A stretch of DNA of 64,000 nt from Thermoplasmata archaeon (lineage in GTDB: Archaea > Thermoplasmatota > Thermoplasmata > Lutacidiplasmatales > UBA184), in the NCBI GenBank assembly GCA_022750055.1, contig JAKIWL010000001.1, positions 372,001 to 436,000 of the forward strand, read 5' to 3'. The notes under the pieces are model-generated. The model did no database searches, was not told the origin of the DNA, and saw nothing but the letters and a program-made list of their open reading frames with translations. This document shows positions 1 through 64,000 of the stretch, piece after piece; position 1 is the stretch's first letter; each line of letters begins with the position of its first letter. The translations under genes were made by a program, and so were the position numbers.

Positions 1-355
1 CCCGCTGGCGGCCGTGGTCGTTTCGGCGTACCGTGATGTCCAGCATGGGGATCGGGGTCGGGTCCCGCCCTCCGGGGACCGGATCGAGCTGGCGGCTTAG
101 GAGGATCAATCCGGCGCACGTGGCGAGGACCGGAAGTCCCGCGCCGATCCGGGCCGTCAAGGGGCCCCGCAACGCCGCTTCATCGAGAAGGTTCGACAGG
201 GTAGTGCTCTCCCCTCCTGGAATCGAGAGGGCGGACACCGCCGCCAGGCCGTCGCGGTCCCGGACGAGCACGACCGACCCGGGTCCGAGCAGGTGCTCGA
301 ACGCGCTACGGTGTTCGGGAACGTCCCCCTGCAGCGCGAGAACGCCGACCTTCAC
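1..355 (-). CDS. pdxT: Pyridoxal 5'-phosphate synthase glutaminase subunit PdxT (partial, 3' end outside window)
   Basis: PdxT is the glutaminase subunit that feeds ammonia to PdxS for pyridoxal 5'-phosphate synthesis. Reading the minus strand from a GTG at 355 gives KVGVLALQGDVPEH, then the PGGESTT motif (about residues 47-52) and LATCAGLILL with the nucleophile Cys near residue 80. All are hallmarks of the SNO/PdxT class I amidotransferases. The GTG overlaps the TGA of the upstream HMG-CoA reductase gene as GTGA, so translation is probably coupled. About 118 residues are visible, and the catalytic His/Glu region lies off the window. The pathway match is strong. PdxS is not in view. Confidence 0.9.
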   Translation of the reverse strand, partial: MKVGVLALQGDVPEHRSAFEHLLGPGSVVLVRDRDGLAAVSALSIPGGESTTLSNLLDEAALRGPLTARIGAGLPVLATCAGLILLSRQLDPVPGGRDPTPIPMLDITVRRNDHGRQR

Positions 356-1659
356 GGGAGGACGGGTCGGCGTAACGCCTCCAGGACCTCGCGCGCCCGG
401 TCGATCCGGATCGCGTGCTCTTCGATGAGGCGCGCCACGACCGCATCGACCTCCTCGGGCCGGGCCCCCGCCGTGGTCGCGATGTTGCGGGCGTGTAGCT
501 CCATGTGACCGCGCTGGATCCCCTCCGTGGCGAGGGCGCGCAGGGCAGCAAAGTTCTGCGCCAGGCCCACGGAGGCGAGGACCTGGGCGAGTTCCTGGGC
601 CCCTTTCACACCGAGCAGTTTCACGCAGGCCTTCGCCGTCGGGTGGACCGCCGTGGCTCCCCCGATGAGGCCCACGGCGGTCGGGAGCTCGATCGTCCCG
701 ACCAGATTCCCCTCCGGATCCTTCTCGTAGGTGGTCAGCGGGCGGACGACGCCACCGTCCCGGGCGAGGAAGGCGGCGTACGTGTGCGCCCCGCTCTCGA
801 TGGCACGGAAATCGTTGCCGGTCGCGACCACGACCGCGGAGACCCCGTTCATGATCCCCTTGTTGTGCGTCGCACACCGATAGGGATCCACGAGCGCGAG
901 GGTGTAGGCGTCGAGGATCGCGTCGACGACCTGAGGGCCCGTCGCCGTCTCGGTCTTCAACAGGTCGACGGGGAACGTCGCCGTCGCGCGGGCGAGTCGC
1001 TGTACGGCGAGGTTAGAGATGATCCGCAGGACGGCCCGACCCCGGGCGAGCCGGGCGAGCTCGGGGGCGAGGGCCTCGCACATGGTGTTCACCGCGTTCA
1101 TCCCCCCCGCGTCGCGGGCGTCGACGAGGAGGTGCACGACCACCATCGTACCCCTCGGGGTGGGGATGATCCGGACCTCGAGGTCCCGGGCCCCGCCCCC
1201 GAACTTCACGAGCATCGGGTCTTTGGCGTTGGCCCTGGCGAGCAGGTCATCGCGCGCGCTCAGGATGCGGACGCGGGAGGCCGCCGGGTCGACCACATCC
1301 AGGAGCTGGATCTGCCCGATCATCACTGGGGCGGTGGTCTGTGCGTGGAATCCTCCGGCGGCTCTAGCCACCTTGGCCGCGTTCGAGGCCGCGGCCACGA
1401 CGCTTGGCTCCTCGATCGCCATCGGGACGAGGTAGTCACGGCCGTTGATCCGGAAGTTCGTGGCGACCCCCACGGGGAGAGGGAAGGAGCCGATCACGTT
1501 CTCGATCATGCGGCTGAGCAGTCCGCCGTCGACGCCGGGTGGAAACTCGAAGGCGCGGGCCTCCTCCTCGGTGAGGCCCGCCCACTCCTGGACGAACTTT
1601 CGGCGATCTACGACGGACAGCTTGTAGAAACCGGACAGTTCGGAGGATCGAGCGTTCAT
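352..1659 (-). CDS. mvaA: Hydroxymethylglutaryl-CoA reductase, class II
   Basis: It converts HMG-CoA to mevalonate, the committed step of isoprenoid ether-lipid synthesis. The 435-residue product has EEPSVVAAASNAA with Glu83, THNKGIMNG with Lys267, GND with Asp283, and GHMELHARN with a His near 385. These match the catalytic residues of the class II (Pseudomonas mevalonii type) enzyme almost position for position. I chose ATG 1659 because a GGAGGG Shine-Dalgarno lies directly upstream; the longer reading from 1731 runs back into grpE. Class II reductases in archaea are known from Thermoplasmatales and Archaeoglobales and are thought to be of bacterial origin. It sits between grpE (10-nt gap) and pdxT (4-nt overlap), so the three are probably co-transcribed. 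Confidence 0.95.
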   Translation of the reverse strand: MNARSSELSGFYKLSVVDRRKFVQEWAGLTEEEARAFEFPPGVDGGLLSRMIENVIGSFPLPVGVATNFRINGRDYLVPMAIEEPSVVAAASNAAKVARAAGGFHAQTTAPVMIGQIQLLDVVDPAASRVRILSARDDLLARANAKDPMLVKFGGGARDLEVRIIPTPRGTMVVVHLLVDARDAGGMNAVNTMCEALAPELARLARGRAVLRIISNLAVQRLARATATFPVDLLKTETATGPQVVDAILDAYTLALVDPYRCATHNKGIMNGVSAVVVATGNDFRAIESGAHTYAAFLARDGGVVRPLTTYEKDPEGNLVGTIELPTAVGLIGGATAVHPTAKACVKLLGVKGAQELAQVLASVGLAQNFAALRALATEGIQRGHMELHARNIATTAGARPEEVDAVVARLIEEHAIRIDRAREVLEALRRPVLP

Positions 1660-1669
1660 CCCTCCTCCC

Positions 1670-2299
1670 TCACTCGGACGGGGCTTCGTGGGAGAGGCGC
1701 GCCGTCGTTTGGGCCACGGCCACCCCCTCACCAGGAGGGGGTGGGGGCGGCCGGGCGACCAAGACCTTCGCCGGTCTCAGGAGTCGTCCACGGAATCGAA
1801 AGCCCTGTTGGACGACCTCGGCCACCGTTCCCGGCGGGTGACGCGAGCCCGGTTCGGCCTCCCCGACCACCTCGTGCTCGTCGGCGTTGAAACGGACTCC
1901 GACCCGGGCCACCGGCTCGATCCCTTCCTGCCTCAGGAATCCGTCCCATTCGCGGCCGAGGAGCTCCAAGCCCTTTCGAATGGGATCCGCAGGCGGCGCC
2001 CCTCGCACGAACTCGCGGGCCCGGTCGAACGAATCCTGGATCGGGAGGAGCTTTCGGAGGACTTCGCCTTCCGCACGTAGGCGAACCGATTCCCGGTCCC
2101 GCTCGGCGCGCTTTCGGTAGTTCTCGAAATCGGCGAAGAGATACCGAAACCGGGTCTCCCAGTCCGACGCGCTCGCCTCTCCTGCGGCGGGCGGGGTGGG
2201 GGTGCCGGCCGCCGCTGGACTCGGGGTCGACGGGTCAACGGCCGCCGGGAGCGGGGGGTCCGCAGGAGGCTCCACCGGAGCCCGCTTCTCCTCGGTCAT
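1670..2299 (-). CDS. grpE: Nucleotide exchange factor GrpE
   Basis: GrpE is the nucleotide exchange factor for the DnaK (Hsp70) chaperone. The 209-residue product has an acidic, proline-rich N-terminus, then FADFENYRKRAERDRE and LPIQDSFDRA in the coiled-coil dimer helix. The beta domain follows, with GVRFNADEHEVV and VVQQGFRFRGRLLRPAKV. ATG 2299 was preferred to a GTG at 2317 because a TATA-like GATAATCC near 2333-2340 would place transcription start around 2310. DnaK and DnaJ are not in the window, so grpE is detached from its usual partners. The C-terminus carries a Pro-rich stretch and an extra tail after the core domain. Confidence 0.93.
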   Translation of the reverse strand: MTEEKRAPVEPPADPPLPAAVDPSTPSPAAAGTPTPPAAGEASASDWETRFRYLFADFENYRKRAERDRESVRLRAEGEVLRKLLPIQDSFDRAREFVRGAPPADPIRKGLELLGREWDGFLRQEGIEPVARVGVRFNADEHEVVGEAEPGSRHPPGTVAEVVQQGFRFRGRLLRPAKVLVARPPPPPPGEGVAVAQTTARLSHEAPSE

Positions 2300-2333
2300 C
2301 CTCGGGGTTCCTTTCACCGAGCCATCGTATTAG

Positions 2334-4472
<2,139 letters not shown>

Positions 4473-4551
4473 TCGTCGCGGTAGACCCCCGCCGCCGCGG
4501 AGGATGCGTGTCGCCCTCCGAATTCGAGGGGGGGAGGGTGCGAAGGGGGGG

Positions 4552-7053
4552 CTACCACTCCGCCGCGTCCGGCTCCGAAGGAGGATCGGTCTCCACTAGC
4601 GGGGACTCGTCCGGAGTCGTCTCCTCGACCGGTTCGGCGGGAAGCTCGGGTTCCGGAGACTCCTCGGGCGGTCCGGGGGCTTCGCTCGGAGGATTGCGGC
4701 GGCTTCGAAGCGCGATGGCCGCACCCGCCACGACCAAGAGCAGGAGGACCACGCCGAGGCCCACGTAGAACTCCGAAGCCGGGACGCCTAGGACGGTCGG
4801 GCCGGTTCCTCCCGGCGTCTGGTTCGTGATGGCATTCCCGGTCACGATGATCTGGATCTTGGGGGAGTTCACCTGGAACTGATCCCCATCGGTCACCGTC
4901 ACGAAGACGAGATAGGTCCCCGGATAGTTCGTCCGACACGTGGCGGTCGTCCCGATCGGCTGCGAGTAGGAGCACCCGCTGGGGACGCCCTCCCATTGGA
5001 TCGTCTCGTTGTTCGGCACTCCGCCGGAAACGTTCACGGTGATCGTGAACAGCTCCCCGGTGCTCACCTGTTGCGGCGAGGGGACGGGCGTCTGGGCGTG
5101 CGGGTCGGTGAAGACCGCGAGCCCCACGGCCCTCGAGACGGGGGAGCTCCCACCAAAGCTATCGGTCACCTGGACCGAGACGCTGAAGATCCCGAGTCCG
5201 ACGCTCGTCGGCGCGCAGTCCAACACCGGCACCGACGTCTTCGCGCAGCTCGCCGGGACACCGGACCATTGGTAGGTGTACCCCCCGGAGCCCCCGGTCG
5301 CCTTCGTCGTGAACTGGATGGACTGCCCCACGTCGGCGGTCGTCCGGTTTGCGACGGGGGTCGTCACCGTGGGAAGTCCGTCGATCGAGAAGGGAAGGCC
5401 GGCGCTGTACGCCGTCACGCCGTTCGTGTCGGTGGCGGTGACGTAGACGTTGACCGTACCGGTCTTGTGGAACACACACGAGGGCTGCGGGGCGGCCGTG
5501 CCAACGCAATCCCCCGGCGGGAAACCGGTCCAGCTGACGGAGGTGTACTGGAGCGTCCCCCCGAGCGGCGTCAGGTTCCAGGTCACGCTCAGGCCGAGAT
5601 CCGTGCCACCCACCCCCCGGTGGGAGCCCTCGGTCGCCACGGGAAGACCCAACGTGAACCGGGGGAACACGGTGATCGAGATCGAGGAGGTCACGGTGAG
5701 CCGGTCGGTCGCGTTGACGACGAGCGTGGCGGTGTACTTCCCCGAAACCGTCGGGGTGCATAGGTCGAAGACGACCCCCTGGCTCAGGGTGAGGGTCGGG
5801 TTCGACGCGCATCCGAGCCCCACGGCCGAGACCCGGATCGAAGTCTGGAAGCCCCAGCTTTGGTTCCCCTGGATGCTCGCGTTCAAGGAGACCGTCTGGC
5901 CGAGGTCGGTGCTGTTGGCCGGCGATCCGGTCGGCGATGCGTCCATCGCCCCGATGAGCAGGGAGGTCGTGAACAGGTCTACCGTCCCAGTCCCGGCGTT
6001 GGTGACGTAGAGGCACCCGTTCGTCTCGTCGTAGACGGCGCCCAAGGGGCTGCCTTCGGTCGGAAGGATGCCCTGGACCTGGGTCCCGAGGAGGGCGGTG
6101 ACGTTGTTCGTTCCGTTGTCGGTGAGGTAGACCAGCTGGTTCGAAGGGTCGTACGCCGCCCCCCAAACGGGGTAGCCGAGGGGGGTGTTCGCTACGACGC
6201 TCAGGCCTTGGAGGGTGGTCACGTTGTTCGATTGGGAGCCGGTCACGTAGACCTCCTGGTTCGCCGCGTCGTAGGCGAGGTCCCCCGGGGCGATCCCGAC
6301 ACGGATCGTCTTCAGCACGCTCGTCCCGGACAGGATGCTCACGCTGTTGGAGCCGTAGTCCGACACGTACACGTCGGAATCGGCCGGGTCGAAGACCGCG
6401 GCGATCGGACCGGAGCCCGCGGGAAGGGCGACCCATCCGACGACCTGGGTTCCCTTCAGGATCGTCACGTTGTTCGAGCCATAGTTCGGAACGTAGACCT
6501 CCTTGGACTGGTCATCGTACGCCCCGACCGTCGGATTCCTACCCACGGCAACGGTCCCGTTGACGTTGATCCCGTCGATGAACGTGACCGTGTTCGACCC
6601 ATAGTTGGAGATGTCGACCTCGTGGGTCGTGGGGTCGTAGGTCCCTCCCTGCGGGACGGCGGAGACCGCGACGTTCGCGACCAGGGCGGTCCCGTTCAGG
6701 ACCGTCACGCTCGCCGAGTTCCGATTCGCGATGTAGACGAAGCCGTTCGATGGATTGTACACCGCCCCGAACGGGTAGCTCTGGGCGCTCACGGTGGAGT
6801 ACGGGACGCCGATGGACGCGGACGCGAGGGGGGAGGGGAGCGCACTTCGCGCGGGAAGGGCCGACCCGATGGCGAACGCTAACGAGGGACCCATCGGTCC
6901 AGGGGAGGGCGCCGCAGGGCGCGGGGTCAGGGCGGGGAAAGGACCCGCGTGTACCGGGGCGAGGAAGCCCAGTCCCAACGCGAGCAGAACGGCCGCGACG
7001 GCGAGTCGATGAACGGCGCGGAACGTGGGACGTCGAGCCCATGGCGGGTTCAC
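4552..7053 (-). CDS. Large secreted/membrane-anchored surface protein: YVTN beta-propeller plus Ig/PKD-like repeats
   Basis: The protein is about 833 residues. It has a hydrophobic signal segment at residues 15-35 (RLAVAAVLLALGLGFLAPV). About eight YVTN/YncE-type propeller repeats follow, each with a core like VYDPSNxxVYVTNxGSNNVT. Several Ig/PKD-like domains come next, containing Cys pairs. A C-terminal transmembrane helix (VGLGVVLLLLVVAGAAIAL) precedes a short acidic Pro/Glu-rich cytoplasmic tail. The GTG at 7053 was chosen because it puts a basic N-terminus directly before the signal helix; the frame stays open upstream to 7284 but lacks a good start. Such proteins are abundant in Thermoplasmata and are probably cell-surface binding proteins, but the ligand is unknown. 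It lies 85 nt downstream of pyrK on the same strand. Confidence 0.8.
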   Translation of the reverse strand: MNPPWARRPTFRAVHRLAVAAVLLALGLGFLAPVHAGPFPALTPRPAAPSPGPMGPSLAFAIGSALPARSALPSPLASASIGVPYSTVSAQSYPFGAVYNPSNGFVYIANRNSASVTVLNGTALVANVAVSAVPQGGTYDPTTHEVDISNYGSNTVTFIDGINVNGTVAVGRNPTVGAYDDQSKEVYVPNYGSNNVTILKGTQVVGWVALPAGSGPIAAVFDPADSDVYVSDYGSNSVSILSGTSVLKTIRVGIAPGDLAYDAANQEVYVTGSQSNNVTTLQGLSVVANTPLGYPVWGAAYDPSNQLVYLTDNGTNNVTALLGTQVQGILPTEGSPLGAVYDETNGCLYVTNAGTGTVDLFTTSLLIGAMDASPTGSPANSTDLGQTVSLNASIQGNQSWGFQTSIRVSAVGLGCASNPTLTLSQGVVFDLCTPTVSGKYTATLVVNATDRLTVTSSISITVFPRFTLGLPVATEGSHRGVGGTDLGLSVTWNLTPLGGTLQYTSVSWTGFPPGDCVGTAAPQPSCVFHKTGTVNVYVTATDTNGVTAYSAGLPFSIDGLPTVTTPVANRTTADVGQSIQFTTKATGGSGGYTYQWSGVPASCAKTSVPVLDCAPTSVGLGIFSVSVQVTDSFGGSSPVSRAVGLAVFTDPHAQTPVPSPQQVSTGELFTITVNVSGGVPNNETIQWEGVPSGCSYSQPIGTTATCRTNYPGTYLVFVTVTDGDQFQVNSPKIQIIVTGNAITNQTPGGTGPTVLGVPASEFYVGLGVVLLLLVVAGAAIALRSRRNPPSEAPGPPEESPEPELPAEPVEETTPDESPLVETDPPSEPDAAEW

Positions 7054-7138
7054 AGGGTCCGGACTCCGCAGGCCTAGATGACGTCTTGTCCCCTGTATTT
7101 CGGCCCGTGTAGGAGCGGTCGGTGGAGGTCGGTCCGGG

Positions 7139-7912
7139 TCAGTGCGGTACGACCCTTCCGGAGGGTTCCCGCTTGAACCGGCCGAACTCCGGGAGCGGGG
7201 TAAGGGCGTCTCCGGGAAAGACCGGCCCGTCGACGCACACATGGTACGGGCCGAGGGCGCAGGCATCGCACATCCCGAGGGCACATTTCATGACCCGCTC
7301 GACCGACCCGTAGGCGGGAACGCCCGCTCGCCGGGCCGATCGGATCACCTTGTCCATCATGACCTCGGGTCCACAGGTCCACACCGCGTCGAAGATCGTC
7401 GAGGCGAGCAGCGAATCGGAGACCCCGGTCACGAACCCTCGCGCCCCGATGGAACCGTCGTCGGTGGCCAGTTCCACCCGGGCGCCCATTTGGCGGAAGC
7501 GCGCCTCGAACAGGAGTTCGGACCCCGTGGTGGCGCCGAGCGCTGCGGTGACTTCGGAACCTACGCGGGCGGCTGCCTCCGCGGCGGGTGCCAGAACGGC
7601 GGCTCCGGACCCCCCGGCCACGACGAGCACCCGTCGTGGAGCGAGGTCGAAGGCGTTCCCGTAGGGCCCCCGGACCCCGATCTGGGCCCCGGGGGCCAAC
7701 GATTGGATGTGGCGGCTGGTCGATCCCATCACCTTCACCGTCACGCCTTTGGAACGCCCCACGTACGAGAGCGACATCGGGATCTCGTCGTCCCCGGGGA
7801 TCCAGAGCATGACGAATTGGCCCGGTCGGGCCTCGTCCGGATAGGCGAATCGGAGCGTGACGGTGCTCGGGGTCTCCTGGACGCGCTCGGAGACCGCCAC
7901 GACCTCCCGCAT
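7139..7912 (-). CDS. pyrK: Dihydroorotate dehydrogenase electron transfer subunit PyrK
   Basis: PyrK passes electrons from the PyrD flavin to NAD+ through FAD and a 2Fe-2S cluster in pyrimidine synthesis. The 257-residue product has the FAD-binding segment PGQFVMLWIPG...PMSLSY, an NAD-binding region VLVVAGGSGAAVLAP, and a C-terminal cluster-binding motif with Cys residues in CALGMCDACALG and a further Cys in PYHVCVDGP. The ATG at 7912 overlaps the pyrD stop by one base (TGATG), so translation is coupled. The longer open frame upstream is a shadow of pyrD. Confidence 0.93.
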   Translation of the reverse strand: MREVVAVSERVQETPSTVTLRFAYPDEARPGQFVMLWIPGDDEIPMSLSYVGRSKGVTVKVMGSTSRHIQSLAPGAQIGVRGPYGNAFDLAPRRVLVVAGGSGAAVLAPAAEAAARVGSEVTAALGATTGSELLFEARFRQMGARVELATDDGSIGARGFVTGVSDSLLASTIFDAVWTCGPEVMMDKVIRSARRAGVPAYGSVERVMKCALGMCDACALGPYHVCVDGPVFPGDALTPLPEFGRFKREPSGRVVPH

Positions 7913-8877
7913 CACGGTCGTCGCTCGTGGGATGCCGCGGCGAGCGGGACCCCGTTGACCGCAGGACGGATGTGCGCTGCCCCGACCACGTCGGCGATCC
8001 GTTCGATCCCGAGTTCGCCCATCAAGGCGAGGAGATCCTGGCTTAGTTTGGAGAAGATTTGGATCCCATCGAGGGCGACGGCCGTGCCGACCTCCACGGC
8101 CCGGGCCCCGGCCATGACGTACTGCAGGACGTCCTCGGCGGTGCGGATCCCCCCCACTCCGACGACCGGGATCGAGACCTTCGGGTAGATTTGCCAGACA
8201 CAGGCCAGTCCGACCGGCTTGATTGCCGGTCCGCTCAATCCTCCGAGTCCATGCGAGAGCGTGGGCCTTCGCAGCCGGACGTCGATGGAGATCGCGCGAA
8301 GCGTATTGATCGCGCTGATCGCCGAGGCCCCCCCCCGCTCGGCCGCCTGGGCGAGGGCGACCGGGTCGGCCGTATTGGGCGTGATCTTCACGATCACCGG
8401 CACGCTCACGCGCGCTCGGACGGCCCGCGTGATCGCCTCGACCTCCTGCGGGTCCTCGCCGAGGTCGGAGCCGAGGCCCTCGGCGTGGGGGCAGCTCAAG
8501 TTGAGCTCGATCGCGCCGACGCCGGTTCCCGCCATCCGATAGGCGAGCTCGGCGTACTCGTCGGCGTCCCCCCCGAAGACCGAACCGATCACCGTGGCGC
8601 CCCGTGCTTGCGCCGCCGCGATCTCCTTCGGGTACTCCTCTATCCCGGGATTCGGGAGGCCCATCGCATTCAGGAACCCCCATCGGCCGAGGGATTCGAC
8701 CGTCGGGTTCGGGTACCCGAGTCTCGCCGATCGACCGATCGATTTGGTGATCACCCCGCCCGCGCCGGCCTCCCAGGCGCCGGCGAGGGATTCCCCGCTT
8801 TCGCCCCAGATGCCGGAGGCCAGAAGCAGGGGGTTGCGGAGTCGAAGACCGGCGAGGTCGACTTTTAGGTCCGCCAC
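7912..8877 (-). CDS. pyrD: Dihydroorotate dehydrogenase, catalytic subunit (class 1B type)
   Basis: PyrD oxidises dihydroorotate to orotate in UMP synthesis. The 321-residue TIM barrel shows [27 protein letters not shown], the FMN/substrate region [22 protein letters not shown], and the phosphate-binding end [16 protein letters not shown]. Class 1B is indicated by the partner pyrK directly downstream and by a Ser in NLSCPHAEG... followed by the class 1 loop. The GTG at 8877 was chosen because it begins the canonical [16 protein letters not shown] and sits 27 nt from a TATA element shared with clpB, which fits a leaderless mRNA. Confidence 0.92.
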
Positions 8878-8899
8878 CGCCGCGATCGAGGGGTCGCGG

Positions 8900-8907
8900 C
8901 TTATATC
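8900..8907. promoter_or_regulatory. Shared bidirectional TATA element between pyrD and clpB
   Basis: The 55-nt gap between the two starts holds one TATA-like element, CTTATATC on the plus strand and GATATAAG on the minus strand. Its centre is about 27 nt from the pyrD GTG (8877) and about 29 nt from the clpB ATG at 8933. Both distances fit archaeal leaderless transcription. No second TATA box is visible in the gap. Confidence 0.6.
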
Positions 8908-8932
8908 AGTCCTTTCGATGACCGCCGTTCCG

Positions 8933-11542
<2,610 letters not shown>

Positions 11543-11547
11543 GGTCC

Positions 11548-12489
11548 ATGGGTTCCTCGATCACGGTCGCGGTGGTCGGGGCGCGCGGCATCGCCCCGGC
11601 GCTGGGAAAGAAGGGAACCCAGTCGGACCTGACGCTCTTCAACGCCGTCCGGGACGGTCACGCCGCCACGATCGTTGAACCCACCCAGTTCCCCGAGCGA
11701 TTCGCCCCCCTCCTCTATGCCCTCGCGATGGCCGACCGGACCCTGCTCGTCGTCTCCGAGCTTTCCCGAGAGATCGCGGAGACCGTCGCTACCGTCGACC
11801 TGTTCGATATGGCGGTCGAACTTGTCCTCGGGGCCGGAGTGGGGGAGGCCGAGGTCCACAGGGCCTTCAAGGGGACCCGGGTCGAAGCGTCCATCGCCAC
11901 CCCCCTCGACCTGCCGAGGCTGAGGAGCGAGCTCGACAACTGGGAGGCCCCGCCGTACGAGCCGGGCCCGATGCTCGTGCGGATCGACCACGCCTTCCCG
12001 GTGAAGGGGGTCGGGGCGGTCGCCCTCGGGGTAGTCCGTCGCGGCACCCTGAACGCGCACGACCGGCTCCGCCTGTATCCCGGCGAGAAGGTCGTGGAGG
12101 TCCGCTCGATCCAAGTGCACGACGTCGAGGCCCGCTCGGCCTCGGCCGGCGAGCGCGTCGGGGTCGCCCTGCGGGGCGTCGAGGCGGAGGAACTGGCCCG
12201 GGGTCAGACCCTCGCTCCCGAGGGGACGATGTCCGTGGGGCAGACCTTCAAAGCCCACATCGAGCGCCGGTGCCCGTACTACCGGGGGAGGATCGCCCCC
12301 GGCGCACCGATGCAGCTTCTCGCCGGGCTTCAGCTCGTACCGGTCCGGCTCGGGTCGGTGGAAGGCGACGAGCTCGCCTTCGACTCCGACCGCCCGGTCG
12401 CGTTCGTGCCGGGGGAGAGCGCCCGGCTCTCCGACCCATCGGCCGCGCCGGGCCCTCGGATCGTCGCCCGGGTCCGGCTCGCCGGTTGA
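11548..12489 (+). CDS. SelB-like elongation-factor paralogue with degenerate G domain (aSelBL type)
   Basis: The 313-residue protein has the domain order of SelB/EF-Tu. The N-terminal domain lacks the GHVDHGKT P-loop and has GARGIAPALGKKGTQSDL in its place, with no NKxD motif. Two OB-like barrels follow, seen in VKGVGAVALGVVRRGTL, LRLYPGEKVVEVRSIQVH and AGERVGVALRGVEAEELARG. This matches the archaeal SelB-like family described as widespread in archaea without selenocysteine and presumed unable to hydrolyse GTP. Its function is not known. It starts 5 nt after clpB and is probably co-transcribed. I see no Sec machinery in the window. Confidence 0.7.
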   Translation: MGSSITVAVVGARGIAPALGKKGTQSDLTLFNAVRDGHAATIVEPTQFPERFAPLLYALAMADRTLLVVSELSREIAETVATVDLFDMAVELVLGAGVGEAEVHRAFKGTRVEASIATPLDLPRLRSELDNWEAPPYEPGPMLVRIDHAFPVKGVGAVALGVVRRGTLNAHDRLRLYPGEKVVEVRSIQVHDVEARSASAGERVGVALRGVEAEELARGQTLAPEGTMSVGQTFKAHIERRCPYYRGRIAPGAPMQLLAGLQLVPVRLGSVEGDELAFDSDRPVAFVPGESARLSDPSAAPGPRIVARVRLAG

Positions 12490-12529
12490 ACGGAAAGATA
12501 ATCTTCGGCCGCGCCGTTTTCTCCCCACC

Positions 12530-12745
12530 GTGGCCGAGCCATCCGACCCGATGGGCCCCGAGACCGCGCCCTCGGAGGAGCCCGACGAGGAGCGGGTCTG
12601 CTCCGGGTGCTCGAACCCGATGAGCCGACTCGGGGCGCAGCCGTTGCGGACGGGCGGCGTCCCGGGCTACCCCGACGCGGTCCTGTGGCTCGACACCTAC
12701 TGGTGTTCCCAGTGCGGCCGCATGGCGTTCTTCACCGTGCGATGA
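12530..12745 (+). CDS. Small zinc-ribbon protein
   Basis: This is a 71-residue acidic protein with two CxxC pairs, CSGC near residue 25 and CSQC near residue 61, spaced like a zinc ribbon. The sequence between them is a compact beta-rich stretch. The start is taken as GTG 12530, because AAGATAATC at 12494-12502 could be its TATA box and predicts a start of transcription near 12525; ATG 12551 is an alternative. I do not recognise a named family. It could be a nucleic-acid-binding or metal-binding accessory protein. Confidence 0.6.
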   Translation: MAEPSDPMGPETAPSEEPDEERVCSGCSNPMSRLGAQPLRTGGVPGYPDAVLWLDTYWCSQCGRMAFFTVR

Positions 12746-12769
12746 GAGGGCGTCTCGAGATCGGGCGTC

Positions 12770-13975
12770 CTAGGCGAACATCGTGACGGACTCCTTGCGG
12801 AGTTCCTCTTCGCCGATGACCTTCTCGATCGCGCGCTCGAAGTCAACGAGGGTCACGTGGTCGCGTTCCTCGCGGATCGCCCACATGCCGGCCTCGGTGC
12901 ACACGGCACGGATGTCCGCCCCGGTCGCCCCCTCGCACTTGGAGGCGAGGGCATCGAGGTCGATCGTCTCCTTGATCGCCATGCCGCGGGTATGGATCTT
13001 GAAGATCTCGACCCGGCCCGGGAAGGTCGGCAATGGGATCTCGATGATCCGGTCGAACCGCCCCGGTCGCAGGAGCGCCTCGTCCAGGATGTCGGGCCGG
13101 TTCGTCGCGGCGACGATCTTGACGTTCGAGAGGGGCTCGAATCCGTCCATCTCGGCGAGCAGCTGCATCAGGGTGCGCTGAACCTCCCGGTCGCCGCTCG
13201 TGGCGACCTCCAGGCGCTTCGCGCCGATCGAGTCGACCTCGTCGATGAAGATGATCGTCGGCGCCTTATCCCGGGCGAGCTCGAAGAGCTCCCGGACCAG
13301 ACGGGCCCCCTCTCCGATGTACTTCTGCACGAGCTCGCTCCCCACGAGCCGGATGAACGTCGCATGGGTGTGGTGCGCGACCGCCTTCGCCACCATGGTC
13401 TTGCCGGTCCCCGGCGAGCCGATCAGAAGAACGCCCTTCGGCGGGTCGACGCCCACCTTTCGGTAGAGTTCCGATCGCAGGAGCGGGTACTCGACGGCTT
13501 CGCGGATGTCGCGGATCTGCTCGGTCAGGCCGCCGATGTCGTCGTATGTCACGTTCGGTTTGTCGACGATCTCGCTGGCCGCGACGAGCGGGTCGAGCGA
13601 CGCGGGGAGCACGCCCATGACAGCCAGGGTCTGCTTGTTGAGCGCCACGCGCGAGCCGACCGTGATCTTGTCGTGCTCGACGGTCTCCGCGGAATTGACG
13701 ACGAAGTCCGGGCCAGTGGAGGACTTCACGACGACGCGACCGTCCGTCAGGACATCGCGTACACTGCCCACGATGAGCGGGGGGTAGCGAAGCCGGTCGA
13801 GCTCGGTCTTGAGGCGCTTGACCTCCCGCTGGAGCCGAAGGATCTCCGCCTCCATGTAGTGACGCTCGCTCTCGACGCGTTTGATCGCCTCGGCGAGCTG
13901 GTTGTTGCGAAGCTCGAGAAAGTTGACGCGGTCGAAGTTCTCGGACGGGGCCGCCACCACCTCAGGGTCGCTCAT
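12770..13975 (-). CDS. pan: Proteasome-activating nucleotidase (PAN)
   Basis: PAN is the hexameric AAA+ unfoldase that feeds substrates to the 20S proteasome. The 401-residue product has an N-terminal coiled coil (residues 18-62), the OB domain, Walker A GSPGTGKT at 186-193, Walker B IIFIDEVDSIG, and the arginine-finger region LLRPGRFDRIIEIP. The C-terminus ends in MFA. The usual docking tail is hydrophobic-Tyr-any (HbYX), so this copy has Phe in the Tyr position. A Shine-Dalgarno-like AGGAG precedes the ATG. A Cdc48 homologue in the same window carries a full HbYX tail. No proteasome subunit genes are in view. Confidence 0.94.
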   Translation of the reverse strand: MSDPEVVAAPSENFDRVNFLELRNNQLAEAIKRVESERHYMEAEILRLQREVKRLKTELDRLRYPPLIVGSVRDVLTDGRVVVKSSTGPDFVVNSAETVEHDKITVGSRVALNKQTLAVMGVLPASLDPLVAASEIVDKPNVTYDDIGGLTEQIRDIREAVEYPLLRSELYRKVGVDPPKGVLLIGSPGTGKTMVAKAVAHHTHATFIRLVGSELVQKYIGEGARLVRELFELARDKAPTIIFIDEVDSIGAKRLEVATSGDREVQRTLMQLLAEMDGFEPLSNVKIVAATNRPDILDEALLRPGRFDRIIEIPLPTFPGRVEIFKIHTRGMAIKETIDLDALASKCEGATGADIRAVCTEAGMWAIREERDHVTLVDFERAIEKVIGEEELRKESVTMFA

Positions 13976-14038
13976 CCGGATGGAAATCTCCTAGGGCAAC
14001 GCCCTGGGGGCTTCAACGACAAATCAGAGGCTCGTGCG

Positions 14039-14046
14039 CTTATAAG
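14039..14046. promoter_or_regulatory. Palindromic TATA element CTTATAAG
   Basis: This perfect 8-bp palindrome lies between the divergent PAN and pantoate kinase genes. Its centre is about 26 nt before the pantoate kinase ATG, which suits a leaderless transcript. It lies 67 nt from the PAN start, which would leave a leader with the AGGAG motif. It is the only TATA-like element in the gap, so it may serve both directions. Confidence 0.45.
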
Positions 14047-14067
14047 TAGTCGTGCTCGCGAGGGACG

Positions 14068-14979
14068 ATGAAACACCGAGCGGAGGCTCAAGAGGAGCGG
14101 AGTGCGCGCGCCTTCGCCCCGGGCCACATCACGGGCATCTTCTCCCCGGCTCAGAGCTCGGAGGACCCGAGGGCGCGCGGCTCGATCGGCGCGGGTCTGG
14201 TGCTCGACGCGGGAGTCCGGGCCACGGCCCGGCTCCTTCCGACCGGTCGCCGGCAGGTCCGCCTTGCCTCCGACCTGCCGATCGCCCTCCCGATATCGCT
14301 CGACGTAGCCCGCCGGTTGTTCGCGGGACACGACGGGTCGATCCGGGTCGAGCTCACCCACGAGCTCCCGGTCGGTCAGGGACTCGGGATGAGCGCCGCC
14401 GGGGCCCTGTCTACCGCGCTCTCGGTCGCGTCGGTGCTGGGCCTCCCCCGACGTAAGGCCATCGAGGTCGCGCACCTGGCCGACCTCTTCGGGGGTGGGG
14501 GGCTCGGCGGGGTCTCGGCCATCCTGGGGGGCGGCCTTGAACTTCGAGAGCGTCCCGGGGTCCCGCCGATCGGCCGTGCGCGACACTGGGACTTCCGACC
14601 CTCGGTCTTTGTTTCGGTCGTTGGCCCACCCGTGCCCTCTCCGATCCTCCTGGCGAGTCCGGCGTTCCTCGAGCGAGTTCGGCGGGCGGCGGGACCGGGA
14701 TTGCGGCGTCTCGCCTCGAAACCGGAGGCGAAGACGTTCCTTCGAGTCTCGGAGCAATTCACCGACGCCCTCTCCATCGGCCCTCCGAAGGTCCGACGCA
14801 TCTTGTCGAGGCTGCGTTCCACTGGAACTCGCGTCGCCCAGGCGATGTTCGGCCAGAGTCTATTTTCGGTGCCAGGCTCTGCGGCCCAGCGCACTCGCTT
14901 CCTCCGTGAGTTGGAACGATCCCGTATCCCATCGGTCGAGCTGAAGGCAAGCCCTTCTGGGGCCCACCTCCTTCGATAG
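14068..14979 (+). CDS. Pantoate kinase (archaeal CoA pathway)
   Basis: Archaeal pantoate kinase phosphorylates pantoate, replacing the bacterial PanC/PanK order in CoA synthesis. The 303-residue product is a GHMP kinase with the N-terminal AFAPGHITGIFSP motif and the ATP-binding GQGLGMSAAGALSTALSVA (about residues 103-121). It also has a Gly-rich loop DLFGGGGLGGVSAILGGG. These are signatures of COG1829. The ATG at 14068 lies directly at the predicted transcription start. The partner phosphopantothenate synthetase is not in the window. Confidence 0.85.
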   Translation: MKHRAEAQEERSARAFAPGHITGIFSPAQSSEDPRARGSIGAGLVLDAGVRATARLLPTGRRQVRLASDLPIALPISLDVARRLFAGHDGSIRVELTHELPVGQGLGMSAAGALSTALSVASVLGLPRRKAIEVAHLADLFGGGGLGGVSAILGGGLELRERPGVPPIGRARHWDFRPSVFVSVVGPPVPSPILLASPAFLERVRRAAGPGLRRLASKPEAKTFLRVSEQFTDALSIGPPKVRRILSRLRSTGTRVAQAMFGQSLFSVPGSAAQRTRFLRELERSRIPSVELKASPSGAHLLR

Positions 14980-15117
14980 GCATCGAGAGGTAGGTTCGCC
15001 GATCCGGCCGGGCTTACTCCGGCCGCTTCCCGCGTCGCCGATCGGTCGGGCTCCCGCGCGCAGCAGCACGGCGGGACCAAAGCCTCATAACCGTCGCCCG
15101 GCTCGGCCGCCTTCCTC

Positions 15118-15627
15118 ATGACCCGCAAACCGGCCCGGATGTATCGGAAGATCGAAGGGCAGGTGTACACCCGCCAGGAATACATGGGAGGCATCCCGAC
15201 CTGCCGCGTCACCCAGTTCGATACCGGAAACCTGCACGTATCGTTCCCGCTCTCCCTCTCGTTGGGATGCGAGGAGGCGGCCCAAGTGCGGGACACCGCT
15301 CTGGAGGCCGCTCGGATCAGTGCGGTCCGGATCATGGAGAAGTTCGCCCCGAACGAGTATCGCTTGAAGATCCGACGGTACCCCCATCAGATCCTGCGGG
15401 AGCACAAGATGGCGATGGGCGCCGGCGCCGACCGAATCTCCTCCGGAATGCGAGGGGCGTTCGGAAAGCCGGTGAGTCACGCCGTGCGAGCCCAGATCGG
15501 AATGGAACTGATCACGGTCTACACGACGCCGGCCCACCTCGTCGAGGCCAAGGAGGCCCTACGCAAGGCGTCCCACAAGCTCCCGATCCCGACGCAGGTG
15601 CGGATCCGGACCCACACGGCGTCCTGA
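15118..15627 (+). CDS. rpl10e: 50S ribosomal protein L10e (uL16)
   Basis: This is a component of the large ribosomal subunit, the archaeal/eukaryotic form of L16. The 169-residue product begins MTRKPARMYRKIEGQVYTR and contains PNEYRLKIRRYPHQILREHKM and ADRISSGMRGAFGKPVS, all typical of L10e. The ATG follows a TATA-like CCTCATAAC near 15082-15090. It is monocistronic in appearance: the downstream stress protein gene is convergent. Confidence 0.96.
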   Translation: MTRKPARMYRKIEGQVYTRQEYMGGIPTCRVTQFDTGNLHVSFPLSLSLGCEEAAQVRDTALEAARISAVRIMEKFAPNEYRLKIRRYPHQILREHKMAMGAGADRISSGMRGAFGKPVSHAVRAQIGMELITVYTTPAHLVEAKEALRKASHKLPIPTQVRIRTHTAS

Positions 15628-15672
15628 TCGAAGATCGGACCGCCGCCTCCTCTCGCGACCGAGGAGGCGCTG

Positions 15673-16128
15673 TCAGTCCGGCCTAGGTCGGATGATCAAG
15701 ACCGGACACGGGACGTGGTGACTGACGGCGTCGGAGACGCTCCCGAGAAGAAGGCGCTTCGCCGCGGACATCCCCCGCGACCCCAACACGAGCAGGTCGG
15801 TCGGATGCTTTTCGACATGGCCGATTATCTCGTCGGTGATGACCCCCTCAAGGCAGATCCCGGTGACCGATCGGACGCCCGCCTTCTGACACCGTTGGAC
15901 CGCCTGATCGATGACCTCGCGGTAGGCGTGGGTCTCGCTCTCGGGGACCTCGGCCGGGACCCAGGGCTCGGTCGCCGAAACGAACACCGCCTGGACCGGA
16001 GCCACGGCGAGCACGCTGAGTTCGCTCTCGTAGTGGTTGGCGAGGTCGATCGCGACATCCAGGGCGCGGTCGGCGTACTTCGAACCGTCGATCGCCACTA
16101 GGATCCGGGCGAATAGCGCACCGGGCAT
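15673..16128 (-). CDS. Universal stress protein (UspA family)
   Basis: The 151-residue single-domain Usp begins LFARILVAIDGSKYADRALDVA and ends with the nucleotide-binding signature GSRGMSAAKRLLLGSVSDAV followed by CPVLIIRPR. The G-x2-G-x9-G(S/T) motif indicates ATP binding. Usp proteins are cytoplasmic stress-response or nucleotide-sensing proteins with few defined targets. ATG 16128 is the natural start for the family; the frame is open further upstream but the extra sequence is low-complexity and has no support. It is convergent with rpl10e. Confidence 0.92.
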   Translation of the reverse strand: MPGALFARILVAIDGSKYADRALDVAIDLANHYESELSVLAVAPVQAVFVSATEPWVPAEVPESETHAYREVIDQAVQRCQKAGVRSVTGICLEGVITDEIIGHVEKHPTDLLVLGSRGMSAAKRLLLGSVSDAVSHHVPCPVLIIRPRPD

Positions 16129-16335
16129 GGGGAAGGAATGCGACTGCCACCTCTTAGTCGTGCGGTACGGTGCTCCGAGCCGGGTCCGACCGCGAACGGC
16201 ATCGGTGGCGGCTCTCGCGGATCCGGGGTGCCGGACCCCCCCGGCCGATAGCCAGAACGGCCGCCGACCTTCGATCGGGCGCGCTTCTCCAAAACACTTT
16301 AATTCCCGGGCCCTCCAGCTTGGGCGGGGAACTCC

Positions 16336-17001
16336 TTGGTCAGCTGTCCGAATTGTGGCGGGACCGATTTCGTTTGGGCCGGTCGAGTACGAAGCGGGTG
16401 GATCGGGGCCGGAGGACTCGCGTTGCGAGGACGCGGTCAGGCCGAGATCGGGACCCGTGTGTGTCGGGGCTGCGGCCACGCGGACCTCTTCGTTCAGGAC
16501 CTCGACCTGCTCCGTTCGCCGCACCGTTGGAAACCCGGTGAGTTCGGTCCCGTCCCGAATGAGTTTGGAGCGCGGAAGCCGGGTCCAGCGGCCGTCCTTC
16601 CGGCGAAGCCGGCGCCGCCTCCCCCGCCTCCGCGCGGGGCCCCGCCGCCTCCTCCTTCCTTCGCGCCCATGCCGAGCCCCCCGATCGTTCCGCCCCATGC
16701 CCCTTCGCCGGACCCGGGGATCATCCCGCCTCCTCCGATCGCGCCCAACCCTGGGTTCTCGCCGACGTCGAGCCCCGCTCTGGTCGCGACCCGACCGGAA
16801 GAACGGGCCGTCTCCCCGGTCGTTGAGACCGAAGCGAAGCGGAGCCCATCCGAGCCGCCGGTCGGCGCTGACGTTCCGGGCGAGACCCCACCTTCCACCG
16901 CGAGGACCACCGAGGCGACGACGCGGAGGCCGCCCACGAAAGGTCGCGCCCAACGCAAGAAGGACTCCCGCGGACCCGGCCCGGAGTCGTCCACCGACTA
17001 G
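16336..17001 (+). CDS. Zinc-ribbon protein with long proline-rich tail
   Basis: The protein is 221 residues. The first 55 form a zinc ribbon with CPNCGG near residue 4 and CRGCGH near residue 43. Residues 80-160 are a Pro-rich, low-complexity stretch containing runs of five to six prolines. The C-terminus is basic and ends in KDSRGPGPESSTD. The start is a TTG preceded by GGGGA, with TATA-like ACTTTAATT near 16296. No named family was recognised. The zinc ribbon plus disordered tail suggests a scaffold or nucleic-acid-related protein. Its stop codon overlaps the stop of the convergent HxlR gene (shared CTAG). Confidence 0.6.
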   Translation: MVSCPNCGGTDFVWAGRVRSGWIGAGGLALRGRGQAEIGTRVCRGCGHADLFVQDLDLLRSPHRWKPGEFGPVPNEFGARKPGPAAVLPAKPAPPPPPPRGAPPPPPSFAPMPSPPIVPPHAPSPDPGIIPPPPIAPNPGFSPTSSPALVATRPEERAVSPVVETEAKRSPSEPPVGADVPGETPPSTARTTEATTRRPPTKGRAQRKKDSRGPGPESSTD

Positions 17002-17402
17002 CCCTGCAGCGCTCCCTCGCGGGCCTCGCGAGCGGCCCAGTCGAGGAGGGGGACGAGCGCCCGCCGCAGGGTCTCTCCCCGCTCGGTCAACCGGTACTCA
17101 ACTCGGGACGGGACCTCCGCGAAGACCTTCCGAGTGACGAGCCCGAGGCCCTGGAGGTCCTTCAGGCGGTCGGCGAGCGCCTTGGAACCGATCCCGCCGA
17201 GGTCGTCTCGGATCTGATGAAACCGGTGGTTCGGGCGGTTGCCGAGGATCCCGATGAGGGGCAGGGTCCATTTTTTGCCGATGGCTTCGGCCACTCCTCC
17301 CGCCGGGTCGATGCAGTAGTTCGTCCCGTCCACTCGGATCATGCAGGAGAGCTCGCGGGAAGGGGGGTGCCGGGGCCGAGCTCGTTTCACGATATTCGTC
17401 AC
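16998..17402 (-). CDS. HxlR-family winged-helix transcriptional regulator
   Basis: This is a DNA-binding regulator of the HxlR/MarR-like winged-helix fold. The 134-residue product contains the family signature IGKKWTLPLIGILGNRPNHR, RFHQIRDDLGGIGSKALADRLKDLQGLGLV and VEYRLTERGETLRRAL. Single Cys residues at about 20 and 30 (CMIRV, YCIDP) resemble the redox- or ligand-sensing Cys of several family members. The GTG start at 17402 was taken; ATG 17342 is possible. A 7-bp inverted repeat lies immediately upstream and could be its own operator. Confidence 0.88.
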   Translation of the reverse strand: MTNIVKRARPRHPPSRELSCMIRVDGTNYCIDPAGGVAEAIGKKWTLPLIGILGNRPNHRFHQIRDDLGGIGSKALADRLKDLQGLGLVTRKVFAEVPSRVEYRLTERGETLRRALVPLLDWAAREAREGALQG

Positions 17403-17403
17403 G

Positions 17404-17422
17404 CGCCGTCAATCCGACGGCG
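17404..17422. promoter_or_regulatory. Inverted repeat CGCCGTC-N5-GACGGCG, candidate HxlR operator
   Basis: Perfect 7-bp arms with a 5-nt centre (19 bp overall) begin 2 nt upstream of the HxlR GTG. Spacing and symmetry suit a dimeric winged-helix regulator acting on its own gene. A hairpin in RNA is an alternative reading. Confidence 0.45.
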
Positions 17423-17444
17423 TCCTGGGTTCGAAGCGGGAAGA

Positions 17445-17547
17445 TAGCGGGGCATGGATTTGAACCATGGATCTACGGGTTATGAGCCCGTCGGGATTTC
17501 AGGGCGGAGGGAACTCCCCGCCGCTTTCCTGACTACCCCACCCCGCT
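17445..17547 (-). tRNA. Initiator tRNA-Met (CAT) with a 28-nt intron in the D loop
   Basis: Removing minus-strand bases 17525-17498 leaves a 75-nt cloverleaf. Its acceptor stem is AGCGGGG/CCCCGCT with A73, the D stem is GGGT/TCCC, the anticodon stem is ACGGG/CCCGT around CTCATAA, and the T arm is CATGG-TTCAAAT-CCATG. A1-U72 and the three G-C pairs of the anticodon stem mark it as the initiator. The insert folds as GCGG/CCGC and places CAGG opposite CCTG, with a 3-nt AAA bulge on each side. That is a bulge-helix-bulge pattern, and cutting inside both AAA bulges restores the mature D loop exactly. The weak part is the outer helix, which is short. Confidence 0.88.
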
Positions 17548-17659
17548 ACGAGGCGGTCCACGAACACTCTCCTATTTGAGCGATGGCCCCGGTGGAAGAA
17601 TCGACACGCGACCGGAGCGCCACTCCTCCTCAGAACGGCGGCGAAACCAGGGGATCGAT

Positions 17660-18319
17660 TCAGAAGCAGGGGAAGGAGTCGAGGAATCCCCACCAGGAGG
17701 AAATGGCATCCCGAGCGCCGCCCTCGGCCTGCTGCCCGGCCTTTCGAGTGTTGGCGATCTCCTGGACCAGAAGTCGACGCTCCGCGGCCGCATGGGCCCG
17801 GTCTGCCTCGGTGTGCACCCGGAAGAATTCGTGGCTGGCCGCGTCCTTGATCCCGTAGTGCTCCCGAAGGCCGCGGGACTTCTCGGCGGCCACCTCGGGG
17901 AAGATCGACTCGTAGGCGTAGAGGGCGCCGAGGCCCGTCGCGGCGGAGCCTCGCAGGGTATGACGCTCGTAGGTCCCGAGCAGGGCTCGGGTCGCCGCGG
18001 TCGGGGCCATCCCTCGGACCGCCTTCGCGCTCATCCCCAACCCGCGACCGAAATCGACCCAGAGTTCGGGGTGGGTCGGGGAGCGGCCCTCCTCGTCGAT
18101 CAGGTTCTCCAGGAGAACCCGACGGGAGGCCGGGTCTTCGAGGCGGGAGTAGGTCGCAGCGACGTACCGGGGGAAGTTCGACTCGAATTGGTAGTACTGG
18201 CCCGCGTAGTTGCGCAGCGTGGATTCAGGGACCTCGCCCTTGGACCAGGCGACATAGAACGGATGCTTCAACAGATGGCGTTCTCGGATCAAGTGGTCGA
18301 GGTGGGCGACGCTCGTCAT
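17660..18319 (-). CDS. CADD/PqqC-like haem-oxygenase-fold enzyme
   Basis: The all-helical 219-residue protein belongs to the TenA/PqqC/CADD superfamily. Visible motifs are RHLLKHPFYVAWSKGEV, LRNYAGQYYQFESNFPRY (Tyr-rich helix), ENLIDEEGRSPTHPELWVDF with candidate metal ligands Glu and His, and HEFFRVHTEADRAHA. In chlamydial and nitrosomonad CADD homologues this fold makes para-aminobenzoate using a di-metal centre, with the protein itself supplying the Tyr. Here that role is only inferred. ATG 18319 lies 27 nt from a TATA element (18341-18350), so the mRNA is probably leaderless. It abuts the remnant insertion sequence. Confidence 0.75.
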   Translation of the reverse strand: MTSVAHLDHLIRERHLLKHPFYVAWSKGEVPESTLRNYAGQYYQFESNFPRYVAATYSRLEDPASRRVLLENLIDEEGRSPTHPELWVDFGRGLGMSAKAVRGMAPTAATRALLGTYERHTLRGSAATGLGALYAYESIFPEVAAEKSRGLREHYGIKDAASHEFFRVHTEADRAHAAAERRLLVQEIANTRKAGQQAEGGARDAISSWWGFLDSFPCF

Positions 18320-18340
18320 GCGATTTCGCCACCGGGTCCC

Positions 18341-18350
18341 AAGATATAAG
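18341..18350 (-). promoter_or_regulatory. TATA box of the CADD-like gene
   Basis: Minus-strand CTTATATCTT is centred about 27 nt before ATG 18319. It is nearly self-complementary and lies roughly 100 nt from the start of the tnpB remnant on the other strand, so the insertion left this promoter intact. Confidence 0.6.
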
Positions 18351-18446
18351 TTTGGTAACTGGTCAGCTTTCTGGCCGGAAGCCCCCACGTTTCATCATCC
18401 ACCGACTAGCCAGGGTCCATCCCCCGGTACGCTCCCCTCCACTGAC

Positions 18447-19733
18447 CTGCTCCTCACCCATCGCTATCGCCTCTACCCGCTTCGTCCCCAACTCCAAGAG
18501 CTCGACCTCTGGACACGCGAACTCGCCTTCCTGTGGAATTACAGCCTCGAGCAGCGTCGCTCCGCGTAGGCGCACGACCGTCGCTCGGTGTCCTACCTCG
18601 ATCAGCAGCACGATCTCCCAAAATGGCGAGCCTTCGACTCCGAGGGCCTTGGCCGGGTCCCGTACGTCGTCGCTCTGATGACACTCCAGCGCCTCGACCT
18701 CGCCTTCCGCGACTTCTTTCGCCGAGTTCGAATTGGAGGGAGTCCCGGCTACCCCCGACGCCGTCGCTCCGTCGACTCCTTCACGTTCGTCCCTAGGTCG
18801 AACCTTTGGACCCCCGGGCCGAACCGTACCTGGCCGCTCACGGTCCCCTTCCTGGGTACCGTCCCGGTCCGTCGACACCGACCGCCTCCCGACGCCGTCG
18901 TCAAGTTCTGCACCTTGCGCCGAGAGGCCGACGGCTGGTTCGCCTCCCTCGTCTACGCGCTCCCGGACCCTGCGCCGCCCCCACCCGGGCCTCCCGTCGC
19001 TCCCGTGGGAATCGATCTGGGATTGAGCCATCTGGCCGTCCTCTCCGACGGCACGACCATCTCTCCCCCTCACTTCCTAAAGGGGGCTGAACGGCGACTC
19101 GGTCGAGCTCAGCGTCGCCTCGCCCGGAAGGAGCGGGGTTCGCACCGATGGATGCGCCAGAAGGAGCGGGTCGCCCGAGCTCATCTGAAGGTGGCCCGAC
19201 AGCGTCGGTGGCTCGCCCACCAGCTCTCCCATGACTGGACCGAGCATTTCGACCTCGTCGAGATGGAAGACCTCGGCGTGGAAAGGCTGGGGCGGGGCAT
19301 CCTCTCCGGTCCTATCCACGATGCCGGCTGGGCGATGCTGCGCTCGATGGTGGAGTACAAGTCCCGGCGGAGGTCGCGCCGATTCGTGGCGGTCGACGCG
19401 CGCGGGACGAGCTAGATGTGTTCGGAATGCGGGGCGGGGCCGAAGCGACGGATGGAGCTCGAGGATCGGGAGTACGTGTGCACGAAGGGCCATCGGATGG
19501 ACCGGGACGATAACGCGGCCCGGAACATCTTGGCCCGAGGGATGATGACCGTAGGTCGGAAGCCGACCGAAGTAACGCGCGGGGAGATTGGGCCGCTACC
19601 GGGGCGGGTAGGTCGAAGGACCTACCAGCGTCGGCAAGCCCGGTCGTCGAGCCGTGAAGAGGCACCTGGATGGCCAGAGACGAAAAGGGGAGGGACAACT
19701 CCCGACTCCCGGAGTCACCGGCCAGATAGGTGA
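18447..19733 (+). pseudogene. tnpB: TnpB (IS200/IS605 OrfB-type RuvC nuclease) interrupted by two in-frame TAG codons
   Basis: A single reading frame of 428 codons encodes a recognisable TnpB but contains TAG at 18567-18569 and 19413-19415, with no frameshift. The N-terminus THRYRLYPLRPQLQELDLW, the RuvC motif GIDLGLSHLAVLSDG (Asp near residue 190), the second acidic motif VEMEDLGVERL and the final DRDDNAARNIL are all present. The zinc finger keeps CSECG, but the second half reads CTKGH, lacking the fourth Cys. The second TAG stands where TnpB usually has Gln (TSQ-CSxCG). No ATG, GTG or TTG start is close; the similarity begins at a CTG. No tnpA is nearby. Confidence 0.8.
19704..19716 (+). 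repeat. Short palindrome near the right end of the tnpB remnant
   Basis: GACTCC-C-GGAGTC is a perfect 6-bp inverted repeat that overlaps the last codons of tnpB. IS200/IS605 right ends carry small hairpins and the omega RNA is encoded across the tnpB 3' end, so this may be part of that structure. The 19734-19992 gap that follows contains no convincing gene. It holds a second small inverted repeat, GAACGA-AGG-TCGTTC, at 19960-19974 just before the sulfite oxidase start. Confidence 0.35.
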
Positions 19734-19992
19734 GTGCTTACTAACTTTGGACTGCCCGACTCGTTCGAGGAGGGGATTCCGATTCGTAGCGGCTGGGCCG
19801 GATGACCGTCGGCCGGCGTGGTCCTTATCGTCGGGTTCGATTGGGTCGAATCGGTGCTGTCGGAACGACGTCCCGTGGGAGGGGTGGAGCTCTCGCCAGA
19901 TCCGGACCCGTTGGACCGGAGGGAGGCGGGGGGGCCCGCTGGGGAATCCCCCTCCCGACGAACGAAGGTCGTTCCGTCCCTCAAGGGGCGCG

Positions 19993-21009
19993 ATGCAACC
20001 CACTAACCGGGAGACCCCCATCGAGAGCCTTCGCCCCCATCGTACGGCGGTCGGGCGGTTCTTCGTTCGGGAACATTTCCCACCTCGCAGGATCGCACGC
20101 AAGGATTGGCGGCTCGATGTCGAAGGGGCGGTCGAGAGTCCCCGCCAGTACAGCGAATCCGACCTGGACCGCGCTCCTCGTCGAACCGTCATCGCGGCCC
20201 TCGAATGCGCCGGCAACGGCCGGAATCGGTTCGGTCGGACCGTCTCGGGCGAGATCGCCTGGGGGGATGGGGCGGTCAGCAGCGCGATGTGGGAAGGCGT
20301 TCCATTGCGATGGTTCCTCGACCAAGCCGGGGTCGCCTGCTCCGCGCGAGAGGTGGTGGTCTCCGGTTCCGACGGAGCGTCCCCAGCCCCCCGCGCCCCG
20401 TCCGTCCCGTTCGCGCGTTCGCTCCCGATCGAGGTCGCCGCCCGACGCTCCGACATCCTCATCGCCCTGCGAATGAACGGGCGGCCCCTTCCCCATTCCC
20501 ACGGTGCTCCGGCTCGCCTCGTGGTACCCGGGTGGTACGCGATGGCGTCGGTAAAATGGGTGCGACGGATCGAGGTGGTGACCGGGACGTTCGACGGGTA
20601 TTTTCAATCGGTGAAGTACGTGTATCGACGCCCGAAGAGTGCCGCCGATCCGGTCCGCGAGGTCCGGGTCAAGGCGATCGTCACCGATCCGGGCCCGTCC
20701 GCCCGACTTCCTCTCGGCCGCGTCGCGACCCTCCGTGGAAAGTCGTGGACCGGCCACGGTCGCGTGGTCCGCGTCGAGGTCAACGTGGGGGGCGGGTGGG
20801 CCGACGCCAGGCTGACCCCTGGACTCGACGAGTACGATTGGTCCGAGTGGGAGTTCCGCTGGCGCCCGCACACGGCGGGAACGATGCGGATCCGAGTTCG
20901 CGCGACCGATTCGAGCGGCGCCCGCCAGCCCGAGCGTCCGATCGCGAACCGCTACCAGTACGCCCACAACGCGATCCAGTCCATCGAGGTCAAGGTGGTC
21001 GGTCGATGA
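19993..21009 (+). CDS. Sulfite oxidase-like molybdopterin oxidoreductase
   Basis: The protein has 338 residues with the sulfite oxidase fold. An N-terminal Moco domain carries the Mo-ligating Cys72 in ALECAGNGRNRF, with GAVSSAMWEGVPLRWFLDQAG and HGAPARLVVPGWYAMASVKW. A C-terminal Ig-like dimerisation domain follows (LRGKSWTGHGRVVRVEVNVG, WEFRWRPHTAGTMRIRVRATD). It would oxidise sulfite to sulfate, passing electrons to an unknown acceptor. No signal peptide is apparent, so it is probably cytoplasmic unless exported in complex. The persulfide dioxygenase-like gene starts 14 nt downstream, an informative pairing. The ATG follows a GGGG-rich stretch and a small inverted repeat. Confidence 0.87.
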   Translation: MQPTNRETPIESLRPHRTAVGRFFVREHFPPRRIARKDWRLDVEGAVESPRQYSESDLDRAPRRTVIAALECAGNGRNRFGRTVSGEIAWGDGAVSSAMWEGVPLRWFLDQAGVACSAREVVVSGSDGASPAPRAPSVPFARSLPIEVAARRSDILIALRMNGRPLPHSHGAPARLVVPGWYAMASVKWVRRIEVVTGTFDGYFQSVKYVYRRPKSAADPVREVRVKAIVTDPGPSARLPLGRVATLRGKSWTGHGRVVRVEVNVGGGWADARLTPGLDEYDWSEWEFRWRPHTAGTMRIRVRATDSSGARQPERPIANRYQYAHNAIQSIEVKVVGR

Positions 21010-21022
21010 TGGGCCTCGACCC

Positions 21023-22147
21023 ATGACCGGCACTCGAAGCTCTCCGGCAGGGGCCCGTCGGTCGGGCGGGTCCCACCCGGTTCGCGCGGTGAAGTCGCGC
21101 GTACGGTTGCTCCGGCCGGCTCCGCTGACCACTCCCGAAGAACTTCGGCGGCTCCTAGATAGCGGTCCCGGCCCGGTCCTCCTCGACGTGCGTACGCCCG
21201 CCGAACGCGTGCTCGCTCGCCTGCCGGACGACCGATGGATCCCGTTGGAGGAACTTCCGTCCCGAATAGGGGAGCTTCCGCGGTCTCGACCGGTCGTGGT
21301 CTACGACCATCTCGGATCCCGGGCGACCCGGGCCGTCGAGCTCCTGCGCGCCGGCCCCCGTGCTCCGGTCACGGCGCTCGAGGGAGGCCTCGATGCTTAC
21401 TCTCGGAGGGTCGACCCGACGATCCCACGATACAGGCCGGACCCCGGGGACCCACAGGTCCTCGTTCAGTTTCCGCGGCCGGGAACAGGTTGTCTCAGCT
21501 ACCTCATCGCGGACCGCGATTCCGGCGGTGCCCTGATGATCGATCCGGGTCTCCACGTGACGCCGTACCGCCGGATGGCCCGTACTCACGGATGGACGAT
21601 CCGTGGGATCATCGAGACCCATACCCATGCCGACCATCTCGCCGGACACGCGGAACTCCATGCCAAGACCGGCGCCCCGATCGGAGTCAGCCATCGATCG
21701 CCCGCGCAGTATCCGCACCGGGCCTTGTCCGAAGGGGACGCGGTCGAGTTTGGCCGCCTGGAGCTCGTGGTCGCCGAGACTCCGGGTCACACGCGCGACC
21801 ACCTGATGCTCCAGATCGGGGACCAAGCCTTCACCGGCGACACCCTGCTTCCGGGGGCCTGCGGGCGGACCGACCTCGGGGACGGTAGTCCAGACCTGCT
21901 CTGGGAGAGCTTCGAGACGAAGGTGCTCACGCTCCCCGATTCGGTCGAAGTCCTTCCGGCCCATTATGGGCCCCGTCAGGGGCTCCCCCCGCCGTGCCGC
22001 TTCAGCACGACGATCGGGGTCGAACGGGCGACCAACGAGGCGTTGCAGCTCCGCAGCCTCGTTGAGTTCCGCCGGTACATGACCGAAGGGTGGCCGGCGA
22101 AGCCGAAGGATTTCGATACCATCGTGCGGACCAACCTCGCGCGATGA
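21023..22147 (+). CDS. Rhodanese-like / metallo-beta-lactamase fusion, persulfide dioxygenase-like
   Basis: The 374-residue protein has two parts. Residues 30-130 form a rhodanese-like domain (PVLLDVRTPAER, ALEGGLDAYSRR). Its active-site loop reads VVVYDHLGSRA, so Asp95 replaces the catalytic Cys. Residues 145-374 form an ETHE1/glyoxalase II-like beta-lactamase domain with ETHTHADHLAGH (His200, His202, Asp204, His205), AETPGHTRDHL, TGDTLLPGACGRTDL and VLPAHYG. Such dioxygenases oxidise glutathione or other persulfides to sulfite. Here the substrate thiol is unknown. The sulfite oxidase directly upstream would consume the product. The rhodanese part is probably structural or regulatory. Confidence 0.85.
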   Translation: MTGTRSSPAGARRSGGSHPVRAVKSRVRLLRPAPLTTPEELRRLLDSGPGPVLLDVRTPAERVLARLPDDRWIPLEELPSRIGELPRSRPVVVYDHLGSRATRAVELLRAGPRAPVTALEGGLDAYSRRVDPTIPRYRPDPGDPQVLVQFPRPGTGCLSYLIADRDSGGALMIDPGLHVTPYRRMARTHGWTIRGIIETHTHADHLAGHAELHAKTGAPIGVSHRSPAQYPHRALSEGDAVEFGRLELVVAETPGHTRDHLMLQIGDQAFTGDTLLPGACGRTDLGDGSPDLLWESFETKVLTLPDSVEVLPAHYGPRQGLPPPCRFSTTIGVERATNEALQLRSLVEFRRYMTEGWPAKPKDFDTIVRTNLAR

Positions 22148-22216
22148 ACTCCTCGAGTCGAGGTGCACTGCCCCGAAGGGATCCTCGACCCCCTGTGTCG
22201 GTCCAGTGAGCCGGGC

Positions 22217-24973
22217 CTATGCCGCCCCTTCCTTGGGGTCCCTCGGGTCCCCGTCAGGCCTGGCGTCCGGGTCGAGCGAACGAACGTGTTTGCGGCGGAG
22301 GCCCGATCCAATCCCGATCAGGATTCCAACGACCGCTCCGAGTAGGGCCACCCCGACCCAATCCGCGACCGAGACCCCGAACCACGTCGATGACCATCCG
22401 GTCGTTCCGCTCTTCGACGCCGGGGCGAACACGACCGTCCGGTTCACAGGATTCCCGGCGACCGTGATGCTCATGGTAGCCGGGGTGCGGAATCCGGGGA
22501 TCGGACCGAAATCCAAGGCATAGGTGCCGTTGGGCACGAGGAAACGGATCGCGGCCCCCCCCGGGGAGCTCCCCGTGGTTGCGCCCAAGCTGGCCGTCCA
22601 GTCGCTGGACGGCGCCAGCCCCACCTCCTGGATCGTGACGGACCAGACGAAGGAGGCAAAGGGGACCGTCACACCGACCGACGTGCCCTGGATCTCGACC
22701 TTCCCGGACCCGTCGGTCAAGAAGCCCGGGACCGCCAGGACCGTGTACGGGACCGACCCGTTCGGCAGTCGGAACCCGATGGATTCGGAGGCCGAACGGT
22801 TGGTCATTCCGGCGGCGACGACCGTCCACGGGGTACCCGCCGGAAGTCCGGTCTCACGAAACGTGACGGGGTAGAAGAGTCGGGTGAACGGCACGGTCTC
22901 CGTGACTCCGCCCCCCGTGACGCTGAGGCGGCCCGACCACGTGGTCGAGTAGCCGGGGATGGGCGTGATCGAGTACAGGTACGACCCGTTCGGCTCGTCG
23001 ATCTCGAGTGTGATCGAGTTCGAGGACCGACCCGTCGACCCGATCCCGATGGACCACGTCGTCCCGGCGCCGAGGCCGATCTCGAAGAACGTGACCGGGA
23101 ACAGGGCGAGTCGGAAGGTCACGTTCACGATGACCGGTTGCCCACGCACCGCGAGCTGGCCCGACCAGGTCGCCGTGAACCCATGAAGCGGCGCGATCGT
23201 GTACGGGTACGTTCCGTTGGGTTCCGCGACGCCGGTCCGGTTGGACGTGGACGAGTTGACGACCGACCCGACCTGGACGGTCCAGCGCGTTCCCACCGGG
23301 AGCCCTTGCTCCACAAAGGTGATCCGGTATTCGAACGGACGGAACCCAACGAGCGCGTGGACGTCCGACCCGCCGGGCTCGGTGATCCGTCCGGACCAAT
23401 TGGCGGTGAATCCCGGCACTCGGGTCAAGTTGTAGCCGTAGGTGCCGGGGCTCTCGAGGAACGTGACGGTATCTCCGGCGGAGCGATTCGTGACGTTACC
23501 GATCGTCGCCCCCCAGGGCGTGAGGTTCGGAAGCCCGACCTCCTCGAGGGCGATGAGGTCGGTCGAATTCAGAACGCTCACCCCGTTCGAAGTCGAGTCG
23601 GCGATGTACACCCGACCGTCGGACGGATCGTACCCCACCGCGCTGGGTCCGCCCCCGAGGAGGAACTCGGCGACCGCCGAGGTCCCGCTGAGGACCGAGA
23701 CGAAACCGGAGTACGGGTCCACGACGTACACGAAGCCGTTCCCAGCGTCGTACGCCGCGGCCGCCGGCTGGACCCCGGCGGAGACGTTCGTGAGGACCGT
23801 TTCGTTCTGGAGCACGCTCACAGCGCCCGAATTGGTGTCCACGACGTCGACGAGCCGATCGTCCGAGCTGTAGACGATCGCTTCCGGATCGAGGCCGACC
23901 CGCACGGTCGTGAGGAGGTCGGTCCCATTCAGGATCGCGACCTCGTTCGTGAGCGCGCTCGCAACGTAGACGAAGCCGTTGGCCGGGTCGCACAAGGTGG
24001 CGTCGAGGCGATCTCCGACGGTCAGGCTCCCGACGGGGGTCGTGCCGTCGAAGATGAACACGTCGGTGAGATTCGTAACGTAGACGAGCCCGTTCGACGG
24101 GTCGTAGACCACGTCGAGCGGCTCGTTACCGACCCCGAGCGTGTCCACGATGGAGGTGCCATTGAGAACGCTCACGTTCTGCGACGCGGAATTGACGACG
24201 TAGACGAAGCCATTGCGGCCATCCACGACCGCCGTCCTCGCCCCGGTCCCCACGGGCACCGTGGCGACGACGGTCGTCGACCGAACGACGCTCACGGTCG
24301 AGTTCACCGTCAAGTTCCCCCAGTTCAGCACGTAGAGGAGGCCGTTCGCGCCATCGTAGGTCGCGAAATCCGGGTGGGTCCCGACAGCGACCGTTGCGTA
24401 GTACGCTCCGTCGTGAAGGACCGTCAGATTGTCGGAATCGTAGTTCAGGACGTAGACAAGATTTCCGGCCGCTCCGTAGGTGACCCATACCGGGTCGAGG
24501 CCGGCGCTGAGGGTCGATACGGTCCAAGGTTGGATCGGCCCGCCCATGGGCGGGCCCCCGGCATCACGGACCGGAGCCGCGCCGAAGGCTGGGGTGACGG
24601 GAAGGCCCGTCCCTGGCGCGCGTACGACCGGCCCGACCCTCGGCCCTTCGTAGGGCGGCGAACCGTTCGATCCCTGGGTCGGTGGGATGACGAGATTCGA
24701 CACGATCGTAACGACGCTAACCCACAGTAGGGCCGGGGCGATCCGTCGAGCTCGAGACGCCCGTCGACGACGCTCGATAGAGCGGGCCCTATTCACCGAA
24801 GGCCGCGCATCTACCGAGGGCGCAGCCGGACGTGCGTTCTCGCCTCGCCAGACGACCGTCGCCGGACCGGGGGGCCGGGTCGATCCGATGCACCCGGACG
24901 CCGAGCCGACGAGCGACTCGCTCGCGCGATTTCTTCCAGCCCACGGTGGGGAGCCCGCGATCCGCTCGGTCAT
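22217..24973 (-). CDS. Large surface protein: YVTN beta-propeller plus repeated beta-sandwich domains
   Basis: The 918-residue product has a basic N-terminus and a hydrophobic segment near residues 78-97. About nine YVTN propeller repeats (cores like VYDPSNGLVYVTNLT) follow. Five tandem beta-sandwich repeats of about 75 residues come next, each starting VTFxExGLPxGTxW and ending in a GFxxxWSGxL-type strand. A C-terminal transmembrane helix (WVGVALLGAVVGILIGIG) and a short charged tail end the protein. The start is uncertain. ATG 24973 lies about 30 nt from TATA-like CTTAATCTT, whereas GTG 24796 would give a more usual signal anchor. These repeats are common in Thermoplasmata surface proteins and may bind polymers or cells. 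Confidence 0.78.
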   Translation of the reverse strand: MTERIAGSPPWAGRNRASESLVGSASGCIGSTRPPGPATVVWRGENARPAAPSVDARPSVNRARSIERRRRASRARRIAPALLWVSVVTIVSNLVIPPTQGSNGSPPYEGPRVGPVVRAPGTGLPVTPAFGAAPVRDAGGPPMGGPIQPWTVSTLSAGLDPVWVTYGAAGNLVYVLNYDSDNLTVLHDGAYYATVAVGTHPDFATYDGANGLLYVLNWGNLTVNSTVSVVRSTTVVATVPVGTGARTAVVDGRNGFVYVVNSASQNVSVLNGTSIVDTLGVGNEPLDVVYDPSNGLVYVTNLTDVFIFDGTTPVGSLTVGDRLDATLCDPANGFVYVASALTNEVAILNGTDLLTTVRVGLDPEAIVYSSDDRLVDVVDTNSGAVSVLQNETVLTNVSAGVQPAAAAYDAGNGFVYVVDPYSGFVSVLSGTSAVAEFLLGGGPSAVGYDPSDGRVYIADSTSNGVSVLNSTDLIALEEVGLPNLTPWGATIGNVTNRSAGDTVTFLESPGTYGYNLTRVPGFTANWSGRITEPGGSDVHALVGFRPFEYRITFVEQGLPVGTRWTVQVGSVVNSSTSNRTGVAEPNGTYPYTIAPLHGFTATWSGQLAVRGQPVIVNVTFRLALFPVTFFEIGLGAGTTWSIGIGSTGRSSNSITLEIDEPNGSYLYSITPIPGYSTTWSGRLSVTGGGVTETVPFTRLFYPVTFRETGLPAGTPWTVVAAGMTNRSASESIGFRLPNGSVPYTVLAVPGFLTDGSGKVEIQGTSVGVTVPFASFVWSVTIQEVGLAPSSDWTASLGATTGSSPGGAAIRFLVPNGTYALDFGPIPGFRTPATMSITVAGNPVNRTVVFAPASKSGTTGWSSTWFGVSVADWVGVALLGAVVGILIGIGSGLRRKHVRSLDPDARPDGDPRDPKEGAA

Positions 24974-25088
24974 CGACGCACTGGAGGGGAGGGTCTCGAG
25001 GCAAGATTAAGGGAGGGACCGCCCCGCCGCGCGACCCGATGGGAACCGTCGCACGGTCGTCGGCCGGTTCGGTGGGTGACTCGCGTCT

Positions 25089-25511
25089 CTACTTCGGGCG
25101 CCGGAACGCCACGACCTCCTCTTCCAAGCGGTGAGCGTCCTTCTCGAGTCGCTCGGCCGCCTCATGCCAAAGCCTCGCAGCCACCGGCCCGATCGTGAAG
25201 ACCGCCGTGCTGATGGTCGACCCGACGGAAACGAACGCCATCACCGAGGCGTAGAGTTTCGACGCGTCGTTGGTCAGCACGAGGGGCGGGCCCTGTCCGG
25301 TCGCCAGCATGCTCTCGAAATAGAGCGAATTGACCCACCCCAATCCGGCGACGAGGTGGAATCCCGTGGTACCGATCGCGAGGACGAGTCCGAGGAACCC
25401 GAGGGCGAGAGCGGCCCTTCGGAGCGGCACTCTGTGAGAGGACCTTCGAGCCCGGACGACGGTGCTGTGCTCGTCGGGTGAAACCACCGGCGCCTGCGAG
25501 ACTGCGAACAT
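25089..25511 (-). CDS. Small membrane protein with two TM helices, resembling filter-less 2-TM channel proteins
   Basis: The 140-residue protein has a first transmembrane helix near residues 32-55 (ALALGFLGLVLAIGTTGFHLVAG). A re-entrant-looking segment WVNSLYFESMLATGQGPPLV follows, then a second helix near 90-113 (LYASVMAFVSVGSTISTAVF) and a C-terminal coiled coil EAAERLEKDAHRLEEEVV. The helix-pore loop-helix layout resembles 2-TM potassium channels, but the TxGYG filter is absent (TGQGPP instead). A channel function is inference from shape only. It is monocistronic between the surface protein and tRNA-Thr. Confidence 0.6.
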   Translation of the reverse strand: MFAVSQAPVVSPDEHSTVVRARRSSHRVPLRRAALALGFLGLVLAIGTTGFHLVAGLGWVNSLYFESMLATGQGPPLVLTNDASKLYASVMAFVSVGSTISTAVFTIGPVAARLWHEAAERLEKDAHRLEEEVVAFRRPK

Positions 25512-25666
25512 CCGTGCCTGCCGTCAGAGACCCACGAACATCCCTTTCAACTTGAGCCTCGAATGTCAGCCGCCCACTCGATGCCGAAGTGACCATCTGG
25601 ATCCGAACGACCGCGTCCGTACCGGAGACTCACTATCCGACCGCGCGGCCCAGAGCGAGAGAAGCG

Positions 25667-25739
25667 AGCCGCGGGAGGGAATCGAACCCTCGACCTGCTC
25701 CTTACCAAGGAGCCGCTCTACCGACTGAGCCACCGCGGC
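25667..25739 (-). tRNA. tRNA-Thr (GGT)
   Basis: The minus strand gives a complete 73-nt cloverleaf. The acceptor is GCCGCGG/CCGCGGC with T73, as in archaeal tRNA-Thr, and the D stem is GCTC/GAGC. The anticodon arm is GCTCC-TTGGTAA-GGAGC (anticodon GGT) and the T arm is GAGGG-TTCGATT-CCCTC. No intron is present and the CCA end is not encoded. Confidence 0.96.
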
Positions 25740-25760
25740 GTGGCGGTTCGGGGAGGCATC

Positions 25761-26630
25761 TCAGTTCTTGGCCTTTCCCTCTCGCTCTGGGTCCGGGTGC
25801 GGTCCTGAGGGCCGCTTCGGCGCGATCGACGGGTCTGGCTCCGGCGTTCGAGCCTCCGGCGTCCACGGCCGCTTCGCGACGAAGGCGGCCATCCCGGCCT
25901 TCTGGTCCGGGGTAGCGAAAAGTCCCTCCCAGAGCCGTAACTCCTGGGCGAGGCCGGGTTCCAGTCCCCGGTCGATCCCTCTTGCCACCGCCCACTTGGC
26001 TGCCGCCAAGGCCGAGGCGGACTTGCTCGCGAGCTCCTCCGCGAGAGCCCGGGCCGCGTTCAAAAGCTCCGCACGAGGCACCACCCTCAGGACCAGGCCG
26101 AGGTCGTGTGCCTCGGAGGCGCCCGTCGTCCGGCCTGTCAGGATCCACTCCCGGGCCCGGGCGGCACCGATCCGTCGGGGAAGCCGCTGGGTTCCGCCCC
26201 ACCCGGGCATCACGCCGAGATTCACCTCGGGCTGGCCGAATCGAGCGTCTTCGCTCGCCAGCACGAAATCGCACGCGAGCGCGATCTCACATCCTCCGCC
26301 CAGGCAGGAGCCGTTAACCGCCGCCACCACGGGCATCGGGAGTCGTTCGATGGCGAGCGTCACGGCCTGGCCCCGCGCCCCATGGACCCGGGCCTCCAAG
26401 GGGCCCATCGACGCCATCTCCCGGATGTCGGCGCCGGCCGCGAACGCCTTGTCCGATGCGCTCGCCAGCACGACGGCTCGGACCTGCGGGTCGCGCCCGA
26501 CCTCCGCGAAGCGGGCGAGGAGGCCGTCGAGGACGAGGGCGCTGAGCACGTTGACGGGGGGATGGTCGATCGTCAGGGTCGCGACCGAACCGATCCGCTC
26601 CAGGTGGACGAACTCGGTCCCCTCGGTCAT
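25761..26630 (-). CDS. Enoyl-CoA hydratase/isomerase family protein
   Basis: This crotonase-fold enzyme acts on acyl-CoA thioesters, most simply hydrating enoyl-CoA. The 289-residue product has the oxyanion-hole segments AFAAGADIREM and NGSCLGGGCEIALACD. Candidate catalytic glutamates are Glu115 (GGCEIAL) and Glu135 (QPEVNLGVMPGWGGTQRL), as in true hydratases. The last 35 residues are a low-complexity Pro/Lys-rich tail beyond the fold. The ATG lies 26 nt from minus-strand TATA GAGATAAAC (about 26651-26660). Its exact substrate cannot be told, and no other beta-oxidation genes are adjacent. Confidence 0.87.
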   Translation of the reverse strand: MTEGTEFVHLERIGSVATLTIDHPPVNVLSALVLDGLLARFAEVGRDPQVRAVVLASASDKAFAAGADIREMASMGPLEARVHGARGQAVTLAIERLPMPVVAAVNGSCLGGGCEIALACDFVLASEDARFGQPEVNLGVMPGWGGTQRLPRRIGAARAREWILTGRTTGASEAHDLGLVLRVVPRAELLNAARALAEELASKSASALAAAKWAVARGIDRGLEPGLAQELRLWEGLFATPDQKAGMAAFVAKRPWTPEARTPEPDPSIAPKRPSGPHPDPEREGKAKN

Positions 26631-26725
26631 CGCGTCCCGAGGTCCCCGCGGGTTTATCTCGCCGTCGCTGACCGCCGACGGGAGTCCTCCCGTCGCAGGG
26701 AGAAGAGAGAAGTAAGCGACCGCAC

Positions 26726-28048
26726 GTGCTCGACGCCGTGCTGCCTCTCGTCGCGAGTCCGATCGTATTTCGGGATGCCCTCATCGTGACCCAGGACGCG
26801 TCCCGTCGGGTCGAACGGGGCGACGTCCGGGTCGACGGGGGCCGGTTCACGTCGGTCGGAGGGCGGGCGGAACCGGAGGGGGCCGAGGTCATCGACGCCA
26901 AGGGGTTCGCCCTGCTTCCCGGTTTCATCAACACCCACGGCCACGTAGCCATGACGCTCCTTCGAGGGATCGCCGACGACCGAGAACTTTCCGGATTTCT
27001 CGAGACCCTTTTTGCCGTCGATGCCCGACGTACGGAGTCCGATGTGCAGGCCGGCGCCTTGGCGGGCATCGCCGAGATGCTCCTGTCCGGGACGACGGCA
27101 TTCCTCGACCTGTACTACTTCGAGGACGCGGTGGCCCGCGCCTGCGAGCGACTCGGGATCCGTGGGTTTCTCGGCTGGGCCGTCCTCGATCCCGAACTCA
27201 CGACCCAGTCCGGGAAACCGCTCGACAACGCGCGCGGGTTCATCGACCGGTGGGCCCGGCACGACCGGGTGACCCCGCTCGTGGCCCCCCAAGGGGTCTA
27301 CGTATGCGGACAGGAGACCTGGCTCGGCGCGAAGGCGCTCGCCGAGGAGAAGCGGACCCTGTGCCATTTCCATCTGTCGGAGACCCGCAAGGAGGTCCAT
27401 GACCACGAGGCGAAGACCGGTGCGCGCCCTCCGGTCTGGCTCGACGAGATCGGGTTCCTCGGCCCCTCGATGGTCGCCGCCCACGCGGTTTGGATGTCGA
27501 AACGCGAGGTCGAGATCCTGGCGAAGAGGCAGGTGGGCGTCGCCCACTGCCCGAGCTCGAACCTGAAGTTGGCCACGGGAGGCATCGCCCCCGTCGTCGA
27601 GATGCGCGCCGCCGGCGTGCATGTCGGCCTCGGGACGGATTCGGCCGCCTCCAACAATTCGCTCTCGATGCTGCGCGAGATGCACATCGCGGGGCTCACG
27701 CAGAAGAACCAGCGCTGGGACGCGAGCGCGCTGAAGGCGCAGGAGCTCCTCGACCTGGCCACCGTCGAAGGGGCCCAGCTGTTGGGGCGCGCGAACGACC
27801 TCGGCTCGATCGAGGTCGGCAAGCAGGCGGACCTCTCGATGGTCCGGTTGGATCACCCGACTCTATTGCCCGCGCGGCCGGAGGCCCTGGTCTCTCATCT
27901 CGCCTATTCGGCATCCGAGGAGGCGATCGACTCCGTTTTCGTCGCCGGGGAATGCCTCGTTCGCCATCGAGCCCTCGTCAAGGTACCGTGGCAGACCGTC
28001 CGACTCGAAGCCGAAGCGGCAGCCCGACCTCTATGGGAACGTCCCTAG
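26726..28048 (+). CDS. Amidohydrolase of the SAH/5'-methylthioadenosine/5'-deoxyadenosine deaminase group
   Basis: The 440-residue zinc amidohydrolase has the metal motif NTHGHVAMTLLRG (His71, His73), CHFHLSETRKEV, MVAAHAVWMSKRE and GTDSAASNNSLSMLREM. These match the MtaD/DadD deaminases, which deaminate adenosine-type nucleosides from SAM metabolism (S-adenosylhomocysteine, methylthioadenosine, 5'-deoxyadenosine). The start is taken as GTG 26726. A few residues of uncertain N-terminus precede the core DALIVTQDASR. It is divergent from the enoyl-CoA hydratase gene. The specific substrate among the three cannot be decided from sequence. Confidence 0.86.
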   Translation: MLDAVLPLVASPIVFRDALIVTQDASRRVERGDVRVDGGRFTSVGGRAEPEGAEVIDAKGFALLPGFINTHGHVAMTLLRGIADDRELSGFLETLFAVDARRTESDVQAGALAGIAEMLLSGTTAFLDLYYFEDAVARACERLGIRGFLGWAVLDPELTTQSGKPLDNARGFIDRWARHDRVTPLVAPQGVYVCGQETWLGAKALAEEKRTLCHFHLSETRKEVHDHEAKTGARPPVWLDEIGFLGPSMVAAHAVWMSKREVEILAKRQVGVAHCPSSNLKLATGGIAPVVEMRAAGVHVGLGTDSAASNNSLSMLREMHIAGLTQKNQRWDASALKAQELLDLATVEGAQLLGRANDLGSIEVGKQADLSMVRLDHPTLLPARPEALVSHLAYSASEEAIDSVFVAGECLVRHRALVKVPWQTVRLEAEAAARPLWERP

Positions 28049-28776
28049 CGTGGCCCGCCGAACCCGCTCGGTCCGACCGACCGCCCGAGACGCACACCCA
28101 ACGCCGACACCAGACCCGAAGGATCGGCACGCACCCCCAGTTCCGATAGGGAGGTAAGGCTCGCGTCCAGGACAGCCCCGTCGACGTCGAACAGCGTCGC
28201 AAGGAGCGCCCGGTCGAGGCGGCCAAGGATCGTTCCGTGGTGGAGCAGCGCGGAGCGCGTTACGTGCTGCGCGGCCCCGCCCAGGGCCTGCCCGTCGGTC
28301 GTCAGAACCTGGCCCCGGCCACCGAGGAGACAGTAGCTACCGGAGATCGAGAACGGCGCCGACCACCGTGCGGTGATCCCGAGGTCGGAGAGCCAATCGA
28401 CCACCCCGGCGCCGAGCCGAGGGTACGCGGAGGCGAAATCGTTTCCGACGAGGGGGTGGCTCCTCGGGAGGACCAACGACCAGGTCAGGTCTCCGGGCTG
28501 GTGGAGCAGTCCGGTTCCCCCGGAGCGCCGCTTTAGCACCGGGATTCCGAGCTGGCGAGCTCGAACGGCTGCCGTCGTACTGATCGATTGGCCGACTCCC
28601 AGAGAGAGGGCTCCATCCGAAAGGAACGCAGCCCGGACGCCCCATCGGTTGGAGTACAGGTGCTCCTCATCGATCTCCAGGTTCCGGGCGCTATCGATGG
28701 TCCCCCGGCTGGTCCCATCGGTAGCCCGTCGTTTCGCGAGGCGTTGCCTCGCGACCTTCGTTACCCGGGCGCCCAT
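28045..28776 (-). CDS. Lipoate-protein ligase A/octanoyltransferase-like protein lacking the catalytic lysine
   Basis: The 243-residue protein is of the BPL/LPL fold with LYSNRWG, LGVGQSIST, VLKRRSGGTGLLHQPGDLTWS (the lipoyl-AMP-binding RRxSGG motif) and ALLHHGTILGRLD. In active enzymes the motif before the HG segment reads G-R-K-x-x-G-S-A with a catalytic Lys. Here it reads DGQALGGAAQH, so the Lys is replaced by Ala. The protein may be inactive, bind lipoate or biotin only, or use another residue. ATG 28776 is about 30 nt from a TATA element shared with the divergent thioredoxin-like gene. It overlaps the amidohydrolase end by 4 nt (convergent). Confidence 0.72.
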   Translation of the reverse strand: MGARVTKVARQRLAKRRATDGTSRGTIDSARNLEIDEEHLYSNRWGVRAAFLSDGALSLGVGQSISTTAAVRARQLGIPVLKRRSGGTGLLHQPGDLTWSLVLPRSHPLVGNDFASAYPRLGAGVVDWLSDLGITARWSAPFSISGSYCLLGGRGQVLTTDGQALGGAAQHVTRSALLHHGTILGRLDRALLATLFDVDGAVLDASLTSLSELGVRADPSGLVSALGVRLGRSVGPSGFGGPR

Positions 28777-28803
28777 TCGTCCCGGATCAGGTCTCAGCCA
28801 AAC

Positions 28804-28809
28804 GATAAG
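28804..28809. promoter_or_regulatory. Second shared bidirectional TATA element (GATAAG/CTTATC)
   Basis: It is the only TATA-like element in the 57-nt gap. Its centre is about 30 nt from the minus-strand ATG 28776 and about 28 nt from the plus-strand ATG 28834, giving two leaderless transcripts as at 8900-8907. Confidence 0.5.
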
Positions 28810-28833
28810 GCCGACTCCCCCGTACTTGTATGG

Positions 28834-29385
28834 ATGGCCGAGCTCTCGGAGTTCCATCTCCATCCGGGGGACCCGGCCCCGCCGTTCTCCTTACCCGGCG
28901 TCGATGGACGGACCCACCGGCTCGAGGAGTTTCAGAAGGACCGACTCCTCGCGGTGGTGTTCTGGTGCAATCACTGTCCGTACGTCCAAGCCTGGGAGTC
29001 CCGGCTCATCGAGCTCGCCCGCGAGATGGACCCGGGGGGGGTCGGGTTCGTCCTCATCAACTCGAACGATGCGCGTGCGTACCCCGACGATAGCTTCCCG
29101 AGGATGGAGGAGCGGGCCCGCGCGAAATCCTACCCGTTCCCCTACCTACGGGATGAGACGCAGGAAGTGGCGCGCGCGTACGGGGCGCTCGTGACTCCGC
29201 ACCCGATGCTTTTCGGCCCGGACCGTCGCCTGCTGTTCCAGGGTCGGATCGACGACCGACACGACCGACCCGACGAGGTTCACGACCGGTTCCTTCGAAA
29301 CGCCATCGTGGCGGCCCTCGACCACCGGCCGATCGAGCGGCCGGAGCTACCGGTTCTCGGTTGCTCGGTCAAGTGGAAGCCCTGA
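28834..29385 (+). CDS. Thioredoxin-fold (AhpC/TSA-Redoxin) protein
   Basis: The 183-residue cytoplasmic-type thioredoxin-fold protein shows HPGDPAPPFSLPGVDGRTHRL and the redox motif VVFWCNHCPYVQAWE with Cys45-x2-Cys48. It also has the conserved cis-Pro segment VTPHPMLFGPDRRLLFQGRIDD. The family includes ResA-like and peroxiredoxin-like thiol oxidoreductases. The CNHC active site is typical of the DUF953/redoxin subgroup. No signal peptide is seen. The last 39 nt overlap the convergent nop5 gene. Confidence 0.85.
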   Translation: MAELSEFHLHPGDPAPPFSLPGVDGRTHRLEEFQKDRLLAVVFWCNHCPYVQAWESRLIELAREMDPGGVGFVLINSNDARAYPDDSFPRMEERARAKSYPFPYLRDETQEVARAYGALVTPHPMLFGPDRRLLFQGRIDDRHDRPDEVHDRFLRNAIVAALDHRPIERPELPVLGCSVKWKP

Positions 29386-30414
29386 CGGGCGAGCACCCGG
29401 ACGGGCCGCTTTCGAGCGGGGGTGCCCGATCTCTTCGGACCGTCGATGGAACGCCTCGAGGAGAGAGTCGTTCACCGGTCGCCCTGCCTGGTCGAGACGA
29501 GCCGCGATCGACACCTTCCCCGCGAGCGCGCGGGCGAGGCGCCCTCGGGTCTTCCGCGGGGCCCCTTGGATCTGGGGGTGCAGGAAGAGCAGGCCGTGCC
29601 GAGGGGGTCGGCTCCCCCGGCGCAGGTGGTCGAAGAACGCCTTTTCGGCCCCCAGGACCTGGACGGTGCTCGATGGGAGGCGCGCAAGGCGCTCGAGACC
29701 CCCGGCTTGGGAGACCAATCGGGCCGAGAGGGTCGGTCCGAGCAGGTTCGACAGGTTCGGAAGGCGGCGTGTCGCCGCCTCGTCCACGGCGCTTTCGAGA
29801 AGGCGACGCAGCTCGCCGAGGGATTGGAACGAGTTGGCGAGGACCCGGCGCGCAGCGAGGAGGGATGGATCGGCTTGGGGAAGGCCCGTCCCGGGAGTTC
29901 CGTCCGCCTCCTCGAGGACCGCCTTCATCGCGAGCTCTCCGCTCTCGGAGGCATCTTCGGGCAGGTCCGGCCGGTCCCGCATCGCCCAGCTGGCTAGGCG
30001 CTCTCCGAGGAGGTTTCGGATCCGGTCCACGTCGGACATCGCGCGCACGGCCTCGTCGAGGTGAATCGATGGATCCCACGAAGCCCGAAGGGCCGATTCT
30101 GCATCGGCAAGGAGCAGACTTCGGAGCGCCTGCCAGCCGGGTCCGGGTAGGTCGCTGCGCGCAGGCCTACGCTTGGTCCATACGCCCTCCACGCGCTCGA
30201 ATCGGCGATCTCGGGTGAACCAGGCTCCGCGGGGCCAGGTGGACGCTAACCTCTCCTCCTCGGGGGCGAGCTTCCCCTCCCGGCGCGAGTGGAGCCGTTC
30301 CACCCAAGAGTCGGTGCCCTCCGGGAATCGGGATTCTCCCACCACACGTCCGCGCTGGACGATGAAGGAGCCAAACCAGGTGGCGACTAGTTCGGCCTCG
30401 TCGTCAGTCAGCAC
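29347..30414 (-). CDS. nop5: Nop5/Nop56/Nop58 family C/D box RNP core protein
   Basis: Nop5 is the scaffold of archaeal C/D box RNPs that guide 2'-O-methylation. It joins fibrillarin, L7Ae and guide RNA. The 355-residue product has a divergent N-terminal fibrillarin-binding region, a helical coiled-coil region (residues about 100-190), and the NOP domain with LPNLSNLLGPTLSARLVSQA, LPSSTVQVLGAEKAFF, HGLLFLHPQIQGAPRKTRG and LARALAGKVSIAARLD. The GTG at 30414 overlaps the end of the upstream short-chain dehydrogenase gene by 11 nt. Fibrillarin, usually adjacent, is not in the window. Confidence 0.9.
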   Translation of the reverse strand: MLTDDEAELVATWFGSFIVQRGRVVGESRFPEGTDSWVERLHSRREGKLAPEEERLASTWPRGAWFTRDRRFERVEGVWTKRRPARSDLPGPGWQALRSLLLADAESALRASWDPSIHLDEAVRAMSDVDRIRNLLGERLASWAMRDRPDLPEDASESGELAMKAVLEEADGTPGTGLPQADPSLLAARRVLANSFQSLGELRRLLESAVDEAATRRLPNLSNLLGPTLSARLVSQAGGLERLARLPSSTVQVLGAEKAFFDHLRRGSRPPRHGLLFLHPQIQGAPRKTRGRLARALAGKVSIAARLDQAGRPVNDSLLEAFHRRSEEIGHPRSKAARPGARPSGLPLDRATENR

Positions 30415-31132
30415 GCGCCCCTCCGTTGACGTGCAGCGTCGTGCCCGTGATATAGGACGCGGCCGGAGAGGCGAGGAACGCTATGGCATTCGCCACCTCC
30501 TCGGGGGTTCCGATCCGGCCCAGGGGGATCGATCGGTTGCGACGCTCTCGGACGGCGGGCGTGTCGTCGGCGAGGATCGCGGTGTCGACCGACCCGGGAG
30601 CCACCGTGTTCACGGTGATCCCCGGTGCCAGCTCGAGGGCGAGGGACCGGGCCAGACCGAGGAGTCCCGCCTTGGCCGAGGCATAGTGCGCCCCGTGATG
30701 CGATCCGGAGAACGCGAGCACGCTCGAGACGAAGATGATCCTTCCGGCCTGGGATCGCCGGAGCATCGGCAGGAACGTTCGTGCCCAACGGAACGCGCTC
30801 GCCAAGTTCACCTCGAGCGAGCGGTCGAGCTCTTCGTCAGAGATCTCGGAAAACAACATCCGGTCGTAGCGACCCGCGTTCAGAACGAGGAGGTCGAGGG
30901 CGTCCCAGTGGGCCCGTACGGCAGCGAGCGCCGAAGCGGCCGAAGTCCGGTCGGCGAGGTCGGCTTCCACAAGGAAGGAGGTTCGGCCGATCCCTTCCAG
31001 GTCCCGTACGAGCCGGCGGATGCCCTCCCCGTCGGAGCGAGAGTGCAGCGCGAGGTCGAAGCCATCCCGCGCCAGCCGCCGAGCCGTCGCGGCCCCGATC
31101 CCACCCGCCGCTCCGGTGATGAGCCCCTTCAT
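30404..31132 (-). CDS. Short-chain dehydrogenase/reductase (SDR)
   Basis: This is a 242-residue classical SDR with the cofactor motif TGAAGGIGAATA (residues 6-17), LVLNAGRYDRM, the catalytic Ser in FVSSVLAFSG, Tyr150 and Lys154 in HYASAKAGLL, and the C-terminal ASYITGTTLHVNGG. The overall form resembles 3-oxoacyl-ACP reductase (FabG), but archaea use such enzymes for many substrates, so the reaction is open. ATG 31132 starts directly at MKGLITGAAG; three longer ATG starts overlap the candidate promoter. Nop5 follows with an 11-nt overlap. Confidence 0.85.
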   Translation of the reverse strand: MKGLITGAAGGIGAATARRLARDGFDLALHSRSDGEGIRRLVRDLEGIGRTSFLVEADLADRTSAASALAAVRAHWDALDLLVLNAGRYDRMLFSEISDEELDRSLEVNLASAFRWARTFLPMLRRSQAGRIIFVSSVLAFSGSHHGAHYASAKAGLLGLARSLALELAPGITVNTVAPGSVDTAILADDTPAVRERRNRSIPLGRIGTPEEVANAIAFLASPAASYITGTTLHVNGGARAD

Positions 31133-31147
31133 GGAGTTCTCGACGCG

Positions 31148-31175
31148 CATGGACCGCATACGTTTTCGGTCCATG
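31148..31175. promoter_or_regulatory. 9-bp perfect inverted repeat over the SDR promoter
   Basis: CATGGACCG and CGGTCCATG flank a 10-nt spacer with a TATA-like GTATG, centred about 29 nt before ATG 31132. A dimeric repressor bound here would block TBP access. It also lies about 80 nt from the divergent gene at 31255. Confidence 0.4.
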
Positions 31176-31254
31176 ACCGCGTCGCAGGCCCGGCCGGACC
31201 GGAAGGAAAAAAATCATCCTGAATCCTTATCATGGGGGCCCGGTTCGGGGGACG

Positions 31255-32052
31255 ATGCGCACGGGGCTGTTCGTCGTCGGCGTCGTCGTCCTGATCCTCG
31301 GCGTCATCGTCGTAGGCGCGTCGTTCGCGTTGTCTTCAAACTCGACCACCATCCCCACCCCGGCCACGGGGCAGGTCAACTACCTCAAGATAACCCCGAG
31401 CTTCATCGGCTCTGGAACCATCGGCATCTCCTGGTCCGGGGCGACCTCTCAATTCCGATTTTCGGTCTTCCCATGTTCGAATTCGGCCTGCAGCTCGAGG
31501 GACCCGAGTCCGGCCGCAAACGGCGCGGGGGCTTCGGGGTCGGTCTCCTTCAGCGTCTCGGGGAGCACAATCTACGTCCTCGTCCCTACACAAAATGCAA
31601 ATGCGGTCCCCGTGACGGTCCAACAGTCCGGGGGGTTGACGCCCCTTCTGCTGATCGGGATCATCATCCTCGTCGTCGGGGCCCTCGTGGCGGTCGTCGG
31701 ATTCCGCGCCAGGGCCAAGCCGAAGACAATCTACGAGGACGAGGTCGCCCCAAAACGAGACTCCTTCGTCACAACTTCGACGCCGTTCACCGGGGTCCAA
31801 CAGGGTCCGGCTGCGTCGGCCACCTCAGCGGCCCCCCAGTATCGACCGGATGCTCCGGAGCACACCGGACCGGTTTTCTTCCAACCTACGGAGGGCGAGG
31901 AGTCCTATGGGTCGAACCAACCGGCCCCACCGACCCCTCCCACCGGCGGGGTTCGCCCTCCGATCAAGTGCCCCTCCTGCGGGGCGATGAACGAACCCTG
32001 GATCACGAACTGCCGGAACTGCCGGCGACCCCTTTCGAGCACCGGCGCGTAG
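31255..32052 (+). CDS. Two-TM membrane protein with cytoplasmic zinc ribbon
   Basis: The 265-residue protein has an N-terminal transmembrane helix (LFVVGVVVLILGVIVVGASFAL). A small extracellular Ser/Thr-rich domain with a Cys pair (residues 70-80) follows, then a second helix (LTPLLLIGIIILVVGALVAVV). The long polar region ends in a zinc ribbon at the C-terminus (KCPSCGAMNE and CRNCRR). It appears monocistronic, with TATA CCTTATC centred 26 nt before the ATG. No family is recognised; it may sense an external signal and act through the ribbon. Confidence 0.7.
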   Translation: MRTGLFVVGVVVLILGVIVVGASFALSSNSTTIPTPATGQVNYLKITPSFIGSGTIGISWSGATSQFRFSVFPCSNSACSSRDPSPAANGAGASGSVSFSVSGSTIYVLVPTQNANAVPVTVQQSGGLTPLLLIGIIILVVGALVAVVGFRARAKPKTIYEDEVAPKRDSFVTTSTPFTGVQQGPAASATSAAPQYRPDAPEHTGPVFFQPTEGEESYGSNQPAPPTPPTGGVRPPIKCPSCGAMNEPWITNCRNCRRPLSSTGA

Positions 32053-32152
32053 ACCCGGATCGGCCCGGGCGACGATCCGCGGAGGGTGTTCCAAGACCCG
32101 CCGAAGGAGGCTTTAAGGTGCGGGCCCGCTACAGGCCGCGGAGCCCGGGCCG

Positions 32153-33787
32153 ATGAAAGTTGTAGTGGTCAGCGGAGGCGTTATCTCCGGCCTGGGGAAG
32201 GGGATCACGACCTCCTCGCTCGGGCGCCTGTTGAAGGCGCGCGGGATCTCCGTGACGATCATCAAGATCGACCCGTACCTCAACGTCGACGCGGGCACGA
32301 TGAACCCCTACCAACACGGGGAGGTCTTCGTGCTCGACGACGGGACCGAGGCCGACCTCGACCTCGGCAACTACGAGCGGTTCCTGGGACAGAGCCTCGT
32401 CGGCTCGCACAACCTGACCACCGGCAAGATCTACCGCTCCGTCATCGAGAAGGAGCGGCGGGGAGACTACCTTGGTAACACCGTCCAGATCATCCCCCAT
32501 GTCACGGGCGAGATCAAGCGGGCGATCCGAGAGGTGGCCCAGTCGACTGGGGCGGAGGTCGTGCTGGTGGAGGTCGGCGGGACGGTCGGCGACATCGAGT
32601 CGATGCCGTTCCTCGAGGCGCTCCGCGAGCTCTCCTACGAACTCGGGGAGGGACAGATGGCGTTCGTGCACACGACGCTAGTCCCGGTCGTCGGGCCGGT
32701 TGGGGAATCAAAGACCAAGCCGACCCAACATTCCGTCCGCGAGTTGCGTGCCATCGGGATCCGACCCACGATGATCGTCGCGCGAGGCCCCGCTCCGTTG
32801 AGCGCAGAGATCAAGTCGAAGATCTCTCTGTTCTGCGATGTTCCCCCCGAGGCCGTCATCTCCGTCCCGGACCAGGCCCTCATCTACGAGGTCCCCCTCG
32901 TGCTCGAGGCCCAGGGGGTCGGGGCGCACCTCACCAAGCTCCTCGGACTGACCGGCCGCGAGCCGGAGTACGGGCCCTGGAAGGAGTTCCTCGACACCCA
33001 CCGCAAGGGGGAGGGGTCGGTCGAAGTCGCGGTCGTCGGCAAATACACCGAGCTTCGCGACGCGTATCTCTCTCACACGGAAGCCTTCCATCACGTCCAG
33101 GGCCGCCTCGGCTGCGCGATCCACCTTTCGTGGTACGATGCCGAAGACCTCCCGAGGGATGCGAGCGCGATGCAGCGGCTCGAAGCCTCCGACGCGATCC
33201 TCGTTCCCGGAGGGTTCGGCGCGCGCGGGGTCGAGGGCAAGGTGCAGGCGATCGAGCTCGCGCGGACCCACGGGATCCCCTTCCTCGGCGTCTGCTACGG
33301 ATTCCAGATGGCGGCGGTGGAGTTCGCCCGCAATGTCCTCGCGCTGCCCAAGGCGAACACCTCCGAAGTTGACCCGCACACTCCGGATCCGGTCGTATGC
33401 CTCCTGGAGGAGCAAAAGACCGTCGGCGGACTCGGCGGTTCGATGCGGCTCGGGTCGCAGAAGGTCTCTCTCTCGGAGGAGTCGGCCGTCGCACGGGTCT
33501 ACGGGCGGACGGAGATCTGGGAGCGCCATCGGCACCGCTTCGAGATCAACCCGGCGTACCTCGACCGGTTCCGGGCCCACGGCCTTCAGGTGACCGGCCG
33601 CTCCTCGGATGGCCGCGTCGAGGTCCTCGAGTTGGGAGAGCATCCCTTCTTCCTCGGGGTCCAATACCACCCTGAATTCCTTTCTCGACCAGAATCCCCG
33701 CACCCGCTCTACGTCGCGCTCGTGCGGGCCGCCCTCGCCCGGAAGGAGGTGCCTCGCCCTGACGCGCCGACGCCGTCTCTCGCGTGA
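32153..33787 (+). CDS. pyrG: CTP synthase
   Basis: CTP synthase makes CTP from UTP with glutamine-derived ammonia. The 544-residue enzyme has the synthetase domain (VVVSGGVISGLGKGITTSS, KIDPYLNVDAGTMNPYQHGEV) and a C-terminal class I glutaminase with FLGVCYGFQ (Cys near residue 381) and the HPEF catalytic His motif at about residue 510. Length is normal. Its 3' end overlaps the proposed aspS start by 29 nt, so the two genes may be translationally coupled. A TATA-like CTTTAAGG lies about 40 nt upstream. Confidence 0.97.
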   Translation: MKVVVVSGGVISGLGKGITTSSLGRLLKARGISVTIIKIDPYLNVDAGTMNPYQHGEVFVLDDGTEADLDLGNYERFLGQSLVGSHNLTTGKIYRSVIEKERRGDYLGNTVQIIPHVTGEIKRAIREVAQSTGAEVVLVEVGGTVGDIESMPFLEALRELSYELGEGQMAFVHTTLVPVVGPVGESKTKPTQHSVRELRAIGIRPTMIVARGPAPLSAEIKSKISLFCDVPPEAVISVPDQALIYEVPLVLEAQGVGAHLTKLLGLTGREPEYGPWKEFLDTHRKGEGSVEVAVVGKYTELRDAYLSHTEAFHHVQGRLGCAIHLSWYDAEDLPRDASAMQRLEASDAILVPGGFGARGVEGKVQAIELARTHGIPFLGVCYGFQMAAVEFARNVLALPKANTSEVDPHTPDPVVCLLEEQKTVGGLGGSMRLGSQKVSLSEESAVARVYGRTEIWERHRHRFEINPAYLDRFRAHGLQVTGRSSDGRVEVLELGEHPFFLGVQYHPEFLSRPESPHPLYVALVRAALARKEVPRPDAPTPSLA

Positions 33788-35069
33788 GCTCGCCGAGTTG
33801 GACGGGGAGACCGTCCGGATCGGCGGCCATCTGGAGGACTACCGCTCGCTGGGTGGAGTTGCCTTCGCCCTGATCCGCGACGGGAGCGGGACGAGCCAGG
33901 TGACGCTGAAAAAGGGCGCGAGCGACCCGGCCCTCTTCGATCTCTTCGCCTCCCTGCCCCGGGAATCCGTGGTCTCGGTCGAGGGCACGGTCGCCCGTTC
34001 GACCAAGGCGAACCGCGGGGTGGAGCTGCTTCCCACCGGGGTCGAGGTGCTCAGCCGCTCGGAGACCCCGCTCCCGCTCGGGGTCGTTGACAAGGTGCCG
34101 GCGGAGCTCGATACCCGGTTCAATCATCGCGTGATCGACCTGAGGAAGCCCGAGGTCCGGGGCGTGTTCGTCCTCCGATCGGCGCTGCTCGCCGGGTTGC
34201 GACGGGCGCTCGGCGACCTCGGCTTTCTCGAGGTCGAGACCCCGAAGATCCTTCGTCAGGGGGCCGAGGGCGGGGCCACGCTGTTCGCGCTCGACTATTT
34301 CGACACCCGAGCCTTCCTCGCCCAGAGCCCGCAGCTCTACAAGCAGATGCTGATGAGCGCCGGGTTCGAGCGGGTCTTCGAGATCGCCCCGGCCTTCCGG
34401 GCCGAACCGTCGGACACGGTCCGCCACCTGACGGAGTTCACGAGCCTCGACGCCGAGATGGCCTACATCGACGGGGCGGAGACAGTTCGGGAGGTCCTCG
34501 AGACCGTCGTCCTCGCCGCCCTACGGCACGCGACGGACCATCTGGCCGTGCGGTACCCCGAACTTGCCGAACGCCTGAAACCCCCTCCCCATCCCTTTCC
34601 CCGGGTCACGTTCGCCGATTGCGAGGCGAAGCTCGGCCGACCCGGGTCGGGCCGGGACCTCGGCACCGAGGAGGAGAAACGCATCGGAGAGTGGATGCGC
34701 GAGGAGCGGGGGGCCCCTTACTACTTCATCACGGACTACCCGACCAGCGTCAAGGCGCAGACCTTCTACGCCCAGCGGAGCGATTCCGACCCTTCTCTCA
34801 CCGGCTACTTCGACCTCGAGCTCGACGGCACGGAGATCGCAAGCGGCGGGCCCAGGGAACATCGGCTGGACCACCTGGACGTGAATCTCCGTTCGGCCGG
34901 GCTCGATCCGGGAGCGTTCGCCTCCTATCGGGAAGCGTTCCGATTCGGGATGCCCCCCCACGGGGGGTTCGGATTCGGGGTGGACCGGCTCGTGCAGAAG
35001 ATCGCCGGCCTGCCGAACATCCGGGAGGCGCGCCTTTTTCCCCGAGACCGCTACCGGCTCGAGCCGTAG
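33759..35069 (+). CDS. aspS: Aspartate-tRNA ligase (archaeal type), probable CTG start
   Basis: AspRS charges tRNA-Asp. The 436-residue product has the N-terminal OB anticodon-binding domain (VRIGGHLEDYRSLGGVAFALIRD) and the class II catalytic core: VETPKILRQGAEGGATLF, motif 2 FEIAPAFRAEPSDT..HLTEFTSLDAEM, and motif 3 GFGFGVDRLVQKIAG. No ATG, GTG or TTG stands where the family begins. The only upstream signal is a perfect AGGAGGTG Shine-Dalgarno (33744-33751) seven nt before CTG 33759, which would start LTRRRRLSRELAELDGE. A TTG at 33798 exists but cuts into the OB domain. Whether the enzyme is discriminating cannot be told. Confidence 0.9.
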   Translation: MTRRRRLSRELAELDGETVRIGGHLEDYRSLGGVAFALIRDGSGTSQVTLKKGASDPALFDLFASLPRESVVSVEGTVARSTKANRGVELLPTGVEVLSRSETPLPLGVVDKVPAELDTRFNHRVIDLRKPEVRGVFVLRSALLAGLRRALGDLGFLEVETPKILRQGAEGGATLFALDYFDTRAFLAQSPQLYKQMLMSAGFERVFEIAPAFRAEPSDTVRHLTEFTSLDAEMAYIDGAETVREVLETVVLAALRHATDHLAVRYPELAERLKPPPHPFPRVTFADCEAKLGRPGSGRDLGTEEEKRIGEWMREERGAPYYFITDYPTSVKAQTFYAQRSDSDPSLTGYFDLELDGTEIASGGPREHRLDHLDVNLRSAGLDPGAFASYREAFRFGMPPHGGFGFGVDRLVQKIAGLPNIREARLFPRDRYRLEP

Positions 35070-35081
35070 GAGGGAAGAAGG

Positions 35082-37202
35082 TTGGTCGTTTCGAGCCGCA
35101 CCGTCCCGGCCGCTCCCGTGCTCGTCAGCCAGTGGGAGGCCGTGTTCGAGGAGGCCGGCCTCCGGCCCCGGATCCTGGAGCTCGCCGACCGATTCCCCGA
35201 GGAGCGCTCCCTCCAGGTGGCGTTCTCCGCCATCGAGGGCTCCGACACCCCGCTCGCCGACCTCCTGATCGAACGCCCGGAAGAGATCCTGGGCTCCGGC
35301 GTGCTCGCGATGCGGGAAATGATCCCCGTCGCTGGCCCGGAAACCGCGGGCCTGCGCCTTCGCATCACGGGTCTCCCGACGACCGCCCGGCGGCTGATCC
35401 GGATGATCCGCGAGGCGGACCTGAACCGCTTCGTCGCGATGGACGGCATCGTCCGAAAGGCGACGGAGGTCCGCCCTCAGATCAAGGACGCCGTCTTCGC
35501 CTGCCTCGCCTGCGGCACCCAGATTCACGAGGTCCAGGAGGACGGGGGGGTCACCTTTCGGGAGCCGGTGGAATGCCCGACCGCCCAGGGCGGATGCGGC
35601 AAGCCGGCGAGCCGGACGCGCTTCCGCCTGATGCCGGAGCGCTCGAGCTACATCGACTCGCAGCGGATCGAGATCCAGGAGAACCCCGAGACCCTGAAGG
35701 GGGGCGCCCACCCGCAGGGCCTTACGGTCCTGCTCACCGAGGACCTGACCGGGAAGGTCATCCCTGGGAACCGCGTCGTCGTCAACGGGATCCTCAAGAG
35801 CATGCAGCGGGCGACCGCCTCCCGTCAGGGGGTCATCCGGTCGACCACGTTCGACCTCGTGGTCCTGGGGAACTCGCTCGAATACAAGCAGCAGGAGTAC
35901 GACGAGATCGCGATCAGCGAGGAGGAGGAAGCGCTCATCCTCTCCTTCCGCGGGGACCCCACGATCGTCGACAAGATCGTCCTGTCTCTCGCTCCGACGA
36001 TCAAGGGCCTGGAGGAGGAAAAGGAGGCGATCGCCCTCCAGCTCTTCGGTGGGGTCGAGAAGAAGCACCCGGATGGGATCCGAGTCCGCGGCGACATCCA
36101 CGTCCTTCTCGTCGGGGACCCGGGGGTCGCCAAGAGCCAGCTCCTTCGCAACGTTGCCGACGTGGCCCCCCGGGGGATCTACACGAGCGGCAAGGGCGCG
36201 ACCGCGGCGGGCCTGACCGCGGCCGCGGTCAAGGACGAGTTTGCCGGAGGCCGCTGGACCTTGGAGGCGGGCATGCTCGTGCTCGCCGATGGGGGGATCG
36301 CCGTGGTCGACGAGCTCGACAAGATGACACCTGAGGATCGATCCGCCATGCACGAGGTCCTCGAGCAGCAGACCGTCTCCATTGCGAAAGCGGGCATCAC
36401 CGCGACCCTGAACGCACGCTGCCCCGTCCTCGCCGCCGCCAACCCGAAGTGGGGGCGGTTCACCCCGGACCGGACGATCTCCGAACAGATCGACCTCCCA
36501 CCGACCCTGCTCTCCCGGTTCGATGTGATCTACTCGATCCAGGACCATCCGGAGGAGACGCGGGACCGGTTCCTCGCGAACCGCATCCTCCTCTCCCACC
36601 AGGAAGGGGAGGCCCGGGAGGCCTCCTTCGGCTACACTCCCAGCGTCGCAAGCGGCGGGGCCCCGTTCTCCCCGGACATGCTGAAGAAGTTCATCGCTTA
36701 CGCCCGGCGGAACATCCGTCCGGTCCTGTCGAACGACGCGCTGCGAACGCTCGAGGACTTCTATGTGCGCGTCCGCAAACAGGGCGAGGAGCCCGACGCC
36801 CCCGTCCCCATCACCGCCCGTCAGCTCGAGGCCCTGGTGCGGCTGAGCGAGGCGGCCGCCAAGGCGCGCCTCTCTCCCGTCGTGAGCGCCGAGGACGCCG
36901 AACGGGCGATCCGGATCGTCGAGGGATTCCTCAAGCGGGTCTCCACCACCGACGGCAAGCTCGATATCGACCTACTGTCGACCGGCGTCTCGCACAGCCA
37001 GCGCGAACGTGTCGAGCTCCTCCACGGTATCATGCGCGGCCTCCAGGAGAAGGAGGAGACGTTCACCCTCGAGGCGCTCAAGGCCGAGGCCGAACGCCAG
37101 GGGGTGCCTCCCGCGAAGACCGACGCGCTGTTCCACTCCCTGCGCAATCAGGGCGAGGTCATGGAGACCCGCCCCGGGCGATGGCAACTCGTCCGGTTCT
37201 GA
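35082..37202 (+). CDS. mcm: Replicative helicase MCM
   Basis: MCM is the hexameric 3'-5' helicase that unwinds DNA at replication forks. The 706-residue product has the N-terminal DNA-binding domain with a zinc-binding region (CLACGTQIHE and CPTAQGGCGK). The AAA+ core has Walker A GDPGVAKSQ (about residue 345), Walker B IAVVDELDKM and the arginine-finger segment LLSRFDVIYSIQDHPEE. A C-terminal winged-helix domain follows. The TTG start is preceded by GGAGGG, part of which overlaps the aspS stop, so aspS-mcm are coupled. No origin-like repeat or cdc6 is visible nearby. Confidence 0.97.
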   Translation: MVVSSRTVPAAPVLVSQWEAVFEEAGLRPRILELADRFPEERSLQVAFSAIEGSDTPLADLLIERPEEILGSGVLAMREMIPVAGPETAGLRLRITGLPTTARRLIRMIREADLNRFVAMDGIVRKATEVRPQIKDAVFACLACGTQIHEVQEDGGVTFREPVECPTAQGGCGKPASRTRFRLMPERSSYIDSQRIEIQENPETLKGGAHPQGLTVLLTEDLTGKVIPGNRVVVNGILKSMQRATASRQGVIRSTTFDLVVLGNSLEYKQQEYDEIAISEEEEALILSFRGDPTIVDKIVLSLAPTIKGLEEEKEAIALQLFGGVEKKHPDGIRVRGDIHVLLVGDPGVAKSQLLRNVADVAPRGIYTSGKGATAAGLTAAAVKDEFAGGRWTLEAGMLVLADGGIAVVDELDKMTPEDRSAMHEVLEQQTVSIAKAGITATLNARCPVLAAANPKWGRFTPDRTISEQIDLPPTLLSRFDVIYSIQDHPEETRDRFLANRILLSHQEGEAREASFGYTPSVASGGAPFSPDMLKKFIAYARRNIRPVLSNDALRTLEDFYVRVRKQGEEPDAPVPITARQLEALVRLSEAAAKARLSPVVSAEDAERAIRIVEGFLKRVSTTDGKLDIDLLSTGVSHSQRERVELLHGIMRGLQEKEETFTLEALKAEAERQGVPPAKTDALFHSLRNQGEVMETRPGRWQLVRF

Positions 37203-37260
37203 GGCCCGAAGCCGGACCCGACTCATTTTATCCGCCCGCCGGCCGGTACGGAGCCGGAGC

Positions 37261-37575
37261 ATGAACGGGGGCATCGTGATGCGGGTCCATCAGGTCCGCT
37301 CGGAGTTCGTGGTCGCGGCCTGCGACGCCGAGCTCATCGGGCGAGACCTCCCCGTCGGAACCGCGGGCCGGACGGTGAAGATCTCGAGCCATTTCTACGG
37401 GGAGCGGACCGTCACGCCCGAAGAGCTCTCGTGGGCACTGAAGCGAGCCACGATCGCGAACCTGCTCGGCGAACGGACGCTCGCCGTCGCCACGTCGGAG
37501 GGATTCCTCGCACCGGGGTCGGCCGGACTCCTCGGCGGCGTTCCGCACGCCGAGATCTTCGCCCTGCGGGGCTAG
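37261..37575 (+). CDS. DUF424 family protein
   Basis: The 104-residue archaeal protein has the DUF424 pattern VHQVRSEFVVAACDAELIGRDL, SSHFYGERTVTPEEL and a C-terminal GGVPHAEIF. The family is small, conserved across archaea and of unknown function. Its gene often sits near translation genes. ATG 37261 follows a TATA-like CATTTTATCC near 37224-37233; ATG 37279 is an alternative. The NMD3-like gene starts 8 nt later. Confidence 0.82.
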   Translation: MNGGIVMRVHQVRSEFVVAACDAELIGRDLPVGTAGRTVKISSHFYGERTVTPEELSWALKRATIANLLGERTLAVATSEGFLAPGSAGLLGGVPHAEIFALRG

Positions 37576-37583
37576 GGAGTGCG

Positions 37584-38387
37584 ATGCCGGAGGAGTTCTG
37601 CGTCGTCTGCGGGCGCACGGACGTTTCGACCGAGGCGGGGGTGTGCGCCGACTGCTACGCCGGTCGGCAGGCGCTCGTCAAGGTGCCCGAGCGGCCCAAG
37701 GTCGTCTTGTGCCCGACCTGCGGCGCCCGGATGTTGGGGGCCCATTGGGAAGGACGGGGTCGGTCCCCGACCCTCCTCGGGGCGGAGGACCTCTACGCGT
37801 TCCTGAACCCCGACCCAGAGGTCGCGATCCGGACCGTCGAGTGGACCGAGGATAGCCGCCACCCTCTCCTCCGAGAGGTGGAGGGCACGGTCCACCTACG
37901 CTTCCGCGGGACGGAGCGGACGCAACGGGTGGCGATGACGGTCAAGATCGAGCACCGGACGTGCGAGGATTGCAGCCGCCGGTCGGGTCATTATTTCACG
38001 GCGACGATCCAGCTCCGGGGGATGGAGGACCGCCTGCGGGAGAAATCGCCCCAACTCCGGGAACGCCTGATGCGGGCCTGGGAGTCGGCCCTCCCCGAGG
38101 CGCGCCCCGAGTGGCAACGGGCCCTCTCCTGGTTCGAGGAGCGCCCGGAGGGGTACGACTTCTACCTGACCGACACGCTCTCGGCCCGTTCCCTCGCGCG
38201 CCTGATGAAATCTCGACTATCGGCCCGGCTGAAGGAGTCGGCCACCCTGTGGGGCCGCAAGAATGGCCAGGACGTCTACCGGGTCACCCTGTGCCTTCGG
38301 GTCCCGCCGGCGCTTCCGATGCCGTCGGCCGCGTCCGGACCGTCGACCGGTCGCTCTCGGCGCGCGAGTCGAACGGCAGCCTTATGA
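37584..38387 (+). CDS. NMD3-related protein (60S export/ribosome-associated family)
   Basis: The 267-residue product has an N-terminal cluster of zinc-binding Cys pairs (CVVCG, CADC, CPTCG) and a mid-protein CEDC. It also has the conserved NMD3 segments EGTVHLRFRG, HRTCEDCSRRSGHYFTATIQLRG and EGYDFYLTDTLSARSL. Eukaryotic Nmd3 binds nascent 60S subunits, and archaeal members are presumed to act in large-subunit assembly. It is 8 nt downstream of DUF424, suggesting an operon related to ribosome biogenesis. Confidence 0.85.
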   Translation: MPEEFCVVCGRTDVSTEAGVCADCYAGRQALVKVPERPKVVLCPTCGARMLGAHWEGRGRSPTLLGAEDLYAFLNPDPEVAIRTVEWTEDSRHPLLREVEGTVHLRFRGTERTQRVAMTVKIEHRTCEDCSRRSGHYFTATIQLRGMEDRLREKSPQLRERLMRAWESALPEARPEWQRALSWFEERPEGYDFYLTDTLSARSLARLMKSRLSARLKESATLWGRKNGQDVYRVTLCLRVPPALPMPSAASGPSTGRSRRASRTAAL

Positions 38388-38432
38388 ACTGAGAACACTG
38401 CGAAACGGTTGACGCTCTGCGTCCGAAGACCC

Positions 38433-38807
38433 ATGCTGAAGAAGAGCTCGATCCTCAGGCGGCACCACGGGACGGACAACCTCGAAGAAGGAACCTTCCT
38501 CGACCTCGGCACGATGGGGTTCGACGAGGAAGAGTCGCTGGCGGGCGCGAAGGCGATCCGCACGGCCGAACTCCTGCGGTTCGACGACCTGCACAACGTC
38601 TCCAAGCTCGCCTATCAGGGCGATGTCGTCCTCATCGACTACACCTCGATCGCGAACGACCCGAACTCGGTCCGCCGCATGAGCATCGACCTGAAGAACG
38701 TCGCAAAGGATGTCGGCGGGGACGTTGCGGGGATCGCGAAGAACCTGGTCTGCCTGACGCCGGCAGGGTTCCGGATCGACCGGACCCGCATCCGTACCTC
38801 GCTGTAG
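38433..38807 (+). CDS. sepF: SepF-like cell division protein
   Basis: SepF anchors the FtsZ ring to the membrane in FtsZ-based archaea. The 124-residue product has a polar N-terminus followed by the compact SepF core: RFDDLHNVSKLAYQGDVVLIDY and KNVAKDVGGDVAGIAKNLVCLTPAGFRID. A CCTTATGA TATA element (about 38381-38388) lies 25 nt before a TTG at 38409 and 49 nt before ATG 38433. The extra eight residues from TTG would add MTLCVRRP, so the start is uncertain. FtsZ itself is not in the window. An apparent hairpin follows the gene. Confidence 0.82.
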   Translation: MLKKSSILRRHHGTDNLEEGTFLDLGTMGFDEEESLAGAKAIRTAELLRFDDLHNVSKLAYQGDVVLIDYTSIANDPNSVRRMSIDLKNVAKDVGGDVAGIAKNLVCLTPAGFRIDRTRIRTSL

Positions 38808-38865
38808 AAGCGCTTCCCCGATCGCGAGGCACGACCGCGCCGTCCCGTAACCGGAGTCCCTGCGG

Positions 38866-38895
38866 GTTGGGACCACCGCCACGGAAGGTCCCAAC
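38866..38895 (+). other. 9-bp stem-loop between sepF and the aminopeptidase gene
   Basis: GTTGGGACC and GGTCCCAAC form a perfect 9-bp stem with a 12-nt loop. It sits 58 nt after the sepF stop and 88 nt before the aminopeptidase start. It could be a transcript-end structure, an sRNA stem or an operator. Confidence 0.4.
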
Positions 38896-38953
38896 GGCTC
38901 GTCGCATCGGCCCGTCCGGAAGGCCTATCTGGTCGACCCTCTCCCCTTGGCGT

Positions 38954-38969
38954 GGGCCCGATCGGGCCC
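38954..38969. promoter_or_regulatory. 16-bp perfect palindrome upstream of the aminopeptidase gene
   Basis: GGGCCCGATCGGGCCC is fully self-complementary over 16 bp and ends 13 nt before ATG 38983. No TATA-like element is visible between it and the start. It is a candidate operator; in an RNA it would form a strong hairpin just ahead of the start codon. Confidence 0.45.
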
Positions 38970-38982
38970 TCGAGCGAGCTCG

Positions 38983-40509
38983 ATGAAGATCTCAATTGAC
39001 CGGCGGGACGCGACCGAGGCGAACGTCGACGTATCGGTCAGCGGGCTCCCCGAGCGCGCCGAGAAGGAGGAAGGACTGCCGCGAACCCTGGCCCGGGAGG
39101 AGGCGGTCACCGCCGGCCTGGTCGGGATAGCGTGGAAGAACCGGGAGATCCGCGGTCGGCGCAAGGAGGTCACCGTGTTCCATCGACCGGACGGGAAGGG
39201 ACGGGTCGGTCTCGTCGGGCTCGGCCCGCGGGACTCGGTCGATGTCGAGTCGATCCGGCGGGCCGCAGCGGAAGCGGTTCGGGCGCTGCGGGGCCACAGC
39301 GTGCAGAGCATCGGATTGCGCCTGGCGTCGTTCGCGATCGGCAGCGTCGCCCCGGAGGACGCGGCGGCCGCGCTCGCCGAGGGCGCCGTCCTCGGCGGAT
39401 ATGAGTTCACCCGCTACCGGGCCCCCCGCGACGCGCCCATCGAGGAAGCGACCGTCTTTCTCGGGAGCGAGCACGGACGCCTCGAGAGCGCCATCCGAAA
39501 GGCGGTCGAACGGACCCGGTCGGTCGCCGAGGTGGTCCTGTGGACCCGCGACCTGTCGAACCTGCCGGCCGACACCGCCACCCCGGAGCGACTGGCCGAG
39601 GAGGCGCGCGCCCTGGGTAAGGAGTTCGACCTCAAGGTCACGGTCTTCAACGAAGCGAAACTGGCAGAGATGCACTGCGGCGGGCTGCTCGCCGTCGGGG
39701 GAGGTTCGAGCCATCCGCCCCGGCTCATCGTGCTGGAGTACGCGGGCGGCAACCGCTCCGGAAAGACGGTCGCCGTCGTCGGCAAGGGGATCACCTTCGA
39801 CTCGGGCGGGATCTCGATCAAGCCCGCCCTCCACATGGCCGATATGAAGTTCGACAAGTCCGGGGCCGTGGCGGTCCTCGGGATCCTGCGTGCCGCCGCG
39901 ACCCTCAAGCTACCGCCGAAGGTCATCGGCGTCCTCGCGTGCGCCGAGAACCTCCCGGGAGGCGGCGCCTATCGACCCGGCGACGTCGTCACGACCTACA
40001 ACGGCAAGACGATCGAGATCCTGAACACGGACGCCGAGGGCCGGGTCGTCCTGTCGGACGCGCTCGCGTTCGCCGTGGACCGCTACCACCCGGACGTCGT
40101 CATCGACCTCGCCACCCTCACCGGCGCCTGCGTGACGGCGCTCGGCGACGACACCGCCGGCCTCATCTCGACGAACGACGCCCTCGCGCTCGCCCTCCTC
40201 GACGCCTCGGCGCGCACGGGGGAGCCGATCTGGCGCCTGCCCCTCACGGACGTCCATCGGGAGCTCGTCAAGAGCGAGGTCGCCGACGTCCGCAACTCGA
40301 CCGAGATCCCTCCGGCCGGGGCGCTGACCGCTGCGGCGTTCCTCGAGACGTTCGTCGGGACCACGACCGCCTGGGCCCACCTCGACATCGCCGGACCGGC
40401 CTGGACGAACTCTTCGACCCGCAAGTATCAACCCGCCTACCTGCCGGTGGGCGCCACCGCGTTCGGAGTGCGTCTGGTCACCCGCTACCTCGAGGACGGC
40501 GCCCGCTAG
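38983..40509 (+). CDS. pepA: Leucyl aminopeptidase (M17 family)
   Basis: This is a two-metal hexameric aminopeptidase that trims N-terminal residues from peptides. The 508-residue product has the M17 catalytic domain. VVGKGITFDSGGISIKP supplies a metal-binding Lys and Asp, with MKFDKSGAVAVLG and the signature NTDAEGRVVLSDAL. ATLTGACVTALG and a C-terminal region with the conserved WAHLDIAG follow. ATG 38983 was chosen over 38947, because the latter begins with 12 unsupported residues overlapping the palindrome region. It would help recycle peptides left by the PAN and Cdc48 machines. Confidence 0.95.
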   Translation: MKISIDRRDATEANVDVSVSGLPERAEKEEGLPRTLAREEAVTAGLVGIAWKNREIRGRRKEVTVFHRPDGKGRVGLVGLGPRDSVDVESIRRAAAEAVRALRGHSVQSIGLRLASFAIGSVAPEDAAAALAEGAVLGGYEFTRYRAPRDAPIEEATVFLGSEHGRLESAIRKAVERTRSVAEVVLWTRDLSNLPADTATPERLAEEARALGKEFDLKVTVFNEAKLAEMHCGGLLAVGGGSSHPPRLIVLEYAGGNRSGKTVAVVGKGITFDSGGISIKPALHMADMKFDKSGAVAVLGILRAAATLKLPPKVIGVLACAENLPGGGAYRPGDVVTTYNGKTIEILNTDAEGRVVLSDALAFAVDRYHPDVVIDLATLTGACVTALGDDTAGLISTNDALALALLDASARTGEPIWRLPLTDVHRELVKSEVADVRNSTEIPPAGALTAAAFLETFVGTTTAWAHLDIAGPAWTNSSTRKYQPAYLPVGATAFGVRLVTRYLEDGAR

Positions 40510-40561
40510 ACGGCTCCCGGACGCTCCGGCCTCCCCGCCGCGGGCCCCTCCGGGCGCGTCG

Positions 40562-42013
40562 CTAGTTGCCCACGATCCGGACGGATTCGCCGCCGTGCCG
40601 GGTGGCCCGTGGACGGACCTCGCAGAACAACGGGGTGTGGTAGCCTCCGCCGGTGACGAGCGCGACGCCCACCGGCAGGGATTGGATCATCTCGGTCATG
40701 CCGGGCGTGAGGCCCTCGATCGACTGGGCGATCGCCCTCACGTCGAGCGGGTTCGTGACCTGCAGGATCAGCTGGGTGTTGCACTGGGAGAGGACCGACT
40801 TGTCGATCCGGGCGGCCCGCTGGGTGACCACGCACAGGCCGAGCCCGAACTTCCGACCCTCGCTCGCGATGTTCTTCAGGATCCTGGAGCAGGTCGCGGT
40901 CCCCTGTTGGGGGGCGAAGTTGTGGGCCTCTTCGATCACCAAGAAGAGCGGCGGGATCTTGTCCTTCTTGCGGTTGTCGAACAGGTTCGACGCGATCCGG
41001 GCGACGACAAGCTCCTGGACGTCGGGGGCGACCCCGCGCAGGTTGATCAACGTCGCGACCCCCTTGACAACGAGCTCGCTCAGGCTCGTTCCCTTCGGCC
41101 CGAGGATCTTCGTCTGCTCGAGGTATTCCAGCCGCTCGTGAAGGGTCTCGGCCACCGCGCCTTCGCCGTGCTCCGCGGCCCGGACGAGGTCCTTGACCCC
41201 GTAATCCGCGTTCGTCTGGGCGACCGCGTCGACGATCTCCTTCAGCGGGGCGAGGTAGCTCTTGACATTGGTCAGGCCCATGAAGACGAGCAGGTCCCGC
41301 GGGTCGATGTGTCTCAGGGAGAAGGTGAGCGGTTTCGCCGACGGGTTCAGCGCCACATCGGGGGAGAACTCCTGGACCTGCTTTGCGAACCCCTGGGCCT
41401 CCACGGCGAATCGGGCGCTCGCCCCGTTCTTCTCCGCCGGGTTTCGGAGGGATCCGTACTCGCCGTGGGGGTCGATGATCACGCACGTCACCTTGTGGCG
41501 CAAGAGCTCCTCGATGAGGACCCCGAGGAGGTAGCTCTTGCCGCCGCCGGTCTTCGCAAGGACCGAGACGTGACGTTGGACGAGCTGGTTGATGTCGAGC
41601 TCGATCCGCAGGTCGTGGTTGCGCAGGAGGCCGACGTAAGCGCCGGTGTTCCCTCGATGCTTGAGTCCGAGGACCTCGGCGATGAGCGGCTCCTCGGCGC
41701 GATAGACCTTGGCACCGGGACGGAAGGGGATCGTCGGGATCTTGACGATGCCCTGCCCGTCCCGGAACCCGATGATCGTCGCGACCCCGAGCAGGCGCTC
41801 GTGGATGGGGGTGGAGATCTCGCCCCGCCCGATCTCATCGGCGCGCTCCAAATTGAGGTCGCTCGTGCGGTGAAGGTCATCGAGCTGGCAGAGGACCCGA
41901 CCGTGGGACTCGTCCTCGATGGTGAGGTAGTCCCCTCGCTCGATCGGGTGCGAGAGGCTGATCTGGAAGTGCCCGAGGCCGACGTCGCCGAAGATGACCC
42001 CGACGTCTTCCAC
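40562..42013 (-). CDS. herA: HerA-type DNA translocase (FtsK/HerA ATPase)
   Basis: HerA is the hexameric DNA-pumping ATPase that works with NurA nuclease in DNA-end resection for homologous repair. The 483-residue product has the HAS-barrel N-terminus (GDYLTIEDESHGRVLCQLDDL), Walker A AKTGGGKS (residues 153-160), VIIDPHGEYGSLRNP, Walker B PPLFLVIEEAHNFAP and GLGLCVVTQRAARIDKSVLSQCNTQ near the C-terminus. NurA, Mre11 and Rad50 are not in the window. It is divergent from the coiled-coil protein gene. Confidence 0.92.
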   Translation of the reverse strand: MEDVGVIFGDVGLGHFQISLSHPIERGDYLTIEDESHGRVLCQLDDLHRTSDLNLERADEIGRGEISTPIHERLLGVATIIGFRDGQGIVKIPTIPFRPGAKVYRAEEPLIAEVLGLKHRGNTGAYVGLLRNHDLRIELDINQLVQRHVSVLAKTGGGKSYLLGVLIEELLRHKVTCVIIDPHGEYGSLRNPAEKNGASARFAVEAQGFAKQVQEFSPDVALNPSAKPLTFSLRHIDPRDLLVFMGLTNVKSYLAPLKEIVDAVAQTNADYGVKDLVRAAEHGEGAVAETLHERLEYLEQTKILGPKGTSLSELVVKGVATLINLRGVAPDVQELVVARIASNLFDNRKKDKIPPLFLVIEEAHNFAPQQGTATCSRILKNIASEGRKFGLGLCVVTQRAARIDKSVLSQCNTQLILQVTNPLDVRAIAQSIEGLTPGMTEMIQSLPVGVALVTGGGYHTPLFCEVRPRATRHGGESVRIVGN

Positions 42014-42202
42014 GGCGTTTCATCGAAGGGGGCGGTTATTAGCGTGACGCGGGACGAGAAGCGACGCAACGCGTCGCGGACCCAGAGCGCCCGGAGGGCA
42101 GGTCGTACCGATCGCGAGGGGGCCTCCAAGGACCGCTTCGGGTCCGTCCGCACCGTGGCCGGCCGGGTCGCTCGACCCGTCGCGGGGCCCTCGCCCCGAA
42201 CC

Positions 42203-42210
42203 CTTATATC
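42203..42210 (+). promoter_or_regulatory. TATA box CTTATATC of the coiled-coil protein gene
   Basis: A consensus archaeal TATA element, 39 nt before the ATG at 42249, predicts a leader of about 14 nt. It lies in the 235-nt divergent gap with herA, which contains no other feature I can name. Confidence 0.55.
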
Positions 42211-42248
42211 TGCGTCCCGGTCAAACCGACCACATCCCATCGCCCTCG

Positions 42249-43127
42249 ATGGGTGGTGCCCGTTTGACCGACGCCTCCGAGGACCTCGAACGTAAGCGAG
42301 CCGAGTCGAATTCCCGGGCGGACGAGTTCCGCGCCCTGCGAGACCGGCTGAACAGCGAGTCGCGCGCGCGGGCGGAGGAGCGGGCTCAGCACGTCGATGA
42401 ACTGAGGGCGAAGAGCGCCGAGGCCCAGGACCATCGGCGACACCGCGACGAGCTCAATGAGGAGGTCCGGGAGGCCAAGCGCCTTCGGGAGGAATGGAAC
42501 CGCAAGCTCCAGGAGACCTCCGACCGGGCGGCCGAGCTCAAGCGACTGCGCACCCCGCGCGCTGGCGCGATCCCCGTCTGGCGCCTGCGCAAGGAGCTCA
42601 AAGAGCTCGAGTTCCGTCACATGACGAGCGCCCTCACGGGGGATCAGGAAAAGCGCCTGATCGAGGAGATGAAGCGATTGCAGGGCGCGATACGGTCCCA
42701 GGAGGAGGAGCTCCGGCAGGACCCGGAGATCGAGAAGGCGACGGTCCTCCTCGAGGAGGCGAGGACCGAGGCCGAGAAGCACCACGCGGCCGTCGGTCGG
42801 CTGGCCGAGGAGGCCCAGCGCGAGCACGAGAGCATGGTCCGCCTCTACGAGGAGGTCGACGAGCTCCGTCGGAAGGCCGACGAGGTCCAGACCCGGCTGA
42901 TCGAGGTGAAGACCCAAGCGGATGACGCCCACCGATCCCACATCGCTTCGATCGAGGAGGTCCGCGACATCGAGAAGCTGCTCTACGCGGCCCGGGGCGG
43001 GAACGCTCCGGCCTCGTGGGCCGATGCCGAGCCCCCTCGCGAAGAGGATTTCCTGGCGAGGCTAAAGAAGGGCGAGAAGGTATCGACGGAGGACCTCCTC
43101 GAACTCCAAAAGTCCGGACGGGCCTGA
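42249..43127 (+). CDS. Archaeal coiled-coil protein (COG1340-like)
   Basis: The 292-residue protein is almost entirely predicted coiled coil, with heptad-rich Glu/Arg/Leu sequence such as LRDRLNSESRARAEERAQHV and RRKADEVQTRLIEVKTQADD. A central conserved patch is RAGAIPVWRLRKELKELEFR. The layout and this patch match an archaeal family of uncharacterised coiled-coil proteins (COG1340). The C-terminus has a short acidic segment. A HAD phosphatase-type gene starts 10 nt later; a coiled-coil/phosphatase pairing is known from some archaeal genomes, but its role is unclear. Confidence 0.75.
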   Translation: MGGARLTDASEDLERKRAESNSRADEFRALRDRLNSESRARAEERAQHVDELRAKSAEAQDHRRHRDELNEEVREAKRLREEWNRKLQETSDRAAELKRLRTPRAGAIPVWRLRKELKELEFRHMTSALTGDQEKRLIEEMKRLQGAIRSQEEELRQDPEIEKATVLLEEARTEAEKHHAAVGRLAEEAQREHESMVRLYEEVDELRRKADEVQTRLIEVKTQADDAHRSHIASIEEVRDIEKLLYAARGGNAPASWADAEPPREEDFLARLKKGEKVSTEDLLELQKSGRA

Positions 43128-43137
43128 ACGGAGCGAG

Positions 43138-43920
43138 TTGGCCCACCCGGCGGGGGAAGCCCGCGCGGTCGTCTTCGACCTCGATGAAACGCTCGTCGCC
43201 GTCCACACGCTCGCCCGGTGGCAGTGGGCCTGGCGGCCGAACGGTCCCGCTCTCTCGGAGAGACACGTGCGGGCCGCCCTGCATCGGGAGCTGCACGCCT
43301 GGGACCGGCGCCGTTGGCGCGGCCTCGTCGGGGCCGAACCTCCCGCCGGACCGGCCGACTACCTCGACCACCTGAGGCGAACGCTGCTTGCGGTGGCCGA
43401 CCGCCCCCTCCCGGAGGTCGAGGTGGCGGCGGTCCTCGAGCGATTCCTAAAGCCCGTCGGTCCGTTCGAGACCCTGATGGACGTCGCGCCGGCACTGGGC
43501 GTGCTCGAGGAACGCTCGGTCGAGTTCGCGGTCCTGACCCCGATGCCCGACGACGCCGCCCGCGGTTTGCTGCGGCGCTCCGGGATCCCCGAAGACCGCC
43601 TCCTCCCCTCTTCCGGGGGGAATCCCCCACCTCCGGACAAGGCCGCCTTCCGAAGGGCATCGAGCGCGTTGAAGGTGCGGCCGTCCCAGGCGCTGTTCAT
43701 CGGCGACCTGTATTGGAGCGATGTTCGAGCGGCGGCCCGGGCCGGCCTGACGGCCCTGCTCCTGGACCGGGAAGATCGCAGCACCCCGGCCACCGGGGTC
43801 CGCATTCACTCGCTGACCGAACTCCGAGCCCTCTTGGACCGCTCGGAGACGGCACCAACGGCGTCCGAGACCCGCCCCTCCGAGCCCGATTCCGACGCGG
43901 GGCCACCCCCGCCGCCCTAG
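43138..43920 (+). CDS. HAD-superfamily hydrolase
   Basis: The 260-residue protein has motif I VVFDLDETLV (Asp14, Asp16), motif II in FAVLTPMPDD, motif III Lys in PPDKAAFRRA, and motif IV FIGDLYWSDVRAA. The catalytic set for a phosphohydrolase is complete. The substrate is unknown. The C-terminal 35 residues are Pro/Glu-rich and disordered. The TTG start at 43138 lies 10 nt after the coiled-coil gene and defines a two-gene operon. Confidence 0.82.
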   Translation: MAHPAGEARAVVFDLDETLVAVHTLARWQWAWRPNGPALSERHVRAALHRELHAWDRRRWRGLVGAEPPAGPADYLDHLRRTLLAVADRPLPEVEVAAVLERFLKPVGPFETLMDVAPALGVLEERSVEFAVLTPMPDDAARGLLRRSGIPEDRLLPSSGGNPPPPDKAAFRRASSALKVRPSQALFIGDLYWSDVRAAARAGLTALLLDREDRSTPATGVRIHSLTELRALLDRSETAPTASETRPSEPDSDAGPPPPP

Positions 43921-44129
43921 GTGCGGCGGCCTCAATCCGCGATGCTCCCCGATCCGCTGGCTTCGGCAAGGGCCCGGGGCGAGCGCGCGGTCCTGACCGG
44001 CCGGCTGGGTCCCAGGATTCCATCGTCCTTCGCCGGGACGGGTCGTCTCCATCCGAAGGGCGGGGAGTGCCCCGGGCCCGATGGGCAACGAGTGTTTTAT
44101 ACCGCCCCCCTCAGTGGGCAGGTCCGTCG

Positions 44130-44531
44130 ATGCGCTACGTCAAGCTCAATCAGGACGACCTCCGCAAGGTCATGGAGCTCTACGAGGGGGTCATGTCGCA
44201 CGCTTGCCACGGCCTGTTCTTCAAGGAGGGTTCGGTGCTCGGCTCGGAGCTCGCCACAGAGGCTCTCAAGGACCGGGCCCACTACTTCGAGCGGGCCAGC
44301 CAGATACTCAAAGAGCGCGGCTGGATCGAGGGGGCGACGTTCAAAGATGGCGAGGTCGTGGTGCACGGTTCGATCGAGGTGGTCTCGAGCGACATACCCA
44401 CCTGCCACCGCCTTCGGGGCATTCTCCGCGAGTTCTACGAACGCTTTAAGGGGTCGCGCGTCAAGTGTACCGAGGAGACATGCGCCAGCGTGGGACAGAC
44501 GGAGTGCCGATTCCGAATTGAGGACGCCTAG
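44130..44531 (+). CDS. V4R-domain protein
   Basis: The 133-residue single-domain V4R (4-vinyl reductase) protein has HACHGLFFKEG, GSVLGSELATEALK and the Cys-containing C-terminal region KCTEETCASVGQTECRF. The V4R fold is shared with Bet3-type TRAPP subunits and binds small ligands in other systems. The Cys set may bind metal. A TTTTATACC TATA element is centred about 31 nt upstream, so the transcript is nearly leaderless. A roadblock-domain gene starts 12 nt downstream. Confidence 0.8.
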   Translation: MRYVKLNQDDLRKVMELYEGVMSHACHGLFFKEGSVLGSELATEALKDRAHYFERASQILKERGWIEGATFKDGEVVVHGSIEVVSSDIPTCHRLRGILREFYERFKGSRVKCTEETCASVGQTECRFRIEDA

Positions 44532-44543
44532 GAAACACCGGGA

Positions 44544-44903
44544 ATGATGGCAACAGGGAACGTAGGTACCGTCGTCAAGGAGCTGAAGACCCGAATTTCG
44601 GGGCTCGCCGCGGCGCTCGTGTCGCGCGATGGGCTCGTCCTGTACGCGGACGTACCGAGCGGGGTGTACACCGAGACCTTCGCGATCATGTGTGCGACGA
44701 TCCTGGGCGCCGCCGCGACCGCCAACACCGAGCTCAACCGGGCCTCTCCAGAGCGGATCCTCGTCGAGGGGAACGACTCCAAGACGCTCATCGTTGGATG
44801 CGGGAAGAAGGCGCTCCTCGTGGCCGTCGTCGACCAGTCGGCGGATGTGCCCAAGGTCTTCGCCGAGGTCACGAAGGTCGCCGACCTCCTGAAGGTCCAG
44901 TAG
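44544..44903 (+). CDS. Roadblock/LC7-domain protein
   Basis: The 119-residue protein is of the roadblock/LC7 (MglB-like) fold: ISGLAAALVSRDGLVLYADV, FAIMCATILGAAATANTEL, GNDSKTLIVGCGKKALLVAVV. Such proteins regulate small Ras-like GTPases as dimers. No GTPase gene is adjacent. The upstream V4R gene suggests a paired signalling module. ATG 44544 is followed by a second ATG at 44547. Confidence 0.85.
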   Translation: MMATGNVGTVVKELKTRISGLAAALVSRDGLVLYADVPSGVYTETFAIMCATILGAAATANTELNRASPERILVEGNDSKTLIVGCGKKALLVAVVDQSADVPKVFAEVTKVADLLKVQ

Positions 44904-44963
44904 CGAACCCACTCGAGCGCTCCGCGTCGGCGGATCGGTCGGGGTTCCGGGGGCGCGGTACGC

Positions 44964-45818
44964 TCAGGCGGAGGCCGCGTCGAACTCCGGTGCGGGAGCC
45001 GGAGCCGAATCGAGCCGTCGACCAAACCCCGTGAACACCCGTACCCCGTAGCCGAGCAGCGCTCCGACGAGGCGGAACCAGGCGGTCAGGGTGCGCTGGT
45101 TCGTGACGAGCCGACGAAGCCGGTAGTGGCCCCAGAGGGCGCCGTGCTTCTCGGTGAGCTGCTTTCGACCGTACCCGTTCCAGAACGCCTGGTACAGGAA
45201 CCGGACCAGGTTCGCCCGGACCTGGTGGTAGACCCGGGCGTCGGGCTCGTAGCGGATCGAGACCCCCGTCTCGACCGCGCGCAGGTTGAGGTCGATGTCC
45301 TCGGCGGTGATGAAGCGGGGGTCGAACCCGCCCAAGCGCAGGAACAACCCGCGCCGATACCCGAGGTTGCAGCTCGGGTACGTGACGTCGTTCCCACGCT
45401 GGAACAGTTCGACACGCTCGAGCAGACCGTACTGCGCGGAGCCGACGGCGACCGTCCGTCCCGCGACGACGTCGCTGTGTTCAAAGCCGGCCCGGATCGC
45501 ATCGAGCCATCCGGAATCGGCGAAACAATCCCCGTCGGTGAAGGCGATGAGCTCGGCGCGCGCCAGGGCGACCCCGAGGTTCCGGCCGATCCCACGCGAG
45601 CCCCGCCGCTGGACCCCCCGATAGATCAGGGGATGGGCGTGCTCGAACTGCTGGGAGATCGCCCAGGTACGGTCCCGGGAGTGCGCGTCGACCAGGACGA
45701 TCTCGAAGGGAGGGGTCTGCGAAAGGAGGCTTTCCAGGAGCCGCTCGAGGTGGGCCTGTTCGTCGCGAACCGTTAGGACGATGGAAACAAAGGCCGGAGG
45801 GGCGCCACTACTTCCCAA
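44964..45818 (-). CDS. Family 2 glycosyltransferase
   Basis: The 284-residue GT-A enzyme begins with the nucleotide-sugar fold: VSIVLTVRDEQAHLERLLES, EIVLVDAHSRDRT and the metal motif FTDGDCFADSGWL. A later conserved acceptor region includes FRxITAEDIDLNLRAV-like residues (FITAEDIDLNLRAVETG). It probably adds a sugar to a lipid or surface glycan. Candidate acceptors are the large sequon-rich surface proteins in this genome. The start overlaps the end of the PRC-barrel gene by 11 nt. Confidence 0.88.
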   Translation of the reverse strand: MGSSGAPPAFVSIVLTVRDEQAHLERLLESLLSQTPPFEIVLVDAHSRDRTWAISQQFEHAHPLIYRGVQRRGSRGIGRNLGVALARAELIAFTDGDCFADSGWLDAIRAGFEHSDVVAGRTVAVGSAQYGLLERVELFQRGNDVTYPSCNLGYRRGLFLRLGGFDPRFITAEDIDLNLRAVETGVSIRYEPDARVYHQVRANLVRFLYQAFWNGYGRKQLTEKHGALWGHYRLRRLVTNQRTLTAWFRLVGALLGYGVRVFTGFGRRLDSAPAPAPEFDAASA

Positions 45819-46050
45819 TTTCCATCACGACGACGTCTTTGACCGCTCGCATGCTCTTGAAGGGGAGCACGAGCCGGCCGGACGCGTCGGTCTGGAAGAG
45901 GCGCTGTTCGATGTCGTCGTTGGGTTGGACGAGAACGTGGGCGATCGCGCCGTTCTGGGTGTCGACAACGAAGTTCTCGATCAGACCGAGGATCTGCCCG
46001 TCGTTGGTCATCACCGTCTTTCCTCGGAGCTCGGTCAGGAACTTGCGCAT
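45808..46050 (-). CDS. PRC-barrel domain protein
   Basis: The 80-residue single PRC-barrel protein begins MRKFLTELRGKTVMTNDGQILG and continues FVVDTQNGAIAHVLVQPND, RLVLPFKSMRAVKDVVVMEI. PRC barrels occur in photosynthetic reaction centres, RimM and small archaeal proteins, including a CdvB partner. ATG 46050 is preferred over ATG 46068, because the minus-strand TATA GTTAAATATC (about 46080-46089) would place transcription start near 46060. A glycosyltransferase follows with an 11-nt overlap. Confidence 0.82.
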   Translation of the reverse strand: MRKFLTELRGKTVMTNDGQILGLIENFVVDTQNGAIAHVLVQPNDDIEQRLFQTDASGRLVLPFKSMRAVKDVVVMEIGK

Positions 46051-46209
46051 GTCGTCCTCGGTCCGCATGGGAAGCCTACGATATTTAACCGTTCTACCGA
46101 ACAGGAAGCGCTCCGGTCGAATCCGGGGATCGCGCGCGCTCCGAACGAGTCGGGCCAAGACCCGACAATCTCCCTCGAGCGGGCCCGACCGAACTCAGCT
46201 CCGGTAACG

Positions 46210-46217
46210 CTTATATC
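46210..46217 (+). promoter_or_regulatory. TATA box CTTATATC of the L18e operon
   Basis: A consensus TATA element centred 33 nt before the L18e ATG at 46247. It probably drives the whole L18e-L13-S9-RpoN operon. Confidence 0.6.
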
Positions 46218-46246
46218 GGCCACCCGGGTCGAGGGCGACCCGACCC

Positions 46247-46612
46247 ATGCTCCGTACTATCGCCAAGCAAAATCCCGAGCTCCGCCGCACGCTCATCGAC
46301 CTGCGGAAGGCCGCTCGAGTTCACCAGGCCCCCATCTGGGCAGCGGTGGCGGAGCGGCTCGCGCGGGCCCGCCACCAGGTCCGCCCCGTGAACGTGGGTC
46401 ACCTACAGCGACTGGCGGAGGCGCAGGCGACCGTCGTGATTCCGGGGAAGTTGCTCGCGGAGGGAGGGCTGACGAAACCGCTCACCGTGGCTGTTTTCCA
46501 TGCCTCTTCCGCCGCACGTCTGAAGGTCCATGAAGCCGGCGGCACGGTCGTGACCATTCGTGATCTCGTCAAGAGCCGACCCGACGGTTCGGGAGTCCGC
46601 CTCCTTGGCTGA
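46247..46612 (+). CDS. rpl18e: 50S ribosomal protein L18e
   Basis: The 121-residue large-subunit protein contains NPELRRTLIDLRKAAR, APIWAAVAERLARARH, VNVGHLQRLAEAQATVVIPG and a HEAGGTVVTIRDL end. It is the first gene of the conserved archaeal cluster L18e-L13-S9-RpoN. Its last 8 nt overlap the proposed TTG start of L13. Confidence 0.96.
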   Translation: MLRTIAKQNPELRRTLIDLRKAARVHQAPIWAAVAERLARARHQVRPVNVGHLQRLAEAQATVVIPGKLLAEGGLTKPLTVAVFHASSAARLKVHEAGGTVVTIRDLVKSRPDGSGVRLLG

Positions 46613-47234
46613 GGAGAAAGGCTCCGAGAGCCCACCCGCTCCCGCCGCGAAGGCAACGCCGGCCCGACGAGGCGCCAAGGCGCGCGCTTCGACCTCGACT
46701 GCGGCCCGCCCGTCGAGCTCCTCCGCTGGGGCGGCGCGCTCCACCCCGTCGATTCGGACGCCCGAAACCCGAGCGCCGCCCCCTCCCAAGTCATCGCCTT
46801 CCCCGACCCCACCGAGCGGCACGGTCGTCGACGCGACGGGCCTCGTCCTGGGCCGCGCGGCGAGCAAGATCGCCAAGCGTCTGCTGCAAGGCGAATCGAT
46901 CATCGTGGTCAACGCCGAGAAGAGCGTCGTCACCGGGTCGCGGACAAATGTGCTCGCCTTCTACGTCGCGAATCGGGCGCGTGGGTCCAAGCGCACGGGC
47001 CCGCACTATCCGCGCTATCCGGACCGCATCTTCCGCCGGACCGTCCGGGGGATGCTCCCCCACCTGAAGACCCGCGGCAAGGAGGCCCTCGACCGGCTCG
47101 AGGTCTACATGGGCGTCCCGACCGAGCTCGGGGGGGTGGCCCGCCAATCGATCGATGAGGCGCATCCGACCCCGGCCTTGCGGGCCCCGATGACCCTCGA
47201 AGAGATCACCCGGCTCTTGGGGGCCCGCCTATGA
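46605..47234 (+). CDS. rpl13: 50S ribosomal protein L13 (uL13) with long low-complexity N-terminal extension
   Basis: The uL13 core runs from about residue 71 (VVDATGLVLGRAASKIAKRL) through RGSKRTGPHYPRYPDRIFRR and GKEALDRLEVYMGVP. Before it, roughly 70 residues are rich in Ala, Ser, Pro, Thr and Arg, with no predicted fold. The TTG at 46605 was chosen because it overlaps the L18e stop. A GTG at 46560 lies wholly inside L18e, and no start codon stands directly before the core. The extension may contact rRNA. S9 follows with an ATGA overlap, so coupling is tight. Confidence 0.9.
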   Translation: MAEEKGSESPPAPAAKATPARRGAKARASTSTAARPSSSSAGAARSTPSIRTPETRAPPPPKSSPSPTPPSGTVVDATGLVLGRAASKIAKRLLQGESIIVVNAEKSVVTGSRTNVLAFYVANRARGSKRTGPHYPRYPDRIFRRTVRGMLPHLKTRGKEALDRLEVYMGVPTELGGVARQSIDEAHPTPALRAPMTLEEITRLLGARL

Positions 47235-47638
47235 AGGGACCCGTCGTCGTCCAATCCACGGGGAAGCGGAAGACGGCGATCGCACGGGCCACCATCCGAA
47301 AAGGGGTCGGCCAGGTCCGCATCAACCGCCAACCGCTCGAGGTCCTCGAACCGGAATTGGTCCGCCAGAAGATCCAGGAGCCTCTCCTCATGGTCGGCGC
47401 CCGTTCGAAGACCCTCAACATCGACGTCGCCGTCTCCGGCGGTGGGATCATGGGCCAGGCCTCGGCCGCGCGCACCGCGGTCGCGCGGGGCCTCCTCTCC
47501 TGGCTCAAGGACCCGGCCCTCAACGACATGTTCAAGCGGTACGACCGTTCGCTGATCGTCAACGACCCGCGCCGCAAGCTTCCGAAGCGGCCGGGCGGCC
47601 GCGGGGCCAGAAAGCGCCGCCAGAAGTCCTACCGGTAG
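47231..47638 (+). CDS. rps9: 30S ribosomal protein S9 (uS9)
   Basis: The 135-residue small-subunit protein has VVQSTGKRKTAIARATIRKG, GGGIMGQASAARTAVARGLL and the C-terminal tail KRPGGRGARKRRQKSYR that reaches the P-site tRNA. The ATG overlaps the L13 stop (ATGA). Length and ends match archaeal S9. Confidence 0.97.
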   Translation: MKGPVVVQSTGKRKTAIARATIRKGVGQVRINRQPLEVLEPELVRQKIQEPLLMVGARSKTLNIDVAVSGGGIMGQASAARTAVARGLLSWLKDPALNDMFKRYDRSLIVNDPRRKLPKRPGGRGARKRRQKSYR

Positions 47639-47657
47639 GGGAGGGTCCGAACGATCC

Positions 47658-47855
47658 ATGACGATGATGGTGCCGGTCCGCTGCTTCACCTGCGGGACCG
47701 TGGTCGGCCAGTACTGGGACGACTTCCGAGAGAGGACGAGCCGCGGGGAACCCGCCGGGCAGGTGCTCACCCACCTGGGCCTGAGCCGCTACTGCTGCCG
47801 GCGCATGCTCATGACCCACGTCGACCTGTTGGACGAAGTCGGGCCGTACGGATAG
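47658..47855 (+). CDS. rpoN: RNA polymerase subunit N (Rpb10)
   Basis: The 65-residue RNA polymerase subunit has the zinc-binding VRCFTCGTVV near the start and YCCRRMLMTHVDL near the end. Archaeal homologues begin M-x-x-PVRCFTCG, so ATG 47664 or 47667 may be the true start rather than ATG 47658. It is the last gene of the ribosomal protein operon. Confidence 0.95.
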   Translation: MTMMVPVRCFTCGTVVGQYWDDFRERTSRGEPAGQVLTHLGLSRYCCRRMLMTHVDLLDEVGPYG

Positions 47856-47964
47856 CACGCCGGATCGCCGACGATCTGCAAGCTAAGGGCTCTGCAGGAT
47901 CGATCGAGCTTGCGCCCTAGCGAGCCGCCGCGGCTCGGGAACGAGGGGGACCCGAAGTCCCTCG

Positions 47965-50900
47965 CTACTCTTCGTCGTCCCCGTCTTTCTTGCCAGATCC
48001 GCGCTCGAGCTTGCCGCTGCCCCCGCTCGAGCCCTTCGGCGTGGAGGCCTTCGGGGCCCGCCGGCGCCGCAGCCACAGGTAGATCACCACGACCGCCAGG
48101 ACGACGGCTCCGGCGATCGCAGCGTACTCCTCGTCGGCGATGATGGGGTTCTGGTTGAGGGTCACCTGGAGGTGGGCCTGGTTCTCCCCGCTCTTGTAGT
48201 CCGGTGGAAACTCGTTCGAGGCGGTCGCATTGACCCACAGGTCCCAGGTCCCGGTCTTCGCAGGAGTGAACTGGATCTCGGCCCGATAGGTATGATTGTA
48301 GGCGATCGAGCCAGCGGTCCCGCTAAAGTTCGCGTTCGTAGCGAGGGTCGTGTGGCCCGTCCAGGCGTAGAACTTTACCGAGCCCGGCGAGTCGCCGATC
48401 GAGGTCGGCGAGCCGCTCCCCGAGGGCGGAAGCAGGTAGAAGTGGACCGAAACGTTCTGGGCGGTGGAGAGATTGCCGCCCAAGTTCGTCACGTTGACCC
48501 AGATCGAATAGCTCGACCCGTCGGTCATCGTGGCGGGAGCGGTCAAGTTCGAGACCGACAGGATCGGCCGGTTCTTCAAGTTCGGCGAGATCGTCAACGG
48601 GGTGGTAACGAACGCCGTGTTGTTGGCCCGGTCGGTCACCGTTAGGTTCACCGTGTAGGCGCCGTTCTGGGGCGGGAGCCAGAGGCTGATCCCACCGGGG
48701 ATCGGGAAGTTCGGCGCGGCGCTCGTGCGCGTGAACGTGAGGTGGACCGAACCGTTCTTCGAGTCGGTCAGGTTCCAGAAGTACTTCACGATCGAGCCGT
48801 TCCCGGGGTCGGAGGAGTTCGTAGCCCAGAGCACGACGTTGCTAGTGTGGTTGGCAGCCTCGACGAGGCCAGTCGGCGCGATCACGAGGCCCGCGCCGTT
48901 CTTCAGGGCGATGACGGGGACCGGCTTCTGGGTGTCCTTGACGAGGACGACCAGGTGGGTCGTCGCGTTGCGACCGCCGTAGTCCCAGACCGTCAGGCTG
49001 ACATTGAACTGCCAGCCGAAGAACGAACCGGGGATCGGGGTACCGTTCGCGGTCCCCTGGCTCACGTAGCGACCCTGGTTGGCAAACACCGTCGTGATGT
49101 TGGACAGGGCGTTATTCACTCCATGGCTCCCGCCGTTGGCGTTGGTCAGATTGTAGGTCTGGGATTTCGTGTTCGTGATGTTCCAGAAGGCGACGCTGAT
49201 GACCCCCGCCGGTGACCCGGCCCCAGCATTGATCGGGGAGCTGCTCTTGGAGGCGTTAAAGTGGAGCCCCGTCGACCAGTTGACGATCAAATACGGGATC
49301 CCGTTCGAGGAGGTCAGGATCTTCGTATCGTTGACGGAGATGACCGCCTGGGGCGCCGTCGAGCCCACGTAGATCGTGAACGGCACGCTGCTCTTGCCGC
49401 CACCCGACGACGTCAGGACCAGCGTTCCGACGAACTTGCCCGCGGCCTTGTACGTGTGGTTCGTGGTCGCATTGCTCGAGATGTTGGTCGTCCCGTCCCC
49501 GAACGTCCAGTTGAACTTGGTCGCGTTCGTCCCGGCCTGGAAGGTCGAGTTAAGGCCCGAAAACGTGAGGTTCTCTCCGACCCCCGCGATCGCGGTGTAG
49601 TTGCCCCGGCTCGTGTTGAGGACGTTCTTGTTCGACCAGGTGAACTCCTTCGCGCTGACGTTGACCGACGCGCTCACGGTGCCGTTCTTGACGGCCATGA
49701 AGGAGAACGTGCCGCCCAACGAGGACGAGGGCTTGCTGACGAGGGTGAACGCTGTCCAGGTCCCGCCGGGCCCGGCCGCCACGAGCGAGTCCGGTTTCTG
49801 GACCTTGGCGCCCGCCGCGAGGACGTAGCCCTTCGGCAGCATCACGGTGTAGTTGAACGCCTGGTAGTGGGTCGGGTGTTTGTACTGGAAGGAGACCGGG
49901 TAGCTCTTCTGGTTCGCCGCGACCTTGGCCGTCAGGTTGTAGTTCTGGGTCCAGAGGAACCGCAGGTTGGCCGCGCTCGACAGGCCGCAGAACGAGACGC
50001 ACGACGAGCTCGGGTTGAGCGTGAAGTTCGTCGGTTGACCATAGCCGGTGCCGTTGATGGTCGCCGCGGACTGTCCCGCCGGGAAGAACGGTCCCTGCGA
50101 GCGAAGCCAAGTGGCAACGTTGGCGAAGTTCGCCTCATTGAAGGTCAGGTTGTGCTGCCAGTCGAGGGCCAGCTGACCCCAGAGCTGTCCGACGGAGGCG
50201 TTCGCGAGCTGCGGAAACGTCGAGTCGTTCCCGAGCAGGGCGTGGGTGGTCACATTGAGCTTGCCAAATCCGCTCGACCAATTGAGGACCGTCGAGTAGT
50301 TCGCCGGCGGACCCTGGGGCACCACGGCCACGTTGCGAGGCGTGCCCCCCGATGGGTTCAAGGCCGAGACCGTGAGCGAGTAGCAGACGGTTTGCTCGTT
50401 GATCGTGGCCAGGCAGACCACGTAGGTTCCCGGACCGTTGGTGCCGATCGAGTAGTACCCGCCTGCGATGACCGGACCGGTCGTGATGTTCTTCGGCCCG
50501 ATCAGGGTGACATTGCCCCCATTCGGGTCCCGTCCCGTCTGGGGTGGGGCCAGGTTGACGTACCCCCAGGTGGTATAGCTCGACCCGGAGGTGACCGCTG
50601 GGTTCACGGTGAGGTTCTGCACGGGCGCGGTGCCCTTGTCGATGACCACCGGGATGAGGCTATAGTAGTTCGGCGACCCCGGGATCGTCGTCGAGAGAAC
50701 CCAACTTCCCCAGGGCACGGTCACGGAGAAATATCCCGTGTGTAGGTTCTGAGTCTTGTTGTTGATGTTGGTGGTGGTGTTGGTGGCGAGGCTGAACCCG
50801 TTATAGGAGGGGACGAGGACCTGCACCTGGGCCCCGGCGTAGGCCTTTCCCTGGAACGTAACCGTCCCGTTGATCGTCACATTCTCCTGCGCGATGGTCA

Positions 50901-51351
50901 CGTCGTGGATCGTCTGGGGAACGGAGGTCGTCAGGTTCGTCGACGTCAAGAAGGTGTACTGGGCGCTCTGATTGAGCGGAAGGACCGCGTACTGCCCGGG
51001 GAGCGGCTGGCCGCTCGAGCCTTCGAGCGTCGCGTGCGTCTGAGGCGGGACGGAGAGGCCCCACCAGCCCGGCTGCAGGGTCGGGGCGTTTCCGGTCGAG
51101 CTGAAGCTGAACTGTCCGCTCGAGAGGGAGGTGAGGGTCGAGTAGTTCTGGCCGGTCGCCGAAGAGGTCAAGACCACGGTGACGCCCGCGGGGACGGGCG
51201 GAGCGGATGCTCCCCCCGGCCCTTCCACGTACCCCAGTAGGGTATAGGTCGGCGTCGGACCTGCGCGCGCCGAGCCGACCGCGGCTAGCGAACTCGCTAG
51301 CAGCAGGACGACCATGGCCAACAGCGCGGCCCGTGGTACCCCCTTTCCCAT
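47965..51351 (-). CDS. Very large sequon-rich surface glycoprotein, candidate S-layer or cell-envelope protein
   Basis: The 1128-residue protein begins with a classical signal peptide (AALLAMVVLLLASSLAAVGSA). Most of the mature protein is an extracellular beta-rich region with dozens of N-x-S/T sequons. It includes a transthyretin-like N-terminal segment, a PKD-type domain (FNWTFGDGTTN), and further Ig-like domains. A C-terminal transmembrane helix (AAIAGAVVLAVVVIYLWL) precedes a short charged tail. Shared layout with archaeal envelope glycoproteins suggests a structural surface role, but this is inference. A CATTAAGTAC TATA element near 51415-51424 predicts a leader of about 45 nt with GGGAG before the ATG, unlike the leaderless genes nearby. 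Confidence 0.8.
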   Translation of the reverse strand: MGKGVPRAALLAMVVLLLASSLAAVGSARAGPTPTYTLLGYVEGPGGASAPPVPAGVTVVLTSSATGQNYSTLTSLSSGQFSFSSTGNAPTLQPGWWGLSVPPQTHATLEGSSGQPLPGQYAVLPLNQSAQYTFLTSTNLTTSVPQTIHDVTIAQENVTINGTVTFQGKAYAGAQVQVLVPSYNGFSLATNTTTNINNKTQNLHTGYFSVTVPWGSWVLSTTIPGSPNYYSLIPVVIDKGTAPVQNLTVNPAVTSGSSYTTWGYVNLAPPQTGRDPNGGNVTLIGPKNITTGPVIAGGYYSIGTNGPGTYVVCLATINEQTVCYSLTVSALNPSGGTPRNVAVVPQGPPANYSTVLNWSSGFGKLNVTTHALLGNDSTFPQLANASVGQLWGQLALDWQHNLTFNEANFANVATWLRSQGPFFPAGQSAATINGTGYGQPTNFTLNPSSSCVSFCGLSSAANLRFLWTQNYNLTAKVAANQKSYPVSFQYKHPTHYQAFNYTVMLPKGYVLAAGAKVQKPDSLVAAGPGGTWTAFTLVSKPSSSLGGTFSFMAVKNGTVSASVNVSAKEFTWSNKNVLNTSRGNYTAIAGVGENLTFSGLNSTFQAGTNATKFNWTFGDGTTNISSNATTNHTYKAAGKFVGTLVLTSSGGGKSSVPFTIYVGSTAPQAVISVNDTKILTSSNGIPYLIVNWSTGLHFNASKSSSPINAGAGSPAGVISVAFWNITNTKSQTYNLTNANGGSHGVNNALSNITTVFANQGRYVSQGTANGTPIPGSFFGWQFNVSLTVWDYGGRNATTHLVVLVKDTQKPVPVIALKNGAGLVIAPTGLVEAANHTSNVVLWATNSSDPGNGSIVKYFWNLTDSKNGSVHLTFTRTSAAPNFPIPGGISLWLPPQNGAYTVNLTVTDRANNTAFVTTPLTISPNLKNRPILSVSNLTAPATMTDGSSYSIWVNVTNLGGNLSTAQNVSVHFYLLPPSGSGSPTSIGDSPGSVKFYAWTGHTTLATNANFSGTAGSIAYNHTYRAEIQFTPAKTGTWDLWVNATASNEFPPDYKSGENQAHLQVTLNQNPIIADEEYAAIAGAVVLAVVVIYLWLRRRRAPKASTPKGSSGGSGKLERGSGKKDGDDEE

Positions 51352-51449
51352 GGTTGTTCACGACTCCCTATTCACGGCTCCCCTCGAGGGAAGCTCGGCG
51401 GCGAACTTGGCCTCAGTACTTAATGCTTGCCCGGATTGAACGTCCGGCC

Positions 51450-53672
51450 CTATCGGTAGATGACCTGGGCAGCCTCTTCCCGCCGGCGGCCCAGGCGTTC
51501 CCGGAGCATCAGCCGGGCGAAGTCCTCGTAGAACTTCAGCGACTCGGCGTCCGTAGATGGGTGGGTGAGCCGGAGGGCCTCCTCGAAGTGGGCCATCGTG
51601 ACCTTCTGGGCCTTCACGTTCTCCCGGATGGCGACGAGGCCGGCCTCGCGACAGAGCGCGGCCAGGTCGCTGCCCACGTAGCCCTCGGTGCGCACCGCGA
51701 CGTCATCGAGCCGCACGTCCTCGAGCGGCATCTTGTGGGTGTGGACCTTCAGGATCTCTAACCGCCCGCTCGCGTTCGGTGGGGTCACGTAGATCAGGCG
51801 GTCGAACCGCCCGGTCCGAAGGAGCGCTTCGTCCAGGATATCGGGGCGGTTGGTGGCCGCGAGGACGACGACCCGCTCGAGGGCCTCCAGGCCATCGATC
51901 GAGGTCAGCAACTGGTTGACGATCCGCTCCGTCACACCGCTCGAGGTCTGGAGTCCGCGCTTCGGGGCGATGGAGTCGATCTCGTCGATGAACACGATCG
52001 CGGGGGAGGCCTGACGGGCCTTCTTGAAGATCATCCGGATCGCCTTCTCGGAGTCGCCGACCCACTTGCTCATGATCTCGGGGCCCTTGATCGAAATGAA
52101 GTTCGCCTGGCTCTCGGTCGCGGCAGCCTTCGCGAGCAGCGTCTTCCCGACGCCCGGGGGCCCGTAGAAGAGGATCCCACGGGGCGGCTCGATCCCCATG
52201 TTCCGATACACCGTAGGATTCCTGAACGGGAGCTCGACCGCCTCCCGGAGGGCCTGCTTGACGCTCTCGAGGCCTCCGACCTCCTCCCACTTCGTGGACG
52301 GGATCTCGATCGCGACGTCGCGCAGGCTCGACGGCTCGATCTGCTTGAGGGCCTCCTTGAAGTCGCGGTCGGTGACCTTCATGCGCTCGAGCAGGGTGAG
52401 CGGGATCGGCTTGTCGAAATCGATCTCCGGGAGGTAGCGCCGCAAGGCCCGCATCGCGGCCTCGCGGGCGAGGGCGGAGAGGTCGGCCCCGACGAAGCCG
52501 TGGCTCAAGGCGGCGAGTTCCTTGAGGATGCGTTCGCGCTCCTTGTCCGACGCTTCGATCGGCATCCCCCGGGTGTGGATCTGAAGGATCTCGAGGCGGC
52601 CAGCGAGGGTCGGGACACCGATCTCGATCTCCCGGTCGAATCGGCCCGGGCGTCGCAGGGCCGGGTCGATCGCCTCCTCGCGGTTCGTGGCCGCGATGAC
52701 GATGACGTTTCCGCGTCCGGACAGGCCGTCCATGAGCGTCAGGAGCTGGGCCACGACCCGCCGCTCGACCTCGCCAACGACCTCGTCGCGTCGCGGCGCG
52801 ATCGAGTCGAGCTCGTCGATGAAGATCACCGAGGGCGCGTTCTTCTCTGCTTCCTCGAACTTCTCGCGGAGCTCCTTTTCGCTCTCTCCGTAGTACTTCG
52901 AGATGATCTCGGGACCCTGGATCCCGATGAAGTGCGCTCCGGCCTCGTTCGCGACGGCCTTCGCGATCAGGGTCTTCCCTGTTCCCGGGGGACCGTAGAG
53001 CAAGACCCCCTTCGGCGGGGAGATCGCGAGCCGGTCGAACAACTCCGGATGCTTGAGCGGGAGCTCGATCATCTCGCGGACGCGGCCGAGCTTTTCCTTC
53101 AGGCCGCCGATGTCCTCGTAGGAGACGCGCGGGGCCGTGACCTCGGTCTCGGTGACGGTCTCGTCCTTGATCGTGATCAGGGTCGTGGGGCCGACCTGGA
53201 CGGTGCCCTTGGGGTTCGTGGAGACGACCATGAACGGCAACGATCCCCCCATGAGGAACACGCCGGGGATGACGAACACGTCCCCTCGGACGAACGGGCG
53301 GCGGGAGAGTGCCTTCGAGACGAACGCCTCGAGTCCGGGCCCGAGGTCCATCTTGGCCGAGCCTGAGTAGATCGGGGCGATCGTGACGGCCTCGGCGATC
53401 GGGCAATCGATTCGCTGAACGACGACCCGGTCCCCGATGCTGACCCCGGCGTTGCGTCGGACCACGGCCTCGACGCGGACGAGGCTCTTGCCCTCGTCCT
53501 CCTGTTGGGCACGGTTCACGACGGCGGCCGTCACCTTACGGCCCTTGATCTCGACGATATCGCCGACCCCCACCTTCAGTCGCTGGCGGGTTCCGACGTC
53601 CAGGCGAGCGGTCCCTAGGCCGATGTCCTGCTGGAATGCCTCGGCCACCCGTAGGGTGATCGCTTCCCCCAT
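51450..53672 (-). CDS. Cdc48/VAT-type AAA+ ATPase with C-terminal HbYX motif
   Basis: Cdc48 unfolds protein substrates as a hexamer. The 740-residue product has the N-terminal double-psi barrel region (residues 1-180), AAA1 with Walker A GPPGTGKT (227-234) and [16 protein letters not shown]-type Walker B, and AAA2 with GPPGVGKT near residue 500 and [15 protein letters not shown]. The last residues are IYR, a hydrophobic-Tyr-any tail. Archaeal Cdc48 with this tail can dock on the 20S proteasome, as shown for Thermoplasma. PAN in this genome ends MFA, so Cdc48 may be the better docking partner. Confidence 0.95.
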
Positions 53673-53834
53673 CGACGGAGCTCGTTCACCCCGGGCCGAC
53701 TTAAAGTAGATGGAGGACCGGAACTCCTCCGGCGGCGGGACGGCGAAGCATCGGCCGCTCCCCTCCCGTCGTCGGGCCGCTGCGGCCGGCGCTTCTCGAT
53801 AGTCAGATATCCCCGACCTTCCTCGCGCCGAAGG

Positions 53835-54752
53835 ATGGAGGGTCCCGACCCGGCCGCACCGGTCCTACGTCGTCTCCTCGAGGCGGCCGGGTACCGCTTA
53901 GAGGACCGCCGCTCGGGCCTTCTCGCCGTCCGAGCCGCGGACCGACGCGTGGTGTTCCTGGTCCAGGGACGGCGCTCTCCGACCGAGGTCGAGGAAGAAC
54001 TACCCTCGGACATGGTTCACCGCAGCCTGGTCTACGACGAGGACCCGGGGTCGATCGCCCGGGAGATCGCGTCGAACCGGGGGATCGAGATCCTGGATGC
54101 CTGCTCGCTCGGACCGGCCCTCGGCGAGCTCCTCCTGCCCGGTCCGGGACCGGCCGTCGACGACCCTCGGCTGTCGGCGGACCGGCCCCTCGAGGCACCG
54201 GCGCAGATTCTACCGGAAGGGGAGCTGTCGCTTCGACCTCGACTCGGTCGACCGGATGCGGAGGCGATGAGCGGCGTGGACGGCCTCCGCTACACCCTTC
54301 GGTTCGTTCCGTTCTTCGTAGCACCCTACCGGGTCCGGGTCGCGACCCCCCAGGGAAATCCGGGGTTGCCCAGTGACCATCTCGTTGCGGTAAACGCGTT
54401 GTCGGGACGCGTCGAGGTCTGGGAGGCGGCCGACCGAGAGCTGTCAACGGACGCCCTCGGGCCGATCGAGAAGCTCGTCCCGGTCATCACCGAGTCCATG
54501 GCGGCGACGTCGGCCCAGGAGGCCCTCCGGAAACGTCACACCGTGAGCGTCGACCACACCGAGCAACACGGGGGGGCGATCATCATCGAACGACGTCGGG
54601 TCGCACCGGGAGGGTCCGATCTACGGATCGGGACCCCGGTCCTCGTGTACGTCCCGTACTGGTATGGGGAGGGGAGCGAAGGTCGGATCGTCCTCGACGC
54701 GGTGACCGGGGCGCGTAGGCTCCCGGGTGAGAGCGAGCTCATCGACGTCTGA
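53835..54752 (+). CDS. Uncharacterised protein, nuclease-like N-terminal region
   Basis: The 305-residue protein is of unknown function. Its first 100 residues have an alpha-beta pattern resembling PD-(D/E)XK-fold proteins (AAGYRLEDRRSGLLAVRAADR, VVFLVQGR), but the E-x-K pair is absent. The later half contains repeated beta-rich stretches such as YRVRVATPQGNPG and DLRIGTPVLVYVPYWYGEGSEG. A TATA-like CAGATATCC (about 53800-53808) is centred about 31 nt before the ATG. It is divergent from Cdc48; the next gene starts 41 nt downstream. Confidence 0.55.
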   Translation: MEGPDPAAPVLRRLLEAAGYRLEDRRSGLLAVRAADRRVVFLVQGRRSPTEVEEELPSDMVHRSLVYDEDPGSIAREIASNRGIEILDACSLGPALGELLLPGPGPAVDDPRLSADRPLEAPAQILPEGELSLRPRLGRPDAEAMSGVDGLRYTLRFVPFFVAPYRVRVATPQGNPGLPSDHLVAVNALSGRVEVWEAADRELSTDALGPIEKLVPVITESMAATSAQEALRKRHTVSVDHTEQHGGAIIIERRRVAPGGSDLRIGTPVLVYVPYWYGEGSEGRIVLDAVTGARRLPGESELIDV

Positions 54753-54793
54753 CGCGGCTCGTCAAATAGGCTGCCCGCCTCGCGCGCGCGCGC

Positions 54794-55405
54794 ATGTTCC
54801 TGAAGCAGTACGAGGTCGGCCCGTACCAGAACTTCACCTACCTAGTGGCCGAGTCCGAAGGTGGGGAGGGGGTGGTGATCGACCCCTCCTACGGGATCGA
54901 GCCGGTCCTGCGCGGGATCGACGAGAGCCGGGTCAAGGTCCGTCTCATCCTCAACACGCACAGTCATCCGGACCATGTCGCGGGGAACGAGGCGGTCCGG
55001 GCGCAGACCGGGGCTAAGGTGGTCGCCCATCGGTCGGCCCCCCTCGGACAGGACCGGTCGGTCGCCGACGGCGATGCGATCGACGCCGGCCGACTGAAGA
55101 TCGAGGTCCACCACACCCCGGGCCACACGCCGGACTCGGTCCTCTACGTGTTCGAGGGCAACGTCGCTACCGGGGACACCCTCTTCGTGGGAGAGTGCGG
55201 TCGCACCGACCTTCCCGGTGGGGACCCTTCCCAGATGTACGATTCCCTGTTCGAGCGGGTCGTCCGTCTCGACGACGGCCTCGTGGTCCTGCCCGGTCAC
55301 AATTACGGATCGACCCCCACGTCCACGATCGGCCGCGAGAAGCGTGAGAACTACGTGCTGAAGCCCCGGACCCGAGAGGAGTTCGTGCGCTTCCTGAAGG
55401 AATGA
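54794..55405 (+). CDS. Metallo-beta-lactamase fold hydrolase (glyoxalase II-like)
   Basis: The 203-residue protein has the metal-binding motif NTHSHPDHVAGNE, HHTPGHTPDSVLYV, TGDTLFVGECGRTDLPGGD and VVLPGHNYG. It is compact and lacks the C-terminal substrate-binding helix of true glyoxalase II, resembling YcbL-type hydrolases or ETHE1-like proteins. The substrate is unknown. Cgi121 follows with a 4-nt gap. Confidence 0.87.
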   Translation: MFLKQYEVGPYQNFTYLVAESEGGEGVVIDPSYGIEPVLRGIDESRVKVRLILNTHSHPDHVAGNEAVRAQTGAKVVAHRSAPLGQDRSVADGDAIDAGRLKIEVHHTPGHTPDSVLYVFEGNVATGDTLFVGECGRTDLPGGDPSQMYDSLFERVVRLDDGLVVLPGHNYGSTPTSTIGREKRENYVLKPRTREEFVRFLKE

Positions 55406-55409
55406 GCCG

Positions 55410-56021
55410 ATGACCCCGATCCCCACCGCGCAGAGCCTGCCGATCTGGGCGGTCGGGGCCCGACGGGTGACGCCGGGATCGCCCACCTCGGCGGAGTTGG
55501 TCTCGCTCGTTCGTGACGCGTCCCGATCCGACGGCACCTTGCTCGCGCTGCTCGATGCGCGGGGCGTCTTGGGACTACGCCACCTTCTGTCGGCGTGGGC
55601 TCACTTGGGGCGCGCCCGCGAGCGAGGTCAGGCCCGGCTCCGGGACCGGGGCGCAGAGTTTCTCCTGTTCGTGGCCGGCGACGATCAACTCCCCAGGGCA
55701 CTTGCGAAGGTGGGGATCCGATCGGACACGGAGGAGTTCGTGTTGGTGGGCGAAAAGCCCCGAACCCCCGGCCCCCTGCTATCGGAATGGCGGCTCACCG
55801 AGGCCACGGACGTGTATCCGAGGGCGGCCTCCCCGTCCGTTCTCGACCGGCTCGGGATCACCGAGGCGGAGCGGGCTCTCGTTCCCCAAGCTCAATGGGA
55901 GGGACTGGTCCTCGAGCGGGTCGCCCTGCTCGAGATGAGCGTCCCGCACCCGAGTGACCGTGCCTCCGGGGCCCGTTCTTCGGGGGCCCGCGAACGCCCG
56001 GACCCGGCCAAAACTTCATAG
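55410..56021 (+). CDS. cgi121: Probable KEOPS complex subunit Cgi121
   Basis: The 203-residue protein has the Cgi121 core pattern LLALLDARGVLGLRHLLSAW, RDRGAEFLLFVAGDDQLPRAL and KVGIRSDTEEFVLVGE. In KEOPS, Cgi121 recruits tRNA for t6A37 synthesis with Kae1 and Bud32. The C-terminal 30 residues are disordered. Two tRNA genes follow immediately. The assignment rests on pattern resemblance only; other KEOPS genes are not in the window. Confidence 0.62.
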   Translation: MTPIPTAQSLPIWAVGARRVTPGSPTSAELVSLVRDASRSDGTLLALLDARGVLGLRHLLSAWAHLGRARERGQARLRDRGAEFLLFVAGDDQLPRALAKVGIRSDTEEFVLVGEKPRTPGPLLSEWRLTEATDVYPRAASPSVLDRLGITEAERALVPQAQWEGLVLERVALLEMSVPHPSDRASGARSSGARERPDPAKTS

Positions 56022-56061
56022 GGCGTGGCCCGCCTGTCACGGCCGCCCTAGACCGACGGAT

Positions 56062-56162
56062 GCAGGTGTAATCTAGCGGTAGGATGTCAGCCTTCCAAGC
56101 TGACCACCCGGGTTCGAAACACCGGCAGGGCCGACCTGCGGGCGGAACTCCCGGCGCCTGCA
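56062..56162 (+). tRNA. tRNA-Gly (TCC) with a 30-nt intron in the T loop
   Basis: Removing 56119-56148 leaves a 71-nt cloverleaf. Its acceptor is GCAGGTG/CGCCTGC (one G-U pair) with A73, the D stem is ATCT/GGAT and the anticodon arm is TCAGC-CTTCCAA-GCTGA. The variable region is CCAC and the T arm is CCGGG-TTCGAAT-CCCGG. The insert interrupts the T loop after TTCGAA. TTCG pairs with CGGA as a 4-bp helix next to the T stem, with bulges AAA and ACT; cutting inside both gives the exact mature loop. The insert itself folds GCAGG/CCTGC. The inner helix has a G-G mismatch, so the motif is relaxed. Confidence 0.84.
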
Positions 56163-56226
56163 TCCCACTCCCCCAACCGCGGCGACCGACGGATTTACAG
56201 GCGGGACGCCCCTTTGGACTCCGCAT

Positions 56227-56310
56227 GCTGAGGTAGCCTAGCCCGGAAAGGCGCCAGCCTTGAAAGCTGGTGGCGGTAACGCCACGGGAGTTCAAATCTC
56301 CCCCTCAGCG
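56227..56310 (+). tRNA. tRNA-Ser (TGA)
   Basis: An 84-nt tRNA with acceptor GCTGAGG/CCTCAGC, discriminator G73 and anticodon loop CTTGAAA in stem CCAGC/GCTGG. It has a long variable arm (TGGCG-GTAA-CGCCA) and T arm GGGAG-TTCAAAT-CTCCC. No intron is needed. Confidence 0.96.
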
Positions 56311-56396
56311 ATTTCCCGTGGTCCCGCGGGTCCCGGAACTGCGACGGCGCGCCTGGGGCGTGGACCGAAGCGCTCGGCCCTTCGTTCACCGGACCC

Positions 56397-56405
56397 CTTA
56401 ATATC
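56397..56405 (+). promoter_or_regulatory. TATA box of the mutS-mutL operon
   Basis: CTTAATATC is centred about 28 nt before the mutS ATG at 56430, consistent with a leaderless mRNA for the mutS-mutL-nuclease operon. Confidence 0.55.
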
Positions 56406-56429
56406 CGCAGCTCGCTCGCACGGGCTCCC

Positions 56430-59060
56430 ATGACGGATTCGCCCGCCACGACGCCTCTGATGGAGCAGTATGAGGGCGTCAAGGCGCAATATCCCGGCCA
56501 CTTGGTCCTGTTCCGGGTCGGCGACTTCTTCGAGACCTTCGGCGACGACGCGCGCCTCGTGGCCAAGGAGCTCGACGTCGTCCTGACCGCGCGCTCCGCC
56601 GACGCTCGCGGGGTCCGCATCCCGATGGCGGGGGTCCCGCACCACGCGGTGGAAACCTACCTCGGGCGGCTCGTCGAGAAGGGGTACAAGGTGGCCCTGT
56701 GCGACCAGGTCGAGGACGCACGGCTCGCCAAGGGCCTCGTCCGCCGAGAAGTGACCCGGGTCGTGACCCCCGGCACGGTGGTGGAGGAGCGGATCCTTCC
56801 CGGACCTGAGAGCAATTTCCTTGCGAGCCTGGTCCTCCGGGCGGCCGGCCCCGCTCTGTTCGCCGCCGTGGACGTCACCACGGGCGAGTGGTACCGCGGT
56901 CGGGCCCGTTCGGAAGGGATCGAGGGGGCGGTCGCGGCCCTCGCCCCCTTCACCCCTCGCGAGACCCTGCTCGCGACCGAGGGCAGCGCCCCGAGCGCGG
57001 AGGCGCTCGCCCGCGCGCTCCGCCGAGAATTCCCGAGGATCCGTGTCGAGACCGCTCCCCCGGCGTCCGAACGGTCGGCGCTGCCGGCCGGCCTTCAGGG
57101 TCCCGGCCCGGACCCGGATTGGGAGGCGGACCTCCGCCTCGCCCAGTACGTCCGGTCGACCCAGCCGCGCCTGCTCCCGTACCTCGAGATCGCCGACGCG
57201 GCCTCGTCGGTGGAGCGGCTCGTCCTCGATGCGAAGACGTTGCGGCATCTCGAGATCTTCCGGCCGATGAATCCGGAGGACCCGACCGGGGCGACGCTGA
57301 TCCGGACCTGGGACGCCACGGTCACCCCGTCGGGGCGACGCACGCTTACCCTTTGGTTGAAGAATCCGCTCGCCGCCGTGGTCCCGATCCAGGCTCGTCA
57401 GGATGCGGTCGAATGGCTCGTCGGGAGGGGAGCCGAGCTGATCGCATGGCGACGGGACCTCGGGACGGTCGCCGACGTCGCCCGGATCTCCGCCCGCCTC
57501 GCGAGCCGGCGGCTCCGGCCGACCGAGCTCTTCTCGCTGCGCGATAGCCTCGCGGGGGTCGCCACCGTGGCCGTCCACCTGGCGAAGGCCGGCGGGCTTC
57601 CCAAGATGCTTGGGGACCTGAGGAGCCGCCTCGATCCACTGCCGAAGCTTTCGGAGCTCCTCGGAGCGGCCCTGCCGGCCTCCCTGCCAGCCGATGGGTC
57701 CGACCCCGGCCGCTTCCGAATCGGATTTTCGGCCGAGCTGGATGCCCTGCGCGGCCAGGAGCAGCTCGCTCTATCGGAACTCGAGCAGCTCGAGCGACGC
57801 GAGCAGACGTCGAGCGGGATCCGCAGCCTGAAAGTAGGATTCAACCAGGTCTTCGGCTTCTACTTCGAGATCTCCCGGCCCAATCTGTCGAAGGCCCCCG
57901 GCCACCTGAGGCGCAAGCAGACCCTCTCGGGAGGGGAGCGCTTCACCTCCGACGAACTCGAGGGGATCGAGGCCCGCATCCTGAACGCCCGGGAGGCGCT
58001 CCGGCGGGTGGAGTCCGAGGCCTGGGAGGCGTTCCTCGGCCGCGTGGAGCAATTCGTTCCGGCGCTGTACCGGCTTTCGCGCGCCGTCGGGGAGCTCGAC
58101 ACGTTGCTCTCCTTCGCGTGGATCGCCCAGGAGCGGGGGCACACCCGGCCGATCGTCGACGAGTCCCGCGAGCTCGCGGTACGGAATGGGCGGCATCCGG
58201 TGCTGGACCGCTCCCTTTCCGGGCAGTTCGTCCCGAACGATACGGAGCTCGACGCGGAGAGCGCGCGGCTGCTCGTCCTGACCGGCCCGAACATGTCCGG
58301 GAAGTCCACCTACATGCGCCAGGTGGGACTCCTCGTCGTCCTCGCCCAGGCCGGCGCCTTCGTTCCCGCGAAGTTCTGCCGGGTCGGCCTGGTCTCGAGC
58401 CTGTTCACCCGGATGGGGTTCACCGACGAGATCGGCCGCGGCAAATCGAGCTTCATGGTCGAGATGAGCGAGGTGGCCGAGATCCTGGAGGGGGCGGACG
58501 ACCGATCCCTGGTTCTCCTAGATGAGGTGGGACGGGGCACGAGCACCTTCGACGGACTCGCGCTCGCGTGGGCCACCCTCCAGTACCTGCACGACTCGAT
58601 CCGGTGCCGGACCGTGCTCGCGACGCACTACCACCAGCTGACCGAGCTCATCGAGCGACTGCCGGCGGCTCGGAACGCGCACCTCGCGGTGCGGGACACC
58701 GATGGCGAAGTCGTCTTCCTTCACCGGCTCGTCCCGGGCAGCACCGACCGCAGCTACGGGATCCACGTGGCGCGCCTCGCGGGGCTGCCCGGTCCCCTCC
58801 TCGACGAGGCCGCGCGACTTCTCAAGCGCCTGGAGGAGGAAGGACCCGCTCTCGCCGCCCCTGGCCGGGCGCGCCGGGGCGGCCCCAGGTACACCCAAGC
58901 GATCCTCCTCGCCGACCCGGCCGTCCCTTCCGAAAGCGGGCTGGATTCCGAGATCCGCGGCCTCGACCTCGATCGCATGACCCCGGTCGATGCGCTCCGA
59001 TGGGTCGCGGAGGCGAGGCGGAAGCTCGGGGTCTTACCACCGCCGGATCCTGCCGCATGA
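56430..59060 (+). CDS. mutS: DNA mismatch repair protein MutS
   Basis: MutS detects mismatches as a dimer and signals through ATP binding. The 876-residue product has the N-terminal mismatch-binding motif YPGHLVLFRVGDFFETFG (with the Phe-x-Glu within GDFFETF), PMAGVPHHAVETYL, the lever/clamp domains, and the ATPase core GPNMSGKSTYMRQVG (about residue 618), VLLDEVGRGTSTFDG and ATHYHQLTEL. The full-length MutS1 layout is present. The last bases overlap mutL (ATGA), giving coupled translation. Confidence 0.97.
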   Translation: MTDSPATTPLMEQYEGVKAQYPGHLVLFRVGDFFETFGDDARLVAKELDVVLTARSADARGVRIPMAGVPHHAVETYLGRLVEKGYKVALCDQVEDARLAKGLVRREVTRVVTPGTVVEERILPGPESNFLASLVLRAAGPALFAAVDVTTGEWYRGRARSEGIEGAVAALAPFTPRETLLATEGSAPSAEALARALRREFPRIRVETAPPASERSALPAGLQGPGPDPDWEADLRLAQYVRSTQPRLLPYLEIADAASSVERLVLDAKTLRHLEIFRPMNPEDPTGATLIRTWDATVTPSGRRTLTLWLKNPLAAVVPIQARQDAVEWLVGRGAELIAWRRDLGTVADVARISARLASRRLRPTELFSLRDSLAGVATVAVHLAKAGGLPKMLGDLRSRLDPLPKLSELLGAALPASLPADGSDPGRFRIGFSAELDALRGQEQLALSELEQLERREQTSSGIRSLKVGFNQVFGFYFEISRPNLSKAPGHLRRKQTLSGGERFTSDELEGIEARILNAREALRRVESEAWEAFLGRVEQFVPALYRLSRAVGELDTLLSFAWIAQERGHTRPIVDESRELAVRNGRHPVLDRSLSGQFVPNDTELDAESARLLVLTGPNMSGKSTYMRQVGLLVVLAQAGAFVPAKFCRVGLVSSLFTRMGFTDEIGRGKSSFMVEMSEVAEILEGADDRSLVLLDEVGRGTSTFDGLALAWATLQYLHDSIRCRTVLATHYHQLTELIERLPAARNAHLAVRDTDGEVVFLHRLVPGSTDRSYGIHVARLAGLPGPLLDEAARLLKRLEEEGPALAAPGRARRGGPRYTQAILLADPAVPSESGLDSEIRGLDLDRMTPVDALRWVAEARRKLGVLPPPDPAA

Positions 59061-60841
59061 GCCGGTCCGATCGGCGTCCGATCCACCGCCTGAAGCCGGC
59101 GACGGTGGCACGGATCGCTGCCGGAGAGGTCGTGGAGAGCACAGCCTCCGTGGTCAAGGAGCTCGTTGAGAACGCCTACGACGCCGGGGGCAGCGAAGTC
59201 CGCGTCGAGATCTGGGGCGGGGGAACGGAGCGCATCCGCGTGTCCGACAACGGCTCGGGCATCCTTCCCGAAGAGCTCGCCCTCGCAGTCGAACGGCACG
59301 CGACGAGCAAGCTTTCCGACTCCGAGGATCTCGATACGGTCGCGACGCTCGGATTCCGCGGCGAGGCGCTCGCGTCGATCGGGGCCGTGAGCCACCTGTC
59401 GATCCGCTCGAGGACGGCGCTCTCGGATTCTGCCCACGGCATCCGCGTCGACGGTGGGGAGGTCTCCGGGGAGTACGAGGAAGGCGGCCCGCCGGGGACC
59501 ACCGTCGACGTCCGTGACCTATTCTACAACACTCCGGCGCGGCGGAAGTTCCTTCGAAGCCCGGCCGCCGAGCAGGTCGAGGTCACCCGCGTCGTCGGCG
59601 CGCTCTACCTCGCCCGCCCGGGCATCGCCCTTTCCCTCTCCTCGGAAGGTCAGGAGATCGCCCGCTACCCGGCCACGGGGTCGCTGTCGGACGCCGTGGT
59701 GAGGGTTCTCGGGGAGGAGCTCCTCGGACAGACCCTCGAGGTGCGCGCGGACCCGCTCGGCGAGGAGGGCCTGGCCGTGACCGCGGTCTTGGCTCGACCG
59801 ACGGTCTCCCGAGGCACCTCCTCGGCGCTGTATCTGTCCGTGAATGGACGCATCGTAGCGTCCCGGACCCTCCAGGTGGCCGTTCGCCTCGCCTACGAGG
59901 ACTACCTACCGAAGAACCGGTTCCCCCTCGGTACCGTGCATCTGGTCGTCGACCCAAGCCGGCTGGACGTCAACGTGCATCCGACGAAACGGGAGGTGCG
60001 GATCGCCCGGGAGCGGGAGGTGGCCGAGGCGCTGCGACGCGCGGTCCGAGGGTCCCTCCAAGGGACCGCCGCGGTGTCCGACCCGGTCTCTGCTGCGCCC
60101 CGACCGTACTTTCCTTCCGTCGGGACCGGAGGTCCTCGTCCGACGGAACCCCCCCGGGTCGCGCTCGCCGGGTCGCTCGGGGGGGGATCGGGCGGCGGGG
60201 CCACTTCGCAGGCCCGGCTCGAGCCGGCCGCCCCCCCGCGGGCGGTGGACCCATCGGGGGGCCACCCGCGCCTCCGCCTCCTCGGCTCGCTCTTCCACCT
60301 CTACTGGGTCGCGGAGTCGGAGGCGTCGCTCGTCCTCATCGACCAGCACGCGGCAAGCGAACGGGTCGTGTACGACTCCCTGAGGGCGGACGGGCGGCTC
60401 GCCCGCCAGGAGCTCGTTTCGCCGGTGACGCTCACCTTGAGTGCCCGGCAGTCGGCCGCGTGGGCCGCGAACCGGGAGGAGATCGACGCCGCCGGCTTCG
60501 AGGTAGAGTCCTTCGGAGGGTCGTCCTTCCGGGTCGCGAGCACCCCGGTCTTCCGGGGTCGCCTCGCGCGCGCCGAGACCCTTCCCGAACTGCTCGACGA
60601 ACTCGCTGACGGGGGTCGCAGCTCCGCGCCGAACGACTGGGTGGAACGACGCGCCGCGTCGCTCGCGTGTCACGCGGCGGTCCGGGGCGGCGATGCGATC
60701 TCCGCCGAGGAGATGGGCCGCATCCTCGAGGCGCTCTACCGGCTCCCGGGCGCCTCCTACGCCTGCCCGCACGGCCGACCGATCCTCGTGCGCCTCGACC
60801 GGCGACGGCTCGACCAGTGGTTCCTGCGGAGCACGCCGTGA
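59057..60841 (+). CDS. mutL: DNA mismatch repair protein MutL
   Basis: MutL is the GHKL ATPase that couples MutS to strand removal. The 594-residue product has the N-terminal ATPase (VKELVENAYDAGGSEVRVE, DNGSGI, TLGFRGEALASIGAVS). A Gly/Pro-rich linker (residues 350-410) and a C-terminal domain with DQHAASERVVYD and YACPHGRP follow. The DQHA motif marks nickase-type MutL; its last acidic residue is Asp rather than Glu. Its stop overlaps the downstream GTG (GTGA), coupling it to a nuclease-like gene. Confidence 0.95.
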   Translation: MSRSDRRPIHRLKPATVARIAAGEVVESTASVVKELVENAYDAGGSEVRVEIWGGGTERIRVSDNGSGILPEELALAVERHATSKLSDSEDLDTVATLGFRGEALASIGAVSHLSIRSRTALSDSAHGIRVDGGEVSGEYEEGGPPGTTVDVRDLFYNTPARRKFLRSPAAEQVEVTRVVGALYLARPGIALSLSSEGQEIARYPATGSLSDAVVRVLGEELLGQTLEVRADPLGEEGLAVTAVLARPTVSRGTSSALYLSVNGRIVASRTLQVAVRLAYEDYLPKNRFPLGTVHLVVDPSRLDVNVHPTKREVRIAREREVAEALRRAVRGSLQGTAAVSDPVSAAPRPYFPSVGTGGPRPTEPPRVALAGSLGGGSGGGATSQARLEPAAPPRAVDPSGGHPRLRLLGSLFHLYWVAESEASLVLIDQHAASERVVYDSLRADGRLARQELVSPVTLTLSARQSAAWAANREEIDAAGFEVESFGGSSFRVASTPVFRGRLARAETLPELLDELADGGRSSAPNDWVERRAASLACHAAVRGGDAISAEEMGRILEALYRLPGASYACPHGRPILVRLDRRRLDQWFLRSTP

Positions 60842-61473
60842 CGGCCCACCGCAGTGGCCCGCGGCGAGAGTGCGAGCTCGCTCCGGCCGTACAGGCCCAC
60901 CTCGAAGCGCTCGGGTATCGGGTCTGGATCGACCCGGACGGGACCGACTACTACGACGTCGTCGCGCGCAAGGACCGTTCGATCGCGCTCGTCGAGCTCA
61001 AGCTCGCCGACGGGAAGGCGGTCCTGGGCCAAGCGATCCGGCGTCGGGGATGGGCCGAATGGGTGGCGGTCGCGGTCCCCACCGAGGCGCTCGCCCGCCG
61101 GATCGCACAGCGTCCTGTGGCCGAGCGGGGCCGCCGGGTCGGGGTGTGGTGGGTCGACGGGAGTTCGGTCCGAGTCGTGCGGCCGGCCCTGGCCCTCGTC
61201 CGGGAGGGGGAGGTCGACCCGTTCGGCCCGCTCAAGGAGCAGATGAACGAACGGCTCGACCTCGTCGAAGCGGGCCACCTTCCGCTCGGGATCGCGTGGA
61301 ACCTTCTGGCGGCCTCCCGCAGCGCCCTACCGGGCCGGCGGAGCACCCGCGACTGGCGGATCGAGGAGTTCTCGGAGGCGGAAGCTCCCTCGGCGGAGGC
61401 GCGGGCGTCGGACGCTACGGAAGGACGGACGCGACCGCCCGCTCGAACAGGTCCGCCATCGTCGCATAACTGA
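60838..61473 (+). CDS. PD-(D/E)XK nuclease-superfamily protein coupled to MutL
   Basis: The 211-residue protein begins at GTG 60838, overlapping the mutL stop (GTGA). It has a PD-(D/E)XK-like core: helix AVQAHLEALGYRVWID, then YYDVVARKDRSIALVELKLADGK, with Asp40, Glu53 and Lys55 spaced as in the catalytic motif. A conserved Gln/Arg helix GQAIRRRGWAEWVAVA follows. The C-terminal 45 residues are disordered. Position suggests a role in mismatch or end processing with MutS-MutL, but no homologue with known function was recognised. Its last 59 nt overlap the convergent glycosyltransferase gene. Confidence 0.68.
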   Translation: MTAHRSGPRRECELAPAVQAHLEALGYRVWIDPDGTDYYDVVARKDRSIALVELKLADGKAVLGQAIRRRGWAEWVAVAVPTEALARRIAQRPVAERGRRVGVWWVDGSSVRVVRPALALVREGEVDPFGPLKEQMNERLDLVEAGHLPLGIAWNLLAASRSALPGRRSTRDWRIEEFSEAEAPSAEARASDATEGRTRPPARTGPPSSHN

Positions 61474-62560
61474 AGCGGTCGGCGTAGGCCCGGCCGGCCT
61501 CGCCCACCGAGCGTCGCAGCCTCGGGTCGGCGAAGAGCTCGGCGAGCTCGCTCGCATAGTCGGCCGGGTCGTCCGTGGCCACGACCCGCACGGCCTGGCG
61601 CGGGTCGGCACCCTCTAAGGGGACGTGCCGGCTCACGACCGTCGCGACCCCGTAGCGCATCGCCTCGCGGGGCGCGAGTCCGAACCCTTCGTACCTCGCC
61701 GGAAACAGGAACACGTCGCTCGCTCGGAGGACGCGCGCCTTCGTGAGGTCGTCGACCACGCCGAGCGCCGTCACTCCGGGCTCGGAGACGGTCGCGGGGC
61801 CGACGACGAGGAAGCGGGCTCCGGGGAAGAAGACCCGAACGCGCTGGAACGCCGAAACCGCCGAGGCGAGTCCTTGGCGCTCGGGGGTGCGGCCGATGAA
61901 CGAGACGACCGGGACGTCCGAGGGTACCTTGAGGGCGAGGCGGGCTTCCTCTCGGGTCCCCGCGTCGATCGGGTCGGCGACGCCGTTCGGCATCAGGCGG
62001 ACGCGGTCCTCCCCGATGCCGTAGTGTCGGTTCAACAGGTCGCGGTTCAGCTCTGACGGAACGAGGACGACCCGCGCCCGGGATAGCGCATTGCCCTCGA
62101 GCCGCTTGAGGGTCCGGCGATCGAACCAGTGGCCGAGCTTCTCGCGGAACCCCGTCGGGGCCTCGCTGGGGTGACGGGTCTCCAGGCTCTGGAGGGCGAC
62201 GTCGTGCACGATCATCGCGAAGACCGGGCGTCCGTTCGCCCGGTGGACCCACTCGAGGGCCCCCGCCTTCTCATCGTTCCCGACGATCAGGTCGACCTCG
62301 GGGTCGAGCAGGTCGGAGGCGTTCCGCCCGATCGCGATGTCCCGTCCGTACGGCCGCCGCCCGGGCCCGGGGTCCGGGACGGGGATCGACGTGACCCCCT
62401 TGACGTCGGGACGGGCCTGCAAATTCGAGGAGGGGAACAGGACGCGGACCGCATGGCCCCGCGCGACCAGGGCGGCCCCGAGCTCCCAGAGGGTCCGGCT
62501 CGGCCCGGAGGTCGAGTCCTGGGGCGGTGCGGTGGCCAGAAAATCGATCCGCCAGCCCAT
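61415..62560 (-). CDS. Family 4 glycosyltransferase
   Basis: The 381-residue GT-B enzyme has IDFLATAPPQDSTSGPSRTLWE at the N-terminus, VLVPSELNRDLLNRHYG, VVSFIGRTPERQGLASAV and FLFPARYEGFGLAPREAMRYGV with the E-x7-E pair of GT4 retaining transferases. It probably adds hexose-type sugars to a lipid or surface glycan. It is downstream of a phosphodiesterase-like gene on the same strand (45-nt gap). It overlaps the convergent nuclease-like gene by 59 nt. Confidence 0.88.
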   Translation of the reverse strand: MGWRIDFLATAPPQDSTSGPSRTLWELGAALVARGHAVRVLFPSSNLQARPDVKGVTSIPVPDPGPGRRPYGRDIAIGRNASDLLDPEVDLIVGNDEKAGALEWVHRANGRPVFAMIVHDVALQSLETRHPSEAPTGFREKLGHWFDRRTLKRLEGNALSRARVVLVPSELNRDLLNRHYGIGEDRVRLMPNGVADPIDAGTREEARLALKVPSDVPVVSFIGRTPERQGLASAVSAFQRVRVFFPGARFLVVGPATVSEPGVTALGVVDDLTKARVLRASDVFLFPARYEGFGLAPREAMRYGVATVVSRHVPLEGADPRQAVRVVATDDPADYASELAELFADPRLRRSVGEAGRAYADRFSYATMADLFERAVASVLP

Positions 62561-62605
62561 CGCGTTGGCTACGGGAGGCGGTACAAAGGGTTTCCCCGAA
62601 AGGGT

Positions 62606-64000
62606 TCACGACGGGACGGTCGGAGCGGGTGTCGAGAACGCCGGGCCGAAGGAGTGCCCAGCCATCGCGGGCGGCGTCGGGTATCCCATCGTCTCGAGGA
62701 CCGTGGGGGCGACGTCGAGCAGAGAGAACGGGCCGCCCCGCTGTCCCGGCGCGACCCCGTCGCCGGCGACGATGAGGATGCCGTCCATCCGGTGGACCCC
62801 GCTTCCGTAGAAGTAGCTCGGCCGGTCGAGGAGCATCGGGTCCGGGTAGCTGAAGTCCATCCGAGGTTCGGTCGCGAGGCCGTCGATCCGTAGCAGGAGC
62901 GCGGGGGCCTGGGCGAGGTTCTTGCCCTGGTAGATCTCGCTCGGCTCGAACACCTCGATCCGCGCCTCCTGGATGGCCTCGAGCTTCTGTCGAATCTCGG
63001 CGATCGCCTTCGCGGCCGCGTCCTCGCTCAGGTCCGGGTGGTAGCGGTTGATGTAGATCCCTTCGGGGATGGGATAGGAGAAAGCGACGGTCCGGTCCCA
63101 GTCGATGTTCTCGGCCATCGATTCGAAGCTCCCTTCGCCGGCGACGACCTTGCCGACCCAGGCCCGGCCCCGTCCGCCTCGAAGTCGGTCGGCGGCCGCG
63201 CGGACCAGGCGGCGGGTCACCCGGTATCGCTCCGAGGCGAGCAGCGCCCGGGCCGCGGCCCGCCGGTGCCAGCCGGCCTTCGGTCGCTTGAAGCGGAGGT
63301 AGCCTTCCTGGGCGAGCCAGCGGTTGGTGAAGAAGTCCGAGCGCGCGAGGCCGTGACCGTGGTCGCTGATGACGAACGTGAGCTCGGGTCCGCCGATCGA
63401 CCGGAACGCCTTTTCGATCTGCTCGCAGGTCCGGTCGACGGTCCTCCAGAACCGCTTGAGGTCCTCCCCGATCTCCTCGAACGGCCGCATCAGCTCGGCC
63501 CAGTGCTGGTGCTCGACCCGGTCGGTCTCGCGGAGCAGCGTGAACAGGAGCGACGGCCGGAAGCGATCGCACAGGATCTCCGCGTACCGCCCGTACTGCT
63601 CGATCGCCCGGGTGGCGAGGCCGATCCAGCGCTCTCGGTCGGAGTCCCGGTACGGCGGGAGCTCCGGGACGTGCGGTTCGTTGGTGAGGGTCTCGAGCTC
63701 GCCCCGCAGGTTCGCCGGGAAGGTAGGAGGTGAGTCCGAGAGCATGCCGGGGACGACGAACCCGTTGATCGCGTATCCGGCACGCACCGGGAAGTTGAGC
63801 ACGCCCACGGTGACGCCGTATCGGGAGAGCCGGTCCCACAGGGCCTCGGCGGGCCGGAACGTCTGCACGATACGGCTCTTTCCGGGACCGCCGTTCGGCT
63901 CGGTGAACCCGAAGACGCCCAGGGACCCGGGGTCCTGGCCGGTGGCGAAGCAGTACCAGGCCGGGATGGTCTTCGCCGGGTAGACGGAAACGAGAGGGGA
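62606..64000 (-). CDS. Type I phosphodiesterase/nucleotide pyrophosphatase family protein (partial, 5' end outside window)
   Basis: The reading frame runs to the window edge. The visible sequence includes PAKTIPAWYCFATGQDPGSL (the family's substrate-binding loop after the nucleophile), then LLRETDRVEHQHWAEL and VISDHGHGLARSDF, both metal-binding motifs of the alkaline-phosphatase-like superfamily. GYPTPPAMAGHSFGPAF closes the domain. About 464 residues are visible; the N-terminal metal Asp and nucleophile Thr are outside. Homologues next to glycosyltransferases act in surface-polysaccharide or lipid metabolism. An internal GTG at 63868 is not the start. Confidence 0.82.
   Translation of the reverse strand, partial: SPLVSVYPAKTIPAWYCFATGQDPGSLGVFGFTEPNGGPGKSRIVQTFRPAEALWDRLSRYGVTVGVLNFPVRAGYAINGFVVPGMLSDSPPTFPANLRGELETLTNEPHVPELPPYRDSDRERWIGLATRAIEQYGRYAEILCDRFRPSLLFTLLRETDRVEHQHWAELMRPFEEIGEDLKRFWRTVDRTCEQIEKAFRSIGGPELTFVISDHGHGLARSDFFTNRWLAQEGYLRFKRPKAGWHRRAAARALLASERYRVTRRLVRAAADRLRGGRGRAWVGKVVAGEGSFESMAENIDWDRTVAFSYPIPEGIYINRYHPDLSEDAAAKAIAEIRQKLEAIQEARIEVFEPSEIYQGKNLAQAPALLLRIDGLATEPRMDFSYPDPMLLDRPSYFYGSGVHRMDGILIVAGDGVAPGQRGGPFSLLDVAPTVLETMGYPTPPAMAGHSFGPAFSTPAPTVPS

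Follow-up and report, generated by a model that had tools for sequence, protein, structure and literature searches.

The tRNA-Gly(TCC) gene at positions 56062-56162 (+ strand) of the window, the 64,000-nucleotide stretch of DNA analyzed here, is interrupted by a 30-nt intron (56119-56148) that lies between A59 and T60 of the T loop (TTCGAA^...^T-CCCGG), that is, at position 59/60. We consider it very probable that this is a genuine bulge-helix-bulge (BHB) intron that would be cut by a single α′2 endonuclease and sealed by a single RtcB ligase, at a site favored by the T-loop sequence. On balance, it is likely that the whole family to which this genome belongs (f1) filled this T-loop slot with introns in about one in three of its tRNA genes while keeping an α′2 endonuclease without the specificity loop, with no broad enzyme required. 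The gene and the three other tRNA genes of the window comprise the following features.

56062..56118, + strand: tRNA-Gly(TCC) exon 1 (from the sequence, the Rfam tRNA model, and intron removal)
56062-56068, + strand: Gly(TCC) acceptor 5′ strand, part of exon 1, with the D arm next
56094-56096, + strand: Gly(TCC) anticodon TCC
56108-56112, + strand: Gly(TCC) T stem 5′ strand
56113-56118, + strand: Gly(TCC) T54-A59 (TTCGAA)
56119..56148, + strand: Gly(TCC) intron, 30 nt, A-CA-[CCgGCAGG...CCTGCgGG]-CGGA-AC
56149..56162, + strand: Gly(TCC) exon 2, T60 first; CCA is absent from the gene
56150-56154, + strand: Gly(TCC) T stem 3′ strand CCCGG
56155-56161, + strand: Gly(TCC) acceptor 3′ strand CGCCTGC
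56162, + strand: Gly(TCC) discriminator A
56226..56311, + strand: tRNA-Ser(TGA), uninterrupted, ~64 nt downstream of Gly(TCC) (ARAGORN, Rfam)
25666..25739, − strand: tRNA-Thr(GGT), uninterrupted (ARAGORN, Rfam)
17445..17547, − strand: initiator-like tRNA-Met(CAT) with a D-loop insert of ~29 nt (Rfam)

The Gly(TCC) locus reads GCAGGTG-TA-ATCT-AGCGGTA-GGAT-G-TCAGC-CTTCCAA-GCTGA-CCAC-CCGGG-TTCGAA-ACACCGGCAGGGCCGACCTGCGGGCGGAAC-T-CCCGG-CGCCTGC-A, in which ACACCGGCAGGGCCGACCTGCGGGCGGAAC is the intron. The first-pass annotation had placed a 30-nt T-loop intron after TTCGAA at these coordinates, which hold: in silico deletion of the insert restores a full cloverleaf with 7/7 bp in the acceptor stem, 5/5 bp in the T stem, the T loop TTCGAAT, the anticodon TCC, and a T at position 60. 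The site at 59/60 excludes the canonical 37/38 placement, one base 3′ of the anticodon, and the insert is not a group I or group II intron, being 30 nt long in a window where the Rfam scan returned tRNAs only. The same annotation had called the BHB relaxed, a description that suits one half of the motif. The 5′ bulge is indeed enlarged (AA|ACA, 5 nt versus 3 in a strict BHB), whereas the 3′ half is regular, with a 4-bp central helix (TTCG/CGGA) in which the intron CGGA pairs with T54-T55-C56-G57 and a 3-nt bulge (AC|T). The forced BHB fold of the precursor lies 0.6 kcal/mol above the minimum-energy fold, in which the central helix is open, an observation that counts against the proposed BHB splicing.

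Standard tools handle such genes poorly, as had been anticipated. ARAGORN reports two of the four tRNAs in the window (Thr and Ser); it finds nothing in the unspliced Gly(TCC) gene and returns tRNA-Gly(tcc) once the intron is removed. The Rfam tRNA model finds all four but misplaces the Gly(TCC) end at 56127, inside the intron, because it pairs intron bases with the acceptor-stem 5′ strand. The initiator-like tRNA-Met(CAT) is missed by ARAGORN and found by Rfam with an insertion. Its D-loop intron is genuine, so that two non-canonical introns do occur, in different arms, among the four tRNAs of the window.

An inventory of the genome, assembled from Rfam, pattern, and covariance-model searches together with targeted stretches, locates 44 tRNA genes. 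The genome-wide Rfam search contributed 38 loci; the others, Leu(TAG), Lys(TTT), His(GTG), Pro(GGG), Pro(TGG), and Trp, came from the pattern and covariance-model searches. The lack of Leu(TAG), Lys(TTT), His(GTG), Pro(TGG), and Trp in the Rfam list again bears out the expectation about annotation tools. The 44 genes carry 14 T-loop introns at 59/60, 5 D-loop introns, and 4 introns at 37/38, distributed as listed below; the 14 T-loop cases were scored by script and the other intron assignments were made by eye from the sequences.

T-loop introns (A59/T60), 30-35 nt each: Arg(TCG), Arg(TCT), Gly(TCC), Asn, Gln(CTG), Asp, Glu(CTC), Ala(GGC), His, Lys(TTT), Leu(TAG), Ser(GCT), Ser(GGA), Ser(CGA)
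D-loop inserts: initiator-like Met, Arg(GCG), Pro(TGG), Leu(TAG), Lys(TTT)
37/38 introns: Tyr, a Met(CAT), Leu(TAA), Trp

With the intron removed, all 14 T-loop cases have 7/7 acceptor and 5/5 T-stem pairs and T at position 60. The suggestion that this lineage carries many non-canonical tRNA introns was thus an understatement, with 19 in 44 genes and a T-loop set that extends across the family. Two genes outside the Rfam list, tRNA-Lys(TTT) (contig C1:460154-460293) and tRNA-Leu(TAG) (contig C4, about 11881-12025), appear doubly interrupted, in both the D loop and the T loop, and a D-loop insert is present in tRNA-Pro(TGG) (contig C3:189036-189141). Neither Ala(TGC) nor Pro(CGG) was recovered by the Rfam, pattern, and covariance-model searches of this assembly, which is an estimated 94% complete, and the five matches to a Pro-directed pattern include none recognizable as a tRNA from the matched strings; the two genes either lie within the missing part of the assembly or are more heavily disrupted. 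Automatic annotation of this acid-soil order can therefore miss or truncate many tRNA genes (here Leu(TAG), Lys(TTT), His(GTG), and Gly(TCC)), which biases tRNA-based estimates of completeness and codon usage.

The T-loop introns extend well beyond this genome. We trained a covariance model on eight of its T-loop-intron precursors, and the model recovered the Lys precursor, on which it had not been trained, at 58.6 bits. At E ≤ 1e-12, a class-wide sample of 101 genomes yielded 5-9 matches in each of the 15 genomes of the family; outside it, 18 genomes gave exactly one match and 68 gave none. A phylum-wide sample of 117 genomes included five of the family, again with 5-9 matches each, and the others had 0-2. 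Judged by length, a few of the family's matches at this threshold lack an intron, and a model trained on one family may under-count distant introns. Genomes from several genera of the family have interrupted genes for at least Asp, Arg(TCT), Gln, Ala, and Asn, and all 107 distinct T-loop introns from it occupy the 59/60 site. The named relatives of its splicing endonuclease are Thermoplasmata MAGs that include AcS/SubAcS genomes and UBA184, which have been placed in one family of Ca. Lutacidiplasmatales (PMC9287336). Judged, indirectly, by these endonuclease relatives, f1, a family of the Thermoplasmatota, and with it this genome probably belong to the order Ca. Lutacidiplasmatales. The word "intron" is absent from the Lutacidiplasmatales paper (PMC9287336), and the main texts of the openly accessible papers searched contain no description of such introns in Thermoplasmatota or Thermoplasmata.

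Most of the lone matches outside the family that we read are tRNA-Arg(TCT) genes whose intron, 22-24 nt long, occupies the same 59/60 site, a pattern that suggests that the Arg(TCT) intron predates the expansion in the family and may be ancestral to the class. Other lone T-loop introns were seen in an anticodon-CAT tRNA (family f20), tRNA-Glu(TTC) (f19), and tRNA-Arg(CCG) (f5), a scatter that suggests independent gains at one slot. Families f5, f7, f19, and f20 share with this genome the site after TTCRAA and the same BHB, with introns of 22-32 nt, but they mostly have one interrupted gene per genome, as opposed to about 14 here.

The introns of the family share a common construction. In our BHB model, the T stem forms the outer helix and T54-T55-C56-R57 pairs with a run of four intron bases, after which two more lead to the 3′ junction; the bulges A58-A59|n1 and NN|T60 are 3 nt each and cut after the second base, and the intron stem follows. 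With a central helix of at least 3 bp, bulges of exactly 3 nt, and at least three of the first four intron-stem pairs required, the model is satisfied by 95 of the 107 introns as compared with 3.4% of shuffled introns, percentages that come from non-independent samples because the introns share a common ancestry. The first eight intron-stem positions are paired in 79-93% of cases versus 43-55% when halves are swapped between introns, and pairing drops to 25-65% in shifted registers. Most of the family's introns are thus near-strict BHBs rather than loosely relaxed ones, a result that goes beyond the first-pass annotation.

The intron also follows the exon base at position 57. When 13 introns from outside the family are included, the base opposite G57 is C in 57 of 60 cases, and that opposite A57 is G in 48/60 and T in 6/60. 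The resulting A·G opposition, at the terminal position of the central helix in A57 tRNAs, recurs across genera. With introns of A57 tRNAs the central helix is limited to three standard pairs, and a complete basal stem (4/4 pairs) is found in 41 of 56 of these introns versus 21 of 51 introns of G57 tRNAs. The Asn(GTT) intron is a perfect BHB. Most A57 tRNAs combine a 3-bp helix with the A·G opposition and have a BHB fold about 2.5-3.3 kcal/mol above the minimum-energy fold, so that the motif is near-strict geometrically but energetically weak.

These regularities suggest how one site could come to be favored. The near-invariant T-loop sequence would itself supply half a BHB, since in every tRNA T54-T55-C56-R57-A58-A59 would contribute the exon side of the central helix along with two of the three bases in the 5′ bulge. 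Any intron with an NRAA-NN end and a basal stem would then rebuild a near-strict BHB atop the T stem, and a narrow homodimeric endonuclease could consequently process introns at a non-canonical position. Under this scheme, the intron of pre-tRNA-Gly(UCC) would be excised by the lone α′2 endonuclease and the exons joined by the lone RtcB ligase; it would belong to a set of at least 14 in the genome, most of them probably inherited vertically from the ancestor of the family. Recent transposition of introns between tRNA genes was considered and rejected, as none of the 306 intron pairs within one genome has a pairwise similarity above the 99.9% null; some orthologous introns of close species do resemble each other. 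The similarity pattern points to vertical descent with fast drift.

The genome encodes candidates for both processing steps. RtcB is represented by one gene (E=5.6e-168), and on contig C3 a single PF01974 gene encodes a two-unit protein of 353 aa. Exactly one such pair of domain matches, and no further one, is present in 30 of 31 genomes of the family; the missing part of this 94% complete assembly could still hide a second endonuclease subunit, which the family-wide scan makes unlikely. The catalytic Tyr, His, and Lys of the C-terminal unit (Y291, H299, and K330) are invariant in 23 sequences and align with 1a79 and 1r0v, and the protein matches A. fulgidus EndA (1r0v) over residues 21-335. 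Its predicted fold (pLDDT 91.6) has fused M. kandleri EndA and A. fulgidus EndA as its best full-length structural matches, with TM-scores by query length of 0.88 to the former and 0.76-0.79 to full-length chains of the latter. By sequence and predicted fold, the enzyme is of the α′2 type. The catalytic unit (residues 185-353) aligns with M. jannaschii EndA (1a79) over 171 residues with inserts of at most two residues. The CSL/ASL (crenarchaeal or ARMAN) loop is absent: the CSL of the chimera 3p1y lies between YGS and the next strand, a link that here is RIGD. The enzyme therefore lacks the loop insert with a Lys near the active site that marks a broad-specificity EndA.

In the published view, non-canonical tRNA introns are tied to broad-specificity (αβ)2 or ε2 endonucleases with an extra loop: α4 and α′2 enzymes are said to cut canonical BHBs only, and relaxed, displaced introns are said to accompany CSL/ASL enzymes (PMC4033280, PMC6379350, PMC12397907). 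Another group holds that homodimeric enzymes can cleave BHL-like motifs too, and the homodimeric EndA of Ferroplasma, another member of the Thermoplasmata, cuts BHBs outside tRNA (PMC8707768). The intron set described here is compatible with both the narrow and the BHL-capable view; its retained bulge geometry favors the former.

It is possible, if rather unlikely, that the intron is real but that EndA gained broad specificity by an unrecognized route, for example through its enlarged N-terminal unit, in which case strict BHB geometry would be irrelevant. That unit is longer between core strands than its counterpart in A. fulgidus EndA, several introns are relaxed, Gly(TCC) among them, and D-loop introns exist as well. 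The extension, however, is common to relatives throughout the class, whereas proliferation of T-loop introns is limited to one family among the genomes scanned; moreover, the catalytic unit has no insert of more than two residues relative to M. jannaschii EndA and nothing at the CSL position of 3p1y, and most introns keep exact 3-nt bulges. We thus favor a narrow α′2 enzyme for the T-loop set. The D-loop introns show no evident strict BHB, and the argument for a narrow enzyme may therefore not extend to them. The D-loop insert of tRNA-Arg(GCG) (contig C3:209974-210081) looks by eye like a relaxed HBh′ motif, which would be harder to square with such an enzyme.

T-loop introns as such are already known, and 59/60 is among the published non-canonical sites of the Thermoproteales (PMC4090602); the variant found here is new. 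Thermoproteales likewise have short, BHB-like introns that interrupt the D and T arms, and some of their genes carry two. They differ in using many sites, an (αβ)2 endonuclease with a CSL, and similar introns shared by transposition (PMC4090602, PMC4033280), whereas in this genome one T-loop site dominates, the introns are unlike each other, and the enzyme is an α′2 type with no CSL/ASL. Korarchaeum cryptofilum also combines a homodimeric endonuclease with non-canonical tRNA introns and was described in a 2014 review as the only archaeon with an α2 enzyme and such introns, but its enzyme bears a specific loop (PMC4033280) that the enzyme of this family lacks. A further parallel is the α′2 EndA of Archaeoglobus fulgidus and Thermoplasma acidophilum, a two-unit polypeptide with the catalytic Tyr/His/Lys and no CSL/ASL that is classed as narrow (PMC6379350); here the same type stands alongside many displaced introns. 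If the proposed scheme is correct, introns can proliferate at non-canonical positions without a broad-specificity enzyme, TTCRAA acting as a portable BHB half, and an α′2-only family with many T-loop introns would depart from the accepted rule that enzyme type and intron position co-evolve, with the intron geometry showing how a narrow enzyme could cope.

Comparison within the genus bears on whether the insert is removed at all. A pattern for any stretch from anticodon to T loop of Gly(TCC), interrupted or not, has one match in the 1.52-Mb genome and one in each of nine further congeneric genomes; the 20 others in the sample, most of them incomplete, had none. The first-pass annotation had proposed a check of sister genomes, and the same loop is interrupted in all 10 congeneric orthologues found, directly after TTCGAA, by introns of 29-34 nt. 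Averaged over pairs of these orthologues, identity reaches 96.6% in exon 1 and 96% in exon 2 as compared with 43% in the intron, which in this respect is like the 60-bp flanks (43% and 35%). Frozen exons around a drifting insert argue for a functional gene from which the insert is excised and not for a pseudogene. Retention of the insert in a tRNA that functions with an enlarged T loop is very improbable. The spliced form of Gly(TCC) is predicted here from the gene sequence, which leaves room for such a reading, but the insert drifts as the flanks do, its covarying stem and NRAA end fit a processing signal, one insert site is shared by 14 isoacceptors, and tRNA T loops must dock with the D loop.

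Least probable of all is a degenerate or mis-assembled gene (a pseudogene or a mobile insertion): the genome does resemble a metagenome assembly and T-arm inserts are typical of integration sites, but the identical structure occurs in many independent genomes, the locus is the only one found for an essential anticodon, and with 0/306 intron pairs above the 99.9% null no mobile intron family is visible. A second, intact Gly(TCC) gene, which the first-pass annotation had set against its own reading, was looked for and not found in the assembly; a copy could lie in the missing part. A role for the introns in shielding the 3′ half of the tRNA from integrases is a matter of speculation. GGA codons are in normal use near the locus, with 10 in a Cdc48-like gene and 10 in MutS.
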